Below are positions 1-64,000 of a stretch of DNA of 64,000 bases, in pieces. The notes under the pieces were generated by a model, which was given only the letters and a program-made list of their open reading frames with translations, ran no database searches and had not been told where the DNA came from. Position 1 is the stretch's first letter; every line of letters begins with the position of its first letter. A program made the translations under genes and the position numbers. The DNA is from Arenicella chitinivorans (GTDB lineage: Bacteria; Pseudomonadota; Gammaproteobacteria; Arenicellales; Arenicellaceae): contig NZ_BMXA01000001.1 in NCBI RefSeq assembly GCF_014651515.1, positions 124,001-188,000 on the forward strand. Reading direction: 5' to 3'.

Positions 1-1
1 T

Positions 2-229
2 GGCTATTTAGAAGATCCGGCAACAGGTTCAGGAAATGCAGCTTTTGGCTATTATCTCTTGAAGCACGGTAAATGGGATGGTGAGGTGATGAAAATTGAA
101 CAAAATAGTTTCCGCGACTTTCCTAATTACGTCCAGCTTTTCTCGAAAGGCGTTAATATAAGTAATTGTCAGGTATGGTTTGGAGGAGGCGCTATTCTAA
201 AGGTAGACGGGGATTATATTTTGCGTTGA
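2..229 (+). CDS. PhzF-family isomerase, C-terminal part (5' end outside window)
   Basis: The window opens inside a reading frame that runs from base 2 to a TGA at 227-229. It begins with the motif GYLEDPATGSGNAA, the glycine-rich signature of PhzF/diaminopimelate-epimerase-fold proteins (usual form EDPATGSA). It ends with a short beta-strand tail containing WFGGGAILKVDGDY, as expected for the C-terminus of this family, which is normally 260-300 residues long. PhzF-like enzymes catalyse isomerisation reactions in the cytoplasm; most family members have no known substrate. About 75 residues are visible, so whether the gene is intact cannot be told. It is followed by an attC-like palindrome, so it may be the last gene of a cassette. 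Confidence 0.8.
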   Translation, partial: GYLEDPATGSGNAAFGYYLLKHGKWDGEVMKIEQNSFRDFPNYVQLFSKGVNISNCQVWFGGGAILKVDGDYILR

Positions 230-271
230 TAGAAACGACACAAAATGGCCATTCAAGCGCTTCCGGTCTGA

Positions 272-367
272 CGTTAAAACCTCCGCGTTTTTTGTGTTGC
301 TCGCTGCGCTCAAACATTAATACAAAAACACTCCGGCTTGGGCTCAGCTGAAGCAGGCGTTATAAGT
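272..367 (+). repeat. attC-like imperfect palindrome 1
   Basis: The spacer after the PhzF fragment holds a roughly 95-base imperfect inverted repeat. A left arm near 280-297 (CTCCGCGTTTTTTGTG) partly pairs with a right arm near 323-336 (CAAAAACACTCCGG). The 3' edge reads GGCGTTATAAG, similar to the GTT core of an integron recombination site, and a gene starts 14 bases further on. This is the layout of an integron attC site, but the core does not match GTTRRRY strictly and no integrase gene is in the window. It could also be an unrelated dispersed palindrome. Confidence 0.35.
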
Positions 368-380
368 GTGAGAGATAATA

Positions 381-893
381 ATGGAAAATATAGTCGATAT
401 TATAGAAGGTTTGCTCCTTGAGCCTCCTCGAAAATTGGTACCAATACTTGAGAATGGGCATTCCAAACGATCGAGTCCATATGAAGTTCCAGATTTATCT
501 GATTATGATTTTGACGAGAACAATATGCCTTATGGATCGGTGGCTACAATTACAGCTGAGCATATGTCCGAGCTGGATCCTCGTCACACAGAAGGCGGTG
601 CTGCAGAGAAAATGGCTTCTCATTTTAAGCAAGAATATCAGTTACTCGTTCAAACACTAACTAACAAGTATAGAGAACCTCAAATTACCGGTACCCTGCG
701 TGGACATCACTGGGGGCTAGGAATTGCAAGTGAGATCGATAACTTACGTATTGGAGATAGTACAGATTTTTCTCTGTGGATACGCGGGACCTACGAAAAG
801 AAAAACATATTTTTGGTAAATACGTTTGATGCTGGTGATAGTGAATTCACTGCACAGATATGGGCATACTGTGCATTTGGTCAAAATGACTGA
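381..893 (+). CDS. Uncharacterised 170-residue acidic protein in cassette-like position
   Basis: The ATG at 381 follows a purine-rich GAGAGATAATA stretch that can serve as ribosome binding site. The product is acidic and soluble, with no signal peptide or membrane segment. Residues 30-60 are rich in Asp and Glu, and the C-terminal third has alternating hydrophobic residues that look like beta strands. I do not recognise a family. Its position between two attC-like palindromes, on the same strand as its neighbours, suggests a mobile gene cassette. An immunity-protein role is conceivable given the nearby barstar gene, but nothing in the sequence proves it. Confidence 0.6.
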   Translation: MENIVDIIEGLLLEPPRKLVPILENGHSKRSSPYEVPDLSDYDFDENNMPYGSVATITAEHMSELDPRHTEGGAAEKMASHFKQEYQLLVQTLTNKYREPQITGTLRGHHWGLGIASEIDNLRIGDSTDFSLWIRGTYEKKNIFLVNTFDAGDSEFTAQIWAYCAFGQND

Positions 894-992
894 TAACAAA
901 TTGTCAAAGTACACTGCGCCGCAAACGCAGCAATTGTGCGGGACGCGCTTGTCAACGCTCCCCTTGGAAAGGCGCTACACACCTCGTTAATG
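894..992 (+). repeat. attC-like imperfect palindrome 2
   Basis: Directly after the TGA at 893, a TAAC (894-897) opens a roughly 100-base element that closes with CTCGTTAATG (983-992), so the outer ends are complementary (TAAC/GTTA). Inside it GCGCCGCA pairs imperfectly with TGCGGGACGCGC, and GTCAACGC recalls motifs in Vibrio attC repeats. The length and the position immediately after a stop codon fit an integron attC. No integrase is visible and the core is not a perfect consensus. Confidence 0.4.
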
Positions 993-1076
993 CATGAGTA
1001 ATGAGTATAAAAAGGATTATCTGCAAAATTTATACTAAATACTCACAAGCATAGTGATCGCTCGGGTGGAAGTGAT

Positions 1077-1163
1077 ATGATGCTTTGCTCACTTAAAAAG
1101 TATATCGAAGCGCTCGGTTGCAAACTCAATATCAATATGTTTAAACCATACGTGCACTATTGA
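1077..1163 (+). pseudogene. C-terminal remnant of an XRE-family antitoxin
   Basis: A 28-codon frame from ATG 1077 to TGA 1161-1163 encodes DMMLCSLKKYIEALGCKLNI followed by a short tail. In many XRE-type antitoxins the end of the helix-turn-helix domain reads like DMxLSTLRKYIEALGGxLEI, so the match to that segment is close and ordered. The first helices of the DNA-binding domain and the usual end are missing, and no toxin gene is adjacent. I read this as the leftover of a decayed toxin-antitoxin cassette. Because the match is short, a chance or unrelated peptide cannot be fully excluded. Confidence 0.45.
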
Positions 1164-1278
1164 ATGAAATATCACAAAGCCATGTACATGTACGCCCGCT
1201 GCGTAGGTTTGGGGGCGCTCGACTGGCATATTAAAACCTACTTCGTTATCGCCGGTACTTGCCGCGCTAGATGATGCA

Positions 1279-1452
1279 ATGAACAATAATGGAGAGCATG
1301 GAGTGGCGTTAGCCCTCTTTTTGCTCGCAGGTGTTTTCTATATTTTAGGTTGGGTCGGCTCGGCGTCAGTATTGTCAATACTTGGTGTCGTAATCGAGTT
1401 GGCTGCATGGATATCGCTTTTTAGTAAAGACCGAAATAGGAAACCAGATTAA
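1279..1452 (+). CDS. Small membrane protein, 57 residues
   Basis: An open frame from ATG 1279 to TAA 1450-1452 encodes 57 residues. The N-terminus MNNNGEHG is polar. It is followed by about 40 hydrophobic residues that can form two transmembrane helices (roughly 9-27 and 29-47), with a bend at GWVGSAS, and a basic tail KDRNRKPD that would sit in the cytoplasm. No family is recognised. It lies between attC-like boundaries, and small membrane proteins are common cargo of gene cassettes. No strong Shine-Dalgarno is seen, so the start is moderately supported. Confidence 0.5.
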   Translation: MNNNGEHGVALALFLLAGVFYILGWVGSASVLSILGVVIELAAWISLFSKDRNRKPD

Positions 1453-1539
1453 ATAAGGGCGTCGCACTTTAGTGGCATTGAATAGCCCAAATGATATTCT
1501 AATGCTTCACCGTTTTAACAATGTGCGCGATTTAGTTAG

Positions 1540-1908
1540 ATGACCCCAATTTCTCTAGAGCAGATAAAAGATTTTGCCGTGTCGGAACTTGGGCTACTTA
1601 ATCGTGAACCTAACGGAAAAACATGTTTGCTATGTGAGTCTCAATTAGCGGGAGAGGATGGCAAAGAATTCATAGAAGCCTATGCAAACAAGTTCAGTGT
1701 CGATATTTCCCAATTCGATTGGGTTAAGATATTTGGTCCGGAGCAAAGCGCTAATCCACTAGGCCTATTGGTTGGTTTGTTGCAAAAACATGTGCTCCGT
1801 CGAAGCGACCGTGAGTTATGCGGCACTCTTCACGTTACATTAAATCATCTGGTGATGTGTGCCAACAATCAGGCTTGGCAAGATCCACTGAGCCGGCCGA
1901 ACGTGTAA
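1540..1908 (+). CDS. DUF1493-like small protein (acyl-carrier-protein-like fold)
   Basis: The product has 122 residues. The segment around residues 30-67, with ESQLAGEDGKEFIEAYANKF followed by VDISQFDWVKIFGPE, follows the DUF1493 pattern (Gly-x-Asp-Gly, then EF-EAF, then VD-S-F-x-x-YF). That family has an acyl-carrier-like helical fold and unknown function, and is found in enterobacteria and other gammaproteobacteria. The ATG overlaps the sequence GTTAGAT (1535-1541), which fits an integron core site exactly, and the stop codon abuts the next attC-like palindrome. This is the best-formed cassette in the region. The final 40 residues are less typical. Confidence 0.55.
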   Translation: MTPISLEQIKDFAVSELGLLNREPNGKTCLLCESQLAGEDGKEFIEAYANKFSVDISQFDWVKIFGPEQSANPLGLLVGLLQKHVLRRSDRELCGTLHVTLNHLVMCANNQAWQDPLSRPNV

Positions 1909-1976
1909 CAAGAATTAACACAAACGGTCTCATCGCTCGGACACTTGCTACGCAGTAGCCTTCATTGGTGTTACAT
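1905..1976 (+). repeat. attC-like imperfect palindrome 3
   Basis: GTAACA at 1905-1910, overlapping the preceding stop codon, is complementary to TGTTAC at 1969-1974. The 70-base interior contains an imperfectly paired centre around CTTGCTACGCAGTAGCC. The next ATG lies at 1975. A stop codon inside the left end and a start codon just after the right core is the usual layout of integron cassettes. Together with the GTTAGAT core at 1535 it would delimit one complete cassette of about 435 bases. Confidence 0.45.
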
Positions 1977-2259
1977 GTCTAAACTCAACAAAGAAAATAT
2001 CGACGGTACTAGTTATTCCGGTGTTTGTTCAGACCATGATGGTTTCAATGCGCCGAGTAGAGTTCGGTAAGGAGCATGGCCGGCATTTCTGAATTCCTTG
2101 AATAAGACAGAGCCCACGAAAATTTAAAACGACGCATTAGAGACTTTGGTAATTTCATCTGATACGTCACTATGTATATTGCTATGCTGGGGCTACTCGA
2201 ACTCAGGGTGCGCCAACAACTTAGGTGTGGCGTTTAGGTATCGCATTGGGAGGATTAAT
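1977..2259. other. Spacer without a convincing gene
   Basis: Only a 31-codon open frame (1975-2070) starts directly behind the attC-like site; it has no recognisable family and no clear ribosome binding site. The rest is AT-rich and carries stops in all frames. The end of the spacer, AACAACTTAGGTGTGGCGTTTAGG (about 2215-2238), may be a degraded cassette boundary, but I could not pair its arms. Confidence 0.4.
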
Positions 2260-2511
2260 TTGAAGCCTTTAAAAGAGCGGTTAAAAATTTATAAGCTGAT
2301 TGTTTTGGTTGGTATTGGATTGACCTTTATCCTTCTTTTGGCAGGGTATGACTACTCAAAGTCAAAGGGTTTTTATCCGTCTACAGAGCGAAAACCGCTA
2401 AACTTTACTGAAGCTTTAACTAGCTTGCCCACTGAATTTATATGGTTTCTATTGGTATTGTTTTTAATCGTGTTTGTCGTAGAACTTTTCGTATCTATCT
2501 TTAAAAAATAG
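2260..2511 (+). CDS. Small two-helix membrane protein, 83 residues
   Basis: A TTG start at 2260 is chosen because GGGAGG lies six bases upstream; a longer frame upstream has no such site. The protein starts with a basic stretch (KPLKERLKIYK), then a hydrophobic helix at about residues 13-31, a polar loop with SKGFYPSTERKP, and a second helix at about 59-77 ending in FKK. Both ends would be cytoplasmic. No domain family is recognised. The gene is AT-rich compared with the core genes to the right, which agrees with foreign origin. Confidence 0.55.
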   Translation: MKPLKERLKIYKLIVLVGIGLTFILLLAGYDYSKSKGFYPSTERKPLNFTEALTSLPTEFIWFLLVLFLIVFVVELFVSIFKK

Positions 2512-2719
2512 CCTGAGCTTAAGCGTTTGAGTTCAAGAGCAACCTACCTACCCGATCAATGAAAAAACGACCACTGCCCCCGATCGTTGGGTGCGCCCGT
2601 GGCCGCGAAGCCTGGCAGCTGAATAAGCTCGTAGTTGATTTTCAAGATATATGGCAAAAAAAGGTGAGACAGTGAACATGGAGACTCATTATCCTGCAGG
2701 CTCAATTAGAGGCTAGAGC

Positions 2720-3607
2720 ATGCGTTGGGTAGATCGAATTCGCTTAGTTATAGAGTATGTGGAAGAGAATCTTGTTGGTGAAATTTCTATTGATGATGCA
2801 GCAAAAATCGCTTGTTGTTCGAAATTTCATCTGAATCGAGTATTTTTCTCCTATTTTGATACTACGTTCTCTGAGTACGTAAGAAGGAGAAGGTTTACTT
2901 TGGCAGCCGCCGATGTGGTAAGCACTCAAGCTACCATCGTGAACATCGCAATGAAGTATGGGTATACATCGCCAAATGCATTCACACGATCATTTCGTAA
3001 AATTCATGGTGTAAACCCGAGTGAGGTTCGCTCTGCTAATGCGACGATTACAACATACCGCAAAGCCTCTTTTCCTTTAGAACCTGTTGAGGTTGAGAGA
3101 ATGGAATATAAAATAGTAGAGAAGGCATCGTTTAATATCGTCGGGAAAAGTAAACGGTTTGAGTTTGACGATTTCACTAAAAACGGCAAGAAATTTTGGA
3201 AAGAGTATGTCGGCTCAGATGGCTATAAATCTCTTTGCGAATTGACTGACGGTAAGCCAGGATTGGTAAGTGGCTCCCCATTACTGACTGCATACTTCCC
3301 CGACGAAAAAAAAGCGCAAGATAAGTTTTTAGACGTCCTTGGTGTGGAATACGATACTGGCGACAAGGCAACGACATTTGAAACTCATAGCGTTCCTGCC
3401 GCAACTTACGCGGAGTTTGACTGTTTATATCGTGGGGCGATGAAAACGAACCGGTACATTTATAGCGAATGGTTTTCTGCGACGGGTTATGAGCGGGATG
3501 GCAGTAAACCTGACATCGTGGCCTATTTCCCTATGCCTTGGAGACATTTTAGTGAAATGAGGGTACGTTGGTGGGTACCAATTATCAAGAACAGCGACGG
3601 CGTTTAG
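2720..3607 (+). CDS. AraC-family regulator with GyrI-like effector domain
   Basis: Residues 5-105 form an AraC/XylS double helix-turn-helix: IDDAAKIACCSKFHLNRVFF is the first motif and ATIVNIAMKYGYTSPNAFTR the second. The remaining 190 residues form a GyrI-like (SoxS/Rob-type) small-molecule-binding domain, as in Rob and related drug-sensing activators. The domain order HTH then GyrI is typical of this class, and 295 residues is a normal length. The likely role is transcription activation in response to an amphipathic ligand. No target operon is adjacent. It sits in the cassette-like region but is longer than usual cassette genes. Confidence 0.88.
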   Translation: MRWVDRIRLVIEYVEENLVGEISIDDAAKIACCSKFHLNRVFFSYFDTTFSEYVRRRRFTLAAADVVSTQATIVNIAMKYGYTSPNAFTRSFRKIHGVNPSEVRSANATITTYRKASFPLEPVEVERMEYKIVEKASFNIVGKSKRFEFDDFTKNGKKFWKEYVGSDGYKSLCELTDGKPGLVSGSPLLTAYFPDEKKAQDKFLDVLGVEYDTGDKATTFETHSVPAATYAEFDCLYRGAMKTNRYIYSEWFSATGYERDGSKPDIVAYFPMPWRHFSEMRVRWWVPIIKNSDGV

Positions 3608-3649
3608 CCTCCATCATCATCAACAGCAACAATCTAAAGTTAGTAAGCG

Positions 3650-3865
3650 ATGAATAATAGCGGGCAGTTCGGAGAATTAATGAATCTGTTTAAGGTGGCG
3701 AAAAGTCCAAGTTTTCGATCTAAGCGAGATCGTTGGTGGTGTGTTCTTTTCACGTGCTTGGCTACCTTTCGATTGCGTATTGCTTCGTCTATAAATCATG
3801 AGCCTGTAAACCACTTAGTTTATAGCGGTGTGGTTGTTGGTTTTTTAGTAGGCATGCGATCGTGA
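3650..3865 (+). CDS. Uncharacterised 71-residue ORF overlapping the barstar gene
   Basis: The frame starts at ATG 3650 and ends in TGA 3863-3865, sharing four bases (GTGA) with the start of the barstar-type gene. That arrangement usually means translational coupling. The product is basic, with a possible weak membrane segment in the last 20 residues (LVYSGVVVGFLVGM). It shows no similarity to barnase or other ribonucleases that I can see. No good ribosome binding site is visible, so it may be only a leader or a remnant of a toxin gene. Confidence 0.35.
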   Translation: MNNSGQFGELMNLFKVAKSPSFRSKRDRWWCVLFTCLATFRLRIASSINHEPVNHLVYSGVVVGFLVGMRS

Positions 3866-4143
3866 AAGTTATTATTGACTGGAGTGAAATTCAATCCCCT
3901 GACGATTATTTCTCTCAATTACTGCCGCAGGTTGGCGCGCCAGACTGGCATGGTAGAAATTTGAATGCCCTAGCAGACAGTTTGGTTACGGGAGGCATCA
4001 ATAAACTTGAGCCGCCTTTCTGCCTTATAAACCTACAGACTGGTTCAGTGCCCCCTGAGCTTCAAGACTTCGTTACAGGTCTAAACGAAATCTACGACGA
4101 AGCTAGTAGCAATGGCAGGAAAATTAGCGTGTTCAGTGAGTAG
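3862..4143 (+). CDS. Barstar-family ribonuclease inhibitor
   Basis: The protein has 93 residues, the usual size of barstar (about 90). It starts with a beta strand and helix (KVIIDWSEIQSPDDYFSQLL). The diagnostic segment GAPDWHGRNLNALADSL corresponds to barstar's YYGENLDALWDCL, the helix and loop that plug the barnase active site. It ends in the expected strand ISVFSE. Barstar-like proteins bind and inhibit secreted or contact-delivered ribonucleases in the cytoplasm. The start is a GTG overlapping the stop of the upstream ORF. No ribonuclease toxin is next to it, so it may act as an orphan immunity gene. Confidence 0.8.
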   Translation: MKVIIDWSEIQSPDDYFSQLLPQVGAPDWHGRNLNALADSLVTGGINKLEPPFCLINLQTGSVPPELQDFVTGLNEIYDEASSNGRKISVFSE

Positions 4144-4241
4144 TGTTATGGTAAGAAAGTGTGGTGGTATATTTCATACACCACTAAATACGGTCGCCTT
4201 GCTAGAACACGCTCGAGCTCACAGCTCGGTAGGTAGCAAAC

Positions 4242-4631
4242 GTGAAGCGAAAAACTAGCGGCGCACTATTCTCGCTAGGCATTCTGGCCGTAGCATTTTA
4301 CTTTTACAGTAGACACCTGTTGTTTCTCATGGATTGGGAGTAAGTCAATATTTACGAATCTCCAAATCGATTGTGGTCCGTAAAGCAATACCAATCAAAG
4401 TCAGAAGCAGGGCATGCACCATACGGTGATAACTTCGTTATCGAGTCTTGGAAGTCGTTTCCAAAGGCGAAGATGGGAGAGACATTCTTTGCGGGATACT
4501 GTCAGCCTCTCCCAAACTTGGTGTGGGTGAGCAACGAGGAACTAATTATTACCTGCAAAACCACGGCTGATGGCATCAAAACGCAGTCAACCATTGTGCA
4601 TGGAATTAACGTGAGGGTGATCACCAAGTGA
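4242..4631 (+). pseudogene. Membrane-anchored small protein gene interrupted by one TAA
   Basis: A frame from GTG 4242 encodes a signal-anchor (KRKTSGALFSLGILAVAFYFYSR in order, basic then hydrophobic) and meets TAA at 4341-4343 after DWE. The same frame then continues without interruption as VNIYESPNRLWSVKQY through to TGA 4629-4631, giving 129 codons in all. The piece after the stop reads like an extracytoplasmic domain of the kind beginning ES-PN-x-x-W-S-V-x-Y in small exported proteins. A single nonsense mutation in an otherwise intact gene is the simplest explanation. Initiation again at TTG 4371 is possible but would lack the export signal. Confidence 0.6.
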
Positions 4632-4684
4632 TGCCCCATTGCATCGAAAATAGGGCTGGGTTACGGAGATAATGGGGCTAAATT

Positions 4685-5131
4685 ATGAGTGAAGCACTTT
4701 ACAGACTTGGTCTCGTCCCTTTTTCACACAGCTAATAGCCGACACGAGGATATCAAGGCCGTCACACCACAACTCATCGAGAATTGCACCAACTCCCTTC
4801 CGGTGGGCTCGTTATCGACGTCCCCGGCATACGTGAGTTGAGGGTAGTTGAAATCAGAGGCTCCATCGGCCCAGTCTTTGAAGACATCGGGTTCTTAGCG
4901 ATGCAATGCCAGTTTGCCGATTGTAATCACGTAATCGAGCCGGGTTGTGCGGTGTTGCAGGCGGTTGAAGAGAACGTATTGGGTGGGCGAAGGTTGGCCA
5001 ACTACAAAAAATTACGACGCGAAAATGTGTTGGCAACAGCAACCTTGGCTGAGAAACGTGCGCGTGACCGCGAGTTCGGCAAAATGGTTAAAGAAGCAAA
5101 GCGCTTGAAGCAGACAAAGGATACAACATAA
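4685..5131 (+). pseudogene. rsgA-like GTPase remnant with large internal deletion
   Basis: ATG 4685 begins MSEALYRLGLVPF, the typical start of RsgA (ribosome small-subunit GTPase). With one missing base restored near 4724 it continues FTQLIADTR. It then jumps directly to GRHTTTHRELHQLPSGG and LVIDVPGIREL, the switch region and G3 motif, followed by the zinc-binding C-terminal domain: C and H ligands in FLAMQCQFADCNH then EPGC. The OB fold, Walker A and NKxD parts, about 170 residues, are missing. It cannot be a working GTPase. The remaining zinc-finger part is open to TAA 5129-5131 and could still be translated from TTG 4784. Confidence 0.75.
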
Positions 5132-5399
5132 AGCTTCCTACGATTTGAGCCAGTAGGATAAGCGTCTACAAGAGCGCAGAACAACGCTGAATAAGTGGGT
5201 TTAACGCGATGTTCAACGTATCTGCCTGTTTGGTGGCTACGCCCCAATCGACAGACCGAGAGCTCTACCTGAACAGTGGGTATAGGCGATATTGAAAAAC
5301 TCGGGCATTGCCTAACAAGGTCGCGTCTAGTCGGCCGTGTGGTTATCATGAGGGACGGACACTCATGTGCCGTTGGGGAAAAACCAATTGAGAAAGAGA

Positions 5400-5894
5400 A
5401 TGAAGCAGGGTGAGTTAGTATTTTTTTGTGGAAAAATGGGGGCAGGCAAGTCCACTCGAGCTGTGGAGATTGCGCGAAATCGAAACGCAGTTTTGATTTC
5501 AGAAGATGAGTGGCTTCAGTCGCTCTATCCCAATAAGATCAAGTCACTGGAAGACTATATAAAATACTCGGGTCTGCTTAAGTCTCAGGTCAAAAAGCTG
5601 GTGCAGGCGGTACTGACTGCGGGGGGCGATGTTGTTATGGATTTTCCGGCCAATACCGTTTCACAGAGGGCTTGGTTCCGAGCGATCTTCTCAAAGGTCA
5701 ACGCGCCGCACGAAATGGTATACCTGAATACGCCAGAGCACGTGTGCCTTGAACGCATTGCCAAGCGGCGTGAAAATCGCCCTGAGCGAGTTAACACGGA
5801 CTCGGTTGAGATGTTTGAGGCTGTGACCCGTTTTTTTACCGCGCCAACGACGAGTGAAGGCTTCAATATCACAGAAGTAGTTAAGGATAAATAA
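5400..5894 (+). CDS. P-loop ATPase/kinase (AAA_33, zeta-toxin-like)
   Basis: The Walker A motif GKMGAGKST lies at residues 11-19 from the ATG at 5400, which is preceded by GAGAAAGAG; a GTG at 5367 gives a longer alternative. Residues FPANTVSQRAWFR and the late basic segment RIAKRRENRPERV form the lid and arginine region seen in small P-loop kinases such as AAA_33 and zeta/chloramphenicol phosphotransferase-like proteins. At 164 residues it is a single-domain enzyme that would phosphorylate a small molecule or nucleoside. The substrate is unknown. It lies in the accessory region and may be resistance or toxin related. Confidence 0.78.
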   Translation: MKQGELVFFCGKMGAGKSTRAVEIARNRNAVLISEDEWLQSLYPNKIKSLEDYIKYSGLLKSQVKKLVQAVLTAGGDVVMDFPANTVSQRAWFRAIFSKVNAPHEMVYLNTPEHVCLERIAKRRENRPERVNTDSVEMFEAVTRFFTAPTTSEGFNITEVVKDK

Positions 5895-6006
5895 GCGCAG
5901 CGGAATGCGTGGCTATCGCTGATCGCCACGTTAAAAGAGTGTACAGTGACATTAGTTTTATAGCGATGGATGCCGTGGGAGATTAAGCCATGGCGGGTGT
6001 GATTGA

Positions 6007-6594
6007 GTGAGCCGAGAGGACTACGACAAGTCGGTGTGGGAACCGCTCAGTGATGAAGGGGCGAACTTTTGTACCTTCCGCCTTCGTGATGACTTTGGCG
6101 CGCAAAATCTGACGTTCAACCCGAGCATGCTTAACCTAATTGTGAGTGTATCTGCGGCGATCGTCGGTATCAGCATTCTGGGTTATCTGTCATTTTTCGA
6201 GCCTGTAGATTTGTTCGGGGCCGACAGCGGGCAGCTAGGAAGCGTGTTTACGTTAGTTGCTGGTTTAGTTTTCCTGCTGATGGGCATATGGATGATGCTT
6301 TCTTTGTTTAATACGATTTCTTTTGATGTGTCTACCGAGACTGTTTACATACGGCGGATCAGGCCGTTTGGTATGGAAACGTTGGCAATTCCCTTTAGTC
6401 GTGTAAACGCTGTGCAATTGTTGAAGAAGACAATCAAAGCACGTGGTAGTTATGACACCTATGAGCTAAATTTGATTCACATCGATGGATCGAGGACAAT
6501 GCTCGTGACACATGGGAGTAAACGGGTTATGGACTTGGATGCGCAGCGAATCGGTAAGTTATTGGGGCGAAGTGTTGTCACTAATGCTCGGTGA
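6007..6594 (+). CDS. Uncharacterised membrane protein with PH-like C-terminal domain
   Basis: The GTG start at 6007 gives 195 residues. Two transmembrane helices are visible at about residues 41-62 and 77-101, with a short acidic loop between them. The cytoplasmic half (about 105-190) reads as a run of beta strands (TVYIRRIRPFGMETLAIPFS, then VNAVQLLKK, then YELNLIHIDGSRTMLV) ending in a helix. That pattern resembles bacterial PH-like domains in small membrane proteins. No function can be assigned. It sits downstream of the P-loop kinase on the same strand with about 110 bases between them. Confidence 0.65.
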   Translation: MSREDYDKSVWEPLSDEGANFCTFRLRDDFGAQNLTFNPSMLNLIVSVSAAIVGISILGYLSFFEPVDLFGADSGQLGSVFTLVAGLVFLLMGIWMMLSLFNTISFDVSTETVYIRRIRPFGMETLAIPFSRVNAVQLLKKTIKARGSYDTYELNLIHIDGSRTMLVTHGSKRVMDLDAQRIGKLLGRSVVTNAR

Positions 6595-6701
6595 CATCCA
6601 TAGGTGGCATTCTTGAGCGTGAATGCGTTGTCTGACTATGCGGTTTGAGCGAACGACCACGTCGAAGAAAGATGGTAACGAATAGCAACGGAGAGAAAGA
6701 A

Positions 6702-6956
6702 TTGAAAAGTAGGAAGAACTGGCTGTTAATGGTTTTGTTATGTGTCGGTGGCTGTTCAGTCTCTGGTGAGCAGGCGTTGTATAATAATTGTGTTGACCTT
6801 GGCACAGAAGAGCAAATGGAAGGCTGGGACGAATCAGACAGACCGTCGGTCAAAGCCGGTGTTAAACAAGGGTGTGAAATGATCATGAAGGAGTGTGAAA
6901 AAGACCCAGACGGTGCCATGTGCGTTGCGTTTAAAGAAAAGTACGGGGCCGAGTAG
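6702..6956 (+). CDS. Small lipoprotein, 84 residues
   Basis: The start chosen is TTG 6702 because GGAGAGAAAG lies just upstream and the product then begins with a proper export signal: KSRKNWLLMVLLCVGGC, a basic n-region, hydrophobic core and lipobox VGGC. The mature peptide (about 67 residues) has four further cysteines (NNC, GC, KEC, MC), enough for two disulfides, in an acidic, helical context. It is likely a periplasm-facing lipoprotein. No family is recognised. A longer reading from 6645 would bury the signal and is rejected. Confidence 0.6.
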   Translation: MKSRKNWLLMVLLCVGGCSVSGEQALYNNCVDLGTEEQMEGWDESDRPSVKAGVKQGCEMIMKECEKDPDGAMCVAFKEKYGAE

Positions 6957-6980
6957 TCCGTAGAGTTGATTTACCATTAG

Positions 6981-7661
6981 CGACTTTCTGGTAAGGAAGT
7001 TATCGAACCAAGCCATCCAGATGTGGGGGGAGTAGCGTTCGAAAATACAGCATTCGGCCCGTTGGTCGCGCGAACACGTCGCATTGTGCGCGTAGTCGAA
7101 GCCGTCATAAAACATCTTTTACTTAAGCCCCAGTTTTAGCGTCAACGGGTGGGTACGATCGGTTTTTCGATGGGTACCTGCAACACATTGAGGTGACTCG
7201 GTGCAACCGTCAATGTCGCTGGTCGCGACGCGGAGTGCGCGGCGAAGCCAAACGACTCGATTCTATGTTCGCGTGATTCTGAACCGCGTTTTGTTGGTGT
7301 TGCGCCATTACTCATGGGGGGGCTAGATGCGCGCATCACCACCGCAGTGCTTATGGCACCTAGGTACGGGCCTCTATTTTAAACTCGGACGCTCTCTAAC
7401 ATCGACAAAAAGCTCAAGCTGTATCGTCTAGGGAACGATAACGAGGTGGATAATCGTTTTAATCCTGACCACCTTGCAAAATCTTTGTCTAAAGCATCTC
7501 TGGTGACGGTGTTTCAGGGCGCTGGTATAGCATCCTGCTCCCAAGCCTTTACGCGGACAGTGCCATTTTTGTGTCAAGACCTTACCGCCGTAGACAGAGT
7601 CGCGATTCATCAGCGACCAAATCAAGAAATCGCGGACTTCGTCAATCAGAAACTGGAATGA
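6981..7661 (+). pseudogene. Alpha/beta-hydrolase pseudogene with three in-frame stops
   Basis: One reading frame keeps coding sense from 6981 to TGA 7659-7661 although it is cut by TAG 7137, TGA 7194 and TAA 7380. Its parts read in order like a serine hydrolase: a helix (RRIVRVVEAVIKHLLLKPQF), then RVGTIGFSMG, the nucleophile elbow G-x-S-x-G preceded by a strand, then FVGVAPLLMGGLDARITTAV and a C-terminal helix QEIADFVNQKL. The start is missing. Three different stop codons argue against programmed readthrough and for a dead gene. The product was probably a dienelactone-hydrolase-like or lipase-like enzyme. Confidence 0.6.
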
Positions 7662-7856
7662 GTGTGGTTAGATTCAATTTGTTTCGGGTGTAACTTTGGG
7701 GTTAGCTCGTGCTGTTTCGGGCACGCTTGTTAACCTCATGCGTTGGAAGGTTTGACAAAATGGTTCGCGTAATCAATGCTCGAGTACCGTCAAAATGAGC
7801 ACGCGTTATTTAAACGCCTCATTGCGGTGACCACCTGAGTCAGGAGGAATCACGAA

Positions 7857-9320
7857 GTGGCAAAAACAACGTTTTCTAGATTTGATTGTGTATGTATGTT
7901 TATCTTGGTCGTCTTGGCGACACCGGTCATCGCAAATGATGGGTTGCTGGCTTCGTCGAGTGACAGGCACCGTCTTTTCGTGCTTACGGATATCGGCGGA
8001 GATCCAGATGATCAAATGTCATTGGTCCGCCTGCTCACTTACTCAAATCACGTGGATATTGAAGGTTTGGTAGCGACTTCGACCGGCAAGAATAAGGACC
8101 AGGTCAACCCCGAAATTATTAAGAAGATTGTTGCCGCATACGGTGAGGTCGAACCCAATTTAAATTTACACGAACCGGGTTTTCCAAAAGCCGAAGTCTT
8201 GCTGAACCATGTTAGCCAAGGTTTGCCTGTGCACGACATGGCGGCGGTTGGAGAGGGCATGGACTCGCCGGGCTCAGAGCTTTTGATTGCGCAAGCCGAC
8301 CGGGAAGACAAACGGCCGCTGTGGGTCAACGTCTGGGGCGGACCCAATGTGCTCGCGCAGGCGCTTTGGAAGGTACGCGAAACGCGCAGCAAGGCTGAGT
8401 TGGCGCGGTTCGTTGCTAAACTTCGAGTTTATGCCATCTCTGATCAAGACAATAGTGGCCCTTGGATTCGCAAGCATTTTCCCAACCTTTTTTACATTGT
8501 GACGCCCGGCGTCAATGCGGGAGGTGGATTTCATCACGCGACTTGGATTGCCATTGGCGGTGATCGTTTTCATGGTCGCTTTTCAGGCGCGGACTTTTCC
8601 TTGGTGTCGAATGAATGGTTAGATAAACATGTGCGACAAAAAGGCCCCTTAGGTGCTGTATACCCGAGATGGAAGTTCATGATGGAGGGCGATACCCCAG
8701 CATTCCTAAACCTGTTGCAGCTTGGGCTAACGAATCCCGAATACCCCAACTGGGGCGGTTGGGGCGGTCGATATGAGTTGTACACGCCAAAGATGGAAAA
8801 GTGGTTCTTAGAGCCTGAAACGCGCCCAATTTGGACCAATGTGCAAGACGAAGTTCAAGGTGTAGACGGTGAATGGCACACCACTAATCACGCAACGATC
8901 TGGCGGTGGCGTGAGGCTTATCAAAATGATTTCGCGGCCAGAATGGATTGGACAATTAAACCCTATACGCAAGCCAACCATCCGCCTGTTGCGGTATTGG
9001 ATCATCCGAGTCGGCTACGCGCAACCTCCGGTCAGACAATTGACCTAAGTGCCACGGCGTCGCATGACCCAGATAACGATGCTTTGTCGTTTCATTGGTT
9101 TGTTTATGAAGAGCCGGGAACTCGCGCGATGTCGAGCTCCGACACGGGTATTAAACATGTTATTAACGGGTTTGATCAGGCCAAAGCAGAGATCAAAATT
9201 AAATCTGACCGCGTGATGCCGCCAGGCACCGGCACCATTCACGTTGTTTTGGCGGTAACAGATCACGGAACGCCACGTTTGACTCGGTATCAGCGTTTAA
9301 TTATCGACGTACTAGAGTGA
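7857..9320 (+). CDS. Secreted DUF1593 / nucleoside-hydrolase-like protein (Sde182 type)
   Basis: A GTG start follows AGGAGG at 7842-7847. The N-terminus has a signal peptide ending near VIANDGLLA. Residues 35-330 contain the nucleoside-hydrolase-like signature LTDIGGDPDDQMSLVRLL, where the paired Asp residues are the expected calcium ligands, and the conserved VWGGPNVLAQAL and ISDQDNSGPWI blocks typical of DUF1593. The last 110 residues form a PKD-like beta-sandwich (SHDPDNDALSFHWFVYEEPG) as in the cellulose-binding Sde182 protein of Saccharophagus. It is probably a periplasmic or secreted glycosidase acting on plant or algal glycosides. It appears intact, directly next to the decayed region. 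Confidence 0.88.
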   Translation: MAKTTFSRFDCVCMFILVVLATPVIANDGLLASSSDRHRLFVLTDIGGDPDDQMSLVRLLTYSNHVDIEGLVATSTGKNKDQVNPEIIKKIVAAYGEVEPNLNLHEPGFPKAEVLLNHVSQGLPVHDMAAVGEGMDSPGSELLIAQADREDKRPLWVNVWGGPNVLAQALWKVRETRSKAELARFVAKLRVYAISDQDNSGPWIRKHFPNLFYIVTPGVNAGGGFHHATWIAIGGDRFHGRFSGADFSLVSNEWLDKHVRQKGPLGAVYPRWKFMMEGDTPAFLNLLQLGLTNPEYPNWGGWGGRYELYTPKMEKWFLEPETRPIWTNVQDEVQGVDGEWHTTNHATIWRWREAYQNDFAARMDWTIKPYTQANHPPVAVLDHPSRLRATSGQTIDLSATASHDPDNDALSFHWFVYEEPGTRAMSSSDTGIKHVINGFDQAKAEIKIKSDRVMPPGTGTIHVVLAVTDHGTPRLTRYQRLIIDVLE

Positions 9321-9362
9321 GTCCCCGGGTTTTATTGCCCGAGCGTAGCCGCAGTCACCATA

Positions 9363-10022
9363 TTACCGGTCTGAAAAGGTAATGATGCGCACAGAGATGG
9401 TGTCGCCCCTCGAATTGATCTCGCTGAGTTGTGCAATAGATAGCGGGGTCGCCGAGAAAGCCACCCAGGCCGCGCCAGTGTGACTGACTGGCTGCAATTG
9501 GTAGCGCTGCATCAATTTAGATATGGCTTCATGGTCGGCAGTGCGCGCGAAAGTGATCTGGAGAGCCCGTTGCTCCGATATCAGTTCTCCAAGGTCTGGG
9601 TAGCTGGCTGGTCTGGACGGCAGCACTCGCTCGGGTTGGTGCTGGCGTGAGTACCAGTCGAGGAACAGCGTGGCGCAAAGTAACAGTGTTGCGGCGACCC
9701 CGCCAATCACTGACCACGTGCTGGATTCGCGTGGTGGCAGGAAACGGAGGTCGTCGTCAGACTCAGCTGCCAGTTCATCGATGTGCCGCAATAAATCCTG
9801 GAAATTCTCAGAACTGAGGTGCAAGGGCGTTGAGTTATTTCTGGCGTAGTCTTTGAGCGCTGCGCGTAAAAGTTGTTCGTCAGCCACCGATTCACGAAGC
9901 GGTCGACTGTCAGTAATTAGGCGTTCAAAGTTAGTGCGATTCTCGTCGCTTTGGTTGCCCGCCACATAGTCGAACACCGCCATTTCATTCAAGACGTTAT
10001 GCGGTTTGTTGTCGTCGGACAT
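9363..10022 (-). CDS. Anti-sigma factor, single-pass membrane
   Basis: The ATG at 10022 is preceded by GGGGGAAGC, so the longer frame upstream is rejected. The 219-residue protein has a helical cytoplasmic N-terminal domain (MAVFDYVAGNQSDENRTNFE, similar to the anti-sigma domain of RskA-type proteins), a transmembrane helix at about 103-121 (VIGGVAATLLLCATLFL), and a periplasmic domain with a repeated beta-alpha pattern. There is no HxxxCxxC zinc motif. It lies 132 bases downstream of the ECF sigma gene on the same strand and would hold that sigma factor at the membrane until a signal acts on the periplasmic part. Confidence 0.75.
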   Translation of the reverse strand: MSDDNKPHNVLNEMAVFDYVAGNQSDENRTNFERLITDSRPLRESVADEQLLRAALKDYARNNSTPLHLSSENFQDLLRHIDELAAESDDDLRFLPPRESSTWSVIGGVAATLLLCATLFLDWYSRQHQPERVLPSRPASYPDLGELISEQRALQITFARTADHEAISKLMQRYQLQPVSHTGAAWVAFSATPLSIAQLSEINSRGDTISVRIITFSDR

Positions 10023-10154
10023 AATGCTTCCCCCAGCCAATGATTGCAGTCTGCTGCGTAAGATCGCGTCACATTTGCGCACCCAAAGCGCGAGCACAGC
10101 GTCTCTCCCTAGGTGCTGAAAAACAGGGGAATGGTTCAATTGGCTCGTTTTATT

Positions 10155-10787
10155 TTAGACTTGCGTAGTGCACATCGTATTAGTTGAAAGCGCCATGATG
10201 CAGCTCTTTAAGTGTTTTCGCGCATAGAATAGGCGGGTTTTTACTGTATTCAGCGGGCAATCAAGCATGTCGGCGATTTCTTGTGTGTCATAGCCGTAGA
10301 AATAAGCAAGTTCAATAACGGTGCGGTGCGCGTCTGATAGGCTTGTCAGCGCTGCGTGCAGGGTGGCTTCGTTATCCGCCTTCTGTGTGGCTTGCTCGAG
10401 TGCATCACGCTGTGCCTGATCACCGACCACTTCGACCTCGCGGTCATCACTCGCCTGGTGGCGGTTTTCTTTACGGTTGTGTGCCATACGAATTCGTACC
10501 GCAATACCAAATATCCAGGTGGATACTTTGGATTCCCCACGAAACGTTGACGCTTTGTTCCAAACTGTGAGCATGACGTCGTTGTAAATTTCGCCAATAA
10601 GTTTGGTGTGCCAGCCCCCGCGCTGAAGCAGACCGCAGACAGGGGATTGGTAGCGGTTATACAATTCAGCCAGAGCACGCCGATCTCGCTGTAACGCGAT
10701 GAGGTCGATCAACTGCTTGTCGGGGATGCGGGCGCTGACACCCAAATTTGTGACATGAGATGCTTGTAAGGCGGCAGATGTAGTCAT
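10155..10787 (-). CDS. ECF RNA polymerase sigma factor
   Basis: The start ATG at 10787 has GGGGGTCGAG upstream. Region 2 (about residues 35-100) includes ALAELYNRYQSPVCGLL and EIYNDVMLTVWNKASTFRGE with the conserved STWIFGIAVR. Region 4 (about 145-200) ends with AYFYGYDTQEIADMLDCP followed by NTVKTRLFYARKHL, a normal helix-turn-helix for binding the -35 element. The length of 210 residues is standard. It is followed by its likely anti-sigma factor and stands divergent to the SARP-hydrolase gene, so that gene and the downstream signalling genes are candidate targets. Confidence 0.92.
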   Translation of the reverse strand: MTTSAALQASHVTNLGVSARIPDKQLIDLIALQRDRRALAELYNRYQSPVCGLLQRGGWHTKLIGEIYNDVMLTVWNKASTFRGESKVSTWIFGIAVRIRMAHNRKENRHQASDDREVEVVGDQAQRDALEQATQKADNEATLHAALTSLSDAHRTVIELAYFYGYDTQEIADMLDCPLNTVKTRLFYARKHLKSCIMALSTNTMCTTQV

Positions 10788-11050
10788 AACGCTCGACCCC
10801 CTGCAAAACACCACCGATCAAGCTCGTGCAGTGCTATGTATTGTGGTGTTTCTGGTTTAAGATCGAACATTCGCTTTCTCGTGAATTAAGCTCTCGGTTT
10901 TGAAGGTCGAGTCCAGCCTAAGTGGTTCGGAAAACGCCGTATTTAGCAGTCGACCCTGTGAATGACGCCATAGTAGGAATGGGGCGTTACATTGACCGTG
11001 GTAATGAGCGTGGTAATTGGTGTTTTTTGCGTGGTATTTGTAGGAGTTGG

Positions 11051-12652
11051 ATGGACAAGCGAATTGTGGTCAATGTATTGGGTGAGTTGACCCTGAGTCA
11101 TGATGGGCACGAGATAAACCTGCCCGCATCACGAAAAACCCGAGCACTATTAGCCTTTCTCTGTTTAACGGCGCGCCCACATCGTCGTGAACGGCTGTGT
11201 GAATTGCTGTGGGAAGTTCCAGACGATCCACGCGGCGCTCTGCGGTGGTCGCTGAGTAAGCTGCGCGGTGTGTTAAAAGGCAGCGTGGAGTCGCCGATCA
11301 TGGCAGATCGTGAACGCGTGCAGTTGGACATGGCACCGTTCGACCTTGACTTGAACCGTATCCGCGCCGAATTGACTGACGCTGCACGTGTTATCTCAGT
11401 AGCGCAATTGCGAGCATTCGCCAGCAGTCTCGAAGCAGAGTTATTAGACGGCTTAGATTTGCCCAATCAGCCGGTGTATCAGGCCTGGTTGGTGGCTGAG
11501 CGTGAGGAAGTGCGTCTCTTACGCTTGAATGCGTTGCGTCGACTGGCGATGCATACTGAAATTGAATTGGAAGAAGGTGCAAACTGGGCCCGACGTTGGC
11601 TGGCGCTGGAGCCATTTAGTGAAGATGCCGCCAAGGCGTATGTGAATATCTTGCGGCGTCTTGGCAAGCTAGAGCAAGCAGAACGCGTGGTTACTGAGTT
11701 TACAGCTCAGTTAAAACAAGCTGGTATTTCAACCACCACGGATTTCGACGATTATTTACAAGCACCGCCGCAGATATACAGCGAGCAACCAACGCGTGCA
11801 AAGTTGCGTCGCCAGAAAATTAACTTCTGCCAGACATCGGACGGTGTTCGAATCGCTTATGCCACGGTTGGTAGTGGTTCACCCATCGTTAAAGCTGCAA
11901 ACTGGCTGAATCACCTTGAGCTTGACTGGGATAGCCCGATTTGGGGCGACTTGTATCATGTGCTGGCTCGGGAGCGCGAGTTCATTCGGTATGACGAGCG
12001 CGGGAATGGTTTGTCAGACTGGGATGTGGACGAGATCTGTCAGGAGGTCTTTGTGCGCGATCTTGAGACTGTGGTTGATGAACTGGACTTGGAGCGTTTT
12101 CCTTTATTGGGCATTTCACAAGGTTGTGCGGTATCGATTGAATACGCAGTGCGCCACCCAGAGCGAGTTAGCGCACTGATTCTGATCTCGGGTTATGCCA
12201 GTGGCTGGCGGATCGGCGCGAGCCCGGAAGAACAAGAACGGCGCGAGGCGGTTATTACCTTGACCAAACACGGTTGGGGCGCAAAAAATGCTGCTTATCG
12301 GCATATCTTTTCACAGACGTTTATGCCCGATGCGAAACCGCAAGCCTTGGATTGGTTTGATGAGTTTCAGCGTCAGACCACCTCGCCAGAAAATGCGGTG
12401 CGTTTTCAACAAGCCTTTGGTGATATTGATGTGCGTGACCTGTTGTCGCAGGTGAACGTGCCCACCATCGTGTTTCACTCGCGCCATGATCAACGCATTT
12501 CGTTAGCGCAGGGGCGTGAATTGGCGATCGGCATTCCGAATGCTCGGTTTGTGCCACTGGAAAGCAATAATCATATTCTGTTGGGACATGAGCCGGCGTG
12601 GCAGGTCTGCGTAGACGAAATTGGCCGTTTCCTGGCTGAGCACAATTTGTAG
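11051..12652 (+). CDS. SARP/BTAD-type regulator fused to an alpha/beta hydrolase
   Basis: ATG 11051 has TAGGAG six bases upstream. Residues 1-90 form an OmpR-like winged helix (RKTRALLAFLCLTARPHRRE, then GALRWSLSKLRGVLKG). Residues 95-245 form a BTAD helical repeat domain. From about 258 an alpha/beta hydrolase begins (VRIAYATVGSGSPIVKA), with an oxyanion strand, nucleophile motif LLGISQGCAVS, aspartate in FHSRHDQRI and histidine in ESNNHILLGHE, so the triad is complete. Adenylate-cyclase-neighbour type regulators with this fusion are known in proteobacteria, but the effector is not. The protein may sense a ligand through the hydrolase domain and control the adjacent secreted-protein gene. 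Confidence 0.88.
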   Translation: MDKRIVVNVLGELTLSHDGHEINLPASRKTRALLAFLCLTARPHRRERLCELLWEVPDDPRGALRWSLSKLRGVLKGSVESPIMADRERVQLDMAPFDLDLNRIRAELTDAARVISVAQLRAFASSLEAELLDGLDLPNQPVYQAWLVAEREEVRLLRLNALRRLAMHTEIELEEGANWARRWLALEPFSEDAAKAYVNILRRLGKLEQAERVVTEFTAQLKQAGISTTTDFDDYLQAPPQIYSEQPTRAKLRRQKINFCQTSDGVRIAYATVGSGSPIVKAANWLNHLELDWDSPIWGDLYHVLAREREFIRYDERGNGLSDWDVDEICQEVFVRDLETVVDELDLERFPLLGISQGCAVSIEYAVRHPERVSALILISGYASGWRIGASPEEQERREAVITLTKHGWGAKNAAYRHIFSQTFMPDAKPQALDWFDEFQRQTTSPENAVRFQQAFGDIDVRDLLSQVNVPTIVFHSRHDQRISLAQGRELAIGIPNARFVPLESNNHILLGHEPAWQVCVDEIGRFLAEHNL

Positions 12653-12802
12653 TCTGAGCGAGCGTAGTTTGTGTGGTGCGACAGCGTAAACAATTGCGTC
12701 TGATCCCCGCATTGTGATAGCGTCAACGTGGTTGCGTAGGGCTCGGTCACACACGGTGTGAGCCGGAGTTGGTTATGAAAACACTATTAATGCCCAAACG
12801 CC

Positions 12803-15800
12803 ATGCGCCACTCGTTCCGATTTTTTTTCGTTAGCCTCTGTTCTGCTTGTCTGGTATTCAGCGTTACCGCATTTGCCGATGCGACTCGCTTAGTGCCGAT
12901 TATTACCTACCTTTTGCAAGACTCGCGGCTGGTATATCCGCCAGCGCCAGAATCGTGTCCTGACTCCAAAATCGGGGTCTGCTATGACATTGTCTATGTT
13001 CGTCAACCGCGCTTCGGTGACTTTCAAAATACCACCTGGCCCGAGGTGTTTCATCCTGGGCGCTTGGACCCAGGCGCTGATTTGGTGTTGCTACGCACAA
13101 ATGGTACAGAAGAAATCTTGATTGATTGTGAGGTCTGCAGTGTCACAGACCCCTTTGTTTCATTTGACGGTCAATGGGTGTTCTACAGTCTGTTTCATGA
13201 CCTAACGCAACTAAACTCTCAGCGCTCAGACCTGCCTCGACTTGGCGCAGATATCTATCGAATCAACTTAGCCAGTCGGCAAATCGAACAGCTTACCCAT
13301 GGCGAATTCACGCCGAATACTGGTAATGGTAACTGGGATGAGCGCAATCCGCTGGACCCCGCATCGTCGTTTAATCGACTCGGTTATGGCATCTTGAATT
13401 TGGGGCCAATGCCACTGCCGGGCAATAAACTGGTGTTTACCAGTAATCGCAACGGCTTTGTGCCGACCAAAGGTTTCAGTACGCCAACCATGCAGATGTT
13501 TGTGATGGATCTGGATGGTGCTAACGTGCACGCGATTGCGCCCATGACCATCGGCAGCGCGCTGCATCCGACCATTTTGAATGATGGACGAATCATGTTC
13601 TCGAGCTATGAGTCGCAAGGGATCCGTGACCGACGTTTATGGGGCGTGTGGACCATTGATCCAGATGGGCGAAACTGGGCGCCATTCGTCAGTGCCATGA
13701 CCTCGCCGAATGCATACCACTTCTTTACGCAGGTCTCCAGCGGGGAAGTGGTGGTGGAGCAGTATTACAACCTGAACAATAATGGCTTCGGTGCCTTATT
13801 TGCGTTGCCGGCGTCGCCACCAAATCCCAATCAACCCGCGTTTGGCAGTCCGTTTCCTAACTTGAACCCGGGCATCTTGCAGACAGTGAACGCTGCACAT
13901 GGACAAACCACATTTCGAGATTCGTTTACACCGCAGGGCTACTACGCGTTGACACCCATGACGCACCCTGGCGATTCTGCGGCACCCGAAGACCCCAATG
14001 GCGGCCCTCGGGTCGGAAAATTCACCCATCCGTCAGCCGCGCCGCACAATGATCTATTAGTCGCTTGGACACCCGGACCAGCGAACGATTTGAATCGACC
14101 GACCACGCTGCCGTACTACGATTCAGGCTTGTATGTGATTGACAGTATGCAGCCGGTAAACAGCCCGAGTGAATTGAAGTTAATCAAAAATGACCCGCGT
14201 TACAACGAGGCCTGGCCGCGTGCGGTGGTGCCGTGGCGCGATATTCACGGCGTCGATGAGCCCGCGAGTAAGCCTTGGTTGCCCAATGACGGTTCCGTTC
14301 ACGCCGAGCTGCCGGCAGGCACGGCGTACGGTTTGGTTGGATCGAGCAGCTTGTATAAGCGTGACACGTCGCCAGGCCGTGGTAGCAGTCAGTTTGATGG
14401 GCTGGATGCATTTAATACGTCGCAAAATGATCAGAGTAGTAATTGGTTCTGGCAGGGCGCAGATGCGGGCAAGTACACCAATTCGGATATCTGGGCAGTG
14501 CGCTTGCTCGCGATGGAGGCGATCACCGACCGGCGTTACGGCCCGAATAATTCACCGTCTAATCTGGCTGGCGATTTTTACAGTCATGCCAATGAGAAGC
14601 TGCGAATCCTTGGTGAGATACCGGTGCGAAAATTTGATCAAAGCGGGCAGCCAATTATGGATCCAGAAGGTAACCCCGATACTAGCTTTTTGGTCAAGTT
14701 GCCCGCGGATACGCCATTTACGTTTCAGACCATCGACCGGTACGGCATGGTATTGAATATGTCCCAAACTTGGCATCAGGTGCGCCCGGGTGAGCAGCGT
14801 AGTAACTGCGGTGGTTGTCATGCGCACTCGCAAATGCCATTGGATTTTGAACAAACCGCCGCTAGCAATTCAACGTATACGGTGCGAGATTTGTCGACCT
14901 CTACCCCCATCGTCACGGGCGACAATGCAGGCAATGTTGGTCTGAGTGAGGTGCCGACTGCGACCGTGAATGTCGAGTTCTATCAGGATATTCGCCCGAT
15001 TCTGCAGAACCACTGTATTGCGTGTCACAACGGCAGTCAGAACGCCGGGCAGCTGGTGCTGGACGACACCAGCAAGGAGTCTGGGACGCATGTGCCAAAT
15101 GATTATTATCGCCTGGCCAATGATTCGGGTGCGAAGTACGGATATCCACCAGTGATCCCGAACAAAAGTTGGCGACAATCCAATGCCAGTCGCTATATCC
15201 GGCGATTTCAGTCGCGCCGCAGTCTCTTAACCTGGAAGTTATTCGGAGCACGTCTGGATGGCTGGTCCAATGCCGATCATCCGACTGAATCGGTGCCGGG
15301 TGATGCATCCACCTTGCCAGCGGGAACTTCCGCCAATAATGCGGATCTGGATTTTGTAGCGAGTACGGCGCATCCGGCTGGTGGCATGACGAGCTTGAGC
15401 ATGGCGCAAAAGATGATGGTGGCACGCTGGATCGACTTAGGTGCCCCGATTGATGTGTCGGCTGCGAATGGACGGCATCTTGGTTGGATGGCTGACGATA
15501 ACCGGCCGACGCTAACGATTAGCCAGCCGCGGGCAAATGTGAACACTGTACCTGTCACGGCAATTGTGGTGGCAGTGGCCGACGCCTATACCGGGGTTGA
15601 TTTGGACACCTTTTCGGTAACAGCAGACTTTAGCGTCAATGGGTTTGCTGCTGGGTCAGAACTTAAAAACCTGTTCTCGCATCAGGGTGGTGGAGTGTAT
15701 CGCTTAACACTGGCATCGGCGTTACCGCAGAACCAACACGAGCGCCACATTTTTGCCGAAGTAAAAGACAATCAGGGTAATGTGACGCGTCAGGCAGTGC

Positions 15801-15820
15801 GGTTTTTTACCGCACCTTAA
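12803..15820 (+). CDS. Secreted HzsA-related protein with beta-propeller and two CxxCH haem motifs
   Basis: The 1,005-residue product starts with a signal peptide (FFFVSLCSACLVFSVTAFA). Residues 60-480 contain PD40/TolB-like blades such as PFVSFDGQWVFYSLF and PGNKLVFTSNRNGF. Two c-type haem sites follow: CGGCH at 669-673, and CIACH at 738-742 within DIRPILQNHCIACH, a spacing common in planctomycete-type cytochromes. This is the layout of proteins named after the hydrazine synthase alpha subunit. Outside anammox bacteria their role is unknown and probably redox. A better ribosome site (CGGAG) precedes an out-of-frame ATG at 12775; a T8 tract at 12821-12828 separates the two frames. Confidence 0.82.
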   Translation: MRHSFRFFFVSLCSACLVFSVTAFADATRLVPIITYLLQDSRLVYPPAPESCPDSKIGVCYDIVYVRQPRFGDFQNTTWPEVFHPGRLDPGADLVLLRTNGTEEILIDCEVCSVTDPFVSFDGQWVFYSLFHDLTQLNSQRSDLPRLGADIYRINLASRQIEQLTHGEFTPNTGNGNWDERNPLDPASSFNRLGYGILNLGPMPLPGNKLVFTSNRNGFVPTKGFSTPTMQMFVMDLDGANVHAIAPMTIGSALHPTILNDGRIMFSSYESQGIRDRRLWGVWTIDPDGRNWAPFVSAMTSPNAYHFFTQVSSGEVVVEQYYNLNNNGFGALFALPASPPNPNQPAFGSPFPNLNPGILQTVNAAHGQTTFRDSFTPQGYYALTPMTHPGDSAAPEDPNGGPRVGKFTHPSAAPHNDLLVAWTPGPANDLNRPTTLPYYDSGLYVIDSMQPVNSPSELKLIKNDPRYNEAWPRAVVPWRDIHGVDEPASKPWLPNDGSVHAELPAGTAYGLVGSSSLYKRDTSPGRGSSQFDGLDAFNTSQNDQSSNWFWQGADAGKYTNSDIWAVRLLAMEAITDRRYGPNNSPSNLAGDFYSHANEKLRILGEIPVRKFDQSGQPIMDPEGNPDTSFLVKLPADTPFTFQTIDRYGMVLNMSQTWHQVRPGEQRSNCGGCHAHSQMPLDFEQTAASNSTYTVRDLSTSTPIVTGDNAGNVGLSEVPTATVNVEFYQDIRPILQNHCIACHNGSQNAGQLVLDDTSKESGTHVPNDYYRLANDSGAKYGYPPVIPNKSWRQSNASRYIRRFQSRRSLLTWKLFGARLDGWSNADHPTESVPGDASTLPAGTSANNADLDFVASTAHPAGGMTSLSMAQKMMVARWIDLGAPIDVSAANGRHLGWMADDNRPTLTISQPRANVNTVPVTAIVVAVADAYTGVDLDTFSVTADFSVNGFAAGSELKNLFSHQGGGVYRLTLASALPQNQHERHIFAEVKDNQGNVTRQAVRFFTAP

Positions 15821-15868
15821 TGCACGTTCATCAAGCCCCTAGAGATATTGCGTCTTCAGTGAACAACA

Positions 15869-15891
15869 TTAGCGCTGGCTATCTGCGCTAA
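15869..15891 (+). terminator. Possible hairpin terminator after the HzsA-like gene
   Basis: TTAGCGC (15869-15875) and GCGCTAA (15885-15891) form a perfect 7-base stem with a 9-base loop, 49 bases after the stop codon at 15820. The following bases ATCTATTTATCC are AT-rich but not a clean T tract, so an intrinsic terminator is plausible rather than certain. The rest of the 265-base gap up to the FHA gene shows no other structure or gene that I can support. Confidence 0.4.
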
Positions 15892-16085
15892 ATCTATTTA
15901 TCCTTTGCTGCACAACTGTGCGTGTCACAGGTTCGGTCGTTGCTGGTGCTTCGACATTGCCCCCATGCAATGTTGGTGGCATGCCGGTTACCCGAGTCAT
16001 TGTGGTTCGCGCTCAGTAAGCGGTACGACAGCTCTCGCACCCAGGCTGTTCACCTTCAATCAGCACTTACTCGCAAACAAATACT

Positions 16086-17033
16086 GTGGCATCGTTTGAC
16101 TTAAAAAGCCCGAGCGGTAACGGTCTGCGTTACCTGCGCGATTACCATACTTTTGGGCGGCGGAAAGACACCGTCGATACTCAACTGGATTTTGCCTACG
16201 TTTCGAAGTTTCATGCCGTGATCGAATGGCGTGAGCCGGACTGGTTGCTCAAGGATGTGTCACGTAATGGCGTTAAGTTGAACGACAAGATCATTCCCGC
16301 GCAGCAGTCGGTGGTGTTAAACGTTGGCGACACCATTGACTTTGCCGGTGTCGGCGAGGCCGTACTCACGATTCGAGATACCTCACCGCCCGTGCCAATG
16401 TTGATCAATCAAGCTGCGATGCACGAGATCATCGATATACCAGAGAGCAGCCTAGTACCGAACGAGGCCAAGCCCGAGTTGGCGGTCTACCGCTGCCCGG
16501 ATCGTGAACAATGGTTTGCTGAGTCAGTCTCATCTGGCGACGAGAGCGGTCCGTTTGATCACGGTGATGTAATCGAGTTCGATGGCAAACGCTGGACGTT
16601 TTTTCTGATCACCGAAGACGACGCCACTAAGGAATTCAATCCACAGCAAACCACGCTGGCGGACGTGTTGTTTCGTTTCGACGTAAGTCAGGATGAAGAA
16701 AGCACGCGACTGAGCGTCATGGAGAACGGCGTTACCCATGATCTCGGTGAGCGGTCGCACCATTACTTGCTGTTACATCTTCTGCGCCACCGGCAGACTG
16801 AGTCGCCCGACACGGGTTGGCTAGATACGCAGTTACTGTTCAAACAACTAGGTCTGGAAGAGACCCACATGAATATTCAGATATTTCGTGCTCGGCGTCA
16901 GGTTGCATCGGCCTTGCCTGGGGTCACCGGACAGTCACAACTTATTGAGCGTCGGCGCGGCGCATTGCGCACCAATATTGTTCGCTTTGAAATCTACAAA
17001 GAGGGCGTGCGAGAGGACCAGTTCCCCGCATGA
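16086..17033 (+). CDS. FHA-domain protein coupled to a Ser/Thr kinase
   Basis: The GTG at 16086 starts a 315-residue protein. Residues 10-100 are an FHA phosphothreonine-binding domain with the conserved spaced motifs FGRRKD, SKFHA and SRNGVKLN. The C-terminal third (about 200-305) is charged and may be a winged-helix domain: THDLGERSHHYLLLHLLRH, then DTQLLFKQLGLEE and IFRARRQVASALPG, which resembles DNA-binding response domains. The stop overlaps the kinase start (ATGA), so both are made together. The FHA domain most likely reads the autophosphorylated kinase or its targets. An FHA-output regulator is inferred, not shown. Confidence 0.85.
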   Translation: MASFDLKSPSGNGLRYLRDYHTFGRRKDTVDTQLDFAYVSKFHAVIEWREPDWLLKDVSRNGVKLNDKIIPAQQSVVLNVGDTIDFAGVGEAVLTIRDTSPPVPMLINQAAMHEIIDIPESSLVPNEAKPELAVYRCPDREQWFAESVSSGDESGPFDHGDVIEFDGKRWTFFLITEDDATKEFNPQQTTLADVLFRFDVSQDEESTRLSVMENGVTHDLGERSHHYLLLHLLRHRQTESPDTGWLDTQLLFKQLGLEETHMNIQIFRARRQVASALPGVTGQSQLIERRRGALRTNIVRFEIYKEGVREDQFPA

Positions 17034-19600
17034 GTGACGCATTGAGCCATATAACGCGTCTTGGACGTTACCAGGTTTTGCGTGAACTCGGCCGTGGTGG
17101 CATGAGTGTGGTGTACCTGGCGCGCGACTCGGAGCTTGAGCGCGACGTTGCCATCAAGTGCGTGGATACGTCAAAGCCTGCCACCGCCAGACTAGTACAA
17201 CGTCTACGGGCCGAAGCCAAACTGTTGGCGCAGCTAAACAGCCCCCATATCGTGCAATTGTACGACGTGGTAGAGCAAGATTCGATGTTAGGTCTGGTTA
17301 TTGAGTTCGTTGGCGGTCATACCTTGACTCAACGTTTGCAACAGGCACCATCGCGTGCAGTCGTGTTGCGATGGTTGGCGGAAGTGGCAGACGGATTGGC
17401 CAACGCACATCAGCAAGGTATTGCACACTGTGACCTGAAGGGCGACAACGTACTGATTACCCAACACAACGTGGCTAAAATTGCCGACTTTGGGATTGCG
17501 CGCGTAAAATTGGATGACTATCTGGCTGAAGACGGTGCAGTGCGGTCTGGGAGCGTGAGTGGCAGTTATTTTTCATTATCGCCGGAGCAGGCCACCGGGC
17601 AACCCGTGGATACCCGTTCAGATTTATTTTCGCTGGCGGTGTTGATATATCAAGCCTTGGTGGGGCGTCACCCATTTGGTGAAACTGCGAATAAAGCTGC
17701 CTTGTTAGAACGAATCGTGAGCTCACCTTTCACGCTGGCGTCCGATGCTCAGTCAGTGCTTGGATTACGCTTAGGCGAAGTGGTATCCAACCTGTTAAGC
17801 AAAGCGCCCGCAGACCGTTTATACACCGCGTCTGAAGTGGCTGAGTTTTTGCGCAATGCGCAGCAGCCAGAAGGGCAGCAAGCTGATGACACCACGCAAT
17901 TGATTCCATTGCAACCAACGCCTTCCGCCGCACCGCGCTGGAAAGCCTGGCTGAGTCGCGGCGCGCTATTGGCCGCTGGTTTTGTGGTTGGCATGGGCAT
18001 CATTAAGTATTCCCCGTTATTCAGTGGTGCTAACGATACGGTGCACTTTGTGGCGCTCGACACGATCGAAATCACGACAGACCCAGAGTTTAATGACGAG
18101 CTGATGCCGCTGATTCAGAGTACCCTACAGACAACAGCGGAGCAGGCGGTGTTGTCGCTACAAGACACCGGTCTGATTTCAAGCAGGGAATTCGATGCGG
18201 TGGAAGGTGATTATCGACAACGAGCGACGGCTACAGGTGCGACGTCAATTCTGAATCTGTTGGCCGACTGTGGCAGAAATAAATGTGACCTGAAATTACG
18301 TAAGTATGATGGTCCTCAGATGGCTGTCACCGAACAGCGGAGCTGGCCGGTTGCGGTGCAGAACCTGACCGACATTCGTAACACACTGCGTGCAGAACTA
18401 TTGGCACTTTATCCTGCAGCCGCGCAAGGCGATTCAGAGATGGCCGTGAGTGAAGATATTTATCGGACCTACCTGGATGTCTTTCTCGACAGTGAAAACG
18501 GCAAGCAGGCCAAGCCCGAGCACCTTATTACCCTGGACAAGTTGATCGCACGCCAGCCGTTTTTTATACCGGCTTACGACTTGGCACGACGCGTGTCGCA
18601 GCGATTGAATACGGTGACTGGGGATGGCGTACATCTAACTCGTTTGGAACGAATTTTGGCCTATGCCCCGGACGCCCTGAATGAAGACCCTTCCATTCTG
18701 GCGGCGAAAATCTACGTAAAATTACAGCAAGAGCGGCACGACGAAGCCGAAGAACTCTTTGCGTTCGCACAGCAGGTGGTAAAAGATAAGTCCGCGTTGA
18801 TCAACTTGGAAACCGATCTGGCGTACTATGGCAACCAGCCACAACGGTTGCTGGAGTTGGATCGAAAGAACTCTGTGTTACGGCCATCGGCCAAGACATT
18901 TTACAATTTGGCAACCTCGGAGTACTCGTTTGGTAATTATACTGCTTCGATGGCGGCAGTAGATCGCGCGCTTGAACTGAACTCGGATTACTCGTTTGCA
19001 CTTAGCTTGCGGGGAACAGTCGCAATGCGTCAGGGCGATTTGGTCAGCGCCATACGAGATTTCAATCAAGCGCTAAAGTCGAATCAGAGTGGATCCAATT
19101 ACTCAAATCTTGGCGTCGCGCTTATGCTCAGCAGCGACTATCAGGGTGCGATCGACAACTTCAAACGTGCGCTCGAGATATCCGATCAAAATACCACATA
19201 CCTCTTGAATATCGCGGATGCGCACAAGTTAAATCAGGAGTTGGATCTGGCAGCACAGTATTATGATGCAGTGATTGACTTGACGTCGCCGCCTGCAACG
19301 ATCAAGCAATTCAGAGATCGTGCTCAAGCGTTTGCACAGAACGGTAATCACAGCGAGGCGATTAAGACCTTGAATGCGGCGACAAAAAAATTTCCTGATC
19401 AGAGTGATTTTGAATATGCCGCCGCGATTGTTTATACGATGTCGGATAACCAAATAGCGGCAGCTGTTGCAGTTGAAGAAGCGTTAGAAACCGGAGTTGG
19501 AAAAGTATGGTTTACGTTTCCGTGGTTTAAAAAGCTTTGCGTGAATGAGTCTTTTAGACGGCTCACGCAGCCTGAAACTGAAGGGCTTTGTGCCGATTAA
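17030..19600 (+). CDS. Membrane Ser/Thr protein kinase with TPR sensor domain
   Basis: The kinase domain spans residues 12-275: glycine loop ELGRGGMSVVYLA, catalytic Lys43 in VAIKC, catalytic loop HCDLKGDN (Asp135, Asn140), DFG at 153-155 and SPEQATG. Arg of the usual HRD is Cys, so this is a non-RD kinase and may not need activation-loop phosphorylation. A transmembrane helix lies near 309-328 (GALLAAGFVVGMGIIKY). The C-terminal 500 residues, presumably periplasmic, end in at least three or four TPR units (AAVDRALELNSDYSFALSLR and following). Its 3' end overlaps the convergent unknown gene by three bases. Confidence 0.93.
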   Translation: MSDALSHITRLGRYQVLRELGRGGMSVVYLARDSELERDVAIKCVDTSKPATARLVQRLRAEAKLLAQLNSPHIVQLYDVVEQDSMLGLVIEFVGGHTLTQRLQQAPSRAVVLRWLAEVADGLANAHQQGIAHCDLKGDNVLITQHNVAKIADFGIARVKLDDYLAEDGAVRSGSVSGSYFSLSPEQATGQPVDTRSDLFSLAVLIYQALVGRHPFGETANKAALLERIVSSPFTLASDAQSVLGLRLGEVVSNLLSKAPADRLYTASEVAEFLRNAQQPEGQQADDTTQLIPLQPTPSAAPRWKAWLSRGALLAAGFVVGMGIIKYSPLFSGANDTVHFVALDTIEITTDPEFNDELMPLIQSTLQTTAEQAVLSLQDTGLISSREFDAVEGDYRQRATATGATSILNLLADCGRNKCDLKLRKYDGPQMAVTEQRSWPVAVQNLTDIRNTLRAELLALYPAAAQGDSEMAVSEDIYRTYLDVFLDSENGKQAKPEHLITLDKLIARQPFFIPAYDLARRVSQRLNTVTGDGVHLTRLERILAYAPDALNEDPSILAAKIYVKLQQERHDEAEELFAFAQQVVKDKSALINLETDLAYYGNQPQRLLELDRKNSVLRPSAKTFYNLATSEYSFGNYTASMAAVDRALELNSDYSFALSLRGTVAMRQGDLVSAIRDFNQALKSNQSGSNYSNLGVALMLSSDYQGAIDNFKRALEISDQNTTYLLNIADAHKLNQELDLAAQYYDAVIDLTSPPATIKQFRDRAQAFAQNGNHSEAIKTLNAATKKFPDQSDFEYAAAIVYTMSDNQIAAAVAVEEALETGVGKVWFTFPWFKKLCVNESFRRLTQPETEGLCAD

Positions 19601-20061
19601 TGCGGATCACGATCGACTTCGTCACCTGGATCGATAGTTCCCAGATGAGTTAAAAAGTAGACGTCCTTAAAAATGTCGGTACCTGCCGGTGGCTCTGTAT
19701 AAGTGAAGGTTAATAGGTTATTAACGGAAGCCCCCGGCGCTTTCGACATTGTTTGCGTTATGTACTGTAAAACCGCACCGTCAGAGTCCGTCGCATTGCC
19801 GGTGAAATAGTTACCTGAGTCGCCAAGGGTGATTGCCAATTGCACATTGTCATTGTTAATGCCGCTGGAAAAATGGGCTTCGATGACGTCAATCGACGTG
19901 CTGCCGTACATCAGGACGCCCGCGTAGACCACCGGATTCGACGAAATTTCAACGCCTCTGGTGAGCGTGACATTGACGATTCCGCCGCTGCCATCCCATT
20001 CATTCAAGACTAGGTAGGTTTTGTCGTTTTTCTCTACGACGCTAACATTAGGGTTAGACAT
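19597..20061 (-). CDS. Unknown protein A of a tandem paralogous pair
   Basis: The ATG at 20061 is preceded by GGAGATAATC. The 154-residue product has no signal peptide or membrane helix and looks all-beta. It is clearly related to the protein encoded at 20297-20758: both share PVVYAG, IDVIEAHFSS, NNLLTFTYT, a PP-GT motif and the C-terminal end E-V-x-R-DPH, with nearly equal length. I do not recognise the family. This copy is rich in Asn, Gly and Asp. Its stop codon overlaps that of the kinase gene on the other strand, so the two transcripts must collide or overlap. Confidence 0.7.
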   Translation of the reverse strand: MSNPNVSVVEKNDKTYLVLNEWDGSGGIVNVTLTRGVEISSNPVVYAGVLMYGSTSIDVIEAHFSSGINNDNVQLAITLGDSGNYFTGNATDSDGAVLQYITQTMSKAPGASVNNLLTFTYTEPPAGTDIFKDVYFLTHLGTIDPGDEVDRDPH

Positions 20062-20296
20062 TGATTATCTCCGTTGTTACTAAGTTTTATGGTGTTCATA
20101 TAAGCTTAATTGCCCGTTCACATCCCCCGTAAAGATTTTTCTACAGTAGCATCAATCCCCAAGATGGTAATACCCTATCAAGGCGTCAATTTTGCGTTCT
20201 ACCCGTGCCATCAAGACGGATTGAACGAAAGTATTTTCTAGGTGACGCCTAGACAGAGCACACTTCATTCGCATCATAGGCCTTGAAGAGCCGTTT

Positions 20297-20758
20297 CTAG
20301 TGCGGGTCACGCTCCACTTCGCTCTCTGGGTCAACAAGACCGATCGATGTCTCAAAATAAATATCCTCCAATATGCTGGTTCCAACCGGGGGCATAGTGT
20401 AGGTAAAAGTGAGCAAGTTATTTTTTTCGCTAGCGCAAGATTTCGATAATGACTGCTCAATATAGGCCAGGTCCTTGCCTGTCGCACTGATGGCTGGTCC
20501 GGTGAACCAGATATTTTTTCTTGCTGGGATCTTAAACTGGATTTGCACGTTAACGTTATTATCCGTACTGGAAAAGTGCGCTTCGATGACATCGATGTTC
20601 TGGCACTTGTATTTTACCTTTCCTGCATACACCACTGGATCTTTGCTAACCTTTTTTTTTCTGGGCTTTAGTTTTACTTTAACCAGCCCACCTCGAGAAT
20701 TACTCTCGTTCAAGACAAGGGTTTTTTTTATTGTTACGCAGTTACGCCGTTTGGACAT
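20297..20758 (-). CDS. Unknown protein B of a tandem paralogous pair (Lys/Cys-rich)
   Basis: ATG 20758 has GGAGG six bases upstream, so it is well translated. The 153-residue product is a paralogue of the protein at 19597-20061, with the same blocks in the same order. It differs by a strongly basic stretch (KVKLKPRKKKVSK) near residues 25-40 and by three cysteines absent from its partner. The pair is separated by 235 bases. Gene duplication followed by divergence in charge suggests two interacting or differently targeted versions, for example a positively and a negatively charged subunit. Function is unknown. Confidence 0.7.
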   Translation of the reverse strand: MSKRRNCVTIKKTLVLNESNSRGGLVKVKLKPRKKKVSKDPVVYAGKVKYKCQNIDVIEAHFSSTDNNVNVQIQFKIPARKNIWFTGPAISATGKDLAYIEQSLSKSCASEKNNLLTFTYTMPPVGTSILEDIYFETSIGLVDPESEVERDPH

Positions 20759-21018
20759 TCATAGCCTCCTTCACCTTATGTTCGACATGATCGTTAAGTA
20801 AGTCTGAGCGCGATTCGGTCTGTCGCCTCAGGGACTTCAACTTAGCACTGATTCGACGCTCTGTAACCCTACTTAAGTCCCTACCTGAATGACTGCGTGT
20901 TTTCAAGTTCGTTCTACGAAGCGTGTAATAAGGTGTAATACGCCTCAGCACACTCTAGGTGCATCATTACCTCATCGAAAGAGACAGCGTCGCGACAATG
21001 AGGCTGGATCAGAAATAA

Positions 21019-21040
21019 TTTACACGGGTGGCGGTGTAAA
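21019..21040 (+). promoter_or_regulatory. Perfect hairpin/operator directly before a leader ORF
   Basis: TTTACAC (21019-21025) and GTGTAAA (21034-21040) are perfectly complementary around an 8-base loop. The right arm runs straight into GGAG, the ribosome binding site of the 20-codon ORF at 21054. The element can therefore act as an operator or as an RNA hairpin near the ribosome site. Related GTGTAAT words occur nearby at about 20927-20941 and 21325, in the same otherwise empty 295-base gap (20759-21053), where I see no gene. Confidence 0.45.
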
Positions 21041-21053
21041 GGAGTTGGGTGCC

Positions 21054-21116
21054 ATGGATGGCGTTTCTAAACCGCGCATGAACTTGGGGAGTAACAACAA
21101 TGAAGACGAAATTTAA
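21054..21116 (+). CDS. 20-residue leader peptide ORF
   Basis: ATG 21054 with AAAGGAG nine bases upstream opens a 20-codon frame (MDGVSKPRMNLGSNNNEDEI) that stops at 21114-21116, inside the next gene, which starts at 21100 with its own GGGGAG. Overlapping starts and stops of this type allow translation of the first ORF to control the second. The peptide is polar and has no runs of a single amino acid, so amino-acid attenuation is not obvious. It could also be only a spurious overlap. Confidence 0.35.
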   Translation: MDGVSKPRMNLGSNNNEDEI

Positions 21117-21300
21117 AACCTGTACTGCAACCAGCCTTTGGTTTGGTCTTGGGCTGGCGATGGCGGTGTTAGTACTCAAGCCTGTGTCGTTTGAACTTTA
21201 TGCGAGCAAGTGGCCTCTGAGCGGTATTCAGGCACATCTTGATGGTGTCGAAACGATTAGTGTTGCCGCTCCCCGGCGCGCTCTGTCGGTATTCGACTGA
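21100..21300 (+). CDS. Small membrane/secreted protein, 66 residues
   Basis: ATG 21100 has GGGGAG upstream. The N-terminus MKTKFKTCTATSLW is basic, and a hydrophobic helix follows (FGLGLAMAVLVLKPVSF, about residues 15-31). The remaining 35 residues are soluble and mildly polar. It is most likely an inner-membrane anchored peptide with an outward C-terminus. No family is recognised. It forms a pair with the 46-residue peptide 126 bases downstream, behind the hairpin and leader ORF. Confidence 0.55.
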   Translation: MKTKFKTCTATSLWFGLGLAMAVLVLKPVSFELYASKWPLSGIQAHLDGVETISVAAPRRALSVFD

Positions 21301-21426
21301 GTGGCAAATAACGAACTGTAATAGCGTGTAATACCGATGATCTTAGCATCGATTTACAGTGTAAGTATAAGATCGCACCACCGAGCTGGTGGCGCGAAAT
21401 CAGGTAAAATTTGAGGTTGGACCATC

Positions 21427-21567
21427 ATGGCTACAAAGATAAAACTGCAACTTTTCGAAAACTTTAAATCGACCTTCGGCGTAGGTGTTTTCCGCAGCGT
21501 GCATGCGCGAATCTATGGCAATCTATTGATGAGTGCGTTGTTCTTGTGCATGTTTATGACGGTATAA
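21427..21567 (+). CDS. Small membrane peptide, 46 residues
   Basis: ATG 21427 is preceded by TGAGGTTGG, a fair ribosome site. The peptide is basic in its first 30 residues (MATKIKLQLFENFKSTFG, then RSVHARIYG) and ends in a hydrophobic tail NLLMSALFLCMFMTV, so it may be tail-anchored with its N-terminus in the cytoplasm. In front of it are two small hairpins, CGATG/CATCG (about 21332-21348) and CCACC/GGTGG (about 21379-21393). Family unknown. Confidence 0.45.
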   Translation: MATKIKLQLFENFKSTFGVGVFRSVHARIYGNLLMSALFLCMFMTV

Positions 21568-21583
21568 GTGCCGCCCTCGCTAA

Positions 21584-22444
21584 TTATTGCGGGAATACCT
21601 CTAACGTAAGATACAAGGAATGGTGTCTTGCTTTTACTTTATCCGTCTTCGGTGCGGGCGCACTTACCTCGACCTCCAAAAGATAAAAACCAGCTTGTGC
21701 AAACTCAACGGTGATTTCACCAGCCTCGTTGGTGGTGAACGCTTGCGTGTTACGTTCATTGCGATGGCGTGTACCACCAAACTCAAGGTGCGCGTCAACG
21801 CCTGCTGTCAGCGGCTGTCCGTCCAGTAATAACTGGAATGTCGCCGGTTCGCCGACGAATAGATCGTTTGGGTGCGCGGTGCCGCCAATTTCGATGCCAG
21901 ATCCGCTCGCATGCTTGGCAAGTGGTGTCGGAGCGTTATTTGTAATAAAGGTTTCAACGCGAGCGCTAATGAGGTGTGCTTCGATATCGGTCGCGCCTGG
22001 TGGTAACGCGGAACGTTCACCAATAATCCGATTGGGTGAGCCATCCGCGTTTTTGAAATAAATCATCTGCGTCGGCGTTTGTTCAATGGTTACGCGATAG
22101 GTGCCATCTTCTTTCAATGTGACGTCGCCGGTAGACTGTCGAGTAAACGCGGTGAGCTCGATTACTTCTTGAGTTTTGCCGTCAGGGCCCGTGATATAGG
22201 GTGTCACATGACTGAATATTTTTAGTAAGAACGGGTTGGCGCTGCCACCGCCATTATTACCCAGTGGTTTATCCGGATGGAAGATGTCGTTGGTGATACT
22301 GGCATTCAGTGTTACCGATTGTGGTTCTTCGCCCGACAAGAGAGTGTGACTGGGAAGGACATACCGGCCGTGCGCTAGCACCGGGGTTGCCGATAGCGTC
22401 GCGGCGATCAGAGTAAGGATTCGTATGGGGGTTGAGATGCGCAT
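21584..22444 (-). CDS. DUF4198 periplasmic protein
   Basis: The ATG at 22444 is selected because TTGAGG precedes it; a TTG at 22456 is less likely. A signal peptide ends at VLAHG, and the mature protein starts HGRYVLPSHTLL, the usual DUF4198 beginning with an N-terminal histidine exposed after cleavage. The rest is two Ig-like beta domains, the second with an N-E-A-G-E strand typical of NikM/CbiM-associated carboxypeptidase-like folds. DUF4198 proteins accompany TonB receptors and nickel, cobalt or iron uptake systems and probably bind metal in the periplasm. It is the last gene of the receptor operon. Confidence 0.85.
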   Translation of the reverse strand: MRISTPIRILTLIAATLSATPVLAHGRYVLPSHTLLSGEEPQSVTLNASITNDIFHPDKPLGNNGGGSANPFLLKIFSHVTPYITGPDGKTQEVIELTAFTRQSTGDVTLKEDGTYRVTIEQTPTQMIYFKNADGSPNRIIGERSALPPGATDIEAHLISARVETFITNNAPTPLAKHASGSGIEIGGTAHPNDLFVGEPATFQLLLDGQPLTAGVDAHLEFGGTRHRNERNTQAFTTNEAGEITVEFAQAGFYLLEVEVSAPAPKTDKVKARHHSLYLTLEVFPQ

Positions 22445-22476
22445 CAATAGCCTCAATTAGTTGAACTAGGTTTGAA

Positions 22477-22983
22477 CTAGGGTTGAATGGAAATAGCGAT
22501 TTCACCGAACTCATAGTTGCCGGTTAGTTGGTATGCTTGTGGCGTACCGGCACCGAGGTAAACTGTTTGGCGTAGAAAGTCACGACCGCCAGCCTCGCGC
22601 GAGGCTTCGAAACACAATACATAGTCGCCAGCAGTAATTCCCTCGGGCACTTGCCACTCGTAGGTGTACGTGCCGGGTTTGCGGGTTGCGCCAGTGACGC
22701 CTTGATACGCCGTGGCGTCAGCACGGCCAAGCTTTCGCCACCACTGCCGTAAATCCTTGAGCCATTCATCTTGTTCATACCACACACTAATGACCTCGAC
22801 ACCTTTGCGTTGCGGCGTTTCAAGCCAGACCGCGACGTAGGGACGGTGATACGGGTCGACCTCAAGTTCGGGTACTGTCACCGACAAAGAGATGGATTCG
22901 GCACTGGCCATTGCGCTTATTAAACAACCGGCGATAGCGAGCGTTTTGCCACCACCAATACCAAGAGATCGAAAAGCTGACAT
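22477..22983 (-). CDS. DUF2271 periplasmic protein
   Basis: The 168-residue product has a signal peptide (TLAIAGCLISAMASA) and the DUF2271 pattern: RPYVAVWLETPQ near residue 47, the tryptophan-rich DEWLKDLRQWWRKLG, and GATRKPGTYTYEWQVPEG, ending in a beta-strand domain. Genes of this family are found next to DUF4198 and PepSY proteins in TonB-receptor loci. A role in periplasmic handling or reduction of an iron complex is inferred from context; no activity has been assigned. It lies 32 bases upstream of the DUF4198 gene on the same transcript. Confidence 0.85.
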   Translation of the reverse strand: MSAFRSLGIGGGKTLAIAGCLISAMASAESISLSVTVPELEVDPYHRPYVAVWLETPQRKGVEVISVWYEQDEWLKDLRQWWRKLGRADATAYQGVTGATRKPGTYTYEWQVPEGITAGDYVLCFEASREAGGRDFLRQTVYLGAGTPQAYQLTGNYEFGEIAISIQP

Positions 22984-23002
22984 ATAAAACTTACCCTGTG
23001 CG

Positions 23003-23671
23003 TTAATAGTTGGGGACGAAAAGCAGATACCAGATCAGCGGCGTTAGAACGCCAATAATGGTCAGCGCCAGTCCCCAGTTGCGGTATTTTTTGAGTTGAA
23101 AAAGAATTAAGATCCCTGCCACCGCTAACAAGGTCATAATGACTGCCGAGAAATCAATGAATGTCGACCACGCGGCTCCGGTATGCCGACCTTTGTGCAG
23201 GTCATTCATTAATACCCAGAGGTTGCCGGATTGGTGTTCGATCTCGATTATCTGATCGGGGACGAGAATGGATACGAACGCGTAACCTGCCGGCAACGGA
23301 AAGTCTAAGCTGACTTCGCCCAGCTCTAGGTCGTGATCGATTGAGCGAGGATGGCTTAGCCCGTGTTCACGCCGTAAATATTCGGTGACTAAAGCGGTCG
23401 GAAACACGGCAGGGTCGCTCAGCGCAGAACTGATTTCGTCGGGTAGCGTATAGGTATCAATGCCTGTTTTAGCGGCGCCTGAAAACCAGTTTGCATGATT
23501 GAGCGTAAACCCAGTCACGCTGAAGAACAGTACGATGGCCAAGGCAGTGGTGGACAAGTAAATGTGTAGCCAGCGGGCAATTTTGAACACGCGTTTGGCG
23601 ACGTCGGATTTGGTCCAGTCCCACGCTTGTCTGGTTGGGCTGGTTGATACAGATTTAGTTGTTGTGTGCAT
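23003..23671 (-). CDS. PepSY-associated membrane protein
   Basis: The 222-residue protein has the core PepSY_TM signature WLHIYLSTTALAIVLFFSVTG with the two histidine/aromatic positions, followed by N-HANWF, one periplasmic PepSY-like domain (about 60-150, EIEHQSGNLWVLMNDLHKGRH), and two C-terminal membrane helices. Proteins of this type in siderophore loci are thought to reduce ferric complexes, using haem bound between helices. The reduced size and single PepSY unit match the form that pairs with DUF2271 and DUF4198. It is cotranscribed between the receptor and DUF2271. Confidence 0.87.
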   Translation of the reverse strand: MHTTTKSVSTSPTRQAWDWTKSDVAKRVFKIARWLHIYLSTTALAIVLFFSVTGFTLNHANWFSGAAKTGIDTYTLPDEISSALSDPAVFPTALVTEYLRREHGLSHPRSIDHDLELGEVSLDFPLPAGYAFVSILVPDQIIEIEHQSGNLWVLMNDLHKGRHTGAAWSTFIDFSAVIMTLLAVAGILILFQLKKYRNWGLALTIIGVLTPLIWYLLFVPNY

Positions 23672-23753
23672 GCAACGAACTGACTCTCAGTTTATTCCGA
23701 ACGGGGAACGGCCTCTCGTGGAGGCCGTAATAATTTAGGGGTTTGGTGCTAGC

Positions 23754-25841
23754 TTAGAACGCATAGCTCAACGTTGCCTTAATGTTGCGACCTGGTTCAA
23801 AGTCTTGCAGGTACAACTCACCAAAGCGTGGATGCAGACTCAGTCCAGTTCGAGACGACTGAGAGGCGTAATACTCATCGAATACGTTGTCGACACCAAC
23901 CGTCAACGATACAGACTCGAGCGTGCTCGGTGTCCAGCGCATAGAAACATTGTGCACTGTAAATTTGTCTTTGCTGTTATTGAGCGTTGCGCCGTCTAAG
24001 TCCAGACCCGAGGGTACGCTATCGACGGACAGTAAATCCCAATGCAGTGTCAGATTCGGTGAGTCGAAGTGGTAATCGAGATTGACGCTGATCGTGTCAC
24101 CTTGCTGGCGATCGAGGCGTGCGCCGTCCAGTGTGGCGAATGGGGTAAATGCAGCCAACTCACTTTCGGCTTGCGAGAAGGTAAGCAACGCATTTAAGCC
24201 GCCTTGTTCAAAACCAACATACGCTTCATACCCGTCTAACTGCATGGTGCCAATGTTGTCTTTCCAATAGCCTGCCTCGACCGTGCTTGGTGTTGGTGCA
24301 TAGTCGTAAATGTAGTTATCAATTTCGGTGTCAAAAAAGGTGACCCCAGCGCTAAAATGCTCGCCTTGGTATGCAAGTGATATTTCATTATTACGTCCGG
24401 TCTCGGCCTCGATGCCTGGATTCGCGGTGTCGTATAAGCCCGCGCCAGTAAACACTTCACCAACTTCAGGGCCTTTGAATAGTTCCGTCGTACTGAGTTT
24501 GACCAACACCGAGTCAGTAATGTTAACTTCCCCTGCTATGCTAAATGTGGTGTCGCTGAATTCGTCGTTCACCACCACGGTCGATACGTCATATTGGTCA
24601 TATCGAACACCTGGAATCACAGCAAAGCGGTCGCTAATTTGTATTCGATCCTGAATGAAGAGTGCCGTGTTGGTTGCCGTTTCACTCGACTGATCGATAC
24701 CGCCGACCAGATAAATTGACTCATACTCCGTGTTATAGCGAATACGTTCTGCACCGTAAGTCAGCATGTGTGACCCTAGTTCAGTGCTGGCAAGCAGATT
24801 CAAGCCCCGGTTTTCTGCAGTTCCAGTGACCTGGCCAGCATAGGCGGCAAATGCCGAGTTCTGCGCCCAACCGGATTCATCGCGTTGTAGCTGGCTTTCG
24901 TTGGTGAACGCTGCAATCGCAATTGAAGTGTGATCACTCAGGGTAAGGTCATAATTCAACGTTAAGGTGTCACGGGTAAACTCCGTGGGCCACAACAGCG
25001 GGATTTGCAGAGAGTTGGTAATTGCAAGGTCGGTGGCTAGCCCCATATCTGGTCGATAGCTGTAATCACCTTCGTCTTGGTAGCTTTCAAAACCCAGTTC
25101 AACACGCTGCTCACCGGTAATATCCCAGCCTAGCTTGATTAACATGTCACTCAATTCGCCTTCCAAGCCGCGTACGACGCCGTCTGTACCCGGATACACG
25201 TCGCCATGGAAGGTCTTAATCTCGCCACCTCCAACTTGGTAATTGTCGCGATCTACCTGGTTGACGTAAGCCAGCACGTCCCAGTTTTCACCCAGTTGTG
25301 CAAAACCTGTAAACGCCAGACTGGAACCAGAATTGTCGCCGTAGCTTGCTTGTATGCGTCCACCAATGGTGTCACCTGATTCCAATAGTTGTGCCGCGTT
25401 TTTGGTTTTAAAGCGCACTGCACCGCCAAGCCCACCATCGACCACCGAATTGGTGCCGACTTCCACGTCAACCTTCTCAAGGATGTCGGCATGAATCTGT
25501 AAATTGCCCATGTGGTGATACATATAGGTGTTTTGATTCGCACCGTCGATGGTAATCCGTAAATCTTTGTCATCCATACTGCGGATAGTAATGCGTTGGT
25601 TTAGCGAGTGCGCGCCACCAACGTCAACCCCGGGGATCGTGCGTAGCAGGTCGCTGATATGATCTGCCTGTCTAATTGCGATAGCGTCATCTTGTAAGGT
25701 GAGAGAGGATGCGCGAACGGCGGTTCCCCACACCGAGATTTCTTCGATCGGGCGGTCGGTACCATTGTCGTCGGCAAGAGCAACTGTTGACGTTAGGATG
25801 CTGGCGATGAAAAGTGCGGTCGGTTTAAGTACTGTGTTCAT
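23754..25841 (-). CDS. TonB-dependent receptor (probable iron chelate)
   Basis: The 695-residue protein has a signal peptide, a TonB-box-like start (IEEISVWGTAVRAS), a plug domain with IRTIPGVDVGGAHSLNQRI-type motif (here LLRTIPGVDVGG) and MDDKDLRITIDGANQ, and a 22-strand barrel ending in the terminal aromatic residue (ATLSYAF). It transports a ferric or metal chelate across the outer membrane using TonB energy. A Fur-like box lies 52 bases upstream of the start, so it is probably iron-repressed. The partner genes PepSY, DUF2271 and DUF4198 follow in the same direction. Confidence 0.92.
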   Translation of the reverse strand: MNTVLKPTALFIASILTSTVALADDNGTDRPIEEISVWGTAVRASSLTLQDDAIAIRQADHISDLLRTIPGVDVGGAHSLNQRITIRSMDDKDLRITIDGANQNTYMYHHMGNLQIHADILEKVDVEVGTNSVVDGGLGGAVRFKTKNAAQLLESGDTIGGRIQASYGDNSGSSLAFTGFAQLGENWDVLAYVNQVDRDNYQVGGGEIKTFHGDVYPGTDGVVRGLEGELSDMLIKLGWDITGEQRVELGFESYQDEGDYSYRPDMGLATDLAITNSLQIPLLWPTEFTRDTLTLNYDLTLSDHTSIAIAAFTNESQLQRDESGWAQNSAFAAYAGQVTGTAENRGLNLLASTELGSHMLTYGAERIRYNTEYESIYLVGGIDQSSETATNTALFIQDRIQISDRFAVIPGVRYDQYDVSTVVVNDEFSDTTFSIAGEVNITDSVLVKLSTTELFKGPEVGEVFTGAGLYDTANPGIEAETGRNNEISLAYQGEHFSAGVTFFDTEIDNYIYDYAPTPSTVEAGYWKDNIGTMQLDGYEAYVGFEQGGLNALLTFSQAESELAAFTPFATLDGARLDRQQGDTISVNLDYHFDSPNLTLHWDLLSVDSVPSGLDLDGATLNNSKDKFTVHNVSMRWTPSTLESVSLTVGVDNVFDEYYASQSSRTGLSLHPRFGELYLQDFEPGRNIKATLSYAF

Positions 25842-25892
25842 AAGATGATGAGCGAAGGTAAGTTAGTAGTCTTACCGAGTAGGTTTAATTAT

Positions 25893-25913
25893 TGCGAATA
25901 CTAATGATTCGCA
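25893..25913 (-). promoter_or_regulatory. Fur-like box before the TonB receptor
   Basis: TGCGAAT (25893-25899) and ATTCGCA (25907-25913) form a palindrome around ACTAATG. Read on the - strand it gives AATGCGAATCATTAGTATT, close to the Fur consensus AATGATAATNATTATCATT. It lies in the divergent 312-base region between the receptor and the sugar-porter gene, nearer the receptor. Apart from this site I see nothing else definite in that region. Confidence 0.7.
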
Positions 25914-26153
25914 TTTTAATTATCAACCTTTCTATGCTTGATAAAATGTGCAACTTACGGATCGATGCGGTTGGTAAACATTGGAATCGGTCAAATGCAT
26001 ACGTATTCGGTGTACAAATTCCGGTATACGCTTAGAAATACGCTGCTGCGATGAGTCTGAGACGTATAATTCTGGCCTGATATAACAATAATTATTTTGG
26101 CGTGTATCGTGCTTAAGATCGCGCTTTATCCATCACACAGGAGACAGTTCATA

Positions 26154-27560
26154 ATGAATCACGCTGAGACCAATCGGTTTTTCACCTTGCGCGTGTCGCT
26201 CATTGCCGCTATCGGTGGCTTTTTATTCGGGTTCGATACCGGTGTCATCGGTGGTACACAGTTGTACTTCACTGAGTATTTTTCACTGACGCCGTCGGAG
26301 CAAGGCTGGGCCGTTGGCAGTGCCTTGTACGGTTGTTTATTTGGCGCACTCGTAGCGGGCTATTTAACTAAGGCAATCAGTCGAAAATTTACGCTGATTT
26401 TATCTGCAGTCTTGTTCTGTGTGTCGGCTTGGGGGTCCGGTGTGGCTGGTTCGTTAACCGAGTTAATCGTATACCGGGTTATTGGTGGGGTTGGAATCGG
26501 TTTCGCTTCCATGGCCGCGCCGATGTATATCGCAGAAATATCGCCTGCCAGACTGCGTGGGCGTATGGTGTCGTTGTATCAGTTGGCGATCGTGTTTGGT
26601 TTTTTCGCCGTTTTTCTGGCCACGTATTATATCGGTGGTGGTAATGCGCAAGGGCTGTCACAGGAAGCACTGCAAGCAGTACACGCTTCGAACCTGGAGC
26701 GAGGCTGGCGCGTGATGTTCTGGTCGGAGTTGTTACCGGCAAGCGTGTTTCTGGTGGCTTTGCTGTTCGTGCCGCACAGCCCGCGCTGGTTGGCAATGAA
26801 GTCGCGTTTTGATGACGCAGAACGGGTTTTGAGCCGAGTGTATCCAGATCCAGCGGTCGTCGGACAACATATGACGCAAATCAAGGCCTCGTTCGACGAA
26901 GCTGAAGTCACTAATTTGAAAGTGTTACTGGCTGGTGGACTCGGTTTCGCGGTGTTCATTGGTGTGATGTTATCGATTTTTCAACAGGTGACCGGCATCA
27001 ATGCAATCCTGTATTACGGTGCCGAGATATTTAGTAGCGCACTGGGCTACGGTCCGCAGGATGCGCTCAAGCAGCAGCTCTGGCTTGGTGCAGTTAATTT
27101 GTTGTTTACATTTGTGGCGATCTACACGGTTGACCACTGGGGTCGTAAACCGTTGTTTCTCGCTGGCACCGTTGGAATGATGTTGGGCCTAACCGTGTTG
27201 GGTGTGACGATTTACACGCAGTCAATGGGCGTGGTTTCACTGGTCGCGATTCTGGTATTTATTGGTTCGTTTGCAATGTCGATGGGCCCAGTGGTCTGGG
27301 TGATTTTGTCTGAAATCTTTCCGAATCGTGCACGTAGTCTGGCGATGTCGATTGCCGTTGGCGCGCAGTGGCTCTTTAATGGCGTAGTTGCGACGTCCTT
27401 CCCGTTGGTGAATCGCAGTGAGCTCAATGTCACACATTTTAATGGTGCTTTGCCGTATTTCATCTTTGCCTTCTTTTGTATTGTGACCTTTATCTTTGTT
27501 TGGAAGTATCTGCCTGAAACCAAAGGCAAGACACTCGAGGAAATGGAAAAACTCTGGTAG
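26154..27560 (+). CDS. Sugar-porter MFS transporter
   Basis: ATG 26154 has AGGAGA nine bases upstream; the longer frame from 26097 is rejected. Twelve membrane helices are visible over 468 residues. Diagnostic motifs of the sugar porter family are GGFLFGFDTGVIGG in helix 1, RVIGGVGIGFASM with YIAEISPARLRGR after helix 4-5, QQVTGINAILYYG in helix 7, DHWGRKPLFLAG, and the C-terminal PETKGKTLEEME. It is probably a proton:monosaccharide symporter like XylE or GalP. It stands divergent to the iron receptor, so shared control is possible but unproven. Confidence 0.93.
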   Translation: MNHAETNRFFTLRVSLIAAIGGFLFGFDTGVIGGTQLYFTEYFSLTPSEQGWAVGSALYGCLFGALVAGYLTKAISRKFTLILSAVLFCVSAWGSGVAGSLTELIVYRVIGGVGIGFASMAAPMYIAEISPARLRGRMVSLYQLAIVFGFFAVFLATYYIGGGNAQGLSQEALQAVHASNLERGWRVMFWSELLPASVFLVALLFVPHSPRWLAMKSRFDDAERVLSRVYPDPAVVGQHMTQIKASFDEAEVTNLKVLLAGGLGFAVFIGVMLSIFQQVTGINAILYYGAEIFSSALGYGPQDALKQQLWLGAVNLLFTFVAIYTVDHWGRKPLFLAGTVGMMLGLTVLGVTIYTQSMGVVSLVAILVFIGSFAMSMGPVVWVILSEIFPNRARSLAMSIAVGAQWLFNGVVATSFPLVNRSELNVTHFNGALPYFIFAFFCIVTFIFVWKYLPETKGKTLEEMEKLW

Positions 27561-27614
27561 CACCCTGGTTAGAGCGTCAGTTTCAGCGGGCTGTTAATGA
27601 TTGTCATCATTGCA

Positions 27615-27633
27615 AATGAGAATCGTTTGCATT
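27615..27633 (+). promoter_or_regulatory. Fur-like box after the MFS gene
   Basis: AATGAGAATCGTTTGCATT agrees with most positions of the Fur consensus AATGATAATNATTATCATT and is embedded in the wider palindrome TGCAAA...TTTGCA (27611-27631). It lies 55 bases after the transporter stop and about 125 bases before the start of the next gene, so it most likely controls the small TPR-like gene downstream. Confidence 0.55.
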
Positions 27634-27756
27634 TAGTGTTGAGTTAAGTTAGATTAGGGGCTTCCCAACAATCTGACTTACTAAACGGTGTGAAGCAAGT
27701 ACGGCCTTGGCTTGTTTTAGTTCTTGCTTTTCATTGGTGATCGATCCGATATATCT

Positions 27757-28146
27757 ATGCAAACGATTTGCTCAATGCAAAAGTGGAAGACGCACATTCA
27801 GCGCGGGAACCAGTATTTCTTCGGCCAAAAGTTTGATCAAGCGATGCAGTGCTATGAGGCGGCCAGACGCCAGGCAGAGTGGTTATTTGACGACTGGAAC
27901 GAACCGGAAGAGGCGGTTTCGTCGTTTGTCGTTACGCATCACAATATCGCGGATGTGTACCAAAAGCGTGGTGAAGTAGCTGCGGCACGGGAGGTCCTCG
28001 AGTCCGTGCACGCATTTATTTTGAAGGCAGTAACCTCAACCCCTATCAGCGATGGCCGTCACCCTGCACTGTATCGCGCCTCAATTATCACTTACTCCAC
28101 GTTGATGGTGCATAAGCGGTGTCATTTATTGTCCAGTTTGCACTAA
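27757..28146 (+). CDS. Small TPR-like protein, possibly iron-regulated
   Basis: From ATG 27757 the product has about 129 residues. It is helical, with a helix pair QRGNQYFFGQKFDQAMQCYE and later HHNIADVYQKRGEVAAAREV that match the spacing of tetratricopeptide repeats. It has several histidines and cysteines (CYE, HHN, HKRCH) that could bind metal. It resembles the short DUF2753-type proteins of marine gammaproteobacteria, but I am not certain of that. No good ribosome site is seen; TTG 27724 or ATG 27775 are alternative starts. The upstream Fur-like box suggests iron control. Confidence 0.6.
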   Translation: MQTICSMQKWKTHIQRGNQYFFGQKFDQAMQCYEAARRQAEWLFDDWNEPEEAVSSFVVTHHNIADVYQKRGEVAAAREVLESVHAFILKAVTSTPISDGRHPALYRASIITYSTLMVHKRCHLLSSLH

Positions 28147-28177
28147 ACAATTCACGTTGGAGTCACTATTGAGTGCA

Positions 28178-28202
28178 ATTGCGCACACGGACCGTGCGCA
28201 AT
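28178..28202 (+). terminator. Strong hairpin after the TPR-like gene
   Basis: ATTGCGCAC (28178-28186) and GTGCGCAAT (28194-28202) form a perfect 9-base stem with a 7-base loop, 31 bases after the stop codon at 28146. No T tract follows (CTTCGGC), so it may be a factor-assisted terminator, a protein-binding palindrome or an RNA 3'-end stabiliser. The other bases up to 28402 show no gene. Confidence 0.45.
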
Positions 28203-28402
28203 CTTCGGCAACTGGGAGAAAACGTTTAGTTTATGCACTATGCTTGTATCAAAGGGCTAAGTTTAGACGTAATTACCAAGAAGCTTCGGGCAATGATTAG
28301 TCATTAGTATGAGCGGGCTCTAGTCCGTTAAGACTATATTGGTTTGTGGCAATTTGTGTTCCAATGCGTCAACAACACATTTTACGTTTGGGTTGGGAGA
28401 TC

Positions 28403-28720
28403 ATGAATATTGAAGAATTGGATACCAAGCATCTATCTGCTAAAGCACTGGCACTGGTGTCAGAGTTCGCGCTGATACTCTATCGACACAGTGGCGTCAT
28501 TATTAATGTGGACGCGGATGACGTATTGTTGCGAGTCGCTGCTCAAGCGGACGCAACAAAAACACACCTGCAACTCCACGAAATCTACAAACGATTGCGT
28601 TCAGAGATTCGTAAAAACTTTCTAGCGTCGTTGCCACCGAGTAAGCTGGCGGCGATGCATGATTTACTGACTGACAAAAGTGCAGTTGATATCATTACGC
28701 ATCACCGACGCATTCATTAA
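28403..28720 (+). CDS. Uncharacterised 105-residue helical protein
   Basis: ATG 28403 is preceded by TTGGGAGATC, a usable ribosome site. The product is helical and soluble; it contains ALALVSEFALILYRHSGV, an acidic loop VDADDVLLRVAAQADATKTH, and a basic stretch KRLRSEIRKNF. No signal peptide or membrane helix is present. It has no family that I can name. It lies alone between the hairpin at 28178 and a small ORF on the opposite strand, so context gives no hint. Confidence 0.55.
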   Translation: MNIEELDTKHLSAKALALVSEFALILYRHSGVIINVDADDVLLRVAAQADATKTHLQLHEIYKRLRSEIRKNFLASLPPSKLAAMHDLLTDKSAVDIITHHRRIH

Positions 28721-28744
28721 ATAAGTTATCAAGGGGTACGGTAT

Positions 28745-28918
28745 CTATAGTTTTGATGCCCAGACACCGTAGATACTGAGCGATTGCAGACACGGCATGC
28801 GCAGAGTGGACTCAGGCATCGGTCGAGCTGCCTGTTTTAAATCTTTCTCTGAGTCGGGTTGTTGCGATTGTGATCGCGCTCGATTGGCTAGGATTGCCAG
28901 TGTCGGTTTTATCTGCAT
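28745..28918 (-). CDS. Small protein candidate, 57 residues
   Basis: On the - strand an ATG at 28918 follows TTGGAGAAAACCCC, which contains a good Shine-Dalgarno at normal spacing. The frame runs 57 codons to TAG at 28745-28747. The peptide begins MQIKPTLAILANRARSQSQQ, is basic and polar, has a central acidic patch (PDSEKDLK), one cysteine, and ends with a mildly hydrophobic tail. No family is known to me. The ribosome site and its position in an otherwise empty gap support it; conservation has not been examined. Confidence 0.4.
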   Translation of the reverse strand: MQIKPTLAILANRARSQSQQPDSEKDLKQAARPMPESTLRMPCLQSLSIYGVWASKL

Positions 28919-29107
28919 GGGGTTTTCTCCAATACGTTGAATGTGACGTCAACTTTAATATCTCAAGCATGCTTTAGATCAAGTGGCGATCGACGTGTTT
29001 TTAACGCGGTATGCACGAAAACCAGCAATGAGTGCCTGATTCAACTTGAATCTAGCGGTGTTTATTAGCACAATCGGCGCCCTTATTTCACCCAATACTG
29101 CGATTCC

Positions 29108-29857
29108 ATGTTACGAAAATTTGCATCTATCCTCTGTTCGCTCTTAGTCAGTAGTTCGGCTATAGCGGGCGACTGGTCCGGCCAGGGCGAAGCGGGCTAT
29201 ATGCGCGCCAGCGGCAATACACAAAGTGAAACCATCAATCTGGGCCTCAATTTCCTCTGGGAAGGCACTGCCTGGTCCAATGAGTTCGATCTTGCGGTGT
29301 ATCAGTCATCGAGCGATGGCCTAGATTCTGCCGACAGCCTGGAGGCCGCGTATACTCTAGAACGGAGTTTGAGCGAGCGTAGTAGCCTATTTATGAGCCT
29401 CAGTTACTTGGACGACCAGTTCGACGGTTTTACCGAGCAGTCCAGTATCTCAGCGGGTTACAGCTACAAATTGATCGATCGTGAAAGTACAACCTGGGAA
29501 ACGGGTATTGGTATCGGTTACCGTGATACAGAAGAAATCATTCCGGCCGCAGACCCTGCGTTAGCGCCGACTCTGATCGATATCAGTGGTTCAACGGCGG
29601 TGTTGCGTTCCAAGTTCAATACCGAATTGACGGACAATACCAAGTTCAAATGGAATCTGAAGACCGAAATCGGATCGGACAATACCTATGCGCAGAGTGA
29701 TGCGGCCTTATTGGTGGCGATGAATTCTCGTTTTTCTCTCAAAGCACAGGTGATCGTAAGGCACAATACTGACCCAGCACCAACGTCGAAAAAGACCGAC
29801 ACGGTGTCATTACTCAGTTTGGTGTACAACTTTGGTGAGCGACCGAAGGCTGAGTAA
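29108..29857 (+). CDS. DUF481 outer-membrane beta-barrel protein
   Basis: The 249-residue protein has a signal peptide ending SSSAIAG and then WSGQGEAGYMRASGNTQSE, the standard opening of DUF481 (YdiY-like) proteins. Alternating aromatic and polar residues give about twelve amphipathic strands, and the end LVYNFGERPKAE resembles a final barrel strand with a short tail. Related proteins are salt-induced or stress-related outer-membrane proteins of unknown function. It is convergent with the next gene, with only ten bases between stops. Confidence 0.88.
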   Translation: MLRKFASILCSLLVSSSAIAGDWSGQGEAGYMRASGNTQSETINLGLNFLWEGTAWSNEFDLAVYQSSSDGLDSADSLEAAYTLERSLSERSSLFMSLSYLDDQFDGFTEQSSISAGYSYKLIDRESTTWETGIGIGYRDTEEIIPAADPALAPTLIDISGSTAVLRSKFNTELTDNTKFKWNLKTEIGSDNTYAQSDAALLVAMNSRFSLKAQVIVRHNTDPAPTSKKTDTVSLLSLVYNFGERPKAE

Positions 29858-29866
29858 TCGGCGCGA

Positions 29867-30316
29867 TCAGCGTTGCATCTTGCGTGCGGTTTGTTCTGGT
29901 GTCCAACCTTGAACCCAGCCGCGATGAATGCGTAGGCGGTTATTTTTGATGATAAAAAATGCCGCCAAGCTGTCGCATCGAAACTCGGTAAATAATGCAC
30001 TGGATACCTGATTTACGTAACCGTGATAGGTGAGAGTACGCAGCCAACGAATCTTATTGCGCGCATTAATTTGCTGGATTACTCGATTGATGATCTCGCG
30101 CCGATTAAGTTGGGCAGAGTCGCGAATTACGAAGCCACCGCGCGCAATCGCGGTGAGAAATAGGCTGCTTTTAGACAGTCTGCGCAAATATTTGACGGCA
30201 CGTTCCCAGTTCCCTGCTTCAATATGTCGTAGAAATGAACGCATACTGCGTAAGTTCTCGTCTGATAACGCTTTGGCGCTGAGCTCAGCGCGAATACCCG
30301 CCCGTTTGCGGGTCAT
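29867..30316 (-). CDS. Uncharacterised basic protein, 149 residues
   Basis: The start is placed at ATG 30316 (MTRKRAGIRAELS). The product is very basic and mostly helical in its first 90 residues (SFLRHIEAGNWERAVKYLRR, then RREIINRVIQQINARNKIRW), followed by strands such as FFIIKNNRLRIHRGW. The high Arg content suggests a nucleic-acid-binding role, but no domain is recognised. It lies convergent to the DUF481 gene and divergent from the ParD-like gene. A start at 30361 would add 15 residues and is not excluded. Confidence 0.55.
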   Translation of the reverse strand: MTRKRAGIRAELSAKALSDENLRSMRSFLRHIEAGNWERAVKYLRRLSKSSLFLTAIARGGFVIRDSAQLNRREIINRVIQQINARNKIRWLRTLTYHGYVNQVSSALFTEFRCDSLAAFFIIKNNRLRIHRGWVQGWTPEQTARKMQR

Positions 30317-30538
30317 ATCCGCATCTTCGCTAAAATAGCTTATCGTTTTTAGTCCCCGCATAGACTTGACTTGGTGTGCTCACTCATTGATTAACCCTTG
30401 ACCCTGTGCACGGAGTATAAATTAATTTTCCATCGCATACATCGTCGACGTACTGGCGCGTCTATCAAACTTGGTTTGCTGCTTTGTCAGTTTATATATG
30501 ATATATATATGGATCATATAATTCGCGGTGTTATACAT

Positions 30539-30739
30539 ATGGGCATTCTAAAAATCAGCGATCAGTTGCATGATGATATTCGGAGTTCAAGCAAAGCAAT
30601 GTCACGCTCTATTAACGCGCAAGCCGAGTTTTGGATTCGGCTGGGTAAATTGTGTGAAACCAATCCTAGTTTGAGTTACAACGAGATACTGCAGCGCTAT
30701 TTGCTCACTGAAGATTTAGCGTCAGCACAGACGGCGTGA
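30539..30739 (+). CDS. ParD-like antitoxin-family protein
   Basis: From ATG 30539 the 66-residue product begins GILKISDQLHDDIRSSS and continues AMSRSINAQAEFWIRLGKL, the ribbon-helix-helix signature of the ParD_like family (PF11903), followed by CETNPSLSYNEILQRYLL. Such proteins bind DNA as dimers. The stop overlaps the start of the methionine aminopeptidase gene (GTGATGA). No ParE toxin is present; the partner here is the peptidase. The upstream region 30491-30522 is an AT-rich imperfect palindrome (TATATGATATATATATGGATCATATA in part) that may be its own operator. Confidence 0.85.
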   Translation: MGILKISDQLHDDIRSSSKAMSRSINAQAEFWIRLGKLCETNPSLSYNEILQRYLLTEDLASAQTA

Positions 30740-31512
30740 TGAATAAGGTCAAGATAAAGTCGGCGTCGCAAATTGACGCTATGCGTCGTTCTGGTCAGAT
30801 GTTGGCAGACGTGTTCAAGGCCATGGAGCCGATCGTCAAGCCAGGTGTGTCGACCATGGAGGTCAATGATTTCGTCACTGGATATATTTGTTCTGAGCTC
30901 AACGCACGACCAGCCAGTATCGGTCAGTATGGTTATCGGTATGCTTTGAATGCCTCGATCAATGACGTGATCTGCCACGGGATACCGAGTCAGAATGAGG
31001 TGCTTGGTCAAGCGGACATCGTCAATTTTGACATCACACTGGAGTACGGTGGTTATATCGCGGATTCGAGTCAGACTTATATCATGCCCGAGGCGTCGAA
31101 CGCGGCACGTTCATTGGTTCAGAACGCGTATCAGGCTATGGTGTGCGGCATTCGAACAGTGCGCCCTGGCAGCTGTCTGGGCGATGTCGGTTTTGCGATC
31201 CAGAAACACGCAGAACAAGCTGGGTATAGCGTGGTGCGAGAATACTGTGGGCACGGTATTGGGCGCGATATGCATGAAGCACCAGAAGTCTTGCACTATG
31301 GTCGCCCGGGGACCGGATTGGCATTAAAACCAGGTATGACCTTCACGATTGAACCGATGGTCAATCAAGGCAGTGCGCGGGCTCGAACTATGTCCGATGG
31401 TTGGACGGTACGTACGGTGGACGGGGGGCTTTCTGCCCAATGGGAGCATACGATTCTTGTTACTCAGAGTGGTTTTGAAGTGTTGACGTTGCGCGAAGGC
31501 GAAGTGATTTAG
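30739..31512 (+). CDS. map: Type I methionine aminopeptidase
   Basis: The 257-residue enzyme from ATG 30739 removes the N-terminal methionine from new proteins. All five metal ligands are present: Asp98, Asp109, His172, Glu205 and Glu236, one residue later than in E. coli MetAP. Key motifs are VICHGIP, FDITLEYGGYIADSSQTY, CGHGIGRDMHE, FTIEPMV and AQWEHTILV. The usual DGWHGDTSR stretch is EYGGYIADSSQ here, which marks it as a divergent second copy rather than the housekeeping enzyme. It is translationally coupled to the ParD-like gene; GTG 30736 is an alternative start. Confidence 0.92.
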   Translation: MNKVKIKSASQIDAMRRSGQMLADVFKAMEPIVKPGVSTMEVNDFVTGYICSELNARPASIGQYGYRYALNASINDVICHGIPSQNEVLGQADIVNFDITLEYGGYIADSSQTYIMPEASNAARSLVQNAYQAMVCGIRTVRPGSCLGDVGFAIQKHAEQAGYSVVREYCGHGIGRDMHEAPEVLHYGRPGTGLALKPGMTFTIEPMVNQGSARARTMSDGWTVRTVDGGLSAQWEHTILVTQSGFEVLTLREGEVI

Positions 31513-31571
31513 TAAAGCTGACGGCCTATCACCGGTCGTCCATAATAGTCGGAGAGTGGCGCCGTCGTTAC

Positions 31572-31595
31572 TGCAAATTATTTTATAAATTTGCA
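31572..31595 (+). promoter_or_regulatory. Palindromic operator candidate before the hemerythrin-like gene
   Basis: TGCAAATT (31572-31579) and AATTTGCA (31588-31595) are perfect inverted repeats around an 8-base AT centre. The right arm overlaps TTGCAT, a possible -35 element, with TATATT about 19 bases further as a possible -10. A repressor bound there would block the promoter. The binding protein is unknown. Confidence 0.45.
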
Positions 31596-31699
31596 TAAAT
31601 ATCATGTGTTTGTTGTATATTGTCCAGTATCGGACCTGGTTGGGAGGCCCGTAGTAACTCACTTTTCCTACGTGACAACCACAACCAGGAGCAGGCTCA

Positions 31700-32215
31700 A
31701 TGTTTGACAAATTGCTAGACCGACTGGCGCCCGAGAAAATCAAAGGCGCTGCGCCCACGACGGCGGACAAATCCCAGGAAAACTTTGCCCCGAATACCCG
31801 AATTGCCTATAAATCGACGCTGGTCCCAACCTTAGAGCAGGAACACAAAGAATTGATGGCAGTGTACTGGAAAGCGTTGGCGGCAGCGCAAAATCATAAA
31901 ACCGAACTCACTCGAAAATTACTCCTAAAGTTCAAAGAGCAGTTCGTCGATCACCTGCTTAAAGAGAATACGTCGTTGTATATTTATCTGCGTAAGACTG
32001 CAAAGAAACCAAGCGCGAAACAAGCAGTGACTTCGGTCAAGTCAGAAATGGATAAAATTGCTCGGTCGATTATGCGTTTTTTGGAGGAGGCGACCAAAGC
32101 TGACGCGGTGTATGACGTGGTGTTTGTTGATCGGTTGACGCAGATGGGGGAAGCACTCACACAGCGAATCGAGAAAGAAGAAGCGTATGTGTATCCGAAC
32201 TATCGTCCCAGTTGA
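31700..32215 (+). CDS. Hemerythrin-like domain protein
   Basis: ATG 31700 has AGGAG nine bases upstream. The 171-residue protein is helical; from residue 43 the segment LVPTLEQEHKELMAVYWKAL gives a first metal-ligand helix (H and E), FKEQFVDHLLKENTSLYIYL a second, and IEKEEAYVYPNYR a C-terminal one, in the order of HHE/hemerythrin-like four-helix bundles. The full set of iron ligands is not obvious, so it may be a reduced form. Similar proteins sense or store oxygen or nitric oxide in the cytoplasm. It is preceded by a palindromic operator candidate. Confidence 0.7.
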   Translation: MFDKLLDRLAPEKIKGAAPTTADKSQENFAPNTRIAYKSTLVPTLEQEHKELMAVYWKALAAAQNHKTELTRKLLLKFKEQFVDHLLKENTSLYIYLRKTAKKPSAKQAVTSVKSEMDKIARSIMRFLEEATKADAVYDVVFVDRLTQMGEALTQRIEKEEAYVYPNYRPS

Positions 32216-32232
32216 GTGACGAGCAAATAAAA

Positions 32233-32258
32233 AAACACCATGCCTGAGCATGGTGTTT
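32233..32258 (-). terminator. Intrinsic terminator, - strand oriented
   Basis: AAACACCATGC (32233-32243) and GCATGGTGTTT (32248-32258) form a perfect 11-base stem with a CTGA loop. On the - strand the stem is followed by TTTTATTTG, so it ends the transcript of the small secreted protein gene at 32349-32633. On the + strand it lies 18 bases after the hemerythrin-like stop and can also stall that transcript. Confidence 0.8.
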
Positions 32259-32348
32259 AGTGATGTTGTACTGCGTTGCGTGTGATGGTGTTTCGGCGTG
32301 ATGGCTGTCCGTGATCAAGAGACAGCCACCTCACTTTAGCCCACATCA

Positions 32349-32633
32349 TTAGATTGCTGAGCCGGCACTAGCGGCGATAGCGAAGTTGTCGTCGTCCCGT
32401 GAAAGAACCCGGTCTGAGATTGTATCTACCATCAATTCCACAGATTCCTGTAAGGCAGCTTTGGTGTGATTCAAGCTGTAGACTTCATAATTAGCAGGGT
32501 CGCCCTGAGACACAACAGTGATTGTATCGATCTTGCGGGCCGGTGATGGTGCAACCGACGCGTCACTTGCCTGAACTAGGCTGCTCAACAACAAACTTGT
32601 CGCCAAACTTACGGTTAACACAATGCGTTTCAT
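32349..32633 (-). CDS. Small exported protein, 94 residues
   Basis: The protein begins with a clear signal peptide, MKRIVLTVSLATSLLLSSLV then QASDASV, with cleavage near residue 22. The mature 70 residues are polar: KIDTITVVSQGDPANYEVYS followed by a helix NHTKAALQESVELMVDTIS. There are no cysteines. It is probably periplasmic and its family is unknown. GAGAAAGATA lies upstream as ribosome site. It is flanked by a strong terminator downstream and a separate tdk operon upstream, so it is likely transcribed alone. Confidence 0.7.
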   Translation of the reverse strand: MKRIVLTVSLATSLLLSSLVQASDASVAPSPARKIDTITVVSQGDPANYEVYSLNHTKAALQESVELMVDTISDRVLSRDDDNFAIAASAGSAI

Positions 32634-32749
32634 AATTATCTTTCTCCAATTAAGTTAAGTTGATGTTTAAGATCACCGTTGTGGTGTATCTGTAAACTTA
32701 GATGCAACTCTGTTCAGATTGGATTCAAATAATTTTAAAATCGTATTTT

Positions 32750-33337
32750 TTAGTTGTCGTCGCTCAAATAAGCTTGTTTAAAATGCCGTCTGCACAGTGA
32801 GATATAGCGATCATTTCCACCGATTTCGACCTGTGACCCTTGCCGGATCGCCTCGCCCTTTTCATTGACGCGCACCACCATATTAGCTTTGCTGCCGCAG
32901 TGGCAGATGGTTTTAAGTTCGACTAATACATCGGCCCACGCGAGCAGCCATTTACTGCCTTCGAACAATTGTCCTTGAAAGTCAGTGCGGATGCCGTAGC
33001 AGAGCACCGGAATACTCAGTCGATCGCACACATCGCTCAGCTGCCAGACTTGATCCTTACGCAGGAATTGTGATTCATCCACGAGAAGACAGTGTATAGC
33101 CTTGGCCCTGTGTTTGCGTTCTACATGTTCGAATAGGTCGACATCCGGGCTGAATAAGTCCGCCGGTTGCGACAAGCCGATCCGTGAGCTGACTTTGCCT
33201 TTACCGAAACGATCATCCAATGCCGCTGTGAGCAGCAAGGTATTCATGCCCCGCTCTTGATAGTTAAAACTCGATTGCAAGAGCGTGGTGGATTTACCTG
33301 CGTTCATAGTCGAGTAATAGAAATACAGTTTGGCCAT
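32750..33337 (-). CDS. tdk: Thymidine kinase
   Basis: The 195-residue enzyme phosphorylates thymidine to dTMP in the salvage pathway. The P-loop [11 protein letters not shown] lies near residue 11, the conserved LLVDESQFL with the Walker B acidic pair follows, and the zinc-lasso cysteines are present in CHCG and [19 protein letters not shown] is the lid-associated motif of bacterial type II TK. The length and motifs match E. coli Tdk. It is the last gene of a - strand run with nucleoside hydrolase and ribokinase, ten bases behind the hydrolase. Confidence 0.95.
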
Positions 33338-33347
33338 GCGCGATCAA

Positions 33348-34319
33348 CTAGTTGAAGGAGTGGTTGGTGATGGCGCTCAAAAATGTGTCGAGTACGCGTG
33401 GGGCGTCCACACCGATTGCGGCTGAAGTAAGTGGTCGATCCGTCCAGGCAGGCAGTACATAGGGCTCTTGTTGGGTATCGACCGACAATTGGCCGGCGGC
33501 GATACCGTCATTGATGACGCGTGTTGGGCCGGCAATCAACTGAAATGCGTCAGGAAGAACCGTGTACACCAGGGCGCTGGCATCGTGCATGGCACAAGAA
33601 CGGTCAGTCGAGCCGAGGCGCGCCAAGCGGCTGGCATAGAAGTCGATATAGAAACGACTGGTGTCCCATAAGAATTTTCCGGCGCGCCCGGCTGCGTCGC
33701 GTATCATCGCAAGGTCTTGATCCCGCAACACAGTTTGCAACGTAACATCTAATCCGATGATGGTGGCTGGCCAATCGTGTGCGAACACCGCATCCGCGGC
33801 ATGTGGATCGTTGAAAAAGTTAGCTTCGGCCAACGGGGTCACATTGCCCGGGTGCGCCACGCTACCGCCCATGACCACCAGTGATTTGACCTTCGCTGGC
33901 AACGACGGGTCGAGACTCACAGCGTGAGCAATATTGGTGAGTGGTCCAATGGCGACCAAGGTAATCTCGCCCGGGTTCTCGCTTGCCATTCGAACTATAA
34001 ATTCGGCAGCACTTTCTGACACCGGAGCGGAACTGGGTTGTGTAATGTGGATGTTGCCTAGGCCATCTGTACCATGAACGAAGTCGGGCGCTGGGTAGCG
34101 TGTTTGATGTAGCGGGTCAGATGCACCTTGGGCTACCGGGACCTGTGGTTGACCGAAGACATCCAAGATATGCAATGCATTACGCGTAGTGATTTCTATT
34201 TCTGCGTTGCCGAATACAGTGGTTAGACCGAGTAATTCGATGTCAGGGTGTGCGATCGCAAACGCGATAGCTTGTGCATCATCGATGCCGGGATCGGTGT
34301 CCAAGATGATTTTGGGCAT
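33348..34319 (-). CDS. Nucleoside hydrolase (IunH family)
   Basis: The start MPKIILDTDPGIDDAQAIAF carries the calcium-binding DTDPGxDD signature of inosine-uridine-preferring nucleoside hydrolases. VTLQTVLRDQDL and a late acidic MHDASALVY, which holds the second Asp ligand, complete the active site. The 323-residue length is standard. It splits nucleosides into base and ribose in the cytoplasm. The ribokinase gene ten bases upstream would phosphorylate the released ribose, so the two enzymes form a short pathway. Confidence 0.93.
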   Translation of the reverse strand: MPKIILDTDPGIDDAQAIAFAIAHPDIELLGLTTVFGNAEIEITTRNALHILDVFGQPQVPVAQGASDPLHQTRYPAPDFVHGTDGLGNIHITQPSSAPVSESAAEFIVRMASENPGEITLVAIGPLTNIAHAVSLDPSLPAKVKSLVVMGGSVAHPGNVTPLAEANFFNDPHAADAVFAHDWPATIIGLDVTLQTVLRDQDLAMIRDAAGRAGKFLWDTSRFYIDFYASRLARLGSTDRSCAMHDASALVYTVLPDAFQLIAGPTRVINDGIAAGQLSVDTQQEPYVLPAWTDRPLTSAAIGVDAPRVLDTFLSAITNHSFN

Positions 34320-34328
34320 GAGTCGTTC

Positions 34329-35207
34329 CTAATTAAGTTCTGCCAAGGTGGGGATGGCGTCAATTGCCCCGGGGCGCGAGACCGCGATGGCGGCGGCCTG
34401 AGAAGCACGGTGTAGACTGTCTTGGTCTGACATGCCGGCAACGAGACCGGCTAAAAAATAGCCAACGAAGGTGTCGCCAGCCCCTGTGGTATCAACGACC
34501 TTCGTTGCCATGGCCGGGCATTCATAGACTTGTTGTTTGTGTATCAATATCGAGCCAGCCCCACCGAGCGTCAACACAACACGAGTGTGTTTAAAGCGCG
34601 ATTGCAATTGGCTGACTAATTTGTTGATTTGTTCGGTGCCCGCTAATGCCGCCGCTTCGCCACGGTTGACGATCAAAGTATCAAGCGATTCCAGTGGAAG
34701 GTGGTTGATGTCGCTGGTCATCGGGGCTGGGTTGAGCGCGCAGGGCACGCCCATCGCGCGTGCCAGTTCCAGGCTTTCGGCGAGTAGGTTGCACTCGTTT
34801 TGCATTAGAAGTAGTTTCGCATCCTGATTCGCTTTCAGGGCGGTGCGTAGTTCATTTACGTTCAACTGATGGTTAGCGCCAGCATGCAAGACAATGGCGT
34901 TTTCACCCTGCGCATCGACCTGGATGATGGCGTGACCGCTGGCACCTGATGTGGTCTCAATCAGAGAAGTATCAACCCCCGCTTGATTGAGTTGTTCAAT
35001 GGCCCAGCCATCAGTCGATCCGACCTTGCCGATATGCTTTACCCGACCGCCAGCGGCCGCAATGGCGACTGATTGGTTTGCGCCTTTGCCGCCGAGACCG
35101 GAGGTAAAGGTCTCGCTGGCCAGTGTTTCACCTGGTTGCACGAAGTGCGGAACGCGGTATACGTAATCAATGTTGATCGAACCGATATTGATGATCAGGT
35201 CACTCAC
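34329..35207 (-). CDS. rbsK: Ribokinase (PfkB family)
   Basis: The 292-residue protein has both PfkB signatures: GGKGANQSVAIAAAGGRV near residue 38, and DTTGAGDTFVGYFLAGLVAG near residue 240 with the catalytic Asp in GAGD. The N-terminus NIGSINIDYVYRV matches ribokinases. It makes ribose-5-phosphate from ribose and ATP. It is placed between the nucleoside hydrolase and the dioxygenase gene, whose stop overlaps its ATG. No rbs transport genes are adjacent, which supports use of ribose released inside the cell from nucleosides. Confidence 0.92.
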   Translation of the reverse strand: MSDLIINIGSINIDYVYRVPHFVQPGETLASETFTSGLGGKGANQSVAIAAAGGRVKHIGKVGSTDGWAIEQLNQAGVDTSLIETTSGASGHAIIQVDAQGENAIVLHAGANHQLNVNELRTALKANQDAKLLLMQNECNLLAESLELARAMGVPCALNPAPMTSDINHLPLESLDTLIVNRGEAAALAGTEQINKLVSQLQSRFKHTRVVLTLGGAGSILIHKQQVYECPAMATKVVDTTGAGDTFVGYFLAGLVAGMSDQDSLHRASQAAAIAVSRPGAIDAIPTLAELN

Positions 35208-36127
35208 TTGATTAACCCGATCTGCTTAAGTCGTTCATTCAGGTATTCGCTGGCCGTGGTTGGTGGATAGCGTAATGGGTTCTCTGCGTTAACGCACTGC
35301 GGCAAGCATGCGAGAGACGTATCCGGGTTCGGGTGCATGAAAAACGGAATTGAGTACCGACTCGCCCGGGCTTTGTCACCTTGTGGATTCACTACGCGGT
35401 GCGTGGTGGAAGGCAGCATACCATTGGTAAGTCGCTGCAACATATCGCCAACATTGCAGATGATTGTCCCCTTGATCATGCTAATCGGAACCCAGTCACC
35501 ACGACGGCTCAGTACCTCAAGGCCATCCTGCTCAGAGCCGACCAGGAGTGTCAGCAGATTAATATCTTCATGCGCTGCTGCACGCAGATTGGGAATCTCG
35601 GTATCCGTAATGGGCGGATAATGCAGGATACGTAGCAAGGCTTCACCCTGGTCAACACGCGATTCAAAATAATCATGCGGTAGGTCTAGGCTTAGAGCAA
35701 ATACGCTGAGTACCCGATGAGCCAACGTATCCAGCGACGCAAATAATGACTCAAAGCTAGCGCGAAACGTCGGAATCTCACTCGGCCAAACATTGTCTGC
35801 CAAGTGTGCCGCTGCGGGGTTCTCTCGTCCTACGTGATAGAACTCTTTGAGGTCTGCATGTTGTGCATCTTTGGCTTTCTCGGTGCCAAATGGGACATAG
35901 CCTCGGGCGCGACCGGCGGCGTCAGTCTCATATTTGGATTTAATATCGACCGGTAAAGCAAAAAAGTCTGCCGCAGCATCAAACGCAGCGCGGATTTGTT
36001 CGGGTTCGATATTATGGCCTGTAATGCCGGCAAAGCCCCACTCGGTATAGGCCGCTTTGAAAGCCTGAGTAAAGGTATCAGGGTCCCGTTCAAAGTCGGT
36101 AATATCTAGGGTTGGAATCTGGTTCAT
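35204..36127 (-). CDS. 2-oxoglutarate/Fe(II) dioxygenase, isopenicillin-N-synthase-like
   Basis: ATG 36127 (MNQIPTLDITDFERD) gives 307 residues; the longer frame is not typical. The N-terminal DIOX_N domain has AAYTEWGFAGITGH. The C-terminal jelly roll has the iron ligands in AAHEDINLLTLL (HxD-type, here HED) and STTHRVVNP, and the 2-oxoglutarate arginine in ASRYSIPFFMHP. Such enzymes hydroxylate or desaturate small molecules. The four-base overlap with ribokinase places it in the nucleoside salvage operon. A nucleobase or nucleoside substrate, as for pyrimidine hydroxylases, is inferred from context only. Confidence 0.9.
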   Translation of the reverse strand: MNQIPTLDITDFERDPDTFTQAFKAAYTEWGFAGITGHNIEPEQIRAAFDAAADFFALPVDIKSKYETDAAGRARGYVPFGTEKAKDAQHADLKEFYHVGRENPAAAHLADNVWPSEIPTFRASFESLFASLDTLAHRVLSVFALSLDLPHDYFESRVDQGEALLRILHYPPITDTEIPNLRAAAHEDINLLTLLVGSEQDGLEVLSRRGDWVPISMIKGTIICNVGDMLQRLTNGMLPSTTHRVVNPQGDKARASRYSIPFFMHPNPDTSLACLPQCVNAENPLRYPPTTASEYLNERLKQIGLIK

Positions 36128-36199
36128 ATGCGTGAATCGGGTGCAATTTAACAGCCAGAGGATAACGTAGACTGGCATAAAACGGTATGCGAATTTAGC

Positions 36200-37576
36200 T
36201 CAATTCACCGTTTCACGTGTTGGCTTTGAGCGGTAGCTATAATCCAAAATACGGCGGACTTCGGTGCCGGTTACCAACTGTTGTTGACTGTCATCGACAC
36301 CGAAGATCGCAATGGGGTCGGCCCAATCGGTATCGAGCGCCAGATCCAATAAGTCTTCTGCCGACAGCGTTTTGCGTCCCATGCGCTCCTGTAATGGCAT
36401 TTCTCGGCCATCTAAGCCATCAAACGCGCGATAAACCACCTCCGTACACACTAAGTGATCGGAGCGAAAGAAATCGAAATCGAAGTTGTAGCCCTTACCG
36501 CGATGGGTGCTGGCGCGTTGCAGCGCGGCGGCGACCTGTTGTTCCGTAAAGTTCGGACGCAGCACAACGAAGGCATCGACGCTCAGCGTGTCGGATAAGG
36601 GTCTGAAGTGAACCCCATCCTTCAGTGCTTCCAGTGTGCAGTTCATCTCGCACCAATAATCTGCATTTTCTGAAGTAATCCCGATACCCATGCGGGTACG
36701 ATCGGTGTCATAGCCAACGTATAAGGCTGCATGCGGCCAGAAACCAGGCAGGAACAAATTTGTCAGCGCGCGACGATGACGTGTAACCAGGATGTCGCCC
36801 GGCTTTAACAGTGCCGCTATCTCACCACGGATCTGTGGGGTAACGCGTTTGGGGCGAGGCAGACTAATTTCAGAGGCGATGCGACCGCCGTACTCCAGCA
36901 CCGTGAATACCGATTTTTGTTTGGCCGACGCGCCTCGACGTCGCCACACCAAACGCCGAGATCGAAGCCAGTTCAACAGAAAGTTTGAGCGACTTAGATT
37001 TACATATCGTTCCTGTTTCTTCAGTCCAGCGAAGGTCAACTCAATCGGCGTATCCTCGACAGCTATACGGATGGCCTTATATTGTTTTCGTAGCGTGCGA
37101 TGGGCACGATGAATGCGCAACGCATTGAGCGGGTCCACCAGTGATTTGTAGATCGCGTTGAACTGTTTGCGTTCAATTCGATGACTGGGGAACGCCTGAT
37201 TCAATTTGCGTTGAACGATGGTGTGATGAGCGACTTTGGTTATAAGGTATCGGTCCATACGGTATACCGAACACAGCGCGGAGTAGCCGAGAACAAAGTA
37301 CGGGTAACTGTGTGACAAAGAAATCTTATTGGGGCCGCCAGTGGTGTTGATAATGATGTCGACCAACGATAACAAGTTGCGTCGCACGGTGATAAAGCCT
37401 GCAAACCAGTGAGCGATCGCGTCATCTTGCGCACTGGTGAAATGCGCGTTGGTAATGATCTGCGCAAGCTCCGCTTGTTTAGGTGCCTCAAGCAGGAGGG
37501 TCTCAAGCGTCTGGTCCAGGGTCGTTATCGCTTGGTGGATGCGTAGTAATTGGTGTGAGTCGTCAGAATAGGGCAT
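36200..37576 (-). CDS. YiiX-like permuted papain-fold cysteine hydrolase
   Basis: The 458-residue protein has a long N-terminal helical region (1-260) of unknown kind, and a C-terminal YiiX/YebB-type NlpC/P60-like domain. Its core is LLKPGDILVTRHRRALTN, FWPHAALYVGY with the catalytic histidine, a middle part with GVHFRPLSD, and the permuted nucleophile in SDHLVCTEVVYRAF. YiiX-like proteins act on lipids or peptides. The combination with a large N-terminal helical domain is seen in lipase-like bacterial proteins. It is 73 bases upstream of the dioxygenase on the same strand and could be part of the same transcript. Confidence 0.78.
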   Translation of the reverse strand: MPYSDDSHQLLRIHQAITTLDQTLETLLLEAPKQAELAQIITNAHFTSAQDDAIAHWFAGFITVRRNLLSLVDIIINTTGGPNKISLSHSYPYFVLGYSALCSVYRMDRYLITKVAHHTIVQRKLNQAFPSHRIERKQFNAIYKSLVDPLNALRIHRAHRTLRKQYKAIRIAVEDTPIELTFAGLKKQERYVNLSRSNFLLNWLRSRRLVWRRRGASAKQKSVFTVLEYGGRIASEISLPRPKRVTPQIRGEIAALLKPGDILVTRHRRALTNLFLPGFWPHAALYVGYDTDRTRMGIGITSENADYWCEMNCTLEALKDGVHFRPLSDTLSVDAFVVLRPNFTEQQVAAALQRASTHRGKGYNFDFDFFRSDHLVCTEVVYRAFDGLDGREMPLQERMGRKTLSAEDLLDLALDTDWADPIAIFGVDDSQQQLVTGTEVRRILDYSYRSKPTRETVN

Positions 37577-37732
37577 TGGCGTCCGCAGCGATTTTGGGGA
37601 CTGGGCGAAGATCGTCGCGCCAATCGTTGGATCATTATAGTCGTGGTCGCGGAGACGAGCAATTCACTCCAATGGGTGAGGCATGCAGATTGGACCGCGC
37701 TTAAAATAGTCGCATTGAACAGGGAGGTTCGT

Positions 37733-37909
37733 ATGAAAATTTCGCTTCGTCGTGTTGACGATTCTATTATTTGCACGTTGCCGAATGGGCGTGAACTGGA
37801 GTTGGTGATGATCTGTGCTATCGGTGAGGATCATCGCGTTGAACTTGACCTGCGGTATGCTGAACAGATCATTGAGCGTATACCTCAGCGTCTATTTCGG
37901 CCCGATTAA
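37733..37909 (+). CDS. Small soluble protein, 58 residues
   Basis: ATG 37733 follows GGGAGGTTCGT, a strong ribosome site, so the longer frame is dropped. The product (MKISLRRVDDSIICTLPNGR onwards) contains one beta strand pair, a cysteine pair separated by sixteen residues, and a C-terminal helix RYAEQIIERIPQRL. It is compact and probably real, but no family is known. The gene points away from the YiiX-like gene; the 157-base gap between them would hold both promoters. Confidence 0.55.
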   Translation: MKISLRRVDDSIICTLPNGRELELVMICAIGEDHRVELDLRYAEQIIERIPQRLFRPD

Positions 37910-38053
37910 GTCTCGCCGTCTTCAGCGGAGCATGAAAGTTCGGCTCCAACCGGGTTTAGTACTTGCTGGGCATGGGTTTTATACCGTGCCAGTTCGAGTC
38001 GTGTTCAGAGTTGGAATGAATGCGGGCCTAAGGTCAGAGGTTGCCGGCAATAG

Positions 38054-38575
38054 TGTGTGCAGGCAAATCAGTTCACACACCAAATGTCGGCTGGCAACAG
38101 CTGTAATGGTAATTATCTGGATGTTGCGGTGAAGCAACAGCCTGTCAGATTGTCCGCGCTGGGCCTACACTAGTCTCCCGGTACGCATCAGCTCAAAATC
38201 TACATTAAAGACGGCAGCTATCAGGGCGCTGAACTGGATCCCGGGTTGTGGCAAGTGCAGGGAAGCTACCGCGTCGAATCCAACGGGTATGGCGCACTCA
38301 CGCGTCTGGCATTGAAGGAACTCGACATTGCCCCGTTGGAAACCAAGGGAATCATGATAGTCAGTTCGCATACTCTATTTTACTCGAATGCCGATGAGGT
38401 TGAGCCATATCGGGAAAATACAGCGTTAGGTGTGTATGCGGCTGATTCCGTCTGTGGGGAGCCATTTAACAATGTCTTGCGCCAACGGGTTTGGAACGGC
38501 GCGCTCTTCTACAATGAGGCGGAGTTGTGTTTTCCCATAAAGACGAATCAGAGATTGGTTCCGCTTTGTCTCTGA
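38054..38575 (+). pseudogene. Remnant of a secreted beta-sandwich domain gene, cut by TAG
   Basis: A frame open from 38054 continues through a single TAG at 38171-38173 to TGA 38573-38575. It reads in order: MSAGNSCNGNYLDVAV, then SALGLH-stop-SPGTHQL, KIYIKDGSYQGAELDPGLW, QGSYRVESNGYGALTRL and AADSVCGEPFNNV, ending WNGALFYN. This is the pattern of a small disulfide-bonded beta-sandwich domain found in secreted proteins with GN-x-F-D and THxIxIYYK-G-Y motifs. There is no start codon with a signal peptide and no upstream partner, so it looks like the end of a degraded large exoprotein. Bases 37910-38053 hold nothing else I can support. Confidence 0.5.
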
Positions 38576-38594
38576 AGTTTCGCTCGTCGCTGAC

Positions 38595-39014
38595 TCACTC
38601 TTTGGGCGCGTAGGCTGCAAATACTTCAGCGCCAGTCATGGTCTGAGTGGCATTGCTGAAGCTGTAGTAAAAAGGCTTTTCATCAATAAAGATTTGATGA
38701 TCAAACACGAGGTCGGCTTGACCGTCAAATAACCCCGCAGGCATCACGTATTTGTTGCTGTCTTTGAGGCGGTAAAAAAGATGCGTACCGCAGTTGCTGC
38801 AGAAGCCGCGTTCTGCCCAGTCGGATGATTCGTAGGTGTTGACCGGGCCTTCAAACTCGATCTGAGATCCGCATTCGAGCCCCAGAAAAGGTGCGCCGCC
38901 CCAAGTTCGGCACATCGTACAATGACAGGCACCTATGTGCTTCGACACAGTGTCGGCGGTAAAACGTACCGACTGACATAGACATTGTCCACTTGCGCTG
39001 AATCGCTCTGCCAT
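38595..39014 (-). CDS. GFA-family protein (Mss4-like zinc fold)
   Basis: The 139-residue protein has the spaced zinc cysteines of the glutathione-dependent formaldehyde-activating enzyme family: GQCLCQSVRF near residue 10, ACHCTMCRTWGGAPF near 29, and GFCSNCGTHLFYRL near 70. A short C-terminal helix contains the usual hydrophobic block. Members bind zinc and may act on glutathione adducts; most have no proven substrate. AGGAGAGCGAAT precedes the start, giving a good ribosome site. It stands divergent from the methyltransferase gene. Confidence 0.92.
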   Translation of the reverse strand: MAERFSASGQCLCQSVRFTADTVSKHIGACHCTMCRTWGGAPFLGLECGSQIEFEGPVNTYESSDWAERGFCSNCGTHLFYRLKDSNKYVMPAGLFDGQADLVFDHQIFIDEKPFYYSFSNATQTMTGAEVFAAYAPKE

Positions 39015-39113
39015 ATTCGCTCTCCTTATGAAATTGTTAACTCATCAGATACGCCTTAGTTATAGCATAGTTCCGCCGACACAGCGTTTGGTGATTATAA
39101 TTGTACGCCTAAA

Positions 39114-39812
39114 ATGATGATGAAAAACCAGCAAAAAACCAGTATTCAGCGAGAAATGGCGGCGTTGGAAGCCGGGTTATGCCGACGTGTGCCCGGTGCT
39201 CGATTAACAGTGACGCCGCTACCCGCAGTGTCAGAAATACAGCTCGCACTGCTCGGTGCCGATTATCCGCAGCACTTGTTGTCAGCAGATCAAGTCCAAG
39301 ACCTTATGGAATCACCACCGTATTGGGCGTTTTGTTGGGCCAGTGGGCAGGTGCTGGCGCGCTATATTTTGGACAACCCAGTGATGGTTCGCGGGAAAAT
39401 GGTGATTGATTTTGGTTGTGGGTCAGGGATCGCGGGTTTGGCCGCTCGGCGAGCGGGAGCAAGCCAAGTTTTCGGTGTGGATTTAGATGCAACCGCTCTG
39501 CGTGTGACTCAACTGAACGCGGCAATTAATGATTTGGAGATCGAATGCGAGACCGCGATTGAGCATTGTGGCGTTAATCTTGCAGAGTGTGTGCTGTTGG
39601 TCGCTGATGTGTTTTATGATCGAGACAATCTACCGCTACTGAGTCACTTTTTACAGACTTTCTGCCTAGTGGTGGTTGCCGATTCGCGTGTTACCCAGCA
39701 AGCGTTGTCGGGCGTGACGCACGTCGGGCGCTATGAAAGTCATACCGTACCAGATTTGGATGAGTCAAAATCATTTAACTCGGTTGGAATTTACTTGTCC
39801 AATATTGGGTAG
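39114..39812 (+). CDS. Class I SAM methyltransferase (lysine-methyltransferase-like)
   Basis: Three successive ATGs occur at 39114-39122. The 232-residue product carries YWAFCWASGQVLARYILDN, the motif of the METTL20/ETFB lysine methyltransferase group, then the SAM motif MVIDFGCGSGIAGLAARRAG and FGVDLDATALRVTQLNA. The N-P/D-PPY-like motif is replaced by LLVADVFYDRDNL, as in protein lysine methylases of this group. It may methylate a protein lysine in the cytoplasm; the substrate is unknown. The neighbours give no hint. Confidence 0.85.
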   Translation: MMMKNQQKTSIQREMAALEAGLCRRVPGARLTVTPLPAVSEIQLALLGADYPQHLLSADQVQDLMESPPYWAFCWASGQVLARYILDNPVMVRGKMVIDFGCGSGIAGLAARRAGASQVFGVDLDATALRVTQLNAAINDLEIECETAIEHCGVNLAECVLLVADVFYDRDNLPLLSHFLQTFCLVVVADSRVTQQALSGVTHVGRYESHTVPDLDESKSFNSVGIYLSNIG

Positions 39813-39866
39813 CGCACCGGCTCGAGACTCAAACACGAAACTAATTTAGTGAGCTGGTTTTAGATT

Positions 39867-40400
39867 CTAAAAGCGTTCGATCATAGCGTGTGTTGGTACG
39901 CCATTAGAATTGCCGTTGGCTCCGCGTTTAGTGCACATGGTTTCCGGCACAATCTCGGGTGTCAATTCAACCTCGCCCTCAGTCACGTCATACAAGGTGA
40001 TTCGACAACGCGAAACCTGACCAGACACGTCATAATCAGCGCGGTAGCGCCGTCCTGCTTCAGGGTTGAAACCAATCGATGCGGAACAAGACCGTTCGGT
40101 ATCGCGGCGCTTTTCTTCGTAATCAACTTGAAAAATAAACGGCTCTGATGAAGGAATATCTATCGTGTCAAACACTTCGACGTCATCCACATACTTCGCG
40201 CGATACATGCGGCTGCCTCGTTTAGGCTTCGTGCACGTATCGTCTAGGTAGCGGTTCACCGTGTAATGTCGACCCAAGGTTTTCTCCGAGTCCGTTTTCC
40301 CTATGAGGGAGAATTGTGCGGTGTTTTCTTGAGCTGTAGCGATCCCTCCAAGTAGCTGAAGCATCAGCCAACTGATTGCGATAACTTTACCAATCTTCAT
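39867..40400 (-). CDS. Exported protein of unknown function, 177 residues
   Basis: From ATG 40400 a signal peptide is clear: MKIGKVIAISWLMLQLLG then IATAQEN. The mature protein is rich in beta strands and holds four cysteines (CTKPKRG, RSCSAS, SRCRITL, MCTKRG), compatible with two disulfide bonds in the periplasm. It contains RYRADYDVSGQ and YDVTEGEVEL strands. No family is recognised. The start four codons upstream (40409) is equally open. The 321-base gap to the next + strand gene holds no gene and only an AT-rich promoter-like region. Confidence 0.65.
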   Translation of the reverse strand: MKIGKVIAISWLMLQLLGGIATAQENTAQFSLIGKTDSEKTLGRHYTVNRYLDDTCTKPKRGSRMYRAKYVDDVEVFDTIDIPSSEPFIFQVDYEEKRRDTERSCSASIGFNPEAGRRYRADYDVSGQVSRCRITLYDVTEGEVELTPEIVPETMCTKRGANGNSNGVPTHAMIERF

Positions 40401-40721
40401 AACAACCATCTCTCACCCTTTGCGACCACCCGTGTAAATAGTTACCAGGCAGTAATTCGTGTCCTTTATTATTGACTGACTTTGTTTGGCAGGAATTGAA
40501 CGGCCTGACCCAATACCCATTTTCAGCCTACGTGATAAGTATGTGAATTACAATTGTTTACGAAACGAATACATACGATGTCGTGTAGAGTTTGTCAAAT
40601 TCACATTACATAATGCGCCCTGCGCAACTCATGCTCGTAAGTTAACCAGAGGGTGTTGATTGAGTTTGGGACGACGAATAAAACACTTAAACACAGATAA
40701 AAATATACAGGAGTCGTGATC
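40401..40721. other. Divergent intergenic region without a gene
   Basis: This 321-base stretch lies between the exported protein gene (- strand) and the DUF938 methyltransferase gene (+ strand). It is AT-rich around 40540-40610 and should carry both promoters, but no element matches a consensus well enough to name. No ORF with a ribosome site is seen. Confidence 0.5.
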
Positions 40722-41333
40722 TTGACTGCATCCTTAATCCCATTTTCTCCCGCCTGCGAACGTAACAAAGATCCGATCCTGAGTGTTATTACAGATTTGT
40801 TGTCAAGCGTGGAATCGGTGCTGGAAATTGGTTCAGGCACCGCACAGCATGCTGTGTACTTTGCTGCCTCTAATCCGTCACTGCGTTGGCAGACCTCCGA
40901 TCTGGCTGAGAATCTCGAGGGCATTCGAGCACAGTTAGCTAATGCTGAACTGACGAATACCCCGGCCCCTCTTGAGTTGGATGTGACGCGGCCTGAGTGG
41001 TTTGCTTCAGCCGTGCGCTACCCGCTGGTCTACACTGCGAACACCTTGCATATTATGCCATGGACTAGTGTTCAAGCACTGTTTGCACAGCTTCCCAAAG
41101 TACTGGAGCGTGATGGTTATTTTGTGTGTTACGGCCCGTTTAAATATGCCGAGTGCTTCACCAGCGATAGCAATCGCGCCTTCGATGCGCGTTTACGTTC
41201 GCGTGGTGTGGGCAGTGGGATTCGGGACTTTGAAGCGGTGGCCACATTAGCGCAATCGGCCGGAATGGTTCTGGTGGCGGACCACACTATGCCGGCCAAT
41301 AACCAATGCCTGATCTTTCGGCGCCAGGCCTGA
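40722..41333 (+). CDS. DUF938 SAM-dependent methyltransferase-like protein
   Basis: TTG 40722 is chosen because AGGAG lies eight bases upstream; GTG 40716 would be only two bases from it. The protein begins FSPACERNKDPILSVI and has VLEIGSGTAQHAVYFA, the DUF938 form of the SAM-binding loop, then WQTSDLAEN, TANTLHIMPW and YGPFKY. These blocks are diagnostic for DUF938, whose substrate is unknown. The 203-residue length is normal. The next gene starts three bases after its stop, so both are probably cotranscribed. Confidence 0.9.
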   Translation: MTASLIPFSPACERNKDPILSVITDLLSSVESVLEIGSGTAQHAVYFAASNPSLRWQTSDLAENLEGIRAQLANAELTNTPAPLELDVTRPEWFASAVRYPLVYTANTLHIMPWTSVQALFAQLPKVLERDGYFVCYGPFKYAECFTSDSNRAFDARLRSRGVGSGIRDFEAVATLAQSAGMVLVADHTMPANNQCLIFRRQA

Positions 41334-41335
41334 GT

Positions 41336-42550
41336 ATGGAATTGTCGCCATTTGAAGCGCGAAAACTCGCGTTACAAGGTCAGGGCTTGCACCGCAAGGA
41401 TGCGTTTGGCCGAGGTGTTGCTGCGGCGGAACGAGCAGTTCAACAGCTCGGCTACGTGCAGATCGACACCATCTCTGTGGTGGCAAGAGCGCATTTGCAC
41501 ACGCTGTGGAATCGTGTGAGTAATTTCTCAGAGACCACGTTGGATCAACTTCTTCAGCGGCGTAAGGTGTTTGAATATTGGTCGCATGCCGCGGCCTATT
41601 TGCCAATTGCAGATTATCGGTTTTCTTTGCCGCGTAAGCGCCAGTTCGCGTCTGGTCAGCGTCATTGGCATCCAAAAAATGACAAATTAACTGCCGAAGT
41701 GTTGCAACGAATTCAATCTGAAGGGCCGTTGCGCTCCAGCGATCTGGCGAATCAGGCCATGCCCAAGGGCACCGGATGGTGGGATTGGAAACCAACGAAA
41801 GTTGCCCTAGAGCAACTGTTCATGGAGGGCGAGTTGATGGTCTCGCAGCGTGTGGGCTTCCAAAAGGTGTATGACCTGACTGAGCGCGTTTTGCCGTCGA
41901 ATGTTGCCACAGATATGCCAACGGAGGCTGACTACGCACACCATCTGATTAATCGGTTTCTTACCACCAACGGCTTGGGAACAGCCGGTGAGATCGCCTA
42001 CTTACGCAGAGGTATGCGTGCACCAGTACAGGCTGTGTGTCGAGACTTATGCGAGGTCGGAGATCTGGTTGAGCTGAAACTGCCTAAACTGAGTTTTAAG
42101 GAGCCGGTCTACGCGTTGCCTAAAAGCTTGTCGCAACTTTCTAAACCGCTCAGTCGGCGCTGCGTTCGTATTTTGTCACCATTTGACAATTGCGTCATTC
42201 AACGTAGTCGGCTTAGGCAACTGTTTGATTTTGACTATCAGATCGAGTGCTATGTCCCGGCTGCTAAGCGTCGGTATGGGTATTTTGTCTTGCCGATTTT
42301 GTATGGACACCATTTCACTGGTCGGGTTGACTGCAAGGTAGACCGGCAATCTGGTTGCTTGCAGGTCTTGAGCCTGTATCTGAATGACGTCCAACATGCT
42401 GACTTCGTGGCTGCGCTGGGCGCTGAATTACAACGATTTGCTGACTTTAATGGCGCGCAGGATATCGACTTCGGTATGATTGAAGTTGGTGGTCAGGTTT
42501 TGGATTCAGTGGCTCATAAACAGTTGATTACCTGTTTACTGCCGAAATAA
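41336..42550 (+). CDS. YcaQ-family DNA glycosylase (HTH_42)
   Basis: ATG 41336 lies directly after the DUF938 stop; an upstream start at 41306 would overlap. The 404-residue protein starts LSPFEARKLALQGQGL and has LGYVQIDTISVVARAHLHTL, where the catalytic QxD motif (QID) of YcaQ/AlkX glycosylases is intact. The winged-helix repeats follow, with GWWDWKPTKVALEQLFMEG and FDNCVIQRSRLRQLFDF. The family opens DNA interstrand crosslinks and removes bulky alkyl bases. It is inferred to work in DNA repair in the cytoplasm. Confidence 0.9.
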   Translation: MELSPFEARKLALQGQGLHRKDAFGRGVAAAERAVQQLGYVQIDTISVVARAHLHTLWNRVSNFSETTLDQLLQRRKVFEYWSHAAAYLPIADYRFSLPRKRQFASGQRHWHPKNDKLTAEVLQRIQSEGPLRSSDLANQAMPKGTGWWDWKPTKVALEQLFMEGELMVSQRVGFQKVYDLTERVLPSNVATDMPTEADYAHHLINRFLTTNGLGTAGEIAYLRRGMRAPVQAVCRDLCEVGDLVELKLPKLSFKEPVYALPKSLSQLSKPLSRRCVRILSPFDNCVIQRSRLRQLFDFDYQIECYVPAAKRRYGYFVLPILYGHHFTGRVDCKVDRQSGCLQVLSLYLNDVQHADFVAALGAELQRFADFNGAQDIDFGMIEVGGQVLDSVAHKQLITCLLPK

Positions 42551-42593
42551 TATTTTTTTGCGACCATAGTCGAACCTTCAGCATCTTAGTCTT

Positions 42594-43229
42594 ATGCACG
42601 GTGGAAACTCATCAATCCAGTACCAACGTTTTCAGCAGGTGGTGGCTGACGATATTGTGCTGGATGCCAAACAGGGCGACCCTCGTGCGCATGGTCAGCT
42701 GTATAAAACGTATTCGCGCGCCATATTCACTTTAGCGTTGGGAATATGCGGTTCGACAGAGTGTGCGGAAGACGTGCTGCACAATACGTTTATACAGCTG
42801 ATCAATAAATTACCGACTTACGAAGGTCGAGCGCCATTGGGGATGTGGTTGCGACAGATTGCGGTGAATGAAAGTTTGATGTATTTGCGCAAGCACAAAA
42901 AGCATAATGCCGTTATGTCGAGTGACGAAGACGGTTTTTTTGAGCAGATGCAGGATACCGGTAGTGATGGTGTTTACCCTTCATCAAGCCATGACTTTTC
43001 ACAGCGACTGACAGCCCAGAGCGATATGACTCTGCTGCTGAATAAATTGCCGGCAGACATGCGTTTGATTTTATGGCTCAAAGAGGTAGAAGGTTACACG
43101 CACAATGAAATTGCAAACCTAGTCAATAAGACCCCAAGTTATTCAAAGTCAGTGGTAGCTCGGGCTTTACAGTTTTTACGTGAGCGTATTCCAAGCTCGG
43201 AATTCGGTTCCACAATAGGTGAACACTAA
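42594..43229 (+). CDS. ECF RNA polymerase sigma factor (second locus)
   Basis: The 211-residue protein has sigma region 2 (AHGQLYKTYSRAIFTLALGI, then AEDVLHNTFIQLINKLPTYE and LGMWLRQIAVNESLMYLRK) and region 4 (LPADMRLILWLKEVEGYTHN then EIANLVNKTPSYSKSVVARA). It is an RpoE-like ECF sigma with an extended polar linker (about residues 105-140). The stop TAA shares one base with the ATG of the anti-sigma gene, so they are translated together. It probably controls its own operon with the PDZ gene. Confidence 0.92.
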   Translation: MHGGNSSIQYQRFQQVVADDIVLDAKQGDPRAHGQLYKTYSRAIFTLALGICGSTECAEDVLHNTFIQLINKLPTYEGRAPLGMWLRQIAVNESLMYLRKHKKHNAVMSSDEDGFFEQMQDTGSDGVYPSSSHDFSQRLTAQSDMTLLLNKLPADMRLILWLKEVEGYTHNEIANLVNKTPSYSKSVVARALQFLRERIPSSEFGSTIGEH

Positions 43230-43885
43230 TGCACGCAACAGTAGAACAACTCAATGACCTCCGCGATGGCATTCCCAATGCGATGGCCTCGCATGTTCAA
43301 TCTTGCACTCAATGTCAGGCCGAGATGGCGTATCTGGATAAGATGGCTGGGAGAATATTTGATACCGCAGACCAGGCACCGCCGGAAGATGCTTGGCAAC
43401 GGATATTGGCCGCGAGCGAACTGCCGTCGGCGCAAATTATGGCGCTGCGGTCGCACACAAAGCAAGCGACAACAAATCCCAACAGTTCGTTGACTCGTGC
43501 AATTTATACTTTAGCTGCATCTATCGCGTTTGTTGGCTTGATCAGCGTGTTTATGCTGAATCAGCAAAGCACACAGCAACAGCGCGCTAGCAATCAGATG
43601 CAAGCCAGCATAAACCAGTTGATGTTGAATTCACGCGGTTTAGAAACCGTGTTACAACAGGTAGTGGCACAAAATGATGTGCTGAGCGACGACGATCGAG
43701 CCGCTGCCGAGCGGCTCTACTGGAAGTTGACTTACGTCGATCAGGAGTTGCAAGCAACGAACTCAGCGTCGCAGCAGGATGCTGAGCGCTTGCAAATTTT
43801 GTGGTCTGATCGAGTCGAGGTGCTCAATGAGCTGAACCGACTTTTTTATCAGCGCAAAGACAATGTAGTGAACGCACGATACTGA
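43229..43885 (+). CDS. Anti-sigma factor with zinc-binding motif
   Basis: The N-terminal domain contains HVQSCTQC, the HxxxCxxC zinc anti-sigma motif, at about residues 21-28. A transmembrane helix follows at about 89-110 (IYTLAASIAFVGLISVFML). The C-terminal 105 residues form a coiled-coil-rich periplasmic domain (QRASNQMQASINQLMLNSRG and onward). It should keep the preceding sigma factor inactive until a periplasmic signal. It is one base from the sigma gene and 18 bases ahead of the PDZ gene. Confidence 0.85.
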   Translation: MHATVEQLNDLRDGIPNAMASHVQSCTQCQAEMAYLDKMAGRIFDTADQAPPEDAWQRILAASELPSAQIMALRSHTKQATTNPNSSLTRAIYTLAASIAFVGLISVFMLNQQSTQQQRASNQMQASINQLMLNSRGLETVLQQVVAQNDVLSDDDRAAAERLYWKLTYVDQELQATNSASQQDAERLQILWSDRVEVLNELNRLFYQRKDNVVNARY

Positions 43886-43903
43886 TCCGTATTAGGTAAA
43901 CGA

Positions 43904-44455
43904 ATGAAAACAATGAAACTCAAACGACCTCTGACCGCTATGATTTTGCTGGCGACCGCCATGGTTTTGCAGGTGTCCCACGCTGGCGAAAGCAAACAGC
44001 AGGAGAAGAACAAAAGCAAAGACATCAAAGCCTGGACCAAAGAAAAGCATCAGGATGAGATCAAGTATGAGATCAGCTTCTTGGCCAAGAAGTTGTTGGA
44101 TATGAGTGGCGAAGAAACCATTACGGTGAATCAAGATCCGATTCGCAAACCATTTCTGGGTATCTGTTCAGAGATTACGCCGGGTGGTGTTCAGCTTACC
44201 TGTGTGACGCCCGGACACAATGCCAAAGCCGCAGGTCTTCAAACCGGTGACATGGTGGTGGAACTAAATGGCGTGAATCTGGTCTCCAGTAAGATGGATG
44301 AGATCAAAGAGGCGTACTACCACCAGCTGATGAAAATGAAAACCGGGCAGACTATGCTGTTCAAGGTCTATCGCGGACCAGAAGCGTTAGAGATTCCAGT
44401 TACCGTGGGCGAAATCAATCATCCGGGTTATGTGATGACAATCAAGCGCAAATAG
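43904..44455 (+). CDS. Exported PDZ-domain protein of the sigma operon
   Basis: The 183-residue protein has a signal peptide (PLTAMILLATAMVLQVSHA), a charged linker, and a PDZ domain from about residue 78: FLGICSEITPGGVQLTCVTP then AAGLQTGDMVVELNGVNLVS. No protease domain is attached. Two cysteines in the PDZ fold may pair. As a periplasmic peptide-binding module it could bind misfolded outer-membrane proteins and pass the signal to the anti-sigma factor, as DegS PDZ does. That role is inferred from operon position only. Confidence 0.85.
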   Translation: MKTMKLKRPLTAMILLATAMVLQVSHAGESKQQEKNKSKDIKAWTKEKHQDEIKYEISFLAKKLLDMSGEETITVNQDPIRKPFLGICSEITPGGVQLTCVTPGHNAKAAGLQTGDMVVELNGVNLVSSKMDEIKEAYYHQLMKMKTGQTMLFKVYRGPEALEIPVTVGEINHPGYVMTIKRK

Positions 44456-44458
44456 TGT

Positions 44459-45304
44459 CTAGTTTATTAACGACGATGCCAGGGAGTCGGCAAACCGAGC
44501 TTTCTGCTCTGCGGTCAATACGTTGTAGGTAGCGTTCCTGAAGCGCATCAATGCCGGTATACGTTGCTTGTCGGCCAAGAGCTGTTGGCCAATGGTTGTT
44601 CCAATAGGCAGTGTGTCTAACGCTGCCCCCAGTAGTTCCACAGACGCTTGATTGACGGCCATCACTTGGTCGTCGGACAAACCACCGACGCCGATATTCA
44701 GTTTTAAAGCAAATAGGGTCGCACTATTACGGTACACGGGTTCTGCGCGTTGCCGCTCAAATGCCCTAAACCGCTGTTGCTGCTCGGCGTTTAGCACGGC
44801 CGTCAGTGCGTGCTCAAATCGAACGCGATTGGTTTCGAGTGCAGTCTGGTCCTGAACGCGGGCTTGCTGCGCGGTGGTGTTGTTCACCAGCGACCAGGGT
44901 TGGCTGTTTGACATGCTGGAAAGTAGTTCAACGTCACGTCGAATCTTTTGTTCCGCCAGTGTTGCGATTTGCGTCGCAGTCGTCGTGTCATCGGCAAACA
45001 CAGTTAAGAGCTCATCACGCAATTTCGCGCTCACATCGCGCACCATAAACTCCAGCATCTGAGGTGAAATTTGGCCGCTTTGCGATACGAACGGGTTGCT
45101 GGCGTCCGAGGTTTCGGTGTTCGCGGCCTCCGCGTCAGGTTGGTTTTGTGGCATGGTTTTGACGCTATTTGGGAGCAACCACATTCCCGCCGCAATCACA
45201 CCGATGACGAAGACGGACAGTAGAATCACTTTGATCGGAGTTTGCATTACAGGTGGACTCATTGTAGCTTGCGAAGTTGGCGACTGTAGCGCACTTTGTG
45301 ACAC
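44459..45304 (-). CDS. Uncharacterised membrane-anchored protein, 281 residues
   Basis: A short cytoplasmic tail is followed by a membrane helix at about residues 25-45 (IKVILLSVFVIGVIAAGMWL), a Pro/Asn/Ser-rich linker, and a helical periplasmic domain with two similar segments ending in LNAEQQQRFRAFERQ and LTAEQKARFADSL. That repeated LxAEQxxRF motif is seen in Spy/CpxP-like periplasmic chaperone families, so a chaperone role is possible. The gene stands three bases from the PDZ stop, convergent, so both may be linked to envelope stress. The start could also be one of the later Met codons at residue 15 or 20. Confidence 0.6.
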   Translation of the reverse strand: MSQSALQSPTSQATMSPPVMQTPIKVILLSVFVIGVIAAGMWLLPNSVKTMPQNQPDAEAANTETSDASNPFVSQSGQISPQMLEFMVRDVSAKLRDELLTVFADDTTTATQIATLAEQKIRRDVELLSSMSNSQPWSLVNNTTAQQARVQDQTALETNRVRFEHALTAVLNAEQQQRFRAFERQRAEPVYRNSATLFALKLNIGVGGLSDDQVMAVNQASVELLGAALDTLPIGTTIGQQLLADKQRIPALMRFRNATYNVLTAEQKARFADSLASSLIN

Positions 45305-45336
45305 CGTGCATACATGATTAACACTAGAGAGAACAG

Positions 45337-46044
45337 ATGAAGACGATTGGTTTACTGGGTGGCATGAGTTGGGAAAGTACCGTGACCTACTATCAGGCCA
45401 TCAATCAAGGGGTCAAATCGCAGTTGGGTGGTTTGCACTCCGCAAAGCTGGTGCTGGCGAGTCTGAACTTTGCCGAGATCGAACAGTTGCAACATCAGGG
45501 CGATTGGGCTACCACGGCGGTTATCCTCAGTGATGCGGCGCGGGCGGTTGAACGTGCCGGGGCGCAAGGCCTGCTGATCTGTACCAACACTATGCATAAG
45601 GTAGCCGATCAGGTTCAGGCTGCGATTAACATTCCTTTACTTCATATTGCCGATGCCACGGCGGGAGTACTGGTTTGCGATGGGGTTCGCCGGGTCGGCC
45701 TGTTAGGTACGGCGTTTACCATGGAGCAGGACTTTTATGTCGGGCGCTTACAGGCTGCCGGACTTGATGTGATAATCCCGCATGCTAAACAGCGTATCCT
45801 GGTACATCAGGTAATCTATGAGGAACTGTGTCAGGGGCGGATACGTGATGCATCACGCGCCGCGTATCTATCGGTTATTTCTGACTTGCAGGCACGCGGT
45901 GCCGAGGCCGTGATATTAGGTTGCACGGAAATTGGCTTGCTCGTGAATCAGGCAGATACTGCCCTGAGCTTATACGACACCACTGCCATTCATGCGCATG
46001 CGGCGGTCGATTTTATGCTCGATGGTGGCTCAGACGCAGAATAG
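45337..46044 (+). CDS. Aspartate/glutamate racemase family protein (YgeA/RacX-like)
   Basis: The 235-residue enzyme begins KTIGLLGGMSWESTVTYY, the characteristic opening of this family. The two catalytic cysteines are in LLICTNTMHK (about Cys83) and VILGCTEIGLLV (about Cys193). It is a cofactor-independent racemase making D-amino acids, probably from aspartate, homoserine or similar substrates. It lies 13 bases before a sodium/alanine-type symporter, so amino-acid uptake and racemisation may be linked. Confidence 0.93.
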   Translation: MKTIGLLGGMSWESTVTYYQAINQGVKSQLGGLHSAKLVLASLNFAEIEQLQHQGDWATTAVILSDAARAVERAGAQGLLICTNTMHKVADQVQAAINIPLLHIADATAGVLVCDGVRRVGLLGTAFTMEQDFYVGRLQAAGLDVIIPHAKQRILVHQVIYEELCQGRIRDASRAAYLSVISDLQARGAEAVILGCTEIGLLVNQADTALSLYDTTAIHAHAAVDFMLDGGSDAE

Positions 46045-46057
46045 AACAACGAGATAA

Positions 46058-47458
46058 ATGATGATTTACGACCTTGTTTCACAAATTAATGGCGTGCTTT
46101 GGGGCGCCATTCTTGTCTATGCACTGATTGCAGTTGGCGTTTGGTTTACCGTGCGCTTGGGGTTTTTGCAGCTACGCCATTTTGGGCACATGTTCAGCTT
46201 ACTCAAGAACAGCCGTTCAGCAAACCAGGCGGGTATTAGCTCATTTCAGGCGTTGTGTATGAGTTTATCCGCGCGTGTTGGCACTGGAAATTTAGCCGGT
46301 GTTGCCATCGCGATATCGCTGGGTGGGCCAGGCGCGATATTTTGGATGTGGATGATTGCCTTGCTGGGTATGGCCACTGGGTTTGCGGAAAGCCTATTAG
46401 CGCAAGTGTATAAAGTGCGAGACGCTAATAACGAATTTCGTGGTGGTCCAGCGTACTACATCAAACAGGGGTTGAATAATCCTTGGCTTGCGGGACTGTT
46501 CTCGTGTTTCGTGTTGTTCGGGTATGGCTTTGTGTTTAGCGCCACTCAGGCCAATACGATCGCCGATGCCTTGAATCACAGTTATGCGATCCCAGTCGTC
46601 TACACCGCCTTGGCGTTGACCGTTTTAGCTGCTGTGATCGTGGTCGGCGGTCTGCGATCAATCGCTCGGTTTTCCGAACTGGTCGTGCCGGTGATGGGCG
46701 CTATTTTTGTGTTAATGGCACTGGGAATCTGTATCGCAAATTGGTCGGCGATCCCTGACTTATTCTGGCAGATTGTCAGTTCTGCCTTTGGTTGGCAGGA
46801 AGCGGGCGCCGGAACGTTTGCAGCCGCGCTAAAAAATGGTATCCAGCGTGGTTTGTATTCGAACGAAGCAGGTGCTGGGAGTGTGCCGCAGGCGGCTGCG
46901 GCGGCCGCGCCTACACCTAACCATCCCGCGTCTCAGGGCTACGTCCAAATGTTAGGCGTGTTTTTCGATACGCTTGTTATCTGTACCTGCACCGCGTTTG
47001 TGATTCTGCTTGCCAACGGATCTTTGAGTGGTGAAATGGAAGGTATTCGCATGACTCAACGTGCTATGACCACGCATATTGGCCCTCTTGGTGGCCATTT
47101 CGTGGCGCTGGCTATTTGCCTATTCGGCTTTACCTCAATCGTTGGGAACTACGCTTACGCTGAGAGTAATCTGCACTTCTTTAAGCTCGATACACAATGG
47201 GGGCGCCACGGCTTTACAATGGTTTTTTTGGCAATGATGTTCATCGGCTGCAATGTGCAGTTGCGCCAGGTTTGGGCTACGGCAGACATGGCTTTCGGCT
47301 TGATGGCAGTGATCAATGTGGTGGCGCTGGTGCTGCTTACGCGAACCGTGTTGTCGGTCACACGGGATTATCAACGCCAGCGTCTGGCCGGTGGCAAGCC
47401 CGAGTTCCAAGCAGCAAAATGCCCGGTTCAAGGTCGAACTGAAACGGACATTTGGTAA
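46058..47458 (+). CDS. Alanine/glycine:cation symporter (AgcS family)
   Basis: The 466-residue protein has about ten membrane helices and family motifs: FQALCMSLSARVGTGNLAGV, with the residues near Na+ and substrate, GGPGAIFWMWMIALLGMATG, FRGGPAYYI, and RGLYSNEAGAGSVPQAAAAA. It imports alanine or glycine with sodium, fitting a marine life style. Its stop is immediately next to the stop of the convergent cytochrome P450 gene, with no terminator-like hairpin between them. Confidence 0.95.
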   Translation: MMIYDLVSQINGVLWGAILVYALIAVGVWFTVRLGFLQLRHFGHMFSLLKNSRSANQAGISSFQALCMSLSARVGTGNLAGVAIAISLGGPGAIFWMWMIALLGMATGFAESLLAQVYKVRDANNEFRGGPAYYIKQGLNNPWLAGLFSCFVLFGYGFVFSATQANTIADALNHSYAIPVVYTALALTVLAAVIVVGGLRSIARFSELVVPVMGAIFVLMALGICIANWSAIPDLFWQIVSSAFGWQEAGAGTFAAALKNGIQRGLYSNEAGAGSVPQAAAAAAPTPNHPASQGYVQMLGVFFDTLVICTCTAFVILLANGSLSGEMEGIRMTQRAMTTHIGPLGGHFVALAICLFGFTSIVGNYAYAESNLHFFKLDTQWGRHGFTMVFLAMMFIGCNVQLRQVWATADMAFGLMAVINVVALVLLTRTVLSVTRDYQRQRLAGGKPEFQAAKCPVQGRTETDIW

Positions 47459-48796
47459 TCAGGCTGCGGCGCGACCAGGATGGATCGGTTTCAGCTGTAA
47501 CGGCAATAAGTCGATCGGTTTGCCAATTGGCGCGGGTTGATATGGCATTTCGTAGCCGGGTTTGACGCTGATTTCGTAATGGCGTAGCAGATGAAACAAG
47601 ACGAGCTTGACCTGAAAGTCTGCAAATCGCAGCCCCAGGCATTTGTGCGCGCCGCCGCCAAACGGTATCCAAGCGTGTTTGTGTATCCGGTCTTCGGCAC
47701 GTTCCGAATTAAAACGTTCCGGGTCAAATTGTTCCGGATTACTCCAGATCTCTGGTGTACGATGCGTCCAATAGGGGCTTACAAAGACTTGGTCGCCCCG
47801 TAAAATCTGGAATCCTTCAAACTCGCAGTCCTGCAGTGCTTGACGCGGAATGACGGGTAAAGGCGGATACAAACGCAAGGCCTCTTTGAATACCAGTTCA
47901 GCGGATTCAAACTCGGGCATTTGATCGTAATCGAGTTGGGCGCTGCCGAACGCCTGGGCTTCATTGCGAATGCGCTGTTGCCATTCCGGATTTTTCGCCA
48001 GCGCGAAGCACACGCTGGATAAAGCACTCGTGGTGGTGTCGTGTGCCGCCATCATAAGGAAGATGATGTGGTCGATGGTATCCTGGTGACTGAAACCATT
48101 GCCATCGTCGTCCTGGGCACGACAAATCTCGGCAAACATATCGGTGTCTTTCGACTGTTGTTTGGCGGCGATGCGTGATCCAAAGTAATCCACTAGGTAC
48201 GCCCGGCCTTCAAGGCCGCGTTGGTATTTGTTACCCAGCACAGGGTATCGAACCACCACCATGGAGGCTTCGACCAAATCAACAAAGGCACGGTTCACGC
48301 GCTGTGACTCACGGTTTAGCGATTGCCCAACAAAAATGTTTGCGGCCAGATCCAGGGTCAACTCTTTGATGGCGCGATAAAACCGAAAGTCACGTTGTAA
48401 ACCCCAACCAGTTACGGTACTGGCGATCGAGGGGTTCATGTCCTCGACATAACCTTTCAAGGCGCTGGCTTTGAAAGGGGCCCCCATCAAACGTCGGTGC
48501 TGACGATGCTCGTCACCGTCGCGTAGCATTAAACCGTTTGGGAATAGGTGCCGCAACGACTTATTCCATGCGCGCCGGCTGGAAAAATTTTTGTCTCGAT
48601 CTAATAATACAAATTCGTTGCCCGCCGGTGTCATCAAATGTACGGCCCGAGTAGACAAATACCGGTTAAAATACACGGGGCCGTATTTTCCATGCATTTC
48701 CTGAAACAAGGCATTGCAATTGCGAATAAACTGTAGCGTATGGCCGACGACCGGTAGGCCGTTTTCACCAGGTATGGCGCGCAGTGGAGCCGTCAT
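47459..48796 (-). CDS. Cytochrome P450
   Basis: The 445-residue enzyme has the I-helix oxygen-binding motif MMAAHDTTTSAL, the K-helix ExxR in FKEALRLYPPLP, and the haem-binding loop FGGGAHKCLGLRFAD with the proximal cysteine. No membrane anchor is present, so it is soluble. The overall pattern is nearest to CYP120/CYP51-like proteins acting on isoprenoids or fatty acids. No ferredoxin or reductase gene is nearby, so its electron donor must be encoded elsewhere. Confidence 0.95.
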   Translation of the reverse strand: MTAPLRAIPGENGLPVVGHTLQFIRNCNALFQEMHGKYGPVYFNRYLSTRAVHLMTPAGNEFVLLDRDKNFSSRRAWNKSLRHLFPNGLMLRDGDEHRQHRRLMGAPFKASALKGYVEDMNPSIASTVTGWGLQRDFRFYRAIKELTLDLAANIFVGQSLNRESQRVNRAFVDLVEASMVVVRYPVLGNKYQRGLEGRAYLVDYFGSRIAAKQQSKDTDMFAEICRAQDDDGNGFSHQDTIDHIIFLMMAAHDTTTSALSSVCFALAKNPEWQQRIRNEAQAFGSAQLDYDQMPEFESAELVFKEALRLYPPLPVIPRQALQDCEFEGFQILRGDQVFVSPYWTHRTPEIWSNPEQFDPERFNSERAEDRIHKHAWIPFGGGAHKCLGLRFADFQVKLVLFHLLRHYEISVKPGYEMPYQPAPIGKPIDLLPLQLKPIHPGRAAA

Positions 48797-48935
48797 GGGG
48801 AAGCACCGATTGGTTGATGGTGGACATAATGTATACCATTTTCGTGGAGATTAGATGAGGTCGCGATCAAAAAAATCGACTAAGAATCGATTGTCGCACT
48901 GTTGTCAATTAAAATTAGTGAGCGGTACGTATTAA

Positions 48936-49811
48936 ATGCACAATACCCAGGACCCTAGGCGCTATATCACGCCCTACGACTTTAAGGTATCTGAAAAATT
49001 ACTTGGCAAAGCACTGGCCAGTCCAAGCAAGCGCTTGATCGGCATATTGCTGGATCTTATTGTGGTGGGCTTAATCGCCTCCTTAAATGGTGCAATATTG
49101 ATTGGCGTCACCGGCGTATTATCTTTGGCTGCTGGCTTGCAACTCGTGCGTCGAGGTAATCGTATGGTCGCAGGTGTGCTGCTTTGCACTCTCGCCCTTT
49201 TGTGTCTAATTATTGTGGTTGCCGTCACGGCGGTCACCGAAGATTCAATCGTTGAAATGGCTGGTCTAGACGCCGTCGTAGAAGTACGTGACGATGTGGA
49301 GGGAGCGACCCGAGAAGAAATTAAAGCGGCCGATGCCCTAGTCGATGCGCAGGCTGAGTTGGCAATCGCCAACGAGCAAAACGGTGGAGTAGGGCAGAAC
49401 TGGGACCTCGATAGCGATGAGACAAAACCGAAATCCAGTGACGTACTGACACCCAGTGTGATCGATTGGTTACGTGGTATGTTCGCGGATTTAGGCATCA
49501 GTTTTGGTTGGGCTGCGGTCTATTTCACCGTCTGTGTGGCGTGGCTTAACGGGCAGACTGTTGGTAAACGGATTGTCGGTACACGAATAATTCGTATTGA
49601 TGGTCGTGACCTTTCGTTATGGGACAGCTTCGGCCGGTATGGTGGCTATGGCGCTGGGTTGGCAACCGGCTTACTTGGGTATATGCAAGTGTACTGGGAT
49701 GTAAATCGCCAGGCGATCCAGGACAAGATTTCCGAGACAGTAGTAATCGACACGCGAAAACCAACGCTTCAGGAGCGGGCGTCTCCGCTCGAGATACCCC
49801 AAGCTTCTTAG
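48936..49811 (+). CDS. RDD-family membrane protein
   Basis: The 291-residue protein starts with a cytoplasmic tail, then the RDD signature SPSKRLIGILLDLIVVGLIA (Arg and Asp in the first helix), two further helices up to residue 105, an acidic linker (107-170) with repeated Glu/Asp and Ala, and a second pair of helices with WLNGQTVGKRIVGTRIIRID, the second RDD block. The insertion of the long acidic loop between the first and second halves is unusual for the family. Possible transport or sodium/proton exchange activity has been suggested for RDD proteins, but none is proven here. Confidence 0.85.
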   Translation: MHNTQDPRRYITPYDFKVSEKLLGKALASPSKRLIGILLDLIVVGLIASLNGAILIGVTGVLSLAAGLQLVRRGNRMVAGVLLCTLALLCLIIVVAVTAVTEDSIVEMAGLDAVVEVRDDVEGATREEIKAADALVDAQAELAIANEQNGGVGQNWDLDSDETKPKSSDVLTPSVIDWLRGMFADLGISFGWAAVYFTVCVAWLNGQTVGKRIVGTRIIRIDGRDLSLWDSFGRYGGYGAGLATGLLGYMQVYWDVNRQAIQDKISETVVIDTRKPTLQERASPLEIPQAS

Positions 49812-49842
49812 ACGAATTTAGATTGGGGGGAAGGCAACGAGT

Positions 49843-50277
49843 ATGACAAAGAAAATAAGTCTAAAGACAGCCAAAAACGAAGCCAGTGTCGCGGACTTCA
49901 TCGCCAGCCTACACCCAGAGTCAGTTCGCCAAGCGGCGCAAACGCTGGATGCCCTATTTCGTGGAGCAACGGGTGCGAAACCCAAAATGTGGGGCGGAAG
50001 TATTATCGGTTACGGCGAATACACGTATTACCGCGCGAATGGCGATGAGGGACAGTTTATGGCGTCCGGATTTGCGATGCGCAAAAGTGGCCCGGTACTT
50101 TACATTATGCCGGGCTATCAGAATTATGCTGATCTGATGAGCAAGCTGGGACCCCATAAACTAGGTAAGTCGTGTTTGTATCTCAAGCACCTGAACGACA
50201 TTGACCTGGATGTCGTGGCCATTTTAGTTAAACGCGGTCTTGCCGACTTAGCCAATTCGCACGAAGTTCGACTCTAG
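49843..50277 (+). CDS. DUF1801 protein
   Basis: The 144-residue product has the features of DUF1801/YdhG-like proteins: SVADFIASLHPESVRQAAQT near the N-terminus, GAKPKMWGGSIIGYGEYTYY in the middle, and LGPHKLGKSCLYLKHLNDID near the end. The fold is a small alpha/beta domain of unknown biochemical role. The start codon ATG 49843 has GGGGGGAAGGC upstream. It is 31 bases behind the RDD gene, so both probably share a transcript. Confidence 0.9.
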   Translation: MTKKISLKTAKNEASVADFIASLHPESVRQAAQTLDALFRGATGAKPKMWGGSIIGYGEYTYYRANGDEGQFMASGFAMRKSGPVLYIMPGYQNYADLMSKLGPHKLGKSCLYLKHLNDIDLDVVAILVKRGLADLANSHEVRL

Positions 50278-50291
50278 TTTAGTGTGATGGA

Positions 50292-50582
50292 TTAAGCCGC
50301 GTAAGACACGCACACACCGAGTTCGTGAAAATCTTCGACCACGCGTTCAGAGACTAGGCAAACTGTTCCAAGGTCACGCAGTTCTTCCGCGAGTGACAGG
50401 AGTTCGCGCAGCAGACCATGCTCATGTGTCTGTCGCAGAATAATTTCCAGCTTGGTCAGCAGCTCAGGATCTCGTAATGCCACGCTGCGGCCAGTGATTT
50501 GCCAGGTTTGATAGGCTATGCGAGATAAAACCTTGGCTTGAATAGGGGTTAGTTGCGTGATATCGATTTGTTCTGCATACAT
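50292..50582 (-). CDS. Uncharacterised helical protein, 96 residues
   Basis: ATG 50582 is selected because AAAAGGAG lies eight bases upstream; the frame extending to 50612 lacks this. The protein is soluble and helical: QLTPIQAKVLSRIAYQTWQI, DPELLTKLEIILRQTHEHG, LLRELLSLAEELRDLG. It has two cysteines close to the C-terminus. No family is known. It is convergent with DUF1801 and divergent from the VOC gene across a region rich in inverted repeats, suggesting regulated expression. Confidence 0.55.
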   Translation of the reverse strand: MYAEQIDITQLTPIQAKVLSRIAYQTWQITGRSVALRDPELLTKLEIILRQTHEHGLLRELLSLAEELRDLGTVCLVSERVVEDFHELGVCVSYAA

Positions 50583-50615
50583 AATTGTGCTCCTTTTTAA
50601 TTGTTCGTCCATCTA

Positions 50616-50704
50616 CCAGCACACCGCTGGTACCCTGTAGGATCGGTATATGCTGTATCCTACCCTGATTGCAGTCACAGTAAATCACCCAGTTGGGTGA
50701 TTTA
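50616..50704. promoter_or_regulatory. Cluster of three inverted repeats between divergent genes
   Basis: Three perfect inverted repeats lie within 89 bases: CCAGC/GCTGG (50616-50630), GTAGGAT/ATCCTAC with a 13-base spacer (50637-50663), and TAAATCACCC/GGGTGATTTA with a 4-base centre (50681-50704). The last is a 24-base palindrome typical of a dimeric repressor site. They sit exactly between two divergent genes with good ribosome sites, so they may be operators controlling both directions. The binding proteins are unknown. Confidence 0.5.
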
Positions 50705-50751
50705 GTGATATTAACCGCATTAGAAAAGCCGTCGCTGGCGCGCAGGAGACT

Positions 50752-51138
50752 ATGTCTGTCGTTGTAACCCGAGTGGGCCAGATCACCAGAACCGTGTCTG
50801 ACCTAGAAACATCCATTAAGTGGTACCAGAAATATCTTGGCCTGCGATGTCAGTTCCAGTTCGAGGGTATGGCATTTCTGATCTGTGATGGGATACGTAT
50901 CATGCTGTCGCGGGCAGACGTCGTACAGCCAGAATCGATTCTGTACTTTGAGATTCGTGACCTGAAATCTGCCATAAAGGCACTTGAGTTAAAGGGTGTC
51001 ACGATCTTACAAATGCCTCATAAGATTCATCAGCATGGTGACGGAACGCAAGAATGGATGGCGTTTATTAATGACCCAGACCAGAGACCTATCGGGCTAA
51101 TTGAGAAGCTACATCCACCAGCGGACGACCCAGAATGA
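50752..51138 (+). CDS. VOC-family (glyoxalase-like) protein
   Basis: The 128-residue protein has one complete VOC unit: RVGQITRTVSDLETSIKWYQ with the first metal-site position replaced by Gln or Thr, YLGLRCQFQFEGMAFLIC, then ILYFEIRDLKSAIKALELKG and WMAFINDPDQRPIGLIEK with the terminal Glu ligand. It may bind a metal or act as a binding protein for a small molecule. GCAGGAGACT precedes the ATG. The stop overlaps the start of the penicillin acylase gene by four bases, so both are made together. Confidence 0.88.
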   Translation: MSVVVTRVGQITRTVSDLETSIKWYQKYLGLRCQFQFEGMAFLICDGIRIMLSRADVVQPESILYFEIRDLKSAIKALELKGVTILQMPHKIHQHGDGTQEWMAFINDPDQRPIGLIEKLHPPADDPE

Positions 51139-53294
51139 CCTACTTAAAACTCGCCTTGCTGTGCCTATTGCTGCTAATACTGGCGACCGCGGTTTGGTTA
51201 TACGACCCTTTGCCGGCAAACCCCAGCGCTGAGGTATTGCGTACCAAAGCCTCTGAATACGACGTCGAAATTATTCGAGATGAATGGGGTGTGCCTGCAA
51301 TATTTGGCATCACGGATGCCGACGTGAGCTTCGGGCTGGCGTATGCCCATGCGGAGGACGACTTCCAGACCATGCAGGAAACCATCGCGGCAACCCGCGG
51401 TGTGTTAGCGCGTTACCGAGGTTTTGACGCTGCGGCGACAGATTACGTGGTGTCGTTTATGCAAATCTGGCCGACAATTGAACAACGCTATGCAACCGAT
51501 GTGCCGGACGATGTGAAGGCCTTGGCAACCGCGTACGCTGACGGTCTGAACCTCTATGCCGCGCAACACCCGGATCAAACTTGGCGCGGTTTAGCCCCTT
51601 TCACTGCGCAAGATGTCGTGGCGGGCTTTATGTTCAAGACCCCTTTTTTTTATGGTTTAGATAAGTCCTTGAAATCCCTGTTCGACCCTGAGCGCAGCCT
51701 TGAGATAGCCTTGTCACCCAATTCTGAAGCACACTCATGGTCGTTGACCGAAGCTCGTGGTGTCGAACTGGGTTCGAATGCTATCGCGGTGGCGCCAAAG
51801 CGCAGTACTGACGGAGCCACGCGTTTATTGATCAATTCGCATCAGCCTATGACGGGTCCAGTTGCCTGGTATGAGACACATCTGCAATCGCAGGCCGGCT
51901 GGGTTATGTCGGGCGGTGTGTTTCCAGGTACGCCAGTCATTTTGCATGGATATGGCCCGAGCCTTGCTTGGGCGAATACGGTTAACCATATTGATTTGGT
52001 TGATAGTTATGTCCTGACGCGCAATCCACAAGACCCGCTACAATATGAGTTGGATGGAAACTGGCACGACTTCGACGTGCAGTCAGTGACCATTGATGTC
52101 CACCTTTGGGGACCATTTCGGTTTCCGGCACAGCGTCGTTTGTTGCGTAGTGAGCATGGCTCGGTGATTGAGGGCGACCACAATACCATTGCTGTCCGCT
52201 ATGCTGGTATGGGGGAGATCCGCCAGCTCGAGCAGTACTATCGACTTAATCGCAGCCGGAATCTAACGGAATTTATGGCCGCCATGGCGTTAAATGCCTT
52301 GCCCAGTATTAACTATGTGTACGCAGACCGAGACGGCAATATTGGTTTTATTCATAATGCGCAGTATCCAGAGCGATTGCCTGGTTGGGATTGGCGCAAA
52401 GACCTACCCGGAAACCGGCGCGACCTCATCTGGCAGCGCTATCGTGATTTTGATCAGGTGCCAACCCTGATTAACCCAGAGTCGGGTTTGATATTCAATG
52501 CCAACAATACGCCGTTTAGCGCCACCGACGGCAGCGATAATTTGCAGTCCAATGACTTTCCGCCGTCGATGGGTTTGGCGATAAACCAAACCAATCGCGC
52601 GTTGCGATTGCTTCAGCTCAATGATGGTCATACGCGCTTAAGTCGCGACCAGCTGTTAGCCCAGAAGTTTGATACCCGATATGCTCGAGATTCGGATCAC
52701 GCTCGGATCATTCAGGCGTTATTGCAACTCGATCTCAGTGCCGAGCCGACCCTCCAAGCGGCGCAAACCTATCTACGCGACTGGGATTACAACACCGATC
52801 GAAATAATTTGCATGCCGCACTGGCCGTGATGGTAATGCGCGAAATTACGCAAAGCGAGACCCCACAGGATCGCTCTGAGGGTCCATTACGCCAAGCACT
52901 GGCGCAGGCCGTTGACTATCTCAATTGTCACTACGGTGGTTACCGGGTACGCTGGGGCGAGGTGAATCGTCTGGTGCGAGGCAAGGTCGATGTGCCGGTG
53001 GATGGTGGCCCGGACGTGCTGCGCGCAATTTATGCGCTGGATTTCGAGCCAGACCAGAAGCCCTGGGCGTCGCATGGTGATACCTGGATTGCGTTGGTGG
53101 AATGGGATGCCAGTGGGCAACAAACAGCACGGGTAATCCATCAGTTTGGCAGTGCCACCACTGACCAAAACTCGCCGCATTATGCGGATCAAGCACCATT
53201 GTTTGCTGAGCGACAGTGGCGCAGGCCGGTGCTGAACAAGGCGGCACTTGAGTCACGCGCAACTCGGCGTTACCGACCACAGACAGGTCGCTAA
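51135..53294 (+). CDS. Penicillin acylase family protein (Ntn hydrolase)
   Basis: The 719-residue precursor has an N-terminal membrane/signal segment (LKLALLCLLLLILATAVWLY) and the alpha chain beginning DVEIIRDEWGVPAIFG. The autocatalytic site is GSNAI with the nucleophile Ser214, which becomes the N-terminus of the beta chain after cleavage. LLINSHQPMTGP, HGYGPSLAWANTVNHIDLVD and FIHNAQYPERLP follow as conserved pocket blocks. Family members cleave acyl-homoserine lactones or other amides in the periplasm, so quorum-signal quenching is a possible role. The coupled VOC gene is an unusual partner. Confidence 0.93.
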   Translation: MTYLKLALLCLLLLILATAVWLYDPLPANPSAEVLRTKASEYDVEIIRDEWGVPAIFGITDADVSFGLAYAHAEDDFQTMQETIAATRGVLARYRGFDAAATDYVVSFMQIWPTIEQRYATDVPDDVKALATAYADGLNLYAAQHPDQTWRGLAPFTAQDVVAGFMFKTPFFYGLDKSLKSLFDPERSLEIALSPNSEAHSWSLTEARGVELGSNAIAVAPKRSTDGATRLLINSHQPMTGPVAWYETHLQSQAGWVMSGGVFPGTPVILHGYGPSLAWANTVNHIDLVDSYVLTRNPQDPLQYELDGNWHDFDVQSVTIDVHLWGPFRFPAQRRLLRSEHGSVIEGDHNTIAVRYAGMGEIRQLEQYYRLNRSRNLTEFMAAMALNALPSINYVYADRDGNIGFIHNAQYPERLPGWDWRKDLPGNRRDLIWQRYRDFDQVPTLINPESGLIFNANNTPFSATDGSDNLQSNDFPPSMGLAINQTNRALRLLQLNDGHTRLSRDQLLAQKFDTRYARDSDHARIIQALLQLDLSAEPTLQAAQTYLRDWDYNTDRNNLHAALAVMVMREITQSETPQDRSEGPLRQALAQAVDYLNCHYGGYRVRWGEVNRLVRGKVDVPVDGGPDVLRAIYALDFEPDQKPWASHGDTWIALVEWDASGQQTARVIHQFGSATTDQNSPHYADQAPLFAERQWRRPVLNKAALESRATRRYRPQTGR

Positions 53295-53359
53295 CGCAAT
53301 CGCCCAGTCTGGGGCGCAATAGGGTTAAGTTGCCTGGCGGTGTCACGTATAATTCTGGC

Positions 53360-54511
53360 ATGTCGTTACGTATCCTTTTTCTGACTAACCAAGCTTCCTA
53401 CCATCAGATGCATTTTGCACGCGCTATGGTGGCGCACTTGGGTGCGGATAATTTTCGTATCGTCTTCCACCAACCAACCAGCGATGCGCGCACTGAGATG
53501 GGTTGGCGCGATGAGTACGAAGACCGCTGTATTCTTCGATGGTGGCAATCCGATGTCGAGCGCGACGAAGCTCTCGAGTGGATTGACAACGCGGACGTGG
53601 TTATTCAAGGGCGATTTCCAATTGGCTTTGTACGCGCGCGAATCCGTGCGGGAAAACTGACCTTTGCGTGTCAGGAGCGGTTGTGGAAAAAAACGCCGAC
53701 GGTCTGGCGGCGTCTGTCGCGATTACCTCACCTGATTAAAAATTATTACTCGGTGGATCGTGCCAACTATCACTTTTTAGCAATCGGGCGCTATGCGGCT
53801 GCGGACCTTAATAACCTCGGTCTGTTTCGAGGGCGGAGTTGGCGTTACGGGTATTTTATGCATCGGCCTGAAGTCGGGATTGATCGAACGCCGAATGCGT
53901 GCTTGCAGTTGCTCTGGTGTGCGCGCCTAAGCCCGGTCAAGCAACCTTATATGGCGCTTGAAATCACGCGGGCGCTGCTGGATGGTGGTCGCGAATGTCA
54001 TCTGACCATGATCGGTGATGGTGAATTACGGACGGAGGTCGACGCTCAGATAAACCAAGTGGGCTTACGGGGCCACGTAACGCTCACGGGTTGGCAGACG
54101 CCAGAGCAGGTGATTGAGCACATGCGGCAAGCCGATGTATTTCTGATGACTAGCCATCATGGAGAGGGCTGGGGCATGGTGGTGAACGAGGCAATGTCAA
54201 ACGGGTGTTGTGTGATCGCGAGTGCTGAGCTTGGGGCTGCGGCATGGTTGATCGAGCATGGCCAAAGTGGATTTCTCTACCACAGGAATGATTATCAGCC
54301 AGCGCTCGAGCGAGTTCTTACCCTCTCACCATCAGGTTTAGCGGCGATGGGGCGCGCTGCACAACAGCGCATGGCGAACCTGTGGTGCGCCGAAGTCGCC
54401 GCGGAGCGTACCGTAGCGCTTTGTGAACAACTGCTCAGTACTGACCCGGCGAAAGCAACTCAGCTCTACACTGACGGGCCGTGCAGTCCGAGCACCGAGT
54501 CAAAGCGTTAG
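53360..54511 (+). CDS. GT4-type glycosyltransferase
   Basis: ATG 53360 (MSLRILFLTNQASYHQMHFA) starts a 383-residue GT-B protein. The donor-binding C-terminal half has LWCARLSPVKQPYMALEITR, LTMIGDGELRTEVDAQI, VTLTGWQTPEQVIEHM and the EX7E block in SHHGEGWGMVVNEAMSNGC. It transfers a sugar from an activated donor, probably to an exopolysaccharide or glycolipid; the acceptor is unknown. It stands alone between the acylase and a convergent CFA-like gene, whose stop overlaps its end. Confidence 0.92.
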   Translation: MSLRILFLTNQASYHQMHFARAMVAHLGADNFRIVFHQPTSDARTEMGWRDEYEDRCILRWWQSDVERDEALEWIDNADVVIQGRFPIGFVRARIRAGKLTFACQERLWKKTPTVWRRLSRLPHLIKNYYSVDRANYHFLAIGRYAAADLNNLGLFRGRSWRYGYFMHRPEVGIDRTPNACLQLLWCARLSPVKQPYMALEITRALLDGGRECHLTMIGDGELRTEVDAQINQVGLRGHVTLTGWQTPEQVIEHMRQADVFLMTSHHGEGWGMVVNEAMSNGCCVIASAELGAAAWLIEHGQSGFLYHRNDYQPALERVLTLSPSGLAAMGRAAQQRMANLWCAEVAAERTVALCEQLLSTDPAKATQLYTDGPCSPSTESKR

Positions 54512-55614
54512 CGCTTATCGAACAAATAATGCGCAACCATCCATTGACGCCCATCATCCAGACCAAATAGTTCGGCGCAAGCTAGAAAAAACAAACGCCA
54601 GCGATTGACCCAACGTATGGCTTGGTCAGCACCATATGTTTGAGTAAATAGGGCCTCAATTTGGTCTCGATTCGCGTCCATATTTGCCAGCCAATCATTC
54701 GATGTGCGTTCATAATGCTTACCGTTCAGCAGCCAGCGCTGATCAAGTCGAAGATCGTCCTGAAAGTGGAGCAGTGTGTCGGTCGCGGGCATCAGGCCGC
54801 CGGTGAAAAAGTATTTCGACATCCAATCATCCCGGTTCTGTACTTCAAACGGGTACATCAAGGTGCGATGCGCGAAAATATGGATGAACAGCTTGCCATT
54901 GGCGTCCAACCAGCCCGCAATGCGGTTGAGCAATTGCTGATAGTTGCGCATATGTTCGAACATCTCAATTGAGATGCAGCGATCAAACTGCGCGTGCGCC
55001 AGCGTCAGCTCATTCATATCGCAGGTCATTACTGTCACGTTACTCAGACCTTTGGATCTGCATTGTGCATCAATAAACGCTTTTTGAGTGGCAGAATTGG
55101 AGACTGCGGTGATCCGCGCTGACGGTAGTCTTTCGGCCATCCACAGAGTTAACGAACCCCAACCACAGCCCAATTCGAGAATTGATTGCCCATCCTGCAA
55201 TTGTGCCCTTGACATGTACAGCGACAACATCGCTTCCTCGGCCTGATTAAGATTGGTGTGACTCGACTTTGCGCCGTCAAGTTCAGGATAATAGGCACAA
55301 CTGTACTTGAGCCGCTCACCCAGTGCTGCTAAATAAAATTCACAGGGCACTTCGTAGTGCTGTTCGTTGGCGGTGTTGGTTTCGATCGCGATTGGGCTGC
55401 TGCGCAGTGACTCAATCAATGTCTGAAATCGTTGTTGTTGGCGTGCCGGATCATCGATGTATTCGTCCTTCAGCCGCGCTCGACATAATCGACGGATGCC
55501 ATACCGAACAAGAAAATCGGGGAGCTTGCCGAGCTCCGCCCAGTCGATGAGCCGGTCGGCCAGGGGCAATGCGCTGGTCTCGGTCGAGTTTTTAGAATCG
55601 GCAAACGATGACAT
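54508..55614 (-). CDS. CFA-synthase-like SAM methyltransferase
   Basis: The 368-residue enzyme has HYEVPCEFYLAALGERLKYS followed by CAYYPE, a form of the cyclopropane-fatty-acid synthase opening. The SAM loop is ILELGCGWGSLTLWMAERLP, and ISIEMFEHMRNYQQLL and FTGGLMPATDTL are further family blocks. The C-terminal HYERTSNDWLANMDANRDQ is also conserved. The same overall architecture occurs in coclaurine-N-methyltransferase-like proteins, so the substrate may be a lipid or a small amine. It is convergent with the glycosyltransferase, overlapping by four bases. Confidence 0.87.
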   Translation of the reverse strand: MSSFADSKNSTETSALPLADRLIDWAELGKLPDFLVRYGIRRLCRARLKDEYIDDPARQQQRFQTLIESLRSSPIAIETNTANEQHYEVPCEFYLAALGERLKYSCAYYPELDGAKSSHTNLNQAEEAMLSLYMSRAQLQDGQSILELGCGWGSLTLWMAERLPSARITAVSNSATQKAFIDAQCRSKGLSNVTVMTCDMNELTLAHAQFDRCISIEMFEHMRNYQQLLNRIAGWLDANGKLFIHIFAHRTLMYPFEVQNRDDWMSKYFFTGGLMPATDTLLHFQDDLRLDQRWLLNGKHYERTSNDWLANMDANRDQIEALFTQTYGADQAIRWVNRWRLFFLACAELFGLDDGRQWMVAHYLFDKR

Positions 55615-55719
55615 GGAATTATTTGAAGTTTGTAACCTTGCTTCGGCATACTAGCAACTGTTTGTGAAACTACTGACCACATGTCTGGGCGTGAAGCCCT
55701 AAACTTAACTGGAATCTTT

Positions 55720-57612
55720 ATGTTTAATTCTCGACGCTTTACCCGCGCTGCCAGCGCCACTTTGTGTTTAATTACGCTGTCTGTCAGTCCCTTGGTCTGG
55801 GGTTGGGGCGAGCGCGGCCATGATGTGGTTACCCGCGTCGCGGTTCAAAATCTACGTCAAATGGCGGAGGATAATGCGCAGCTGGTGACCCCGTTTTTAG
55901 CACGCGATCATATGCTCGCCCATCTCTCGAATGTGCCCGATATCGTGTGGCGTGCACCGTATATGAGCCAACAGGATCGTGACAGTAATTACAGCACGCA
56001 TTACATCAATCTCGAACGTGTTTACTCCGAAGTTAAAGCCCACACCGACGTGCCTTTCGAGTTAACACAATACCAACAGGATGCACGTTCCAAAGGCCTT
56101 AGCGCCGTGGAAGTCGGTACTGCGCCGTGGCGTGTCTTACAGCTGTATCAGGCCATGGTAGACGCGCTGAGTTCGGTGCCAGACACCGCTGCTGACTCTG
56201 AGTATGAAGCAGCGATCAACGAAGCGTTGCTATACGCGGGACTGATGTCGCACTTCGTTGGTGACCTGGCAAACCCGCACCACACCACGGCGAACTATGA
56301 CGGTCAGTTGAGCGGACAGAAAGGCTTGCATGGCTACTTTGAATCCGATGTGGTCATGTATTTGCCTTTGGGGTTGTCGGCTAAGGTATCCACGCAGGCG
56401 AATCAAATGGCGTTTCAAGACACGTGGTTTCCGGCTCTGAGTGATGAACAGCGTGCGGCTGTACTGCGCGACCCGCAGGCCTTGATCTGGGCGTTGCTGG
56501 CGGACAGCCACTCGTATTTGCCGCAATTGCTTGATTTGGATAAATCCATCTCGCTGGTAAAACCTAGCCGCGATCCAAAGCAGCGAGCAGAGCGTAAATC
56601 CGCCAAAGTTGTGGCACAGGATTTTGAATCCTTTGCTGTCGAGCGTCTGGCATTCGGGTCCTGGGTCCTGGCGCGTTTATGGTGGTTGGCTTGGGATGAA
56701 GCGGGGCAGCCGGATATGACTAAGTATCGTAGTTACCATTATCCCGTGAAGCCGGATTTTGTGGATCCAGATTATTTGCTATCCGACGATGAGAACGCCG
56801 TTACGGATGCTACGTGGCGGGCGCTGGACCTGGATCGTGTTATCGTGATGCAACTACCCAGTGGTCGCGTGGTGATCGAATTGGCGCCACAGTTCGCGCC
56901 GAAGCACGTGGAAAATATTCTGCTGATGACGCGAGAAGGGTATTTCGATGGTACCGCTGTGATTCGCTCGCAGGAGAACTACGTCGCACAATGGGGCGAT
57001 ACGGCTGGCGAGGAATCGGCAGCCAAGTCACTTGGCAGCGCGAAACAAAAAGTGAAAGTCGAATTCTTCGCGGATCCGCAAGCGGTCGGGTTTACACCAG
57101 TTGAGAGCCGGGATTCCTACGCCGACCAAGTTGGGTTTGTGGATGGGTTGCCCACCGCAAGTGATGGTAAGCAGGCTTGGCTTGCGCATTGCTACGGCAT
57201 GGTCGGAGTCTCGCGTGGCATGGGTGATGACTCAGGGAACGGCTCAGGGTTGTATGTGGTGACCGGGCATTCTCCACGGCATTTGGATTTAAATGTGACA
57301 CTGGTTGGCCGTGTACTGGAAGGTATGGAGCATCTCACAACTCTGCCGCGTGGTACGGGTAGTCTGGGTTTTTATGAGGACCCAGCTCAATACGTGCCAA
57401 TTGATTCGGTTAAGGTGGCCAGTGCCTTACCTGAAGGCAGTATCGATATTGCCGTCATGCGTACCGACAGTGCCGCATTTCGTGAGCATGTGGCAGCGCG
57501 CACGACGCGTAAAGAGGACTGGTTTTTACATCCAGCAGGTCGCATTGGCTTGTGTAATATTGCCGTACCGACAAGCTCTAGGGCTGCACTTGAAGGAAAA
57601 GCCGGCGATTGA
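55720..57612 (+). CDS. S1/P1-nuclease-like domain fused to a cyclophilin-type PPIase
   Basis: The 630-residue protein starts with a signal peptide ending near VWG, and the mature N-terminus WGERGHDVV carries the Trp and His that bind zinc in S1/P1 nucleases. Further ligands follow: Asp in SNVPDIVWRAP, His in STHYINL and the block SHFVGDLANPHHTT. From about residue 373 a cyclophilin domain begins (RVIVMQLPSGRVVIELAPQF then HVENILLMTREGYFDGTAVI), ending with VTLVGRVLEGMEHLTTLPRG. A zinc phosphoesterase joined to a peptidyl-prolyl isomerase is not a standard architecture. It is probably periplasmic; whether it cleaves nucleic acid, nucleotides or phospholipid is unknown. Confidence 0.85.
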   Translation: MFNSRRFTRAASATLCLITLSVSPLVWGWGERGHDVVTRVAVQNLRQMAEDNAQLVTPFLARDHMLAHLSNVPDIVWRAPYMSQQDRDSNYSTHYINLERVYSEVKAHTDVPFELTQYQQDARSKGLSAVEVGTAPWRVLQLYQAMVDALSSVPDTAADSEYEAAINEALLYAGLMSHFVGDLANPHHTTANYDGQLSGQKGLHGYFESDVVMYLPLGLSAKVSTQANQMAFQDTWFPALSDEQRAAVLRDPQALIWALLADSHSYLPQLLDLDKSISLVKPSRDPKQRAERKSAKVVAQDFESFAVERLAFGSWVLARLWWLAWDEAGQPDMTKYRSYHYPVKPDFVDPDYLLSDDENAVTDATWRALDLDRVIVMQLPSGRVVIELAPQFAPKHVENILLMTREGYFDGTAVIRSQENYVAQWGDTAGEESAAKSLGSAKQKVKVEFFADPQAVGFTPVESRDSYADQVGFVDGLPTASDGKQAWLAHCYGMVGVSRGMGDDSGNGSGLYVVTGHSPRHLDLNVTLVGRVLEGMEHLTTLPRGTGSLGFYEDPAQYVPIDSVKVASALPEGSIDIAVMRTDSAAFREHVAARTTRKEDWFLHPAGRIGLCNIAVPTSSRAALEGKAGD

Positions 57613-57636
57613 TTTACGGTTTATAGACACAAAAAA

Positions 57637-57661
57637 AGCGGCCCAACGTGAACGGGCCGCT
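57637..57661 (-). terminator. Intrinsic terminator of the ABC-exporter operon
   Basis: AGCGGCCC (57637-57644) and GGGCCGCT (57654-57661) form an 8-base stem with a 9-base loop. On the - strand it is followed by a run of seven T residues, so it ends the transcript of the genes at 57687-61083. On the + strand it follows the nuclease-cyclophilin stop by 24 bases but has no T tract. Confidence 0.85.
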
Positions 57662-57686
57662 GTTAGTGGTTAACGTTTATTGGGTG

Positions 57687-58886
57687 TTAGCCAAGGATAC
57701 GTTCGCGCTGATAAAGCTTAATCGCAATAAAGGTCAGCGCCATCGCGATCAGCGTACTACCCGCCATCGATAGTGCGATCAGGCTTGTGTCGATTGCCTC
57801 GCCTTTGAAGGTTTGAATAATGATCAAACCCTGACTCAAGCTTGGAATCCACATATTGTTAACGCTCGGCTGCGGTGACATCATCATCAGCAACATGAGC
57901 GGCAAGCTCGGTACGATCATCAACATGCCAAGATATGACTGAGCTTCTTTGTAGCTTTTGGTGAACGACGCCATTAACACCATCATTGCGCAGCCGAGGA
58001 ACACGAATGGCAAGCAAGCGATAAAGGTCTTAACGATTTTCGCCGCATCAATTGACAAGGTGATCATGTCAATCGGCGCGTACTCCATCGCCAAACCAAT
58101 ACCAATGAGCACCAGCAGAAGCGTCAGCGCGGAGAACACCATGGTCGCCCCCAGCTTGGCGAGCAAAATGGTATGTCGCGCCACAGGTTGAGTTAACAAC
58201 GGTTCAAGCGAGCCTTTTTCACGTTCACCAGCGGTGGTGTCGATGGCCAAATACATACCGCCGACCATAATGAATAACACGATCAAATACGGCATCATGC
58301 TCAAAATTTGTGCGTTGCGTGCTTGTGGATTCGCCACGTCGGAAGAATTCAGCTGCAACGGCTTGACGACTTCTGGACTTACACCGCGCGCCATCAGCCG
58401 CATTGCGCCAATCTGCGAGTTGTAAGCCAGTAAGGTTTTTTGCAGCGTTCGGTACCCGATCTTCTCTAATCCGCTTACCGAACTATCGTGGATTAACCGG
58501 ACTGGTGCCGAGGTACCTTGTGTAAAGGCCTCAGCGTATTGATCACTAATTTCCAGCACCATGCGTTCATCGCCGCTTTTTACTGCTTGCTCCGGGTCCG
58601 CTGGTGGTTCAACAATCTCAAAGTTGTTTTGTTCCAGCCAGGCAATTAAGTTAGGTGCTTTGTCAGCACCAACCACTGGCAGGGCGATGGGTTTGGCGTT
58701 CACCAGATCGGTTTCCTTTTTAACCGTGTTCTCTGCAAACCACAGAAAACCAAACATCAACATTGGGCCAACAATAATTGATACCGCCATGGTGGTCAAA
58801 GTTCGACGGTCGCGCAGGTTGTCTATGATTTCCTTGCGCAGAATAGTCCAGAAACCGCGCAGATTACTGATTTTGTTTGCTTGCAT
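57687..58886 (-). CDS. ABC exporter permease (NatB/ABC-2 type)
   Basis: The 399-residue membrane protein has an N-terminal helix (TMAVSIIVGPMLMFGFLWF), a large extracytoplasmic domain (about 40-180) and then about five helices with GGMYLAIDTTAGEREKGSLE followed by PLLTQPVARHTILLAK, the NatB/ABC2_membrane_3 signature. It forms the membrane channel for the ATPase gene upstream, whose stop shares a base with its start. NatAB systems export sodium; related ones export peptides or drugs. The substrate is unknown. Confidence 0.92.
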   Translation of the reverse strand: MQANKISNLRGFWTILRKEIIDNLRDRRTLTTMAVSIIVGPMLMFGFLWFAENTVKKETDLVNAKPIALPVVGADKAPNLIAWLEQNNFEIVEPPADPEQAVKSGDERMVLEISDQYAEAFTQGTSAPVRLIHDSSVSGLEKIGYRTLQKTLLAYNSQIGAMRLMARGVSPEVVKPLQLNSSDVANPQARNAQILSMMPYLIVLFIMVGGMYLAIDTTAGEREKGSLEPLLTQPVARHTILLAKLGATMVFSALTLLLVLIGIGLAMEYAPIDMITLSIDAAKIVKTFIACLPFVFLGCAMMVLMASFTKSYKEAQSYLGMLMIVPSLPLMLLMMMSPQPSVNNMWIPSLSQGLIIIQTFKGEAIDTSLIALSMAGSTLIAMALTFIAIKLYQRERILG

Positions 58887-59617
58887 TACACTAAACCCTC
58901 TTCTGAACCGATAGCCGACACAAACGCGTCTTCCAAGTTGTCTTTACCCGTACTCGCGCGCAGCTCGTCGGGCGTGCCGTTGGCGGCGACGAGTCCACCG
59001 GAAATAATCACGATTTGGTCGCACAGGGCGGCGACTTCCTGCATTACGTGGCTTGAAAACAAGACACAATGCCCCTCGTCTTTCAGGCGCTGAATCACTT
59101 TACGCAATCCACGCGTGGCCATCACGTCGAGGCCATTCGTTGGTTCGTCCAGCAAGACATTGCGGGGGCCGTGCACCAAGGCACGCGCCAATGCCACCTT
59201 CGTTTTCTGACCCTGTGAAAAGCCTTTTGCCCGTCGATCAATAAAGTCCTGCATCTCAAGCAGTTCAGCTAGTTGATCGATTCGTTTGTTTAGCGCAGCG
59301 CCTGTCAGTCCATGCAGCTCACCAAAGTAACGCACATTTTCGCGTGCACTGAGACGCTCATAAATACCGGCACCATGAGTCAATACACCTATTGAGGCGC
59401 GCACTGATTCCGCTTCTCGCGTGATGTCGAACTGGTCAATCGTGGCGGAGCCGGAATCCGGTTTGAAGGCGGTGTAGAGCATGCGCAGAGTAGTGGACTT
59501 GCCGGCGCCATTAGGGCCGAGTAAGCCAGTAATTTTGCCGTTTTCTGCACTGAAAGACACACCATCCACCGCTTTCACAGCACCAAAATACTTCTTTAAA
59601 TTGTTTGCTTGAATCAT
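58886..59617 (-). CDS. ABC transporter ATP-binding protein (NatA-like)
   Basis: The 243-residue ATPase has Walker A GLLGPNGAGKSTTLRML, Q-loop region with MLYTAFKPDSG, signature FSQGQKTKVALARALVH, Walker B NVLLDEPTNGLDVMA and H-loop LFSSHVMQEV, all intact. It powers the permease encoded immediately downstream; the genes touch (58886). Its start overlaps the stop of the S33 peptidase gene by four bases, so the three genes are one operon ending at the terminator at 57637. Confidence 0.95.
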   Translation of the reverse strand: MIQANNLKKYFGAVKAVDGVSFSAENGKITGLLGPNGAGKSTTLRMLYTAFKPDSGSATIDQFDITREAESVRASIGVLTHGAGIYERLSARENVRYFGELHGLTGAALNKRIDQLAELLEMQDFIDRRAKGFSQGQKTKVALARALVHGPRNVLLDEPTNGLDVMATRGLRKVIQRLKDEGHCVLFSSHVMQEVAALCDQIVIISGGLVAANGTPDELRASTGKDNLEDAFVSAIGSEEGLV

Positions 59618-61083
59618 GGTTTTGGCCCTGTGCTGGTGATGAAAAAGGGCACAGCACGCTCGCGCGCTGCACAGTTAGGGTTGAATTCCTCAAAATTGCC
59701 TTTGGCGACGAAATCGCGCACCAAGCCCGGGACGCAACCACGACCAATTACTCCGTGGCCATGTGCAGGCACAACGACGTGTTGCGCATGACCGAACATC
59801 TTGGCTGCGACGTCACCGTTTTCAGGCGGCGTGATTGGGTCAGTTTCGCCAGACAAAATCAGCACTGGTTTATCCGAGTCGAATGGCTCGCGAAAATCGG
59901 CGTCCATTTCGCCGCGTGGCCAAGCCTTACAAGACAGGTCGATGACTTCCTGCATGCGATCACCAATGTAGGTTCCACGCGAAGATTGGAGATCTGAAGT
60001 CGTGATAAAAGGGTGGTCTTCTGCGCAAATCACCGAGTTATGCATGCCAGTGGCGAAGGTGTTTTGCATGCTGCCTTCAACATTGATGACCAAGGCCGCT
60101 AACGGTGTGTAGTAACCTTCGTTCGCCTGATGTAAAACCAAGGGCAGCATAGCAATGCCCTCGGTTGAGTAGGGCAGCATGCGCACCACGCCATAGAGAT
60201 GAAACTCCGTTAATTGCTGGTTTATGAGCTTGCCGGTTTTTGGATGCGGCAACGTGACGGTGACGGGCTTTTCTTTGAGAGACGCAACCAATGCTTCGAA
60301 GGATGCTGTAATATCTCCAAACGCCGACTTACAGCTGGGTTCTTGGTGACAGCGCTGACTCAAATTGGTGAACGCGTCTTGCGAACGTCGAGCAACTTCG
60401 CCGCCAGCGAGATTGAGTCCTATATGCGCAACACCGTCTAGAATCACGGCACGAGTTCGTTGTGGAAAGCGTCGCAAATAATGCTGTGCTACACGAGTTC
60501 CGTACGAGACGCCATACACTGTGAGTTGATCGTAACCCGCGGCCTCGCGTACGGCATCCAAGTCCTGCACTGCGACCGAGGTGGTGTAGTAGCGTAAATC
60601 CGAGTGGCTGAGGTCCGACAAACAAGTGCTCAGTTCCTCTTTGAATTTTTCAGGATCGAAGTCTTCGTAGAGCGTGTCTGATTGAGACTCGGCACAACGC
60701 AGCGGGTTGGATCGCCCGGTACCGCGTTGGTCGACAATGAGCACGTCGCGCTTACTCAGTATTGGCTCGAGGATCTTGTGCATGCCGATGGCCATATCAA
60801 TGGATGAGGCTCCAGGACCGCCCTGAATCACGGTAAAGGCATCGCGGGCTGGCGTCGCGGCTACCGAGGGAATACGAGCCACAAACAATTCGATCTGTTT
60901 ACCATTCGGCTCGTCGGGATTTTCGGGACGGAATAACACCGCACATTCGGCATCGCGCGCAACAGCTTCGTGTGCAATCTGACAACGTTCGAAATTCAGT
61001 TCCGACGGTGTCTGTGCGAGCACGAACAAGCTGTTTGAGGCGAAGACTAGTGCGCCTAGAAGGCATAATAATTTTCGATTCAT
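59614..61083 (-). CDS. S33-family alpha/beta hydrolase (tripeptidyl-aminopeptidase-like)
   Basis: The 489-residue protein has a signal peptide (LLCLLGALVFASNSLFVLAQ) and the catalytic elements of S33 peptidases: DQRGTGRSNPLRC (HG-like oxyanion and RGTG), the nucleophile elbow VYGVSYGTRVAQHY, aspartate in ILSGETDPITPPEN, and histidine in VVPAHGHGVIG. The C-terminal TAP-like domain has paired cysteines. It is exported and probably removes residues from peptides or cleaves esters. It is the first gene in an operon with a NatAB-like exporter, suggesting that the exporter acts on the peptidase's substrate or product. Confidence 0.9.
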   Translation of the reverse strand: MNRKLLCLLGALVFASNSLFVLAQTPSELNFERCQIAHEAVARDAECAVLFRPENPDEPNGKQIELFVARIPSVAATPARDAFTVIQGGPGASSIDMAIGMHKILEPILSKRDVLIVDQRGTGRSNPLRCAESQSDTLYEDFDPEKFKEELSTCLSDLSHSDLRYYTTSVAVQDLDAVREAAGYDQLTVYGVSYGTRVAQHYLRRFPQRTRAVILDGVAHIGLNLAGGEVARRSQDAFTNLSQRCHQEPSCKSAFGDITASFEALVASLKEKPVTVTLPHPKTGKLINQQLTEFHLYGVVRMLPYSTEGIAMLPLVLHQANEGYYTPLAALVINVEGSMQNTFATGMHNSVICAEDHPFITTSDLQSSRGTYIGDRMQEVIDLSCKAWPRGEMDADFREPFDSDKPVLILSGETDPITPPENGDVAAKMFGHAQHVVVPAHGHGVIGRGCVPGLVRDFVAKGNFEEFNPNCAARERAVPFFITSTGPKP

Positions 61084-61257
61084 AGTGAGTATGTGAAATT
61101 GACGAAAGGGTCATAAATGACGACGAGGGTTTACGTTAGCACACAATAGCCATACCGGATCAAACTAGATGATGTGTGGCGATATTTTCGGCTAACCGGT
61201 CATAGATCTACTGAATCTGGAAACCCATTCCACGACCGCGATGATGCTCGATCTGCT

Positions 61258-62274
61258 TTAGCGCTGGGTGGAATAGTGTTTTCGATAAGCACCCGGTGAC
61301 ATGCCCGTGAGTTCCTTGAAGGCACTGTAAAAACTTGATTGCGTGCGGAACCCGGTCATCATGCTGATTGCCAAAATTGACGACGTTGAATCCGTGGTCA
61401 GCAAGGTCTTGGCGGCGCGCACGCGATGCTCCCGCACAAACTTTGAGAAGCCCATGCCATATTCCGTGTTAATTAGTTCAGACAATTGGTGAGGCGTTAA
61501 GTCAATCACTTCAGCCAGCGTCGAGAGGTTAAGTTCTTCGTTCTCATACAGGTGTTCCGCGCGCATCGCATGCTCAATTGCGTCGCGTTTAAGTGCAATA
61601 TCAATGTTCGCCAACTTAGAGTTGCTGTACGCAGCCTCGGTCAGTTCGCGTATATCGCCGAGTAGTTGAGGAAAGAAAATTAATGCGGCCGCAATCAGCA
61701 AAACCGCGATGGAGATGGCATTCGTATACAGCAAGTAATACGTGGCGTGCGGTAGTACCGGTAACACCAAACCGAGGGTTAATGCCATCACGGCTAGGAG
61801 AGCAAATAGAGTAAAGAAGAACAGTTCAAACTTGAACCGCGCATGTTGCTTGCGTAACTGCAATACTTTGACCACGCTCCAGCCCACGTACAGACTACCG
61901 ATACTAAATGCGAACAGCGGTAAGTGTTCAAGCGGGACAAAAAAGCTCAACCCCAACGGAATTAGATGGACTAGGTGCCACCAGGGATAGTCCGGGTCCG
62001 GCAGAATTACCACGCGGGTGAAGAAATAGAAAGCCGGTGGTGCCAGCATCAGTAAGCAACCATACGCTCGGTAGTCGAGTAAGTCGGTGTTCAGTGCTAT
62101 GTGATGGTAATGGGCTAGTTGCAGGAGAATTAAGCACAAGATCAGGGCGCTGCAAGCCAGTTTTCCGGGTAGACTCTTGCGCATGTCTGGCAAGAAAAAC
62201 CAGTAAGCAACCAGCAGTATTGCCAAGGTGAACACACTAAAACCGATTAATAAAATAGTAAGGTGATTAATCAT
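61258..62274 (-). CDS. Membrane-anchored AraC-family regulator
   Basis: The 338-residue protein has about seven N-terminal membrane helices (1-210, beginning LTILLIGFSVFTLAILLVAY) and a C-terminal AraC DNA-binding domain. LSTLAEVIDLTPHQLSELIN is the first helix-turn-helix, then the second HTH SSILAISMMTGFRTQSSFYS followed by KELTGMSPGAYRK. Such proteins sense a ligand or membrane state and regulate directly from the membrane. It is divergent from a LytTR regulator that is also membrane-bound. The 174-base gap to the upstream peptidase operon shows nothing else. Confidence 0.9.
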   Translation of the reverse strand: MINHLTILLIGFSVFTLAILLVAYWFFLPDMRKSLPGKLACSALILCLILLQLAHYHHIALNTDLLDYRAYGCLLMLAPPAFYFFTRVVILPDPDYPWWHLVHLIPLGLSFFVPLEHLPLFAFSIGSLYVGWSVVKVLQLRKQHARFKFELFFFTLFALLAVMALTLGLVLPVLPHATYYLLYTNAISIAVLLIAAALIFFPQLLGDIRELTEAAYSNSKLANIDIALKRDAIEHAMRAEHLYENEELNLSTLAEVIDLTPHQLSELINTEYGMGFSKFVREHRVRAAKTLLTTDSTSSILAISMMTGFRTQSSFYSAFKELTGMSPGAYRKHYSTQR

Positions 62275-62425
62275 GGTGTGGGTATCACCAAGCGCGCAGC
62301 GCTGAGTTATTGAGGTCGAACTTAGATTCTACTGGCCGGTAGCGATCGAGGCAATTCCGCACTGCGGTCACGCGTTAAGCTGTTTATAATCGGGGTCTTT
62401 CGATATTTGGTGATTGATCACGACT

Positions 62426-63283
62426 ATGCTGGCTGATCTATTAAACGGGCTGAATGAACCATTTCCTTGCAGCGAAAGCTGGTTCGGGGACTTCAAGCAG
62501 ATTTCGGTGGTCGGTGTGTTTGTGGCCGTGTTTCTGTTTTTGTTTGAACCGTTTGGGCTACACGGTGTTGGGGATGACTTACCGTGGTTGTGTGCGAGCT
62601 TCGGACTGGTGACTATTGTATTTGGTACGGTATTCGATCTCGTCGTTCGGTATGTGCTGAAGATTAAGAAACAAGCTGCCAGCTGGACACTGTGGAAATG
62701 GATGTTGGCCTCGTTGTTAAATCTGGTATGGATTGCTTTGGGTAACTTCTGGCTGTTAAGTCGCGTCTATCCAGGTGAATACACGGTGCACTCGTTTTTT
62801 GGCGCCATGCTGGGGTATACCTTGTTACTGGGTGTATTGCCGGTGACATTCACCGGCCTGTTGGTGCAATTACGCGCAAAAAATGAATATCAAAAACAAG
62901 CGAGTTCGATCGAGCCACAGCGTCTTAGGCCACAGGCAACACACGCGGTAACAATCCAGGCGACGTATGGTGCGAGTCTGGATGTGAATGGCACGTCACT
63001 GTTATTTGTTGAAGCAATGCAGAACTATGTGGTGGTTCACTTCCACGATGATCAATCCACGAGGCAACGTGAAGTTGTGCGGACGACGCTAGCCGCAGCC
63101 CAACAAGCGCTGCAAGAACTTGGTGTCATTCGTTGCCATCGTTCGTATCTGGTGAACCCGAAAAGCGTGATCAACATCGCCGGTAATGCGCAAGGCCTAA
63201 AGCTCAGTCTCCAGGGTGTGGATGAATTCGTGCCGGTGTCTCGACGTTATATTCCTGAGCTGCGTGCTGCCATCGAACTGTGA
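62426..63283 (+). CDS. Membrane-bound LytTR-family DNA-binding protein
   Basis: ATG 62426 starts a 285-residue protein with four predicted membrane helices (about 27-150, including ISVVGVFVAVFLFLFEPFG) and a C-terminal LytTR domain (about 180-283): LLFVEAMQNYVVVHFHDD, VVRTTLAAAQQALQELGV and IRCHRSYLVNPKSVINIAGN. The conserved FxRxHRSyLVN motif, here IRCHRSYLVN, is intact. It probably binds direct-repeat promoters in response to a membrane signal. The start of the following small membrane gene overlaps or lies nine bases behind its stop. Confidence 0.9.
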   Translation: MLADLLNGLNEPFPCSESWFGDFKQISVVGVFVAVFLFLFEPFGLHGVGDDLPWLCASFGLVTIVFGTVFDLVVRYVLKIKKQAASWTLWKWMLASLLNLVWIALGNFWLLSRVYPGEYTVHSFFGAMLGYTLLLGVLPVTFTGLLVQLRAKNEYQKQASSIEPQRLRPQATHAVTIQATYGASLDVNGTSLLFVEAMQNYVVVHFHDDQSTRQREVVRTTLAAAQQALQELGVIRCHRSYLVNPKSVINIAGNAQGLKLSLQGVDEFVPVSRRYIPELRAAIEL

Positions 63284-63291
63284 GTAGTGTC

Positions 63292-63534
63292 ATGGTAAAA
63301 GACGGTATCGCCAACTTGTCGTTATCTGACTGGGCTGGCCTGATTGGTTTGACGATAACGACGTATTGTTTGTTTGCACTCTCATCTATCCCGCTCGCGA
63401 TTATGATCAATGGTCTCCTCGAAGCAGACGAGCACAACAGCCTCGGCATTTTTTTCTATAAGTGGGGTACGTGGCTATCCATGTCCTTTTTCAGTTGTGT
63501 AAGCGAGTTGCTTTTGATCCGGTGTATTAAGTAG
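63292..63534 (+). CDS. Small membrane protein with probable frameshift
   Basis: ATG 63292 opens an 80-residue frame with two hydrophobic helices (LIGLTITTYCLFALSSIPLA and WLSMSFFSCVSELLLI) and stops at TAA 63532-63534. A second frame, shifted by one base and open from 63518 to TAG 63701-63703, continues with hydrophobic helices (ATIVYALSLTLVFFFGYE, then LCYLIPGVSAWFTWRLC) but has no start codon of its own. Together they look like one four-helix protein of about 130 residues broken near 63515. It may be coupled to the LytTR gene; its function is unknown. Confidence 0.5.
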   Translation: MVKDGIANLSLSDWAGLIGLTITTYCLFALSSIPLAIMINGLLEADEHNSLGIFFYKWGTWLSMSFFSCVSELLLIRCIK

Positions 63535-63725
63535 GGCAAGCATTGCAACCATCGTTTACGCGCTTTCGTTAACGCTGGTATTTTTCTTCGGTTACGAGCA
63601 AGTCTCTAGCACTATGAACAGCCAGTTTGTAGACACGTTGTGCTACTTGATCCCCGGTGTCTCGGCTTGGTTTACATGGCGCCTTTGTACCTGGCGAGTA
63701 TAGTGAGAGCTTATCGGTCACTTGT

Positions 63726-64000
63726 CTAAAAATCTCGAGTTCTCTTCTCGTTCTTCAACCCAAACATCGCTCGAAGTACTCTGACACGCTTAATCAGTTC
63801 ATAGCTTAAAAAGCAGCCAAGCAGCGTTCCGATGATCACAATCGTCGCCTCCAGAATAGGGCCAAATGCTATCGGTTTAATCAAGGACGCGATCACTATC
63901 GTTATAGTCTGATGCACGATATACCAAGGCAAGATCGCTTGGTTCATGTAGCGAAGTACGGGTGAGGGTTGATTTAGGTGACGGTGCGCATACGCGAAAA
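63726..64000 (-). CDS. Acyltransferase-3 family protein, C-terminal part (runs off window)
   Basis: On the - strand a frame enters from the window edge and ends at TAG 63726-63728. It reads AYAHRHLNQPSPVLRYMNQA then ILPWYIVHQTITIVIASL, the last membrane helices of acyltransferase family 3 (the usual form is LN-x-x-LRYLNEAVLPFYILHQ), followed by a final helix and a basic tail. These integral membrane enzymes O-acetylate sugars of polysaccharides or glycolipids. Only about 90 residues are in view, so the catalytic N-terminal half cannot be judged. Confidence 0.8.
   Translation of the reverse strand, partial: FAYAHRHLNQPSPVLRYMNQAILPWYIVHQTITIVIASLIKPIAFGPILEATIVIIGTLLGCFLSYELIKRVRVLRAMFGLKNEKRTRDF

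Follow-up and report, generated by a model that had tools for sequence, protein, structure and literature searches.

The window analysed here is a 64,000-nucleotide stretch of the 4.03-Mb genome of Arenicella chitinivorans (G000; other genomes of the genus are likewise given G numbers). It contains a plus-strand open frame that joins a zinc phosphoesterase domain to a cyclophilin, with a second in-frame ATG upstream of the assigned start, at 55681. The features are as follows:

55720..57612, + strand: whole fusion gene, 630 codons plus stop; open frame, with an equivalent fusion in G005, G006, and G017
55720..55803, + strand: predicted signal peptide, residues 1-28; hydrophobic leader ahead of a WGERGHD motif invariant in all homologues, with probable cleavage before Trp29
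55804..56778, + strand: zinc phosphoesterase domain, residues 29-353; Pfam PF02265, invariant alignment columns against the ligands of SmNuc1, and fold matches
56779..56814, + strand: linker, residues 354-365; unconserved, with low pLDDT at 339-363
56815..57576, + strand: AquaCyp-type cyclophilin with extensions and insertion, residues 366-619; match to PDB 5ex1 over 359-619 and residue mapping

The original prediction, made from the letters of the DNA, had read this gene as a nuclease and a cyclophilin fused in one frame, and this is borne out by the 630-codon frame, by Pfam matches to both domains, and by equivalent fusions of equal domain order in three further genomes, G006 (87% identity), G005 (67%), and G017 (64%). 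It had also described a single exported chain, an assignment that the hydrophobic leader ahead of the invariant WGERGHD motif makes probable. Relatives carry the two domains as separate adjacent genes, so that a frameshift or an assembly error joining them had to be considered. However, four separate assemblies share the in-frame fusion, all without a second signal peptide and with differing linkers. Therefore, a local frameshift or assembly join is excluded, and we regard the chance of an artefact as negligible. Both domains are strongly constrained while the linker drifts: in the G000-G006 comparison, identity is 90-91% over the domains but 8% over the 12-residue linker, and dN/dS is roughly 0.02-0.03 in both domains, a rough figure because dS is near saturation.

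Cyclophilin and zinc phosphoesterase halves

In the C-terminal half, Pfam places Pro_isomerase over residues 377-566 (E 2.6e-20), and residues 359-619 align with nearly the whole of AquaCyp300 of Hirschia baltica (PDB 5ex1; E 1.1e-33). A Foldseek comparison with the same structure gave an E of 2.4e-17 and a target TM of 0.84, and both the sequence and the fold match cover the extensions and central insertion (the NIC region) of the AquaCyp type. The founding paper (PMC4898713) describes AquaCyps as large cyclophilins with a disulfide-linked NIC domain built from their extensions and insertion. They are reported as foldases, and AquaCyp300 is reported to dimerise through NIC and to have a PPIase activity that is lower and hydrophobic-selective. 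Cys491 and Cys612 of the fusion occupy the positions of the AquaCyp cysteine pair, and both columns are kept in all aligned rows, which predicts a conserved disulfide between the cyclophilin domain and its C-terminal extension.

At the active site, R416, Y421, and Q424 occupy positions 55, 60, and 63 of hCyp18. R55, Q63, and L122 are retained, Tyr stands in place of F60 and F113, and H54, M61, A101, Q111, W121, and H126 are changed. Three of these changes (H54, Q111, and H126) are also found in the weakly active AquaCyp300, from which the fusion differs in having Tyr at the Phe60 position. Since these active-site departures resemble those of AquaCyp300, catalysis by the fused cyclophilin may be weak or selective. 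The original prediction of a cyclophilin-type isomerase thus holds for the Pro_isomerase domain itself, but this is not a plain domain; it is a full AquaCyp with its extensions and an altered active site. It resembles AquaCyp300 in the alignment of the whole C-terminal half, the retained cysteine pair, and comparable active-site departures. In contrast to AquaCyps as described, which are standalone exported proteins, it lacks a signal peptide of its own and is fused behind a phosphoesterase.

The N-terminal half was less easily placed. Pfam S1-P1_nuclease (PF02265) matches residues 29-192 at 29.5 bits, exactly equal to the curated cut-off of 29.5; the G005 and G017 fusions fall below this cut-off, and the G006 fusion and three of three scanned standalone homologues lie above it. 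Zn_dep_PLPC (PF00882) scores 19.3 bits against a cut-off of 26.8, and the scanned homologues are below that cut-off too. A profile search of PDB sequences returned both S1/P1 nucleases and zinc phospholipases C (PLCs) at E of about 0.1. A predicted model of the nuclease domain alone was of low confidence (pLDDT 66), and its credible fold matches were to S1/P1 nucleases and zinc PLCs only (best E 0.002), including tomato TBN1, B. cereus PC-PLC, Listeria PLC, and SmNuc1. Given the threshold score and these mixed matches, we read the domain as an outlier of the S1/P1 nuclease/zinc-PLC superfamily.

Trp29 directly follows the hydrophobic signal segment and starts the WGERGHD motif, which is present in 13 of 13 Arenicella homologues. 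The candidate zinc ligands are W29, H34, D74, H94, H178, D182, H188, H204, and E208, or, in mature numbering, W1, H6, D46, H66, H150, D154, H160, H176, and E180, all kept in an alignment of ten homologues. In SmNuc1, an S1/P1 nuclease of Stenotrophomonas maltophilia with a solved structure (PDB 8qjl/8qjm), the ligands are Trp27, His32, Asp71, His88, His141, Asp145, His151, His175, and Asp179, and the nucleoside site includes Tyr89 and Asn91 (PMC11705217). The nine positions agree in order and spacing and are all metal-binding residues, the last being Glu instead of Asp. The invariant motif after the leader and these nine positions support the proposal, made from the letters, of a zinc phosphoesterase domain whose mature N terminus supplies a Trp ligand. 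SmNuc1 and the fusion also have in common a fold match and the Tyr/Phe and Asn of the nucleoside site, H66-[YF]67-x-N69 corresponding to His88-Tyr89-x-Asn91 (G001 has Gly for N69). Besides the Glu, the fusion differs from SmNuc1 in its larger domain, its Pfam score merely at threshold, a shorter loop between the last His ligands, the lack of a clear match to Lys158/Asn161, and the cyclophilin that it carries.

Glu is typical of the last ligand position in zinc PLCs, and we take its presence in the fusion to be a PLC-like feature. The domain also has in common with B. cereus PC-PLC and Listeria broad-range PLC the superfamily fold and a local match to the H-x3-D-x5-H...H-x3-E core. The zinc domain could accordingly be a phospholipase C-like lipase, with the cyclophilin and NIC regions as a binding module targeting a protein partner or surface; fold and profile matches to PLCs are as good as those to nucleases. 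However, S1-P1 reaches its own curated cut-off where Zn_dep_PLPC does not, and both the spacing from W1 to H6 and the HYxN motif of the nucleoside site resemble those of S1/P1 nucleases. We consider the lipase reading improbable and nuclease activity likely, as judged from these residues. The term nuclease in the original prediction is thus favoured by the S1/P1-like positions and qualified by the threshold Pfam score, the Glu, and a model that matches both enzyme classes alike.

The standalone nuclease of G014 (L039:5430-6515, minus strand) lacks two of the zinc-ligand positions, the second His of PHH being Leu and the His of GLHxYFE being replaced. This suggests decay or a changed function of the protein, in a genome without this cyclophilin.

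Locus states and history of the fusion

Within Arenicella, the locus is found in several states. The genes are fused in four species-level genomes (G000, G005, G006, and G017) and lie in tandem at the shared locus in two, with about 102 bp between stop and start in G011 and 16 bp, containing an AGGAG site, in G012. In G007, G008, and G010 they are parted by an opposite-strand gene assigned by eye as TonB-dependent-receptor-like, of about 900 codons (L030, L031, and L034). The nuclease stands alone at the locus in G002 and G014, and a search of these two genomes for a PPIase of this type found none. Both genes are present on different contigs in G001 and G009, and G004, G015, and G016 have the PPIase only. 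The syntenic surroundings comprise ABC transporter genes and usually a hydrolase downstream, with a glycosyltransferase upstream in most; the G014 locus is without the ABC genes and shares the outer neighbours only. This sample is too small for an argument from how often the two genes occur together within the genus. The unlinked or cyclophilin-free relatives (G001, G009, G002, and G014) indicate that a linked cyclophilin is not required by the nuclease genus-wide.

The standalone nucleases of the genus stop within a few residues of the position where the linker starts, and the standalone PPIases carry their own leader before the WR that opens the shared region. The fusions form one clade in the nuclease tree (99/98). 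In the PPIase tree, the locus-linked copies are a single clade (97/91) separate from the unlinked ones (98/92), and the long-branched G012 copy groups among the fusions; the AU test does not reject a topology that keeps the fusions together (p-AU 0.177). The gene-fusion history is well resolved, and at its simplest it consists of one arrival of a PPIase gene beside the nuclease gene, after which the two were joined in frame once and the second signal peptide was lost. Since the fusions-together tree is not rejected, we prefer a single fusion event, two events or a reversal being possible.

No S1/P1-like frame was found in 75 genome_contigs loci outside the genus that carry this PPIase (L052-L126, 843 kb in total), using a profile that does detect the Arenicella nucleases. 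Across 398 sampled genomes of the phylum, the S1-P1 matches included no other fused protein, with frames of 222-518 amino acids except in G000 (658). In a set of 369 genomes from the class, a nuclease-domain profile at E 1e-8 gave no match beyond Arenicella. The literature search on nuclease-cyclophilin fusions likewise returned nothing relevant. These searches agree with the original statement that no standard family with this order is known, and among the genomes and loci searched only the genus Arenicella has the pairing. It is a new, genus-restricted domain architecture built from two known exported families, not a new kind of system.

Several candidates for further fusions were rejected. 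The 518-residue S1-P1 frame is a 5' read-through, and plasmid hits, among the matches listed, contain the PPIase half only. Long open reading frames beside standalone AquaCyps (L058, L093, L097, L102, L113, and L114) resemble, by eye, GC-rich read-through, with no match to either the nuclease query or its profile.

The nearest phylum-level matches of the nuclease profile come from one family (E 1e-5 to 1e-10). Its members at L143 and L144 are standalone S1/P1-like proteins that also have Glu as last ligand (LHGPFES and THGAFEG), which may point to a broader Glu-type subgroup among S1/P1-like proteins.

Possible role of the fused cyclophilin

We propose, at a probability of about 0.45, that the fusion encodes an exported nuclease-like enzyme on which the AquaCyp acts in cis as a folding, stabilising, or dimerising module. 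Two neighbouring genes, once separate and each coding for an exported protein, would thereby yield one exported protein. Export through Sec and removal of the signal peptide would leave Trp29 exposed, and its amino group would complete a tri-zinc site. The resulting phosphodiesterase would most likely act on nucleic acids or nucleotides. Having lost its own signal peptide, the AquaCyp300-like cyclophilin would travel with the enzyme on a flexible linker and serve it as a folding aid in the periplasm, as a stabiliser, or as a dimeriser through the NIC domain. Of the two roles that the original prediction had offered for the cyclophilin, helping the nuclease fold is plausible, and its release finds no support.

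This cis-acting role is favoured by the occurrence of the fusion in four genomes, the nine invariant ligand positions and retained nucleoside-site residues, the whole-length match to AquaCyp300 with its cysteine pair, the constraint on both domains, the tandem genes, the single clades, and the NIC dimerisation and foldase activity reported in the founding paper. Against it stand a cyclophilin active site unlike hCyp18 at most positions, the absence of the cyclophilin from G002 and G014, the unlinked genes of G001 and G009, and the two ligand positions lost in G014. A more specific version, in which the AquaCyp would be a built-in foldase or dimerisation module of a divergent tri-zinc nuclease, making a genus-specific bifunctional secreted enzyme and an isomerase-client pair fixed by fusion, seems to us doubtful.

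The strongest rival is a joining of little consequence, neutral or weakly useful, in which the two halves would do independent jobs in one compartment, with only their stoichiometry fixed and one signal peptide saved; the lipase with a targeting module is a weaker one. Tandem precursors exist, some genomes of the genus still have the two genes unlinked or have only one of them, and the pairing was not found outside the genus, all of which make such a neutral joining a tentative but real possibility. However, four species retain an intact fusion although their nuclease halves have diverged to as little as 61-65% identity, and the gene order survives the inserted gene in G007, G008, and G010.

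Gene fusions are pointers to working partners. The available portion of the founding paper names no natural client of AquaCyps (PMC4898713), and the fusion and tandem intermediates at one locus name a candidate, an S1/P1-like phosphoesterase. Were the two a dedicated isomerase-client pair, the AquaCyp family would gain a natural client. The comparative set of fused, tandem, interrupted, unlinked, and PPIase-missing states can test whether a periplasmic isomerase is devoted to a single enzyme.

The founding paper describes the AquaCyp family as limited to marine Alphaproteobacteria (PMC4898713). Among loci L052-L126, AquaCyp300-like proteins with the cysteine pair occur in Lysobacter, Massilia and its relatives, Steroidobacteraceae, Acidobacteriota, and an Aminicenantes MAG, a range that extends well past that group.
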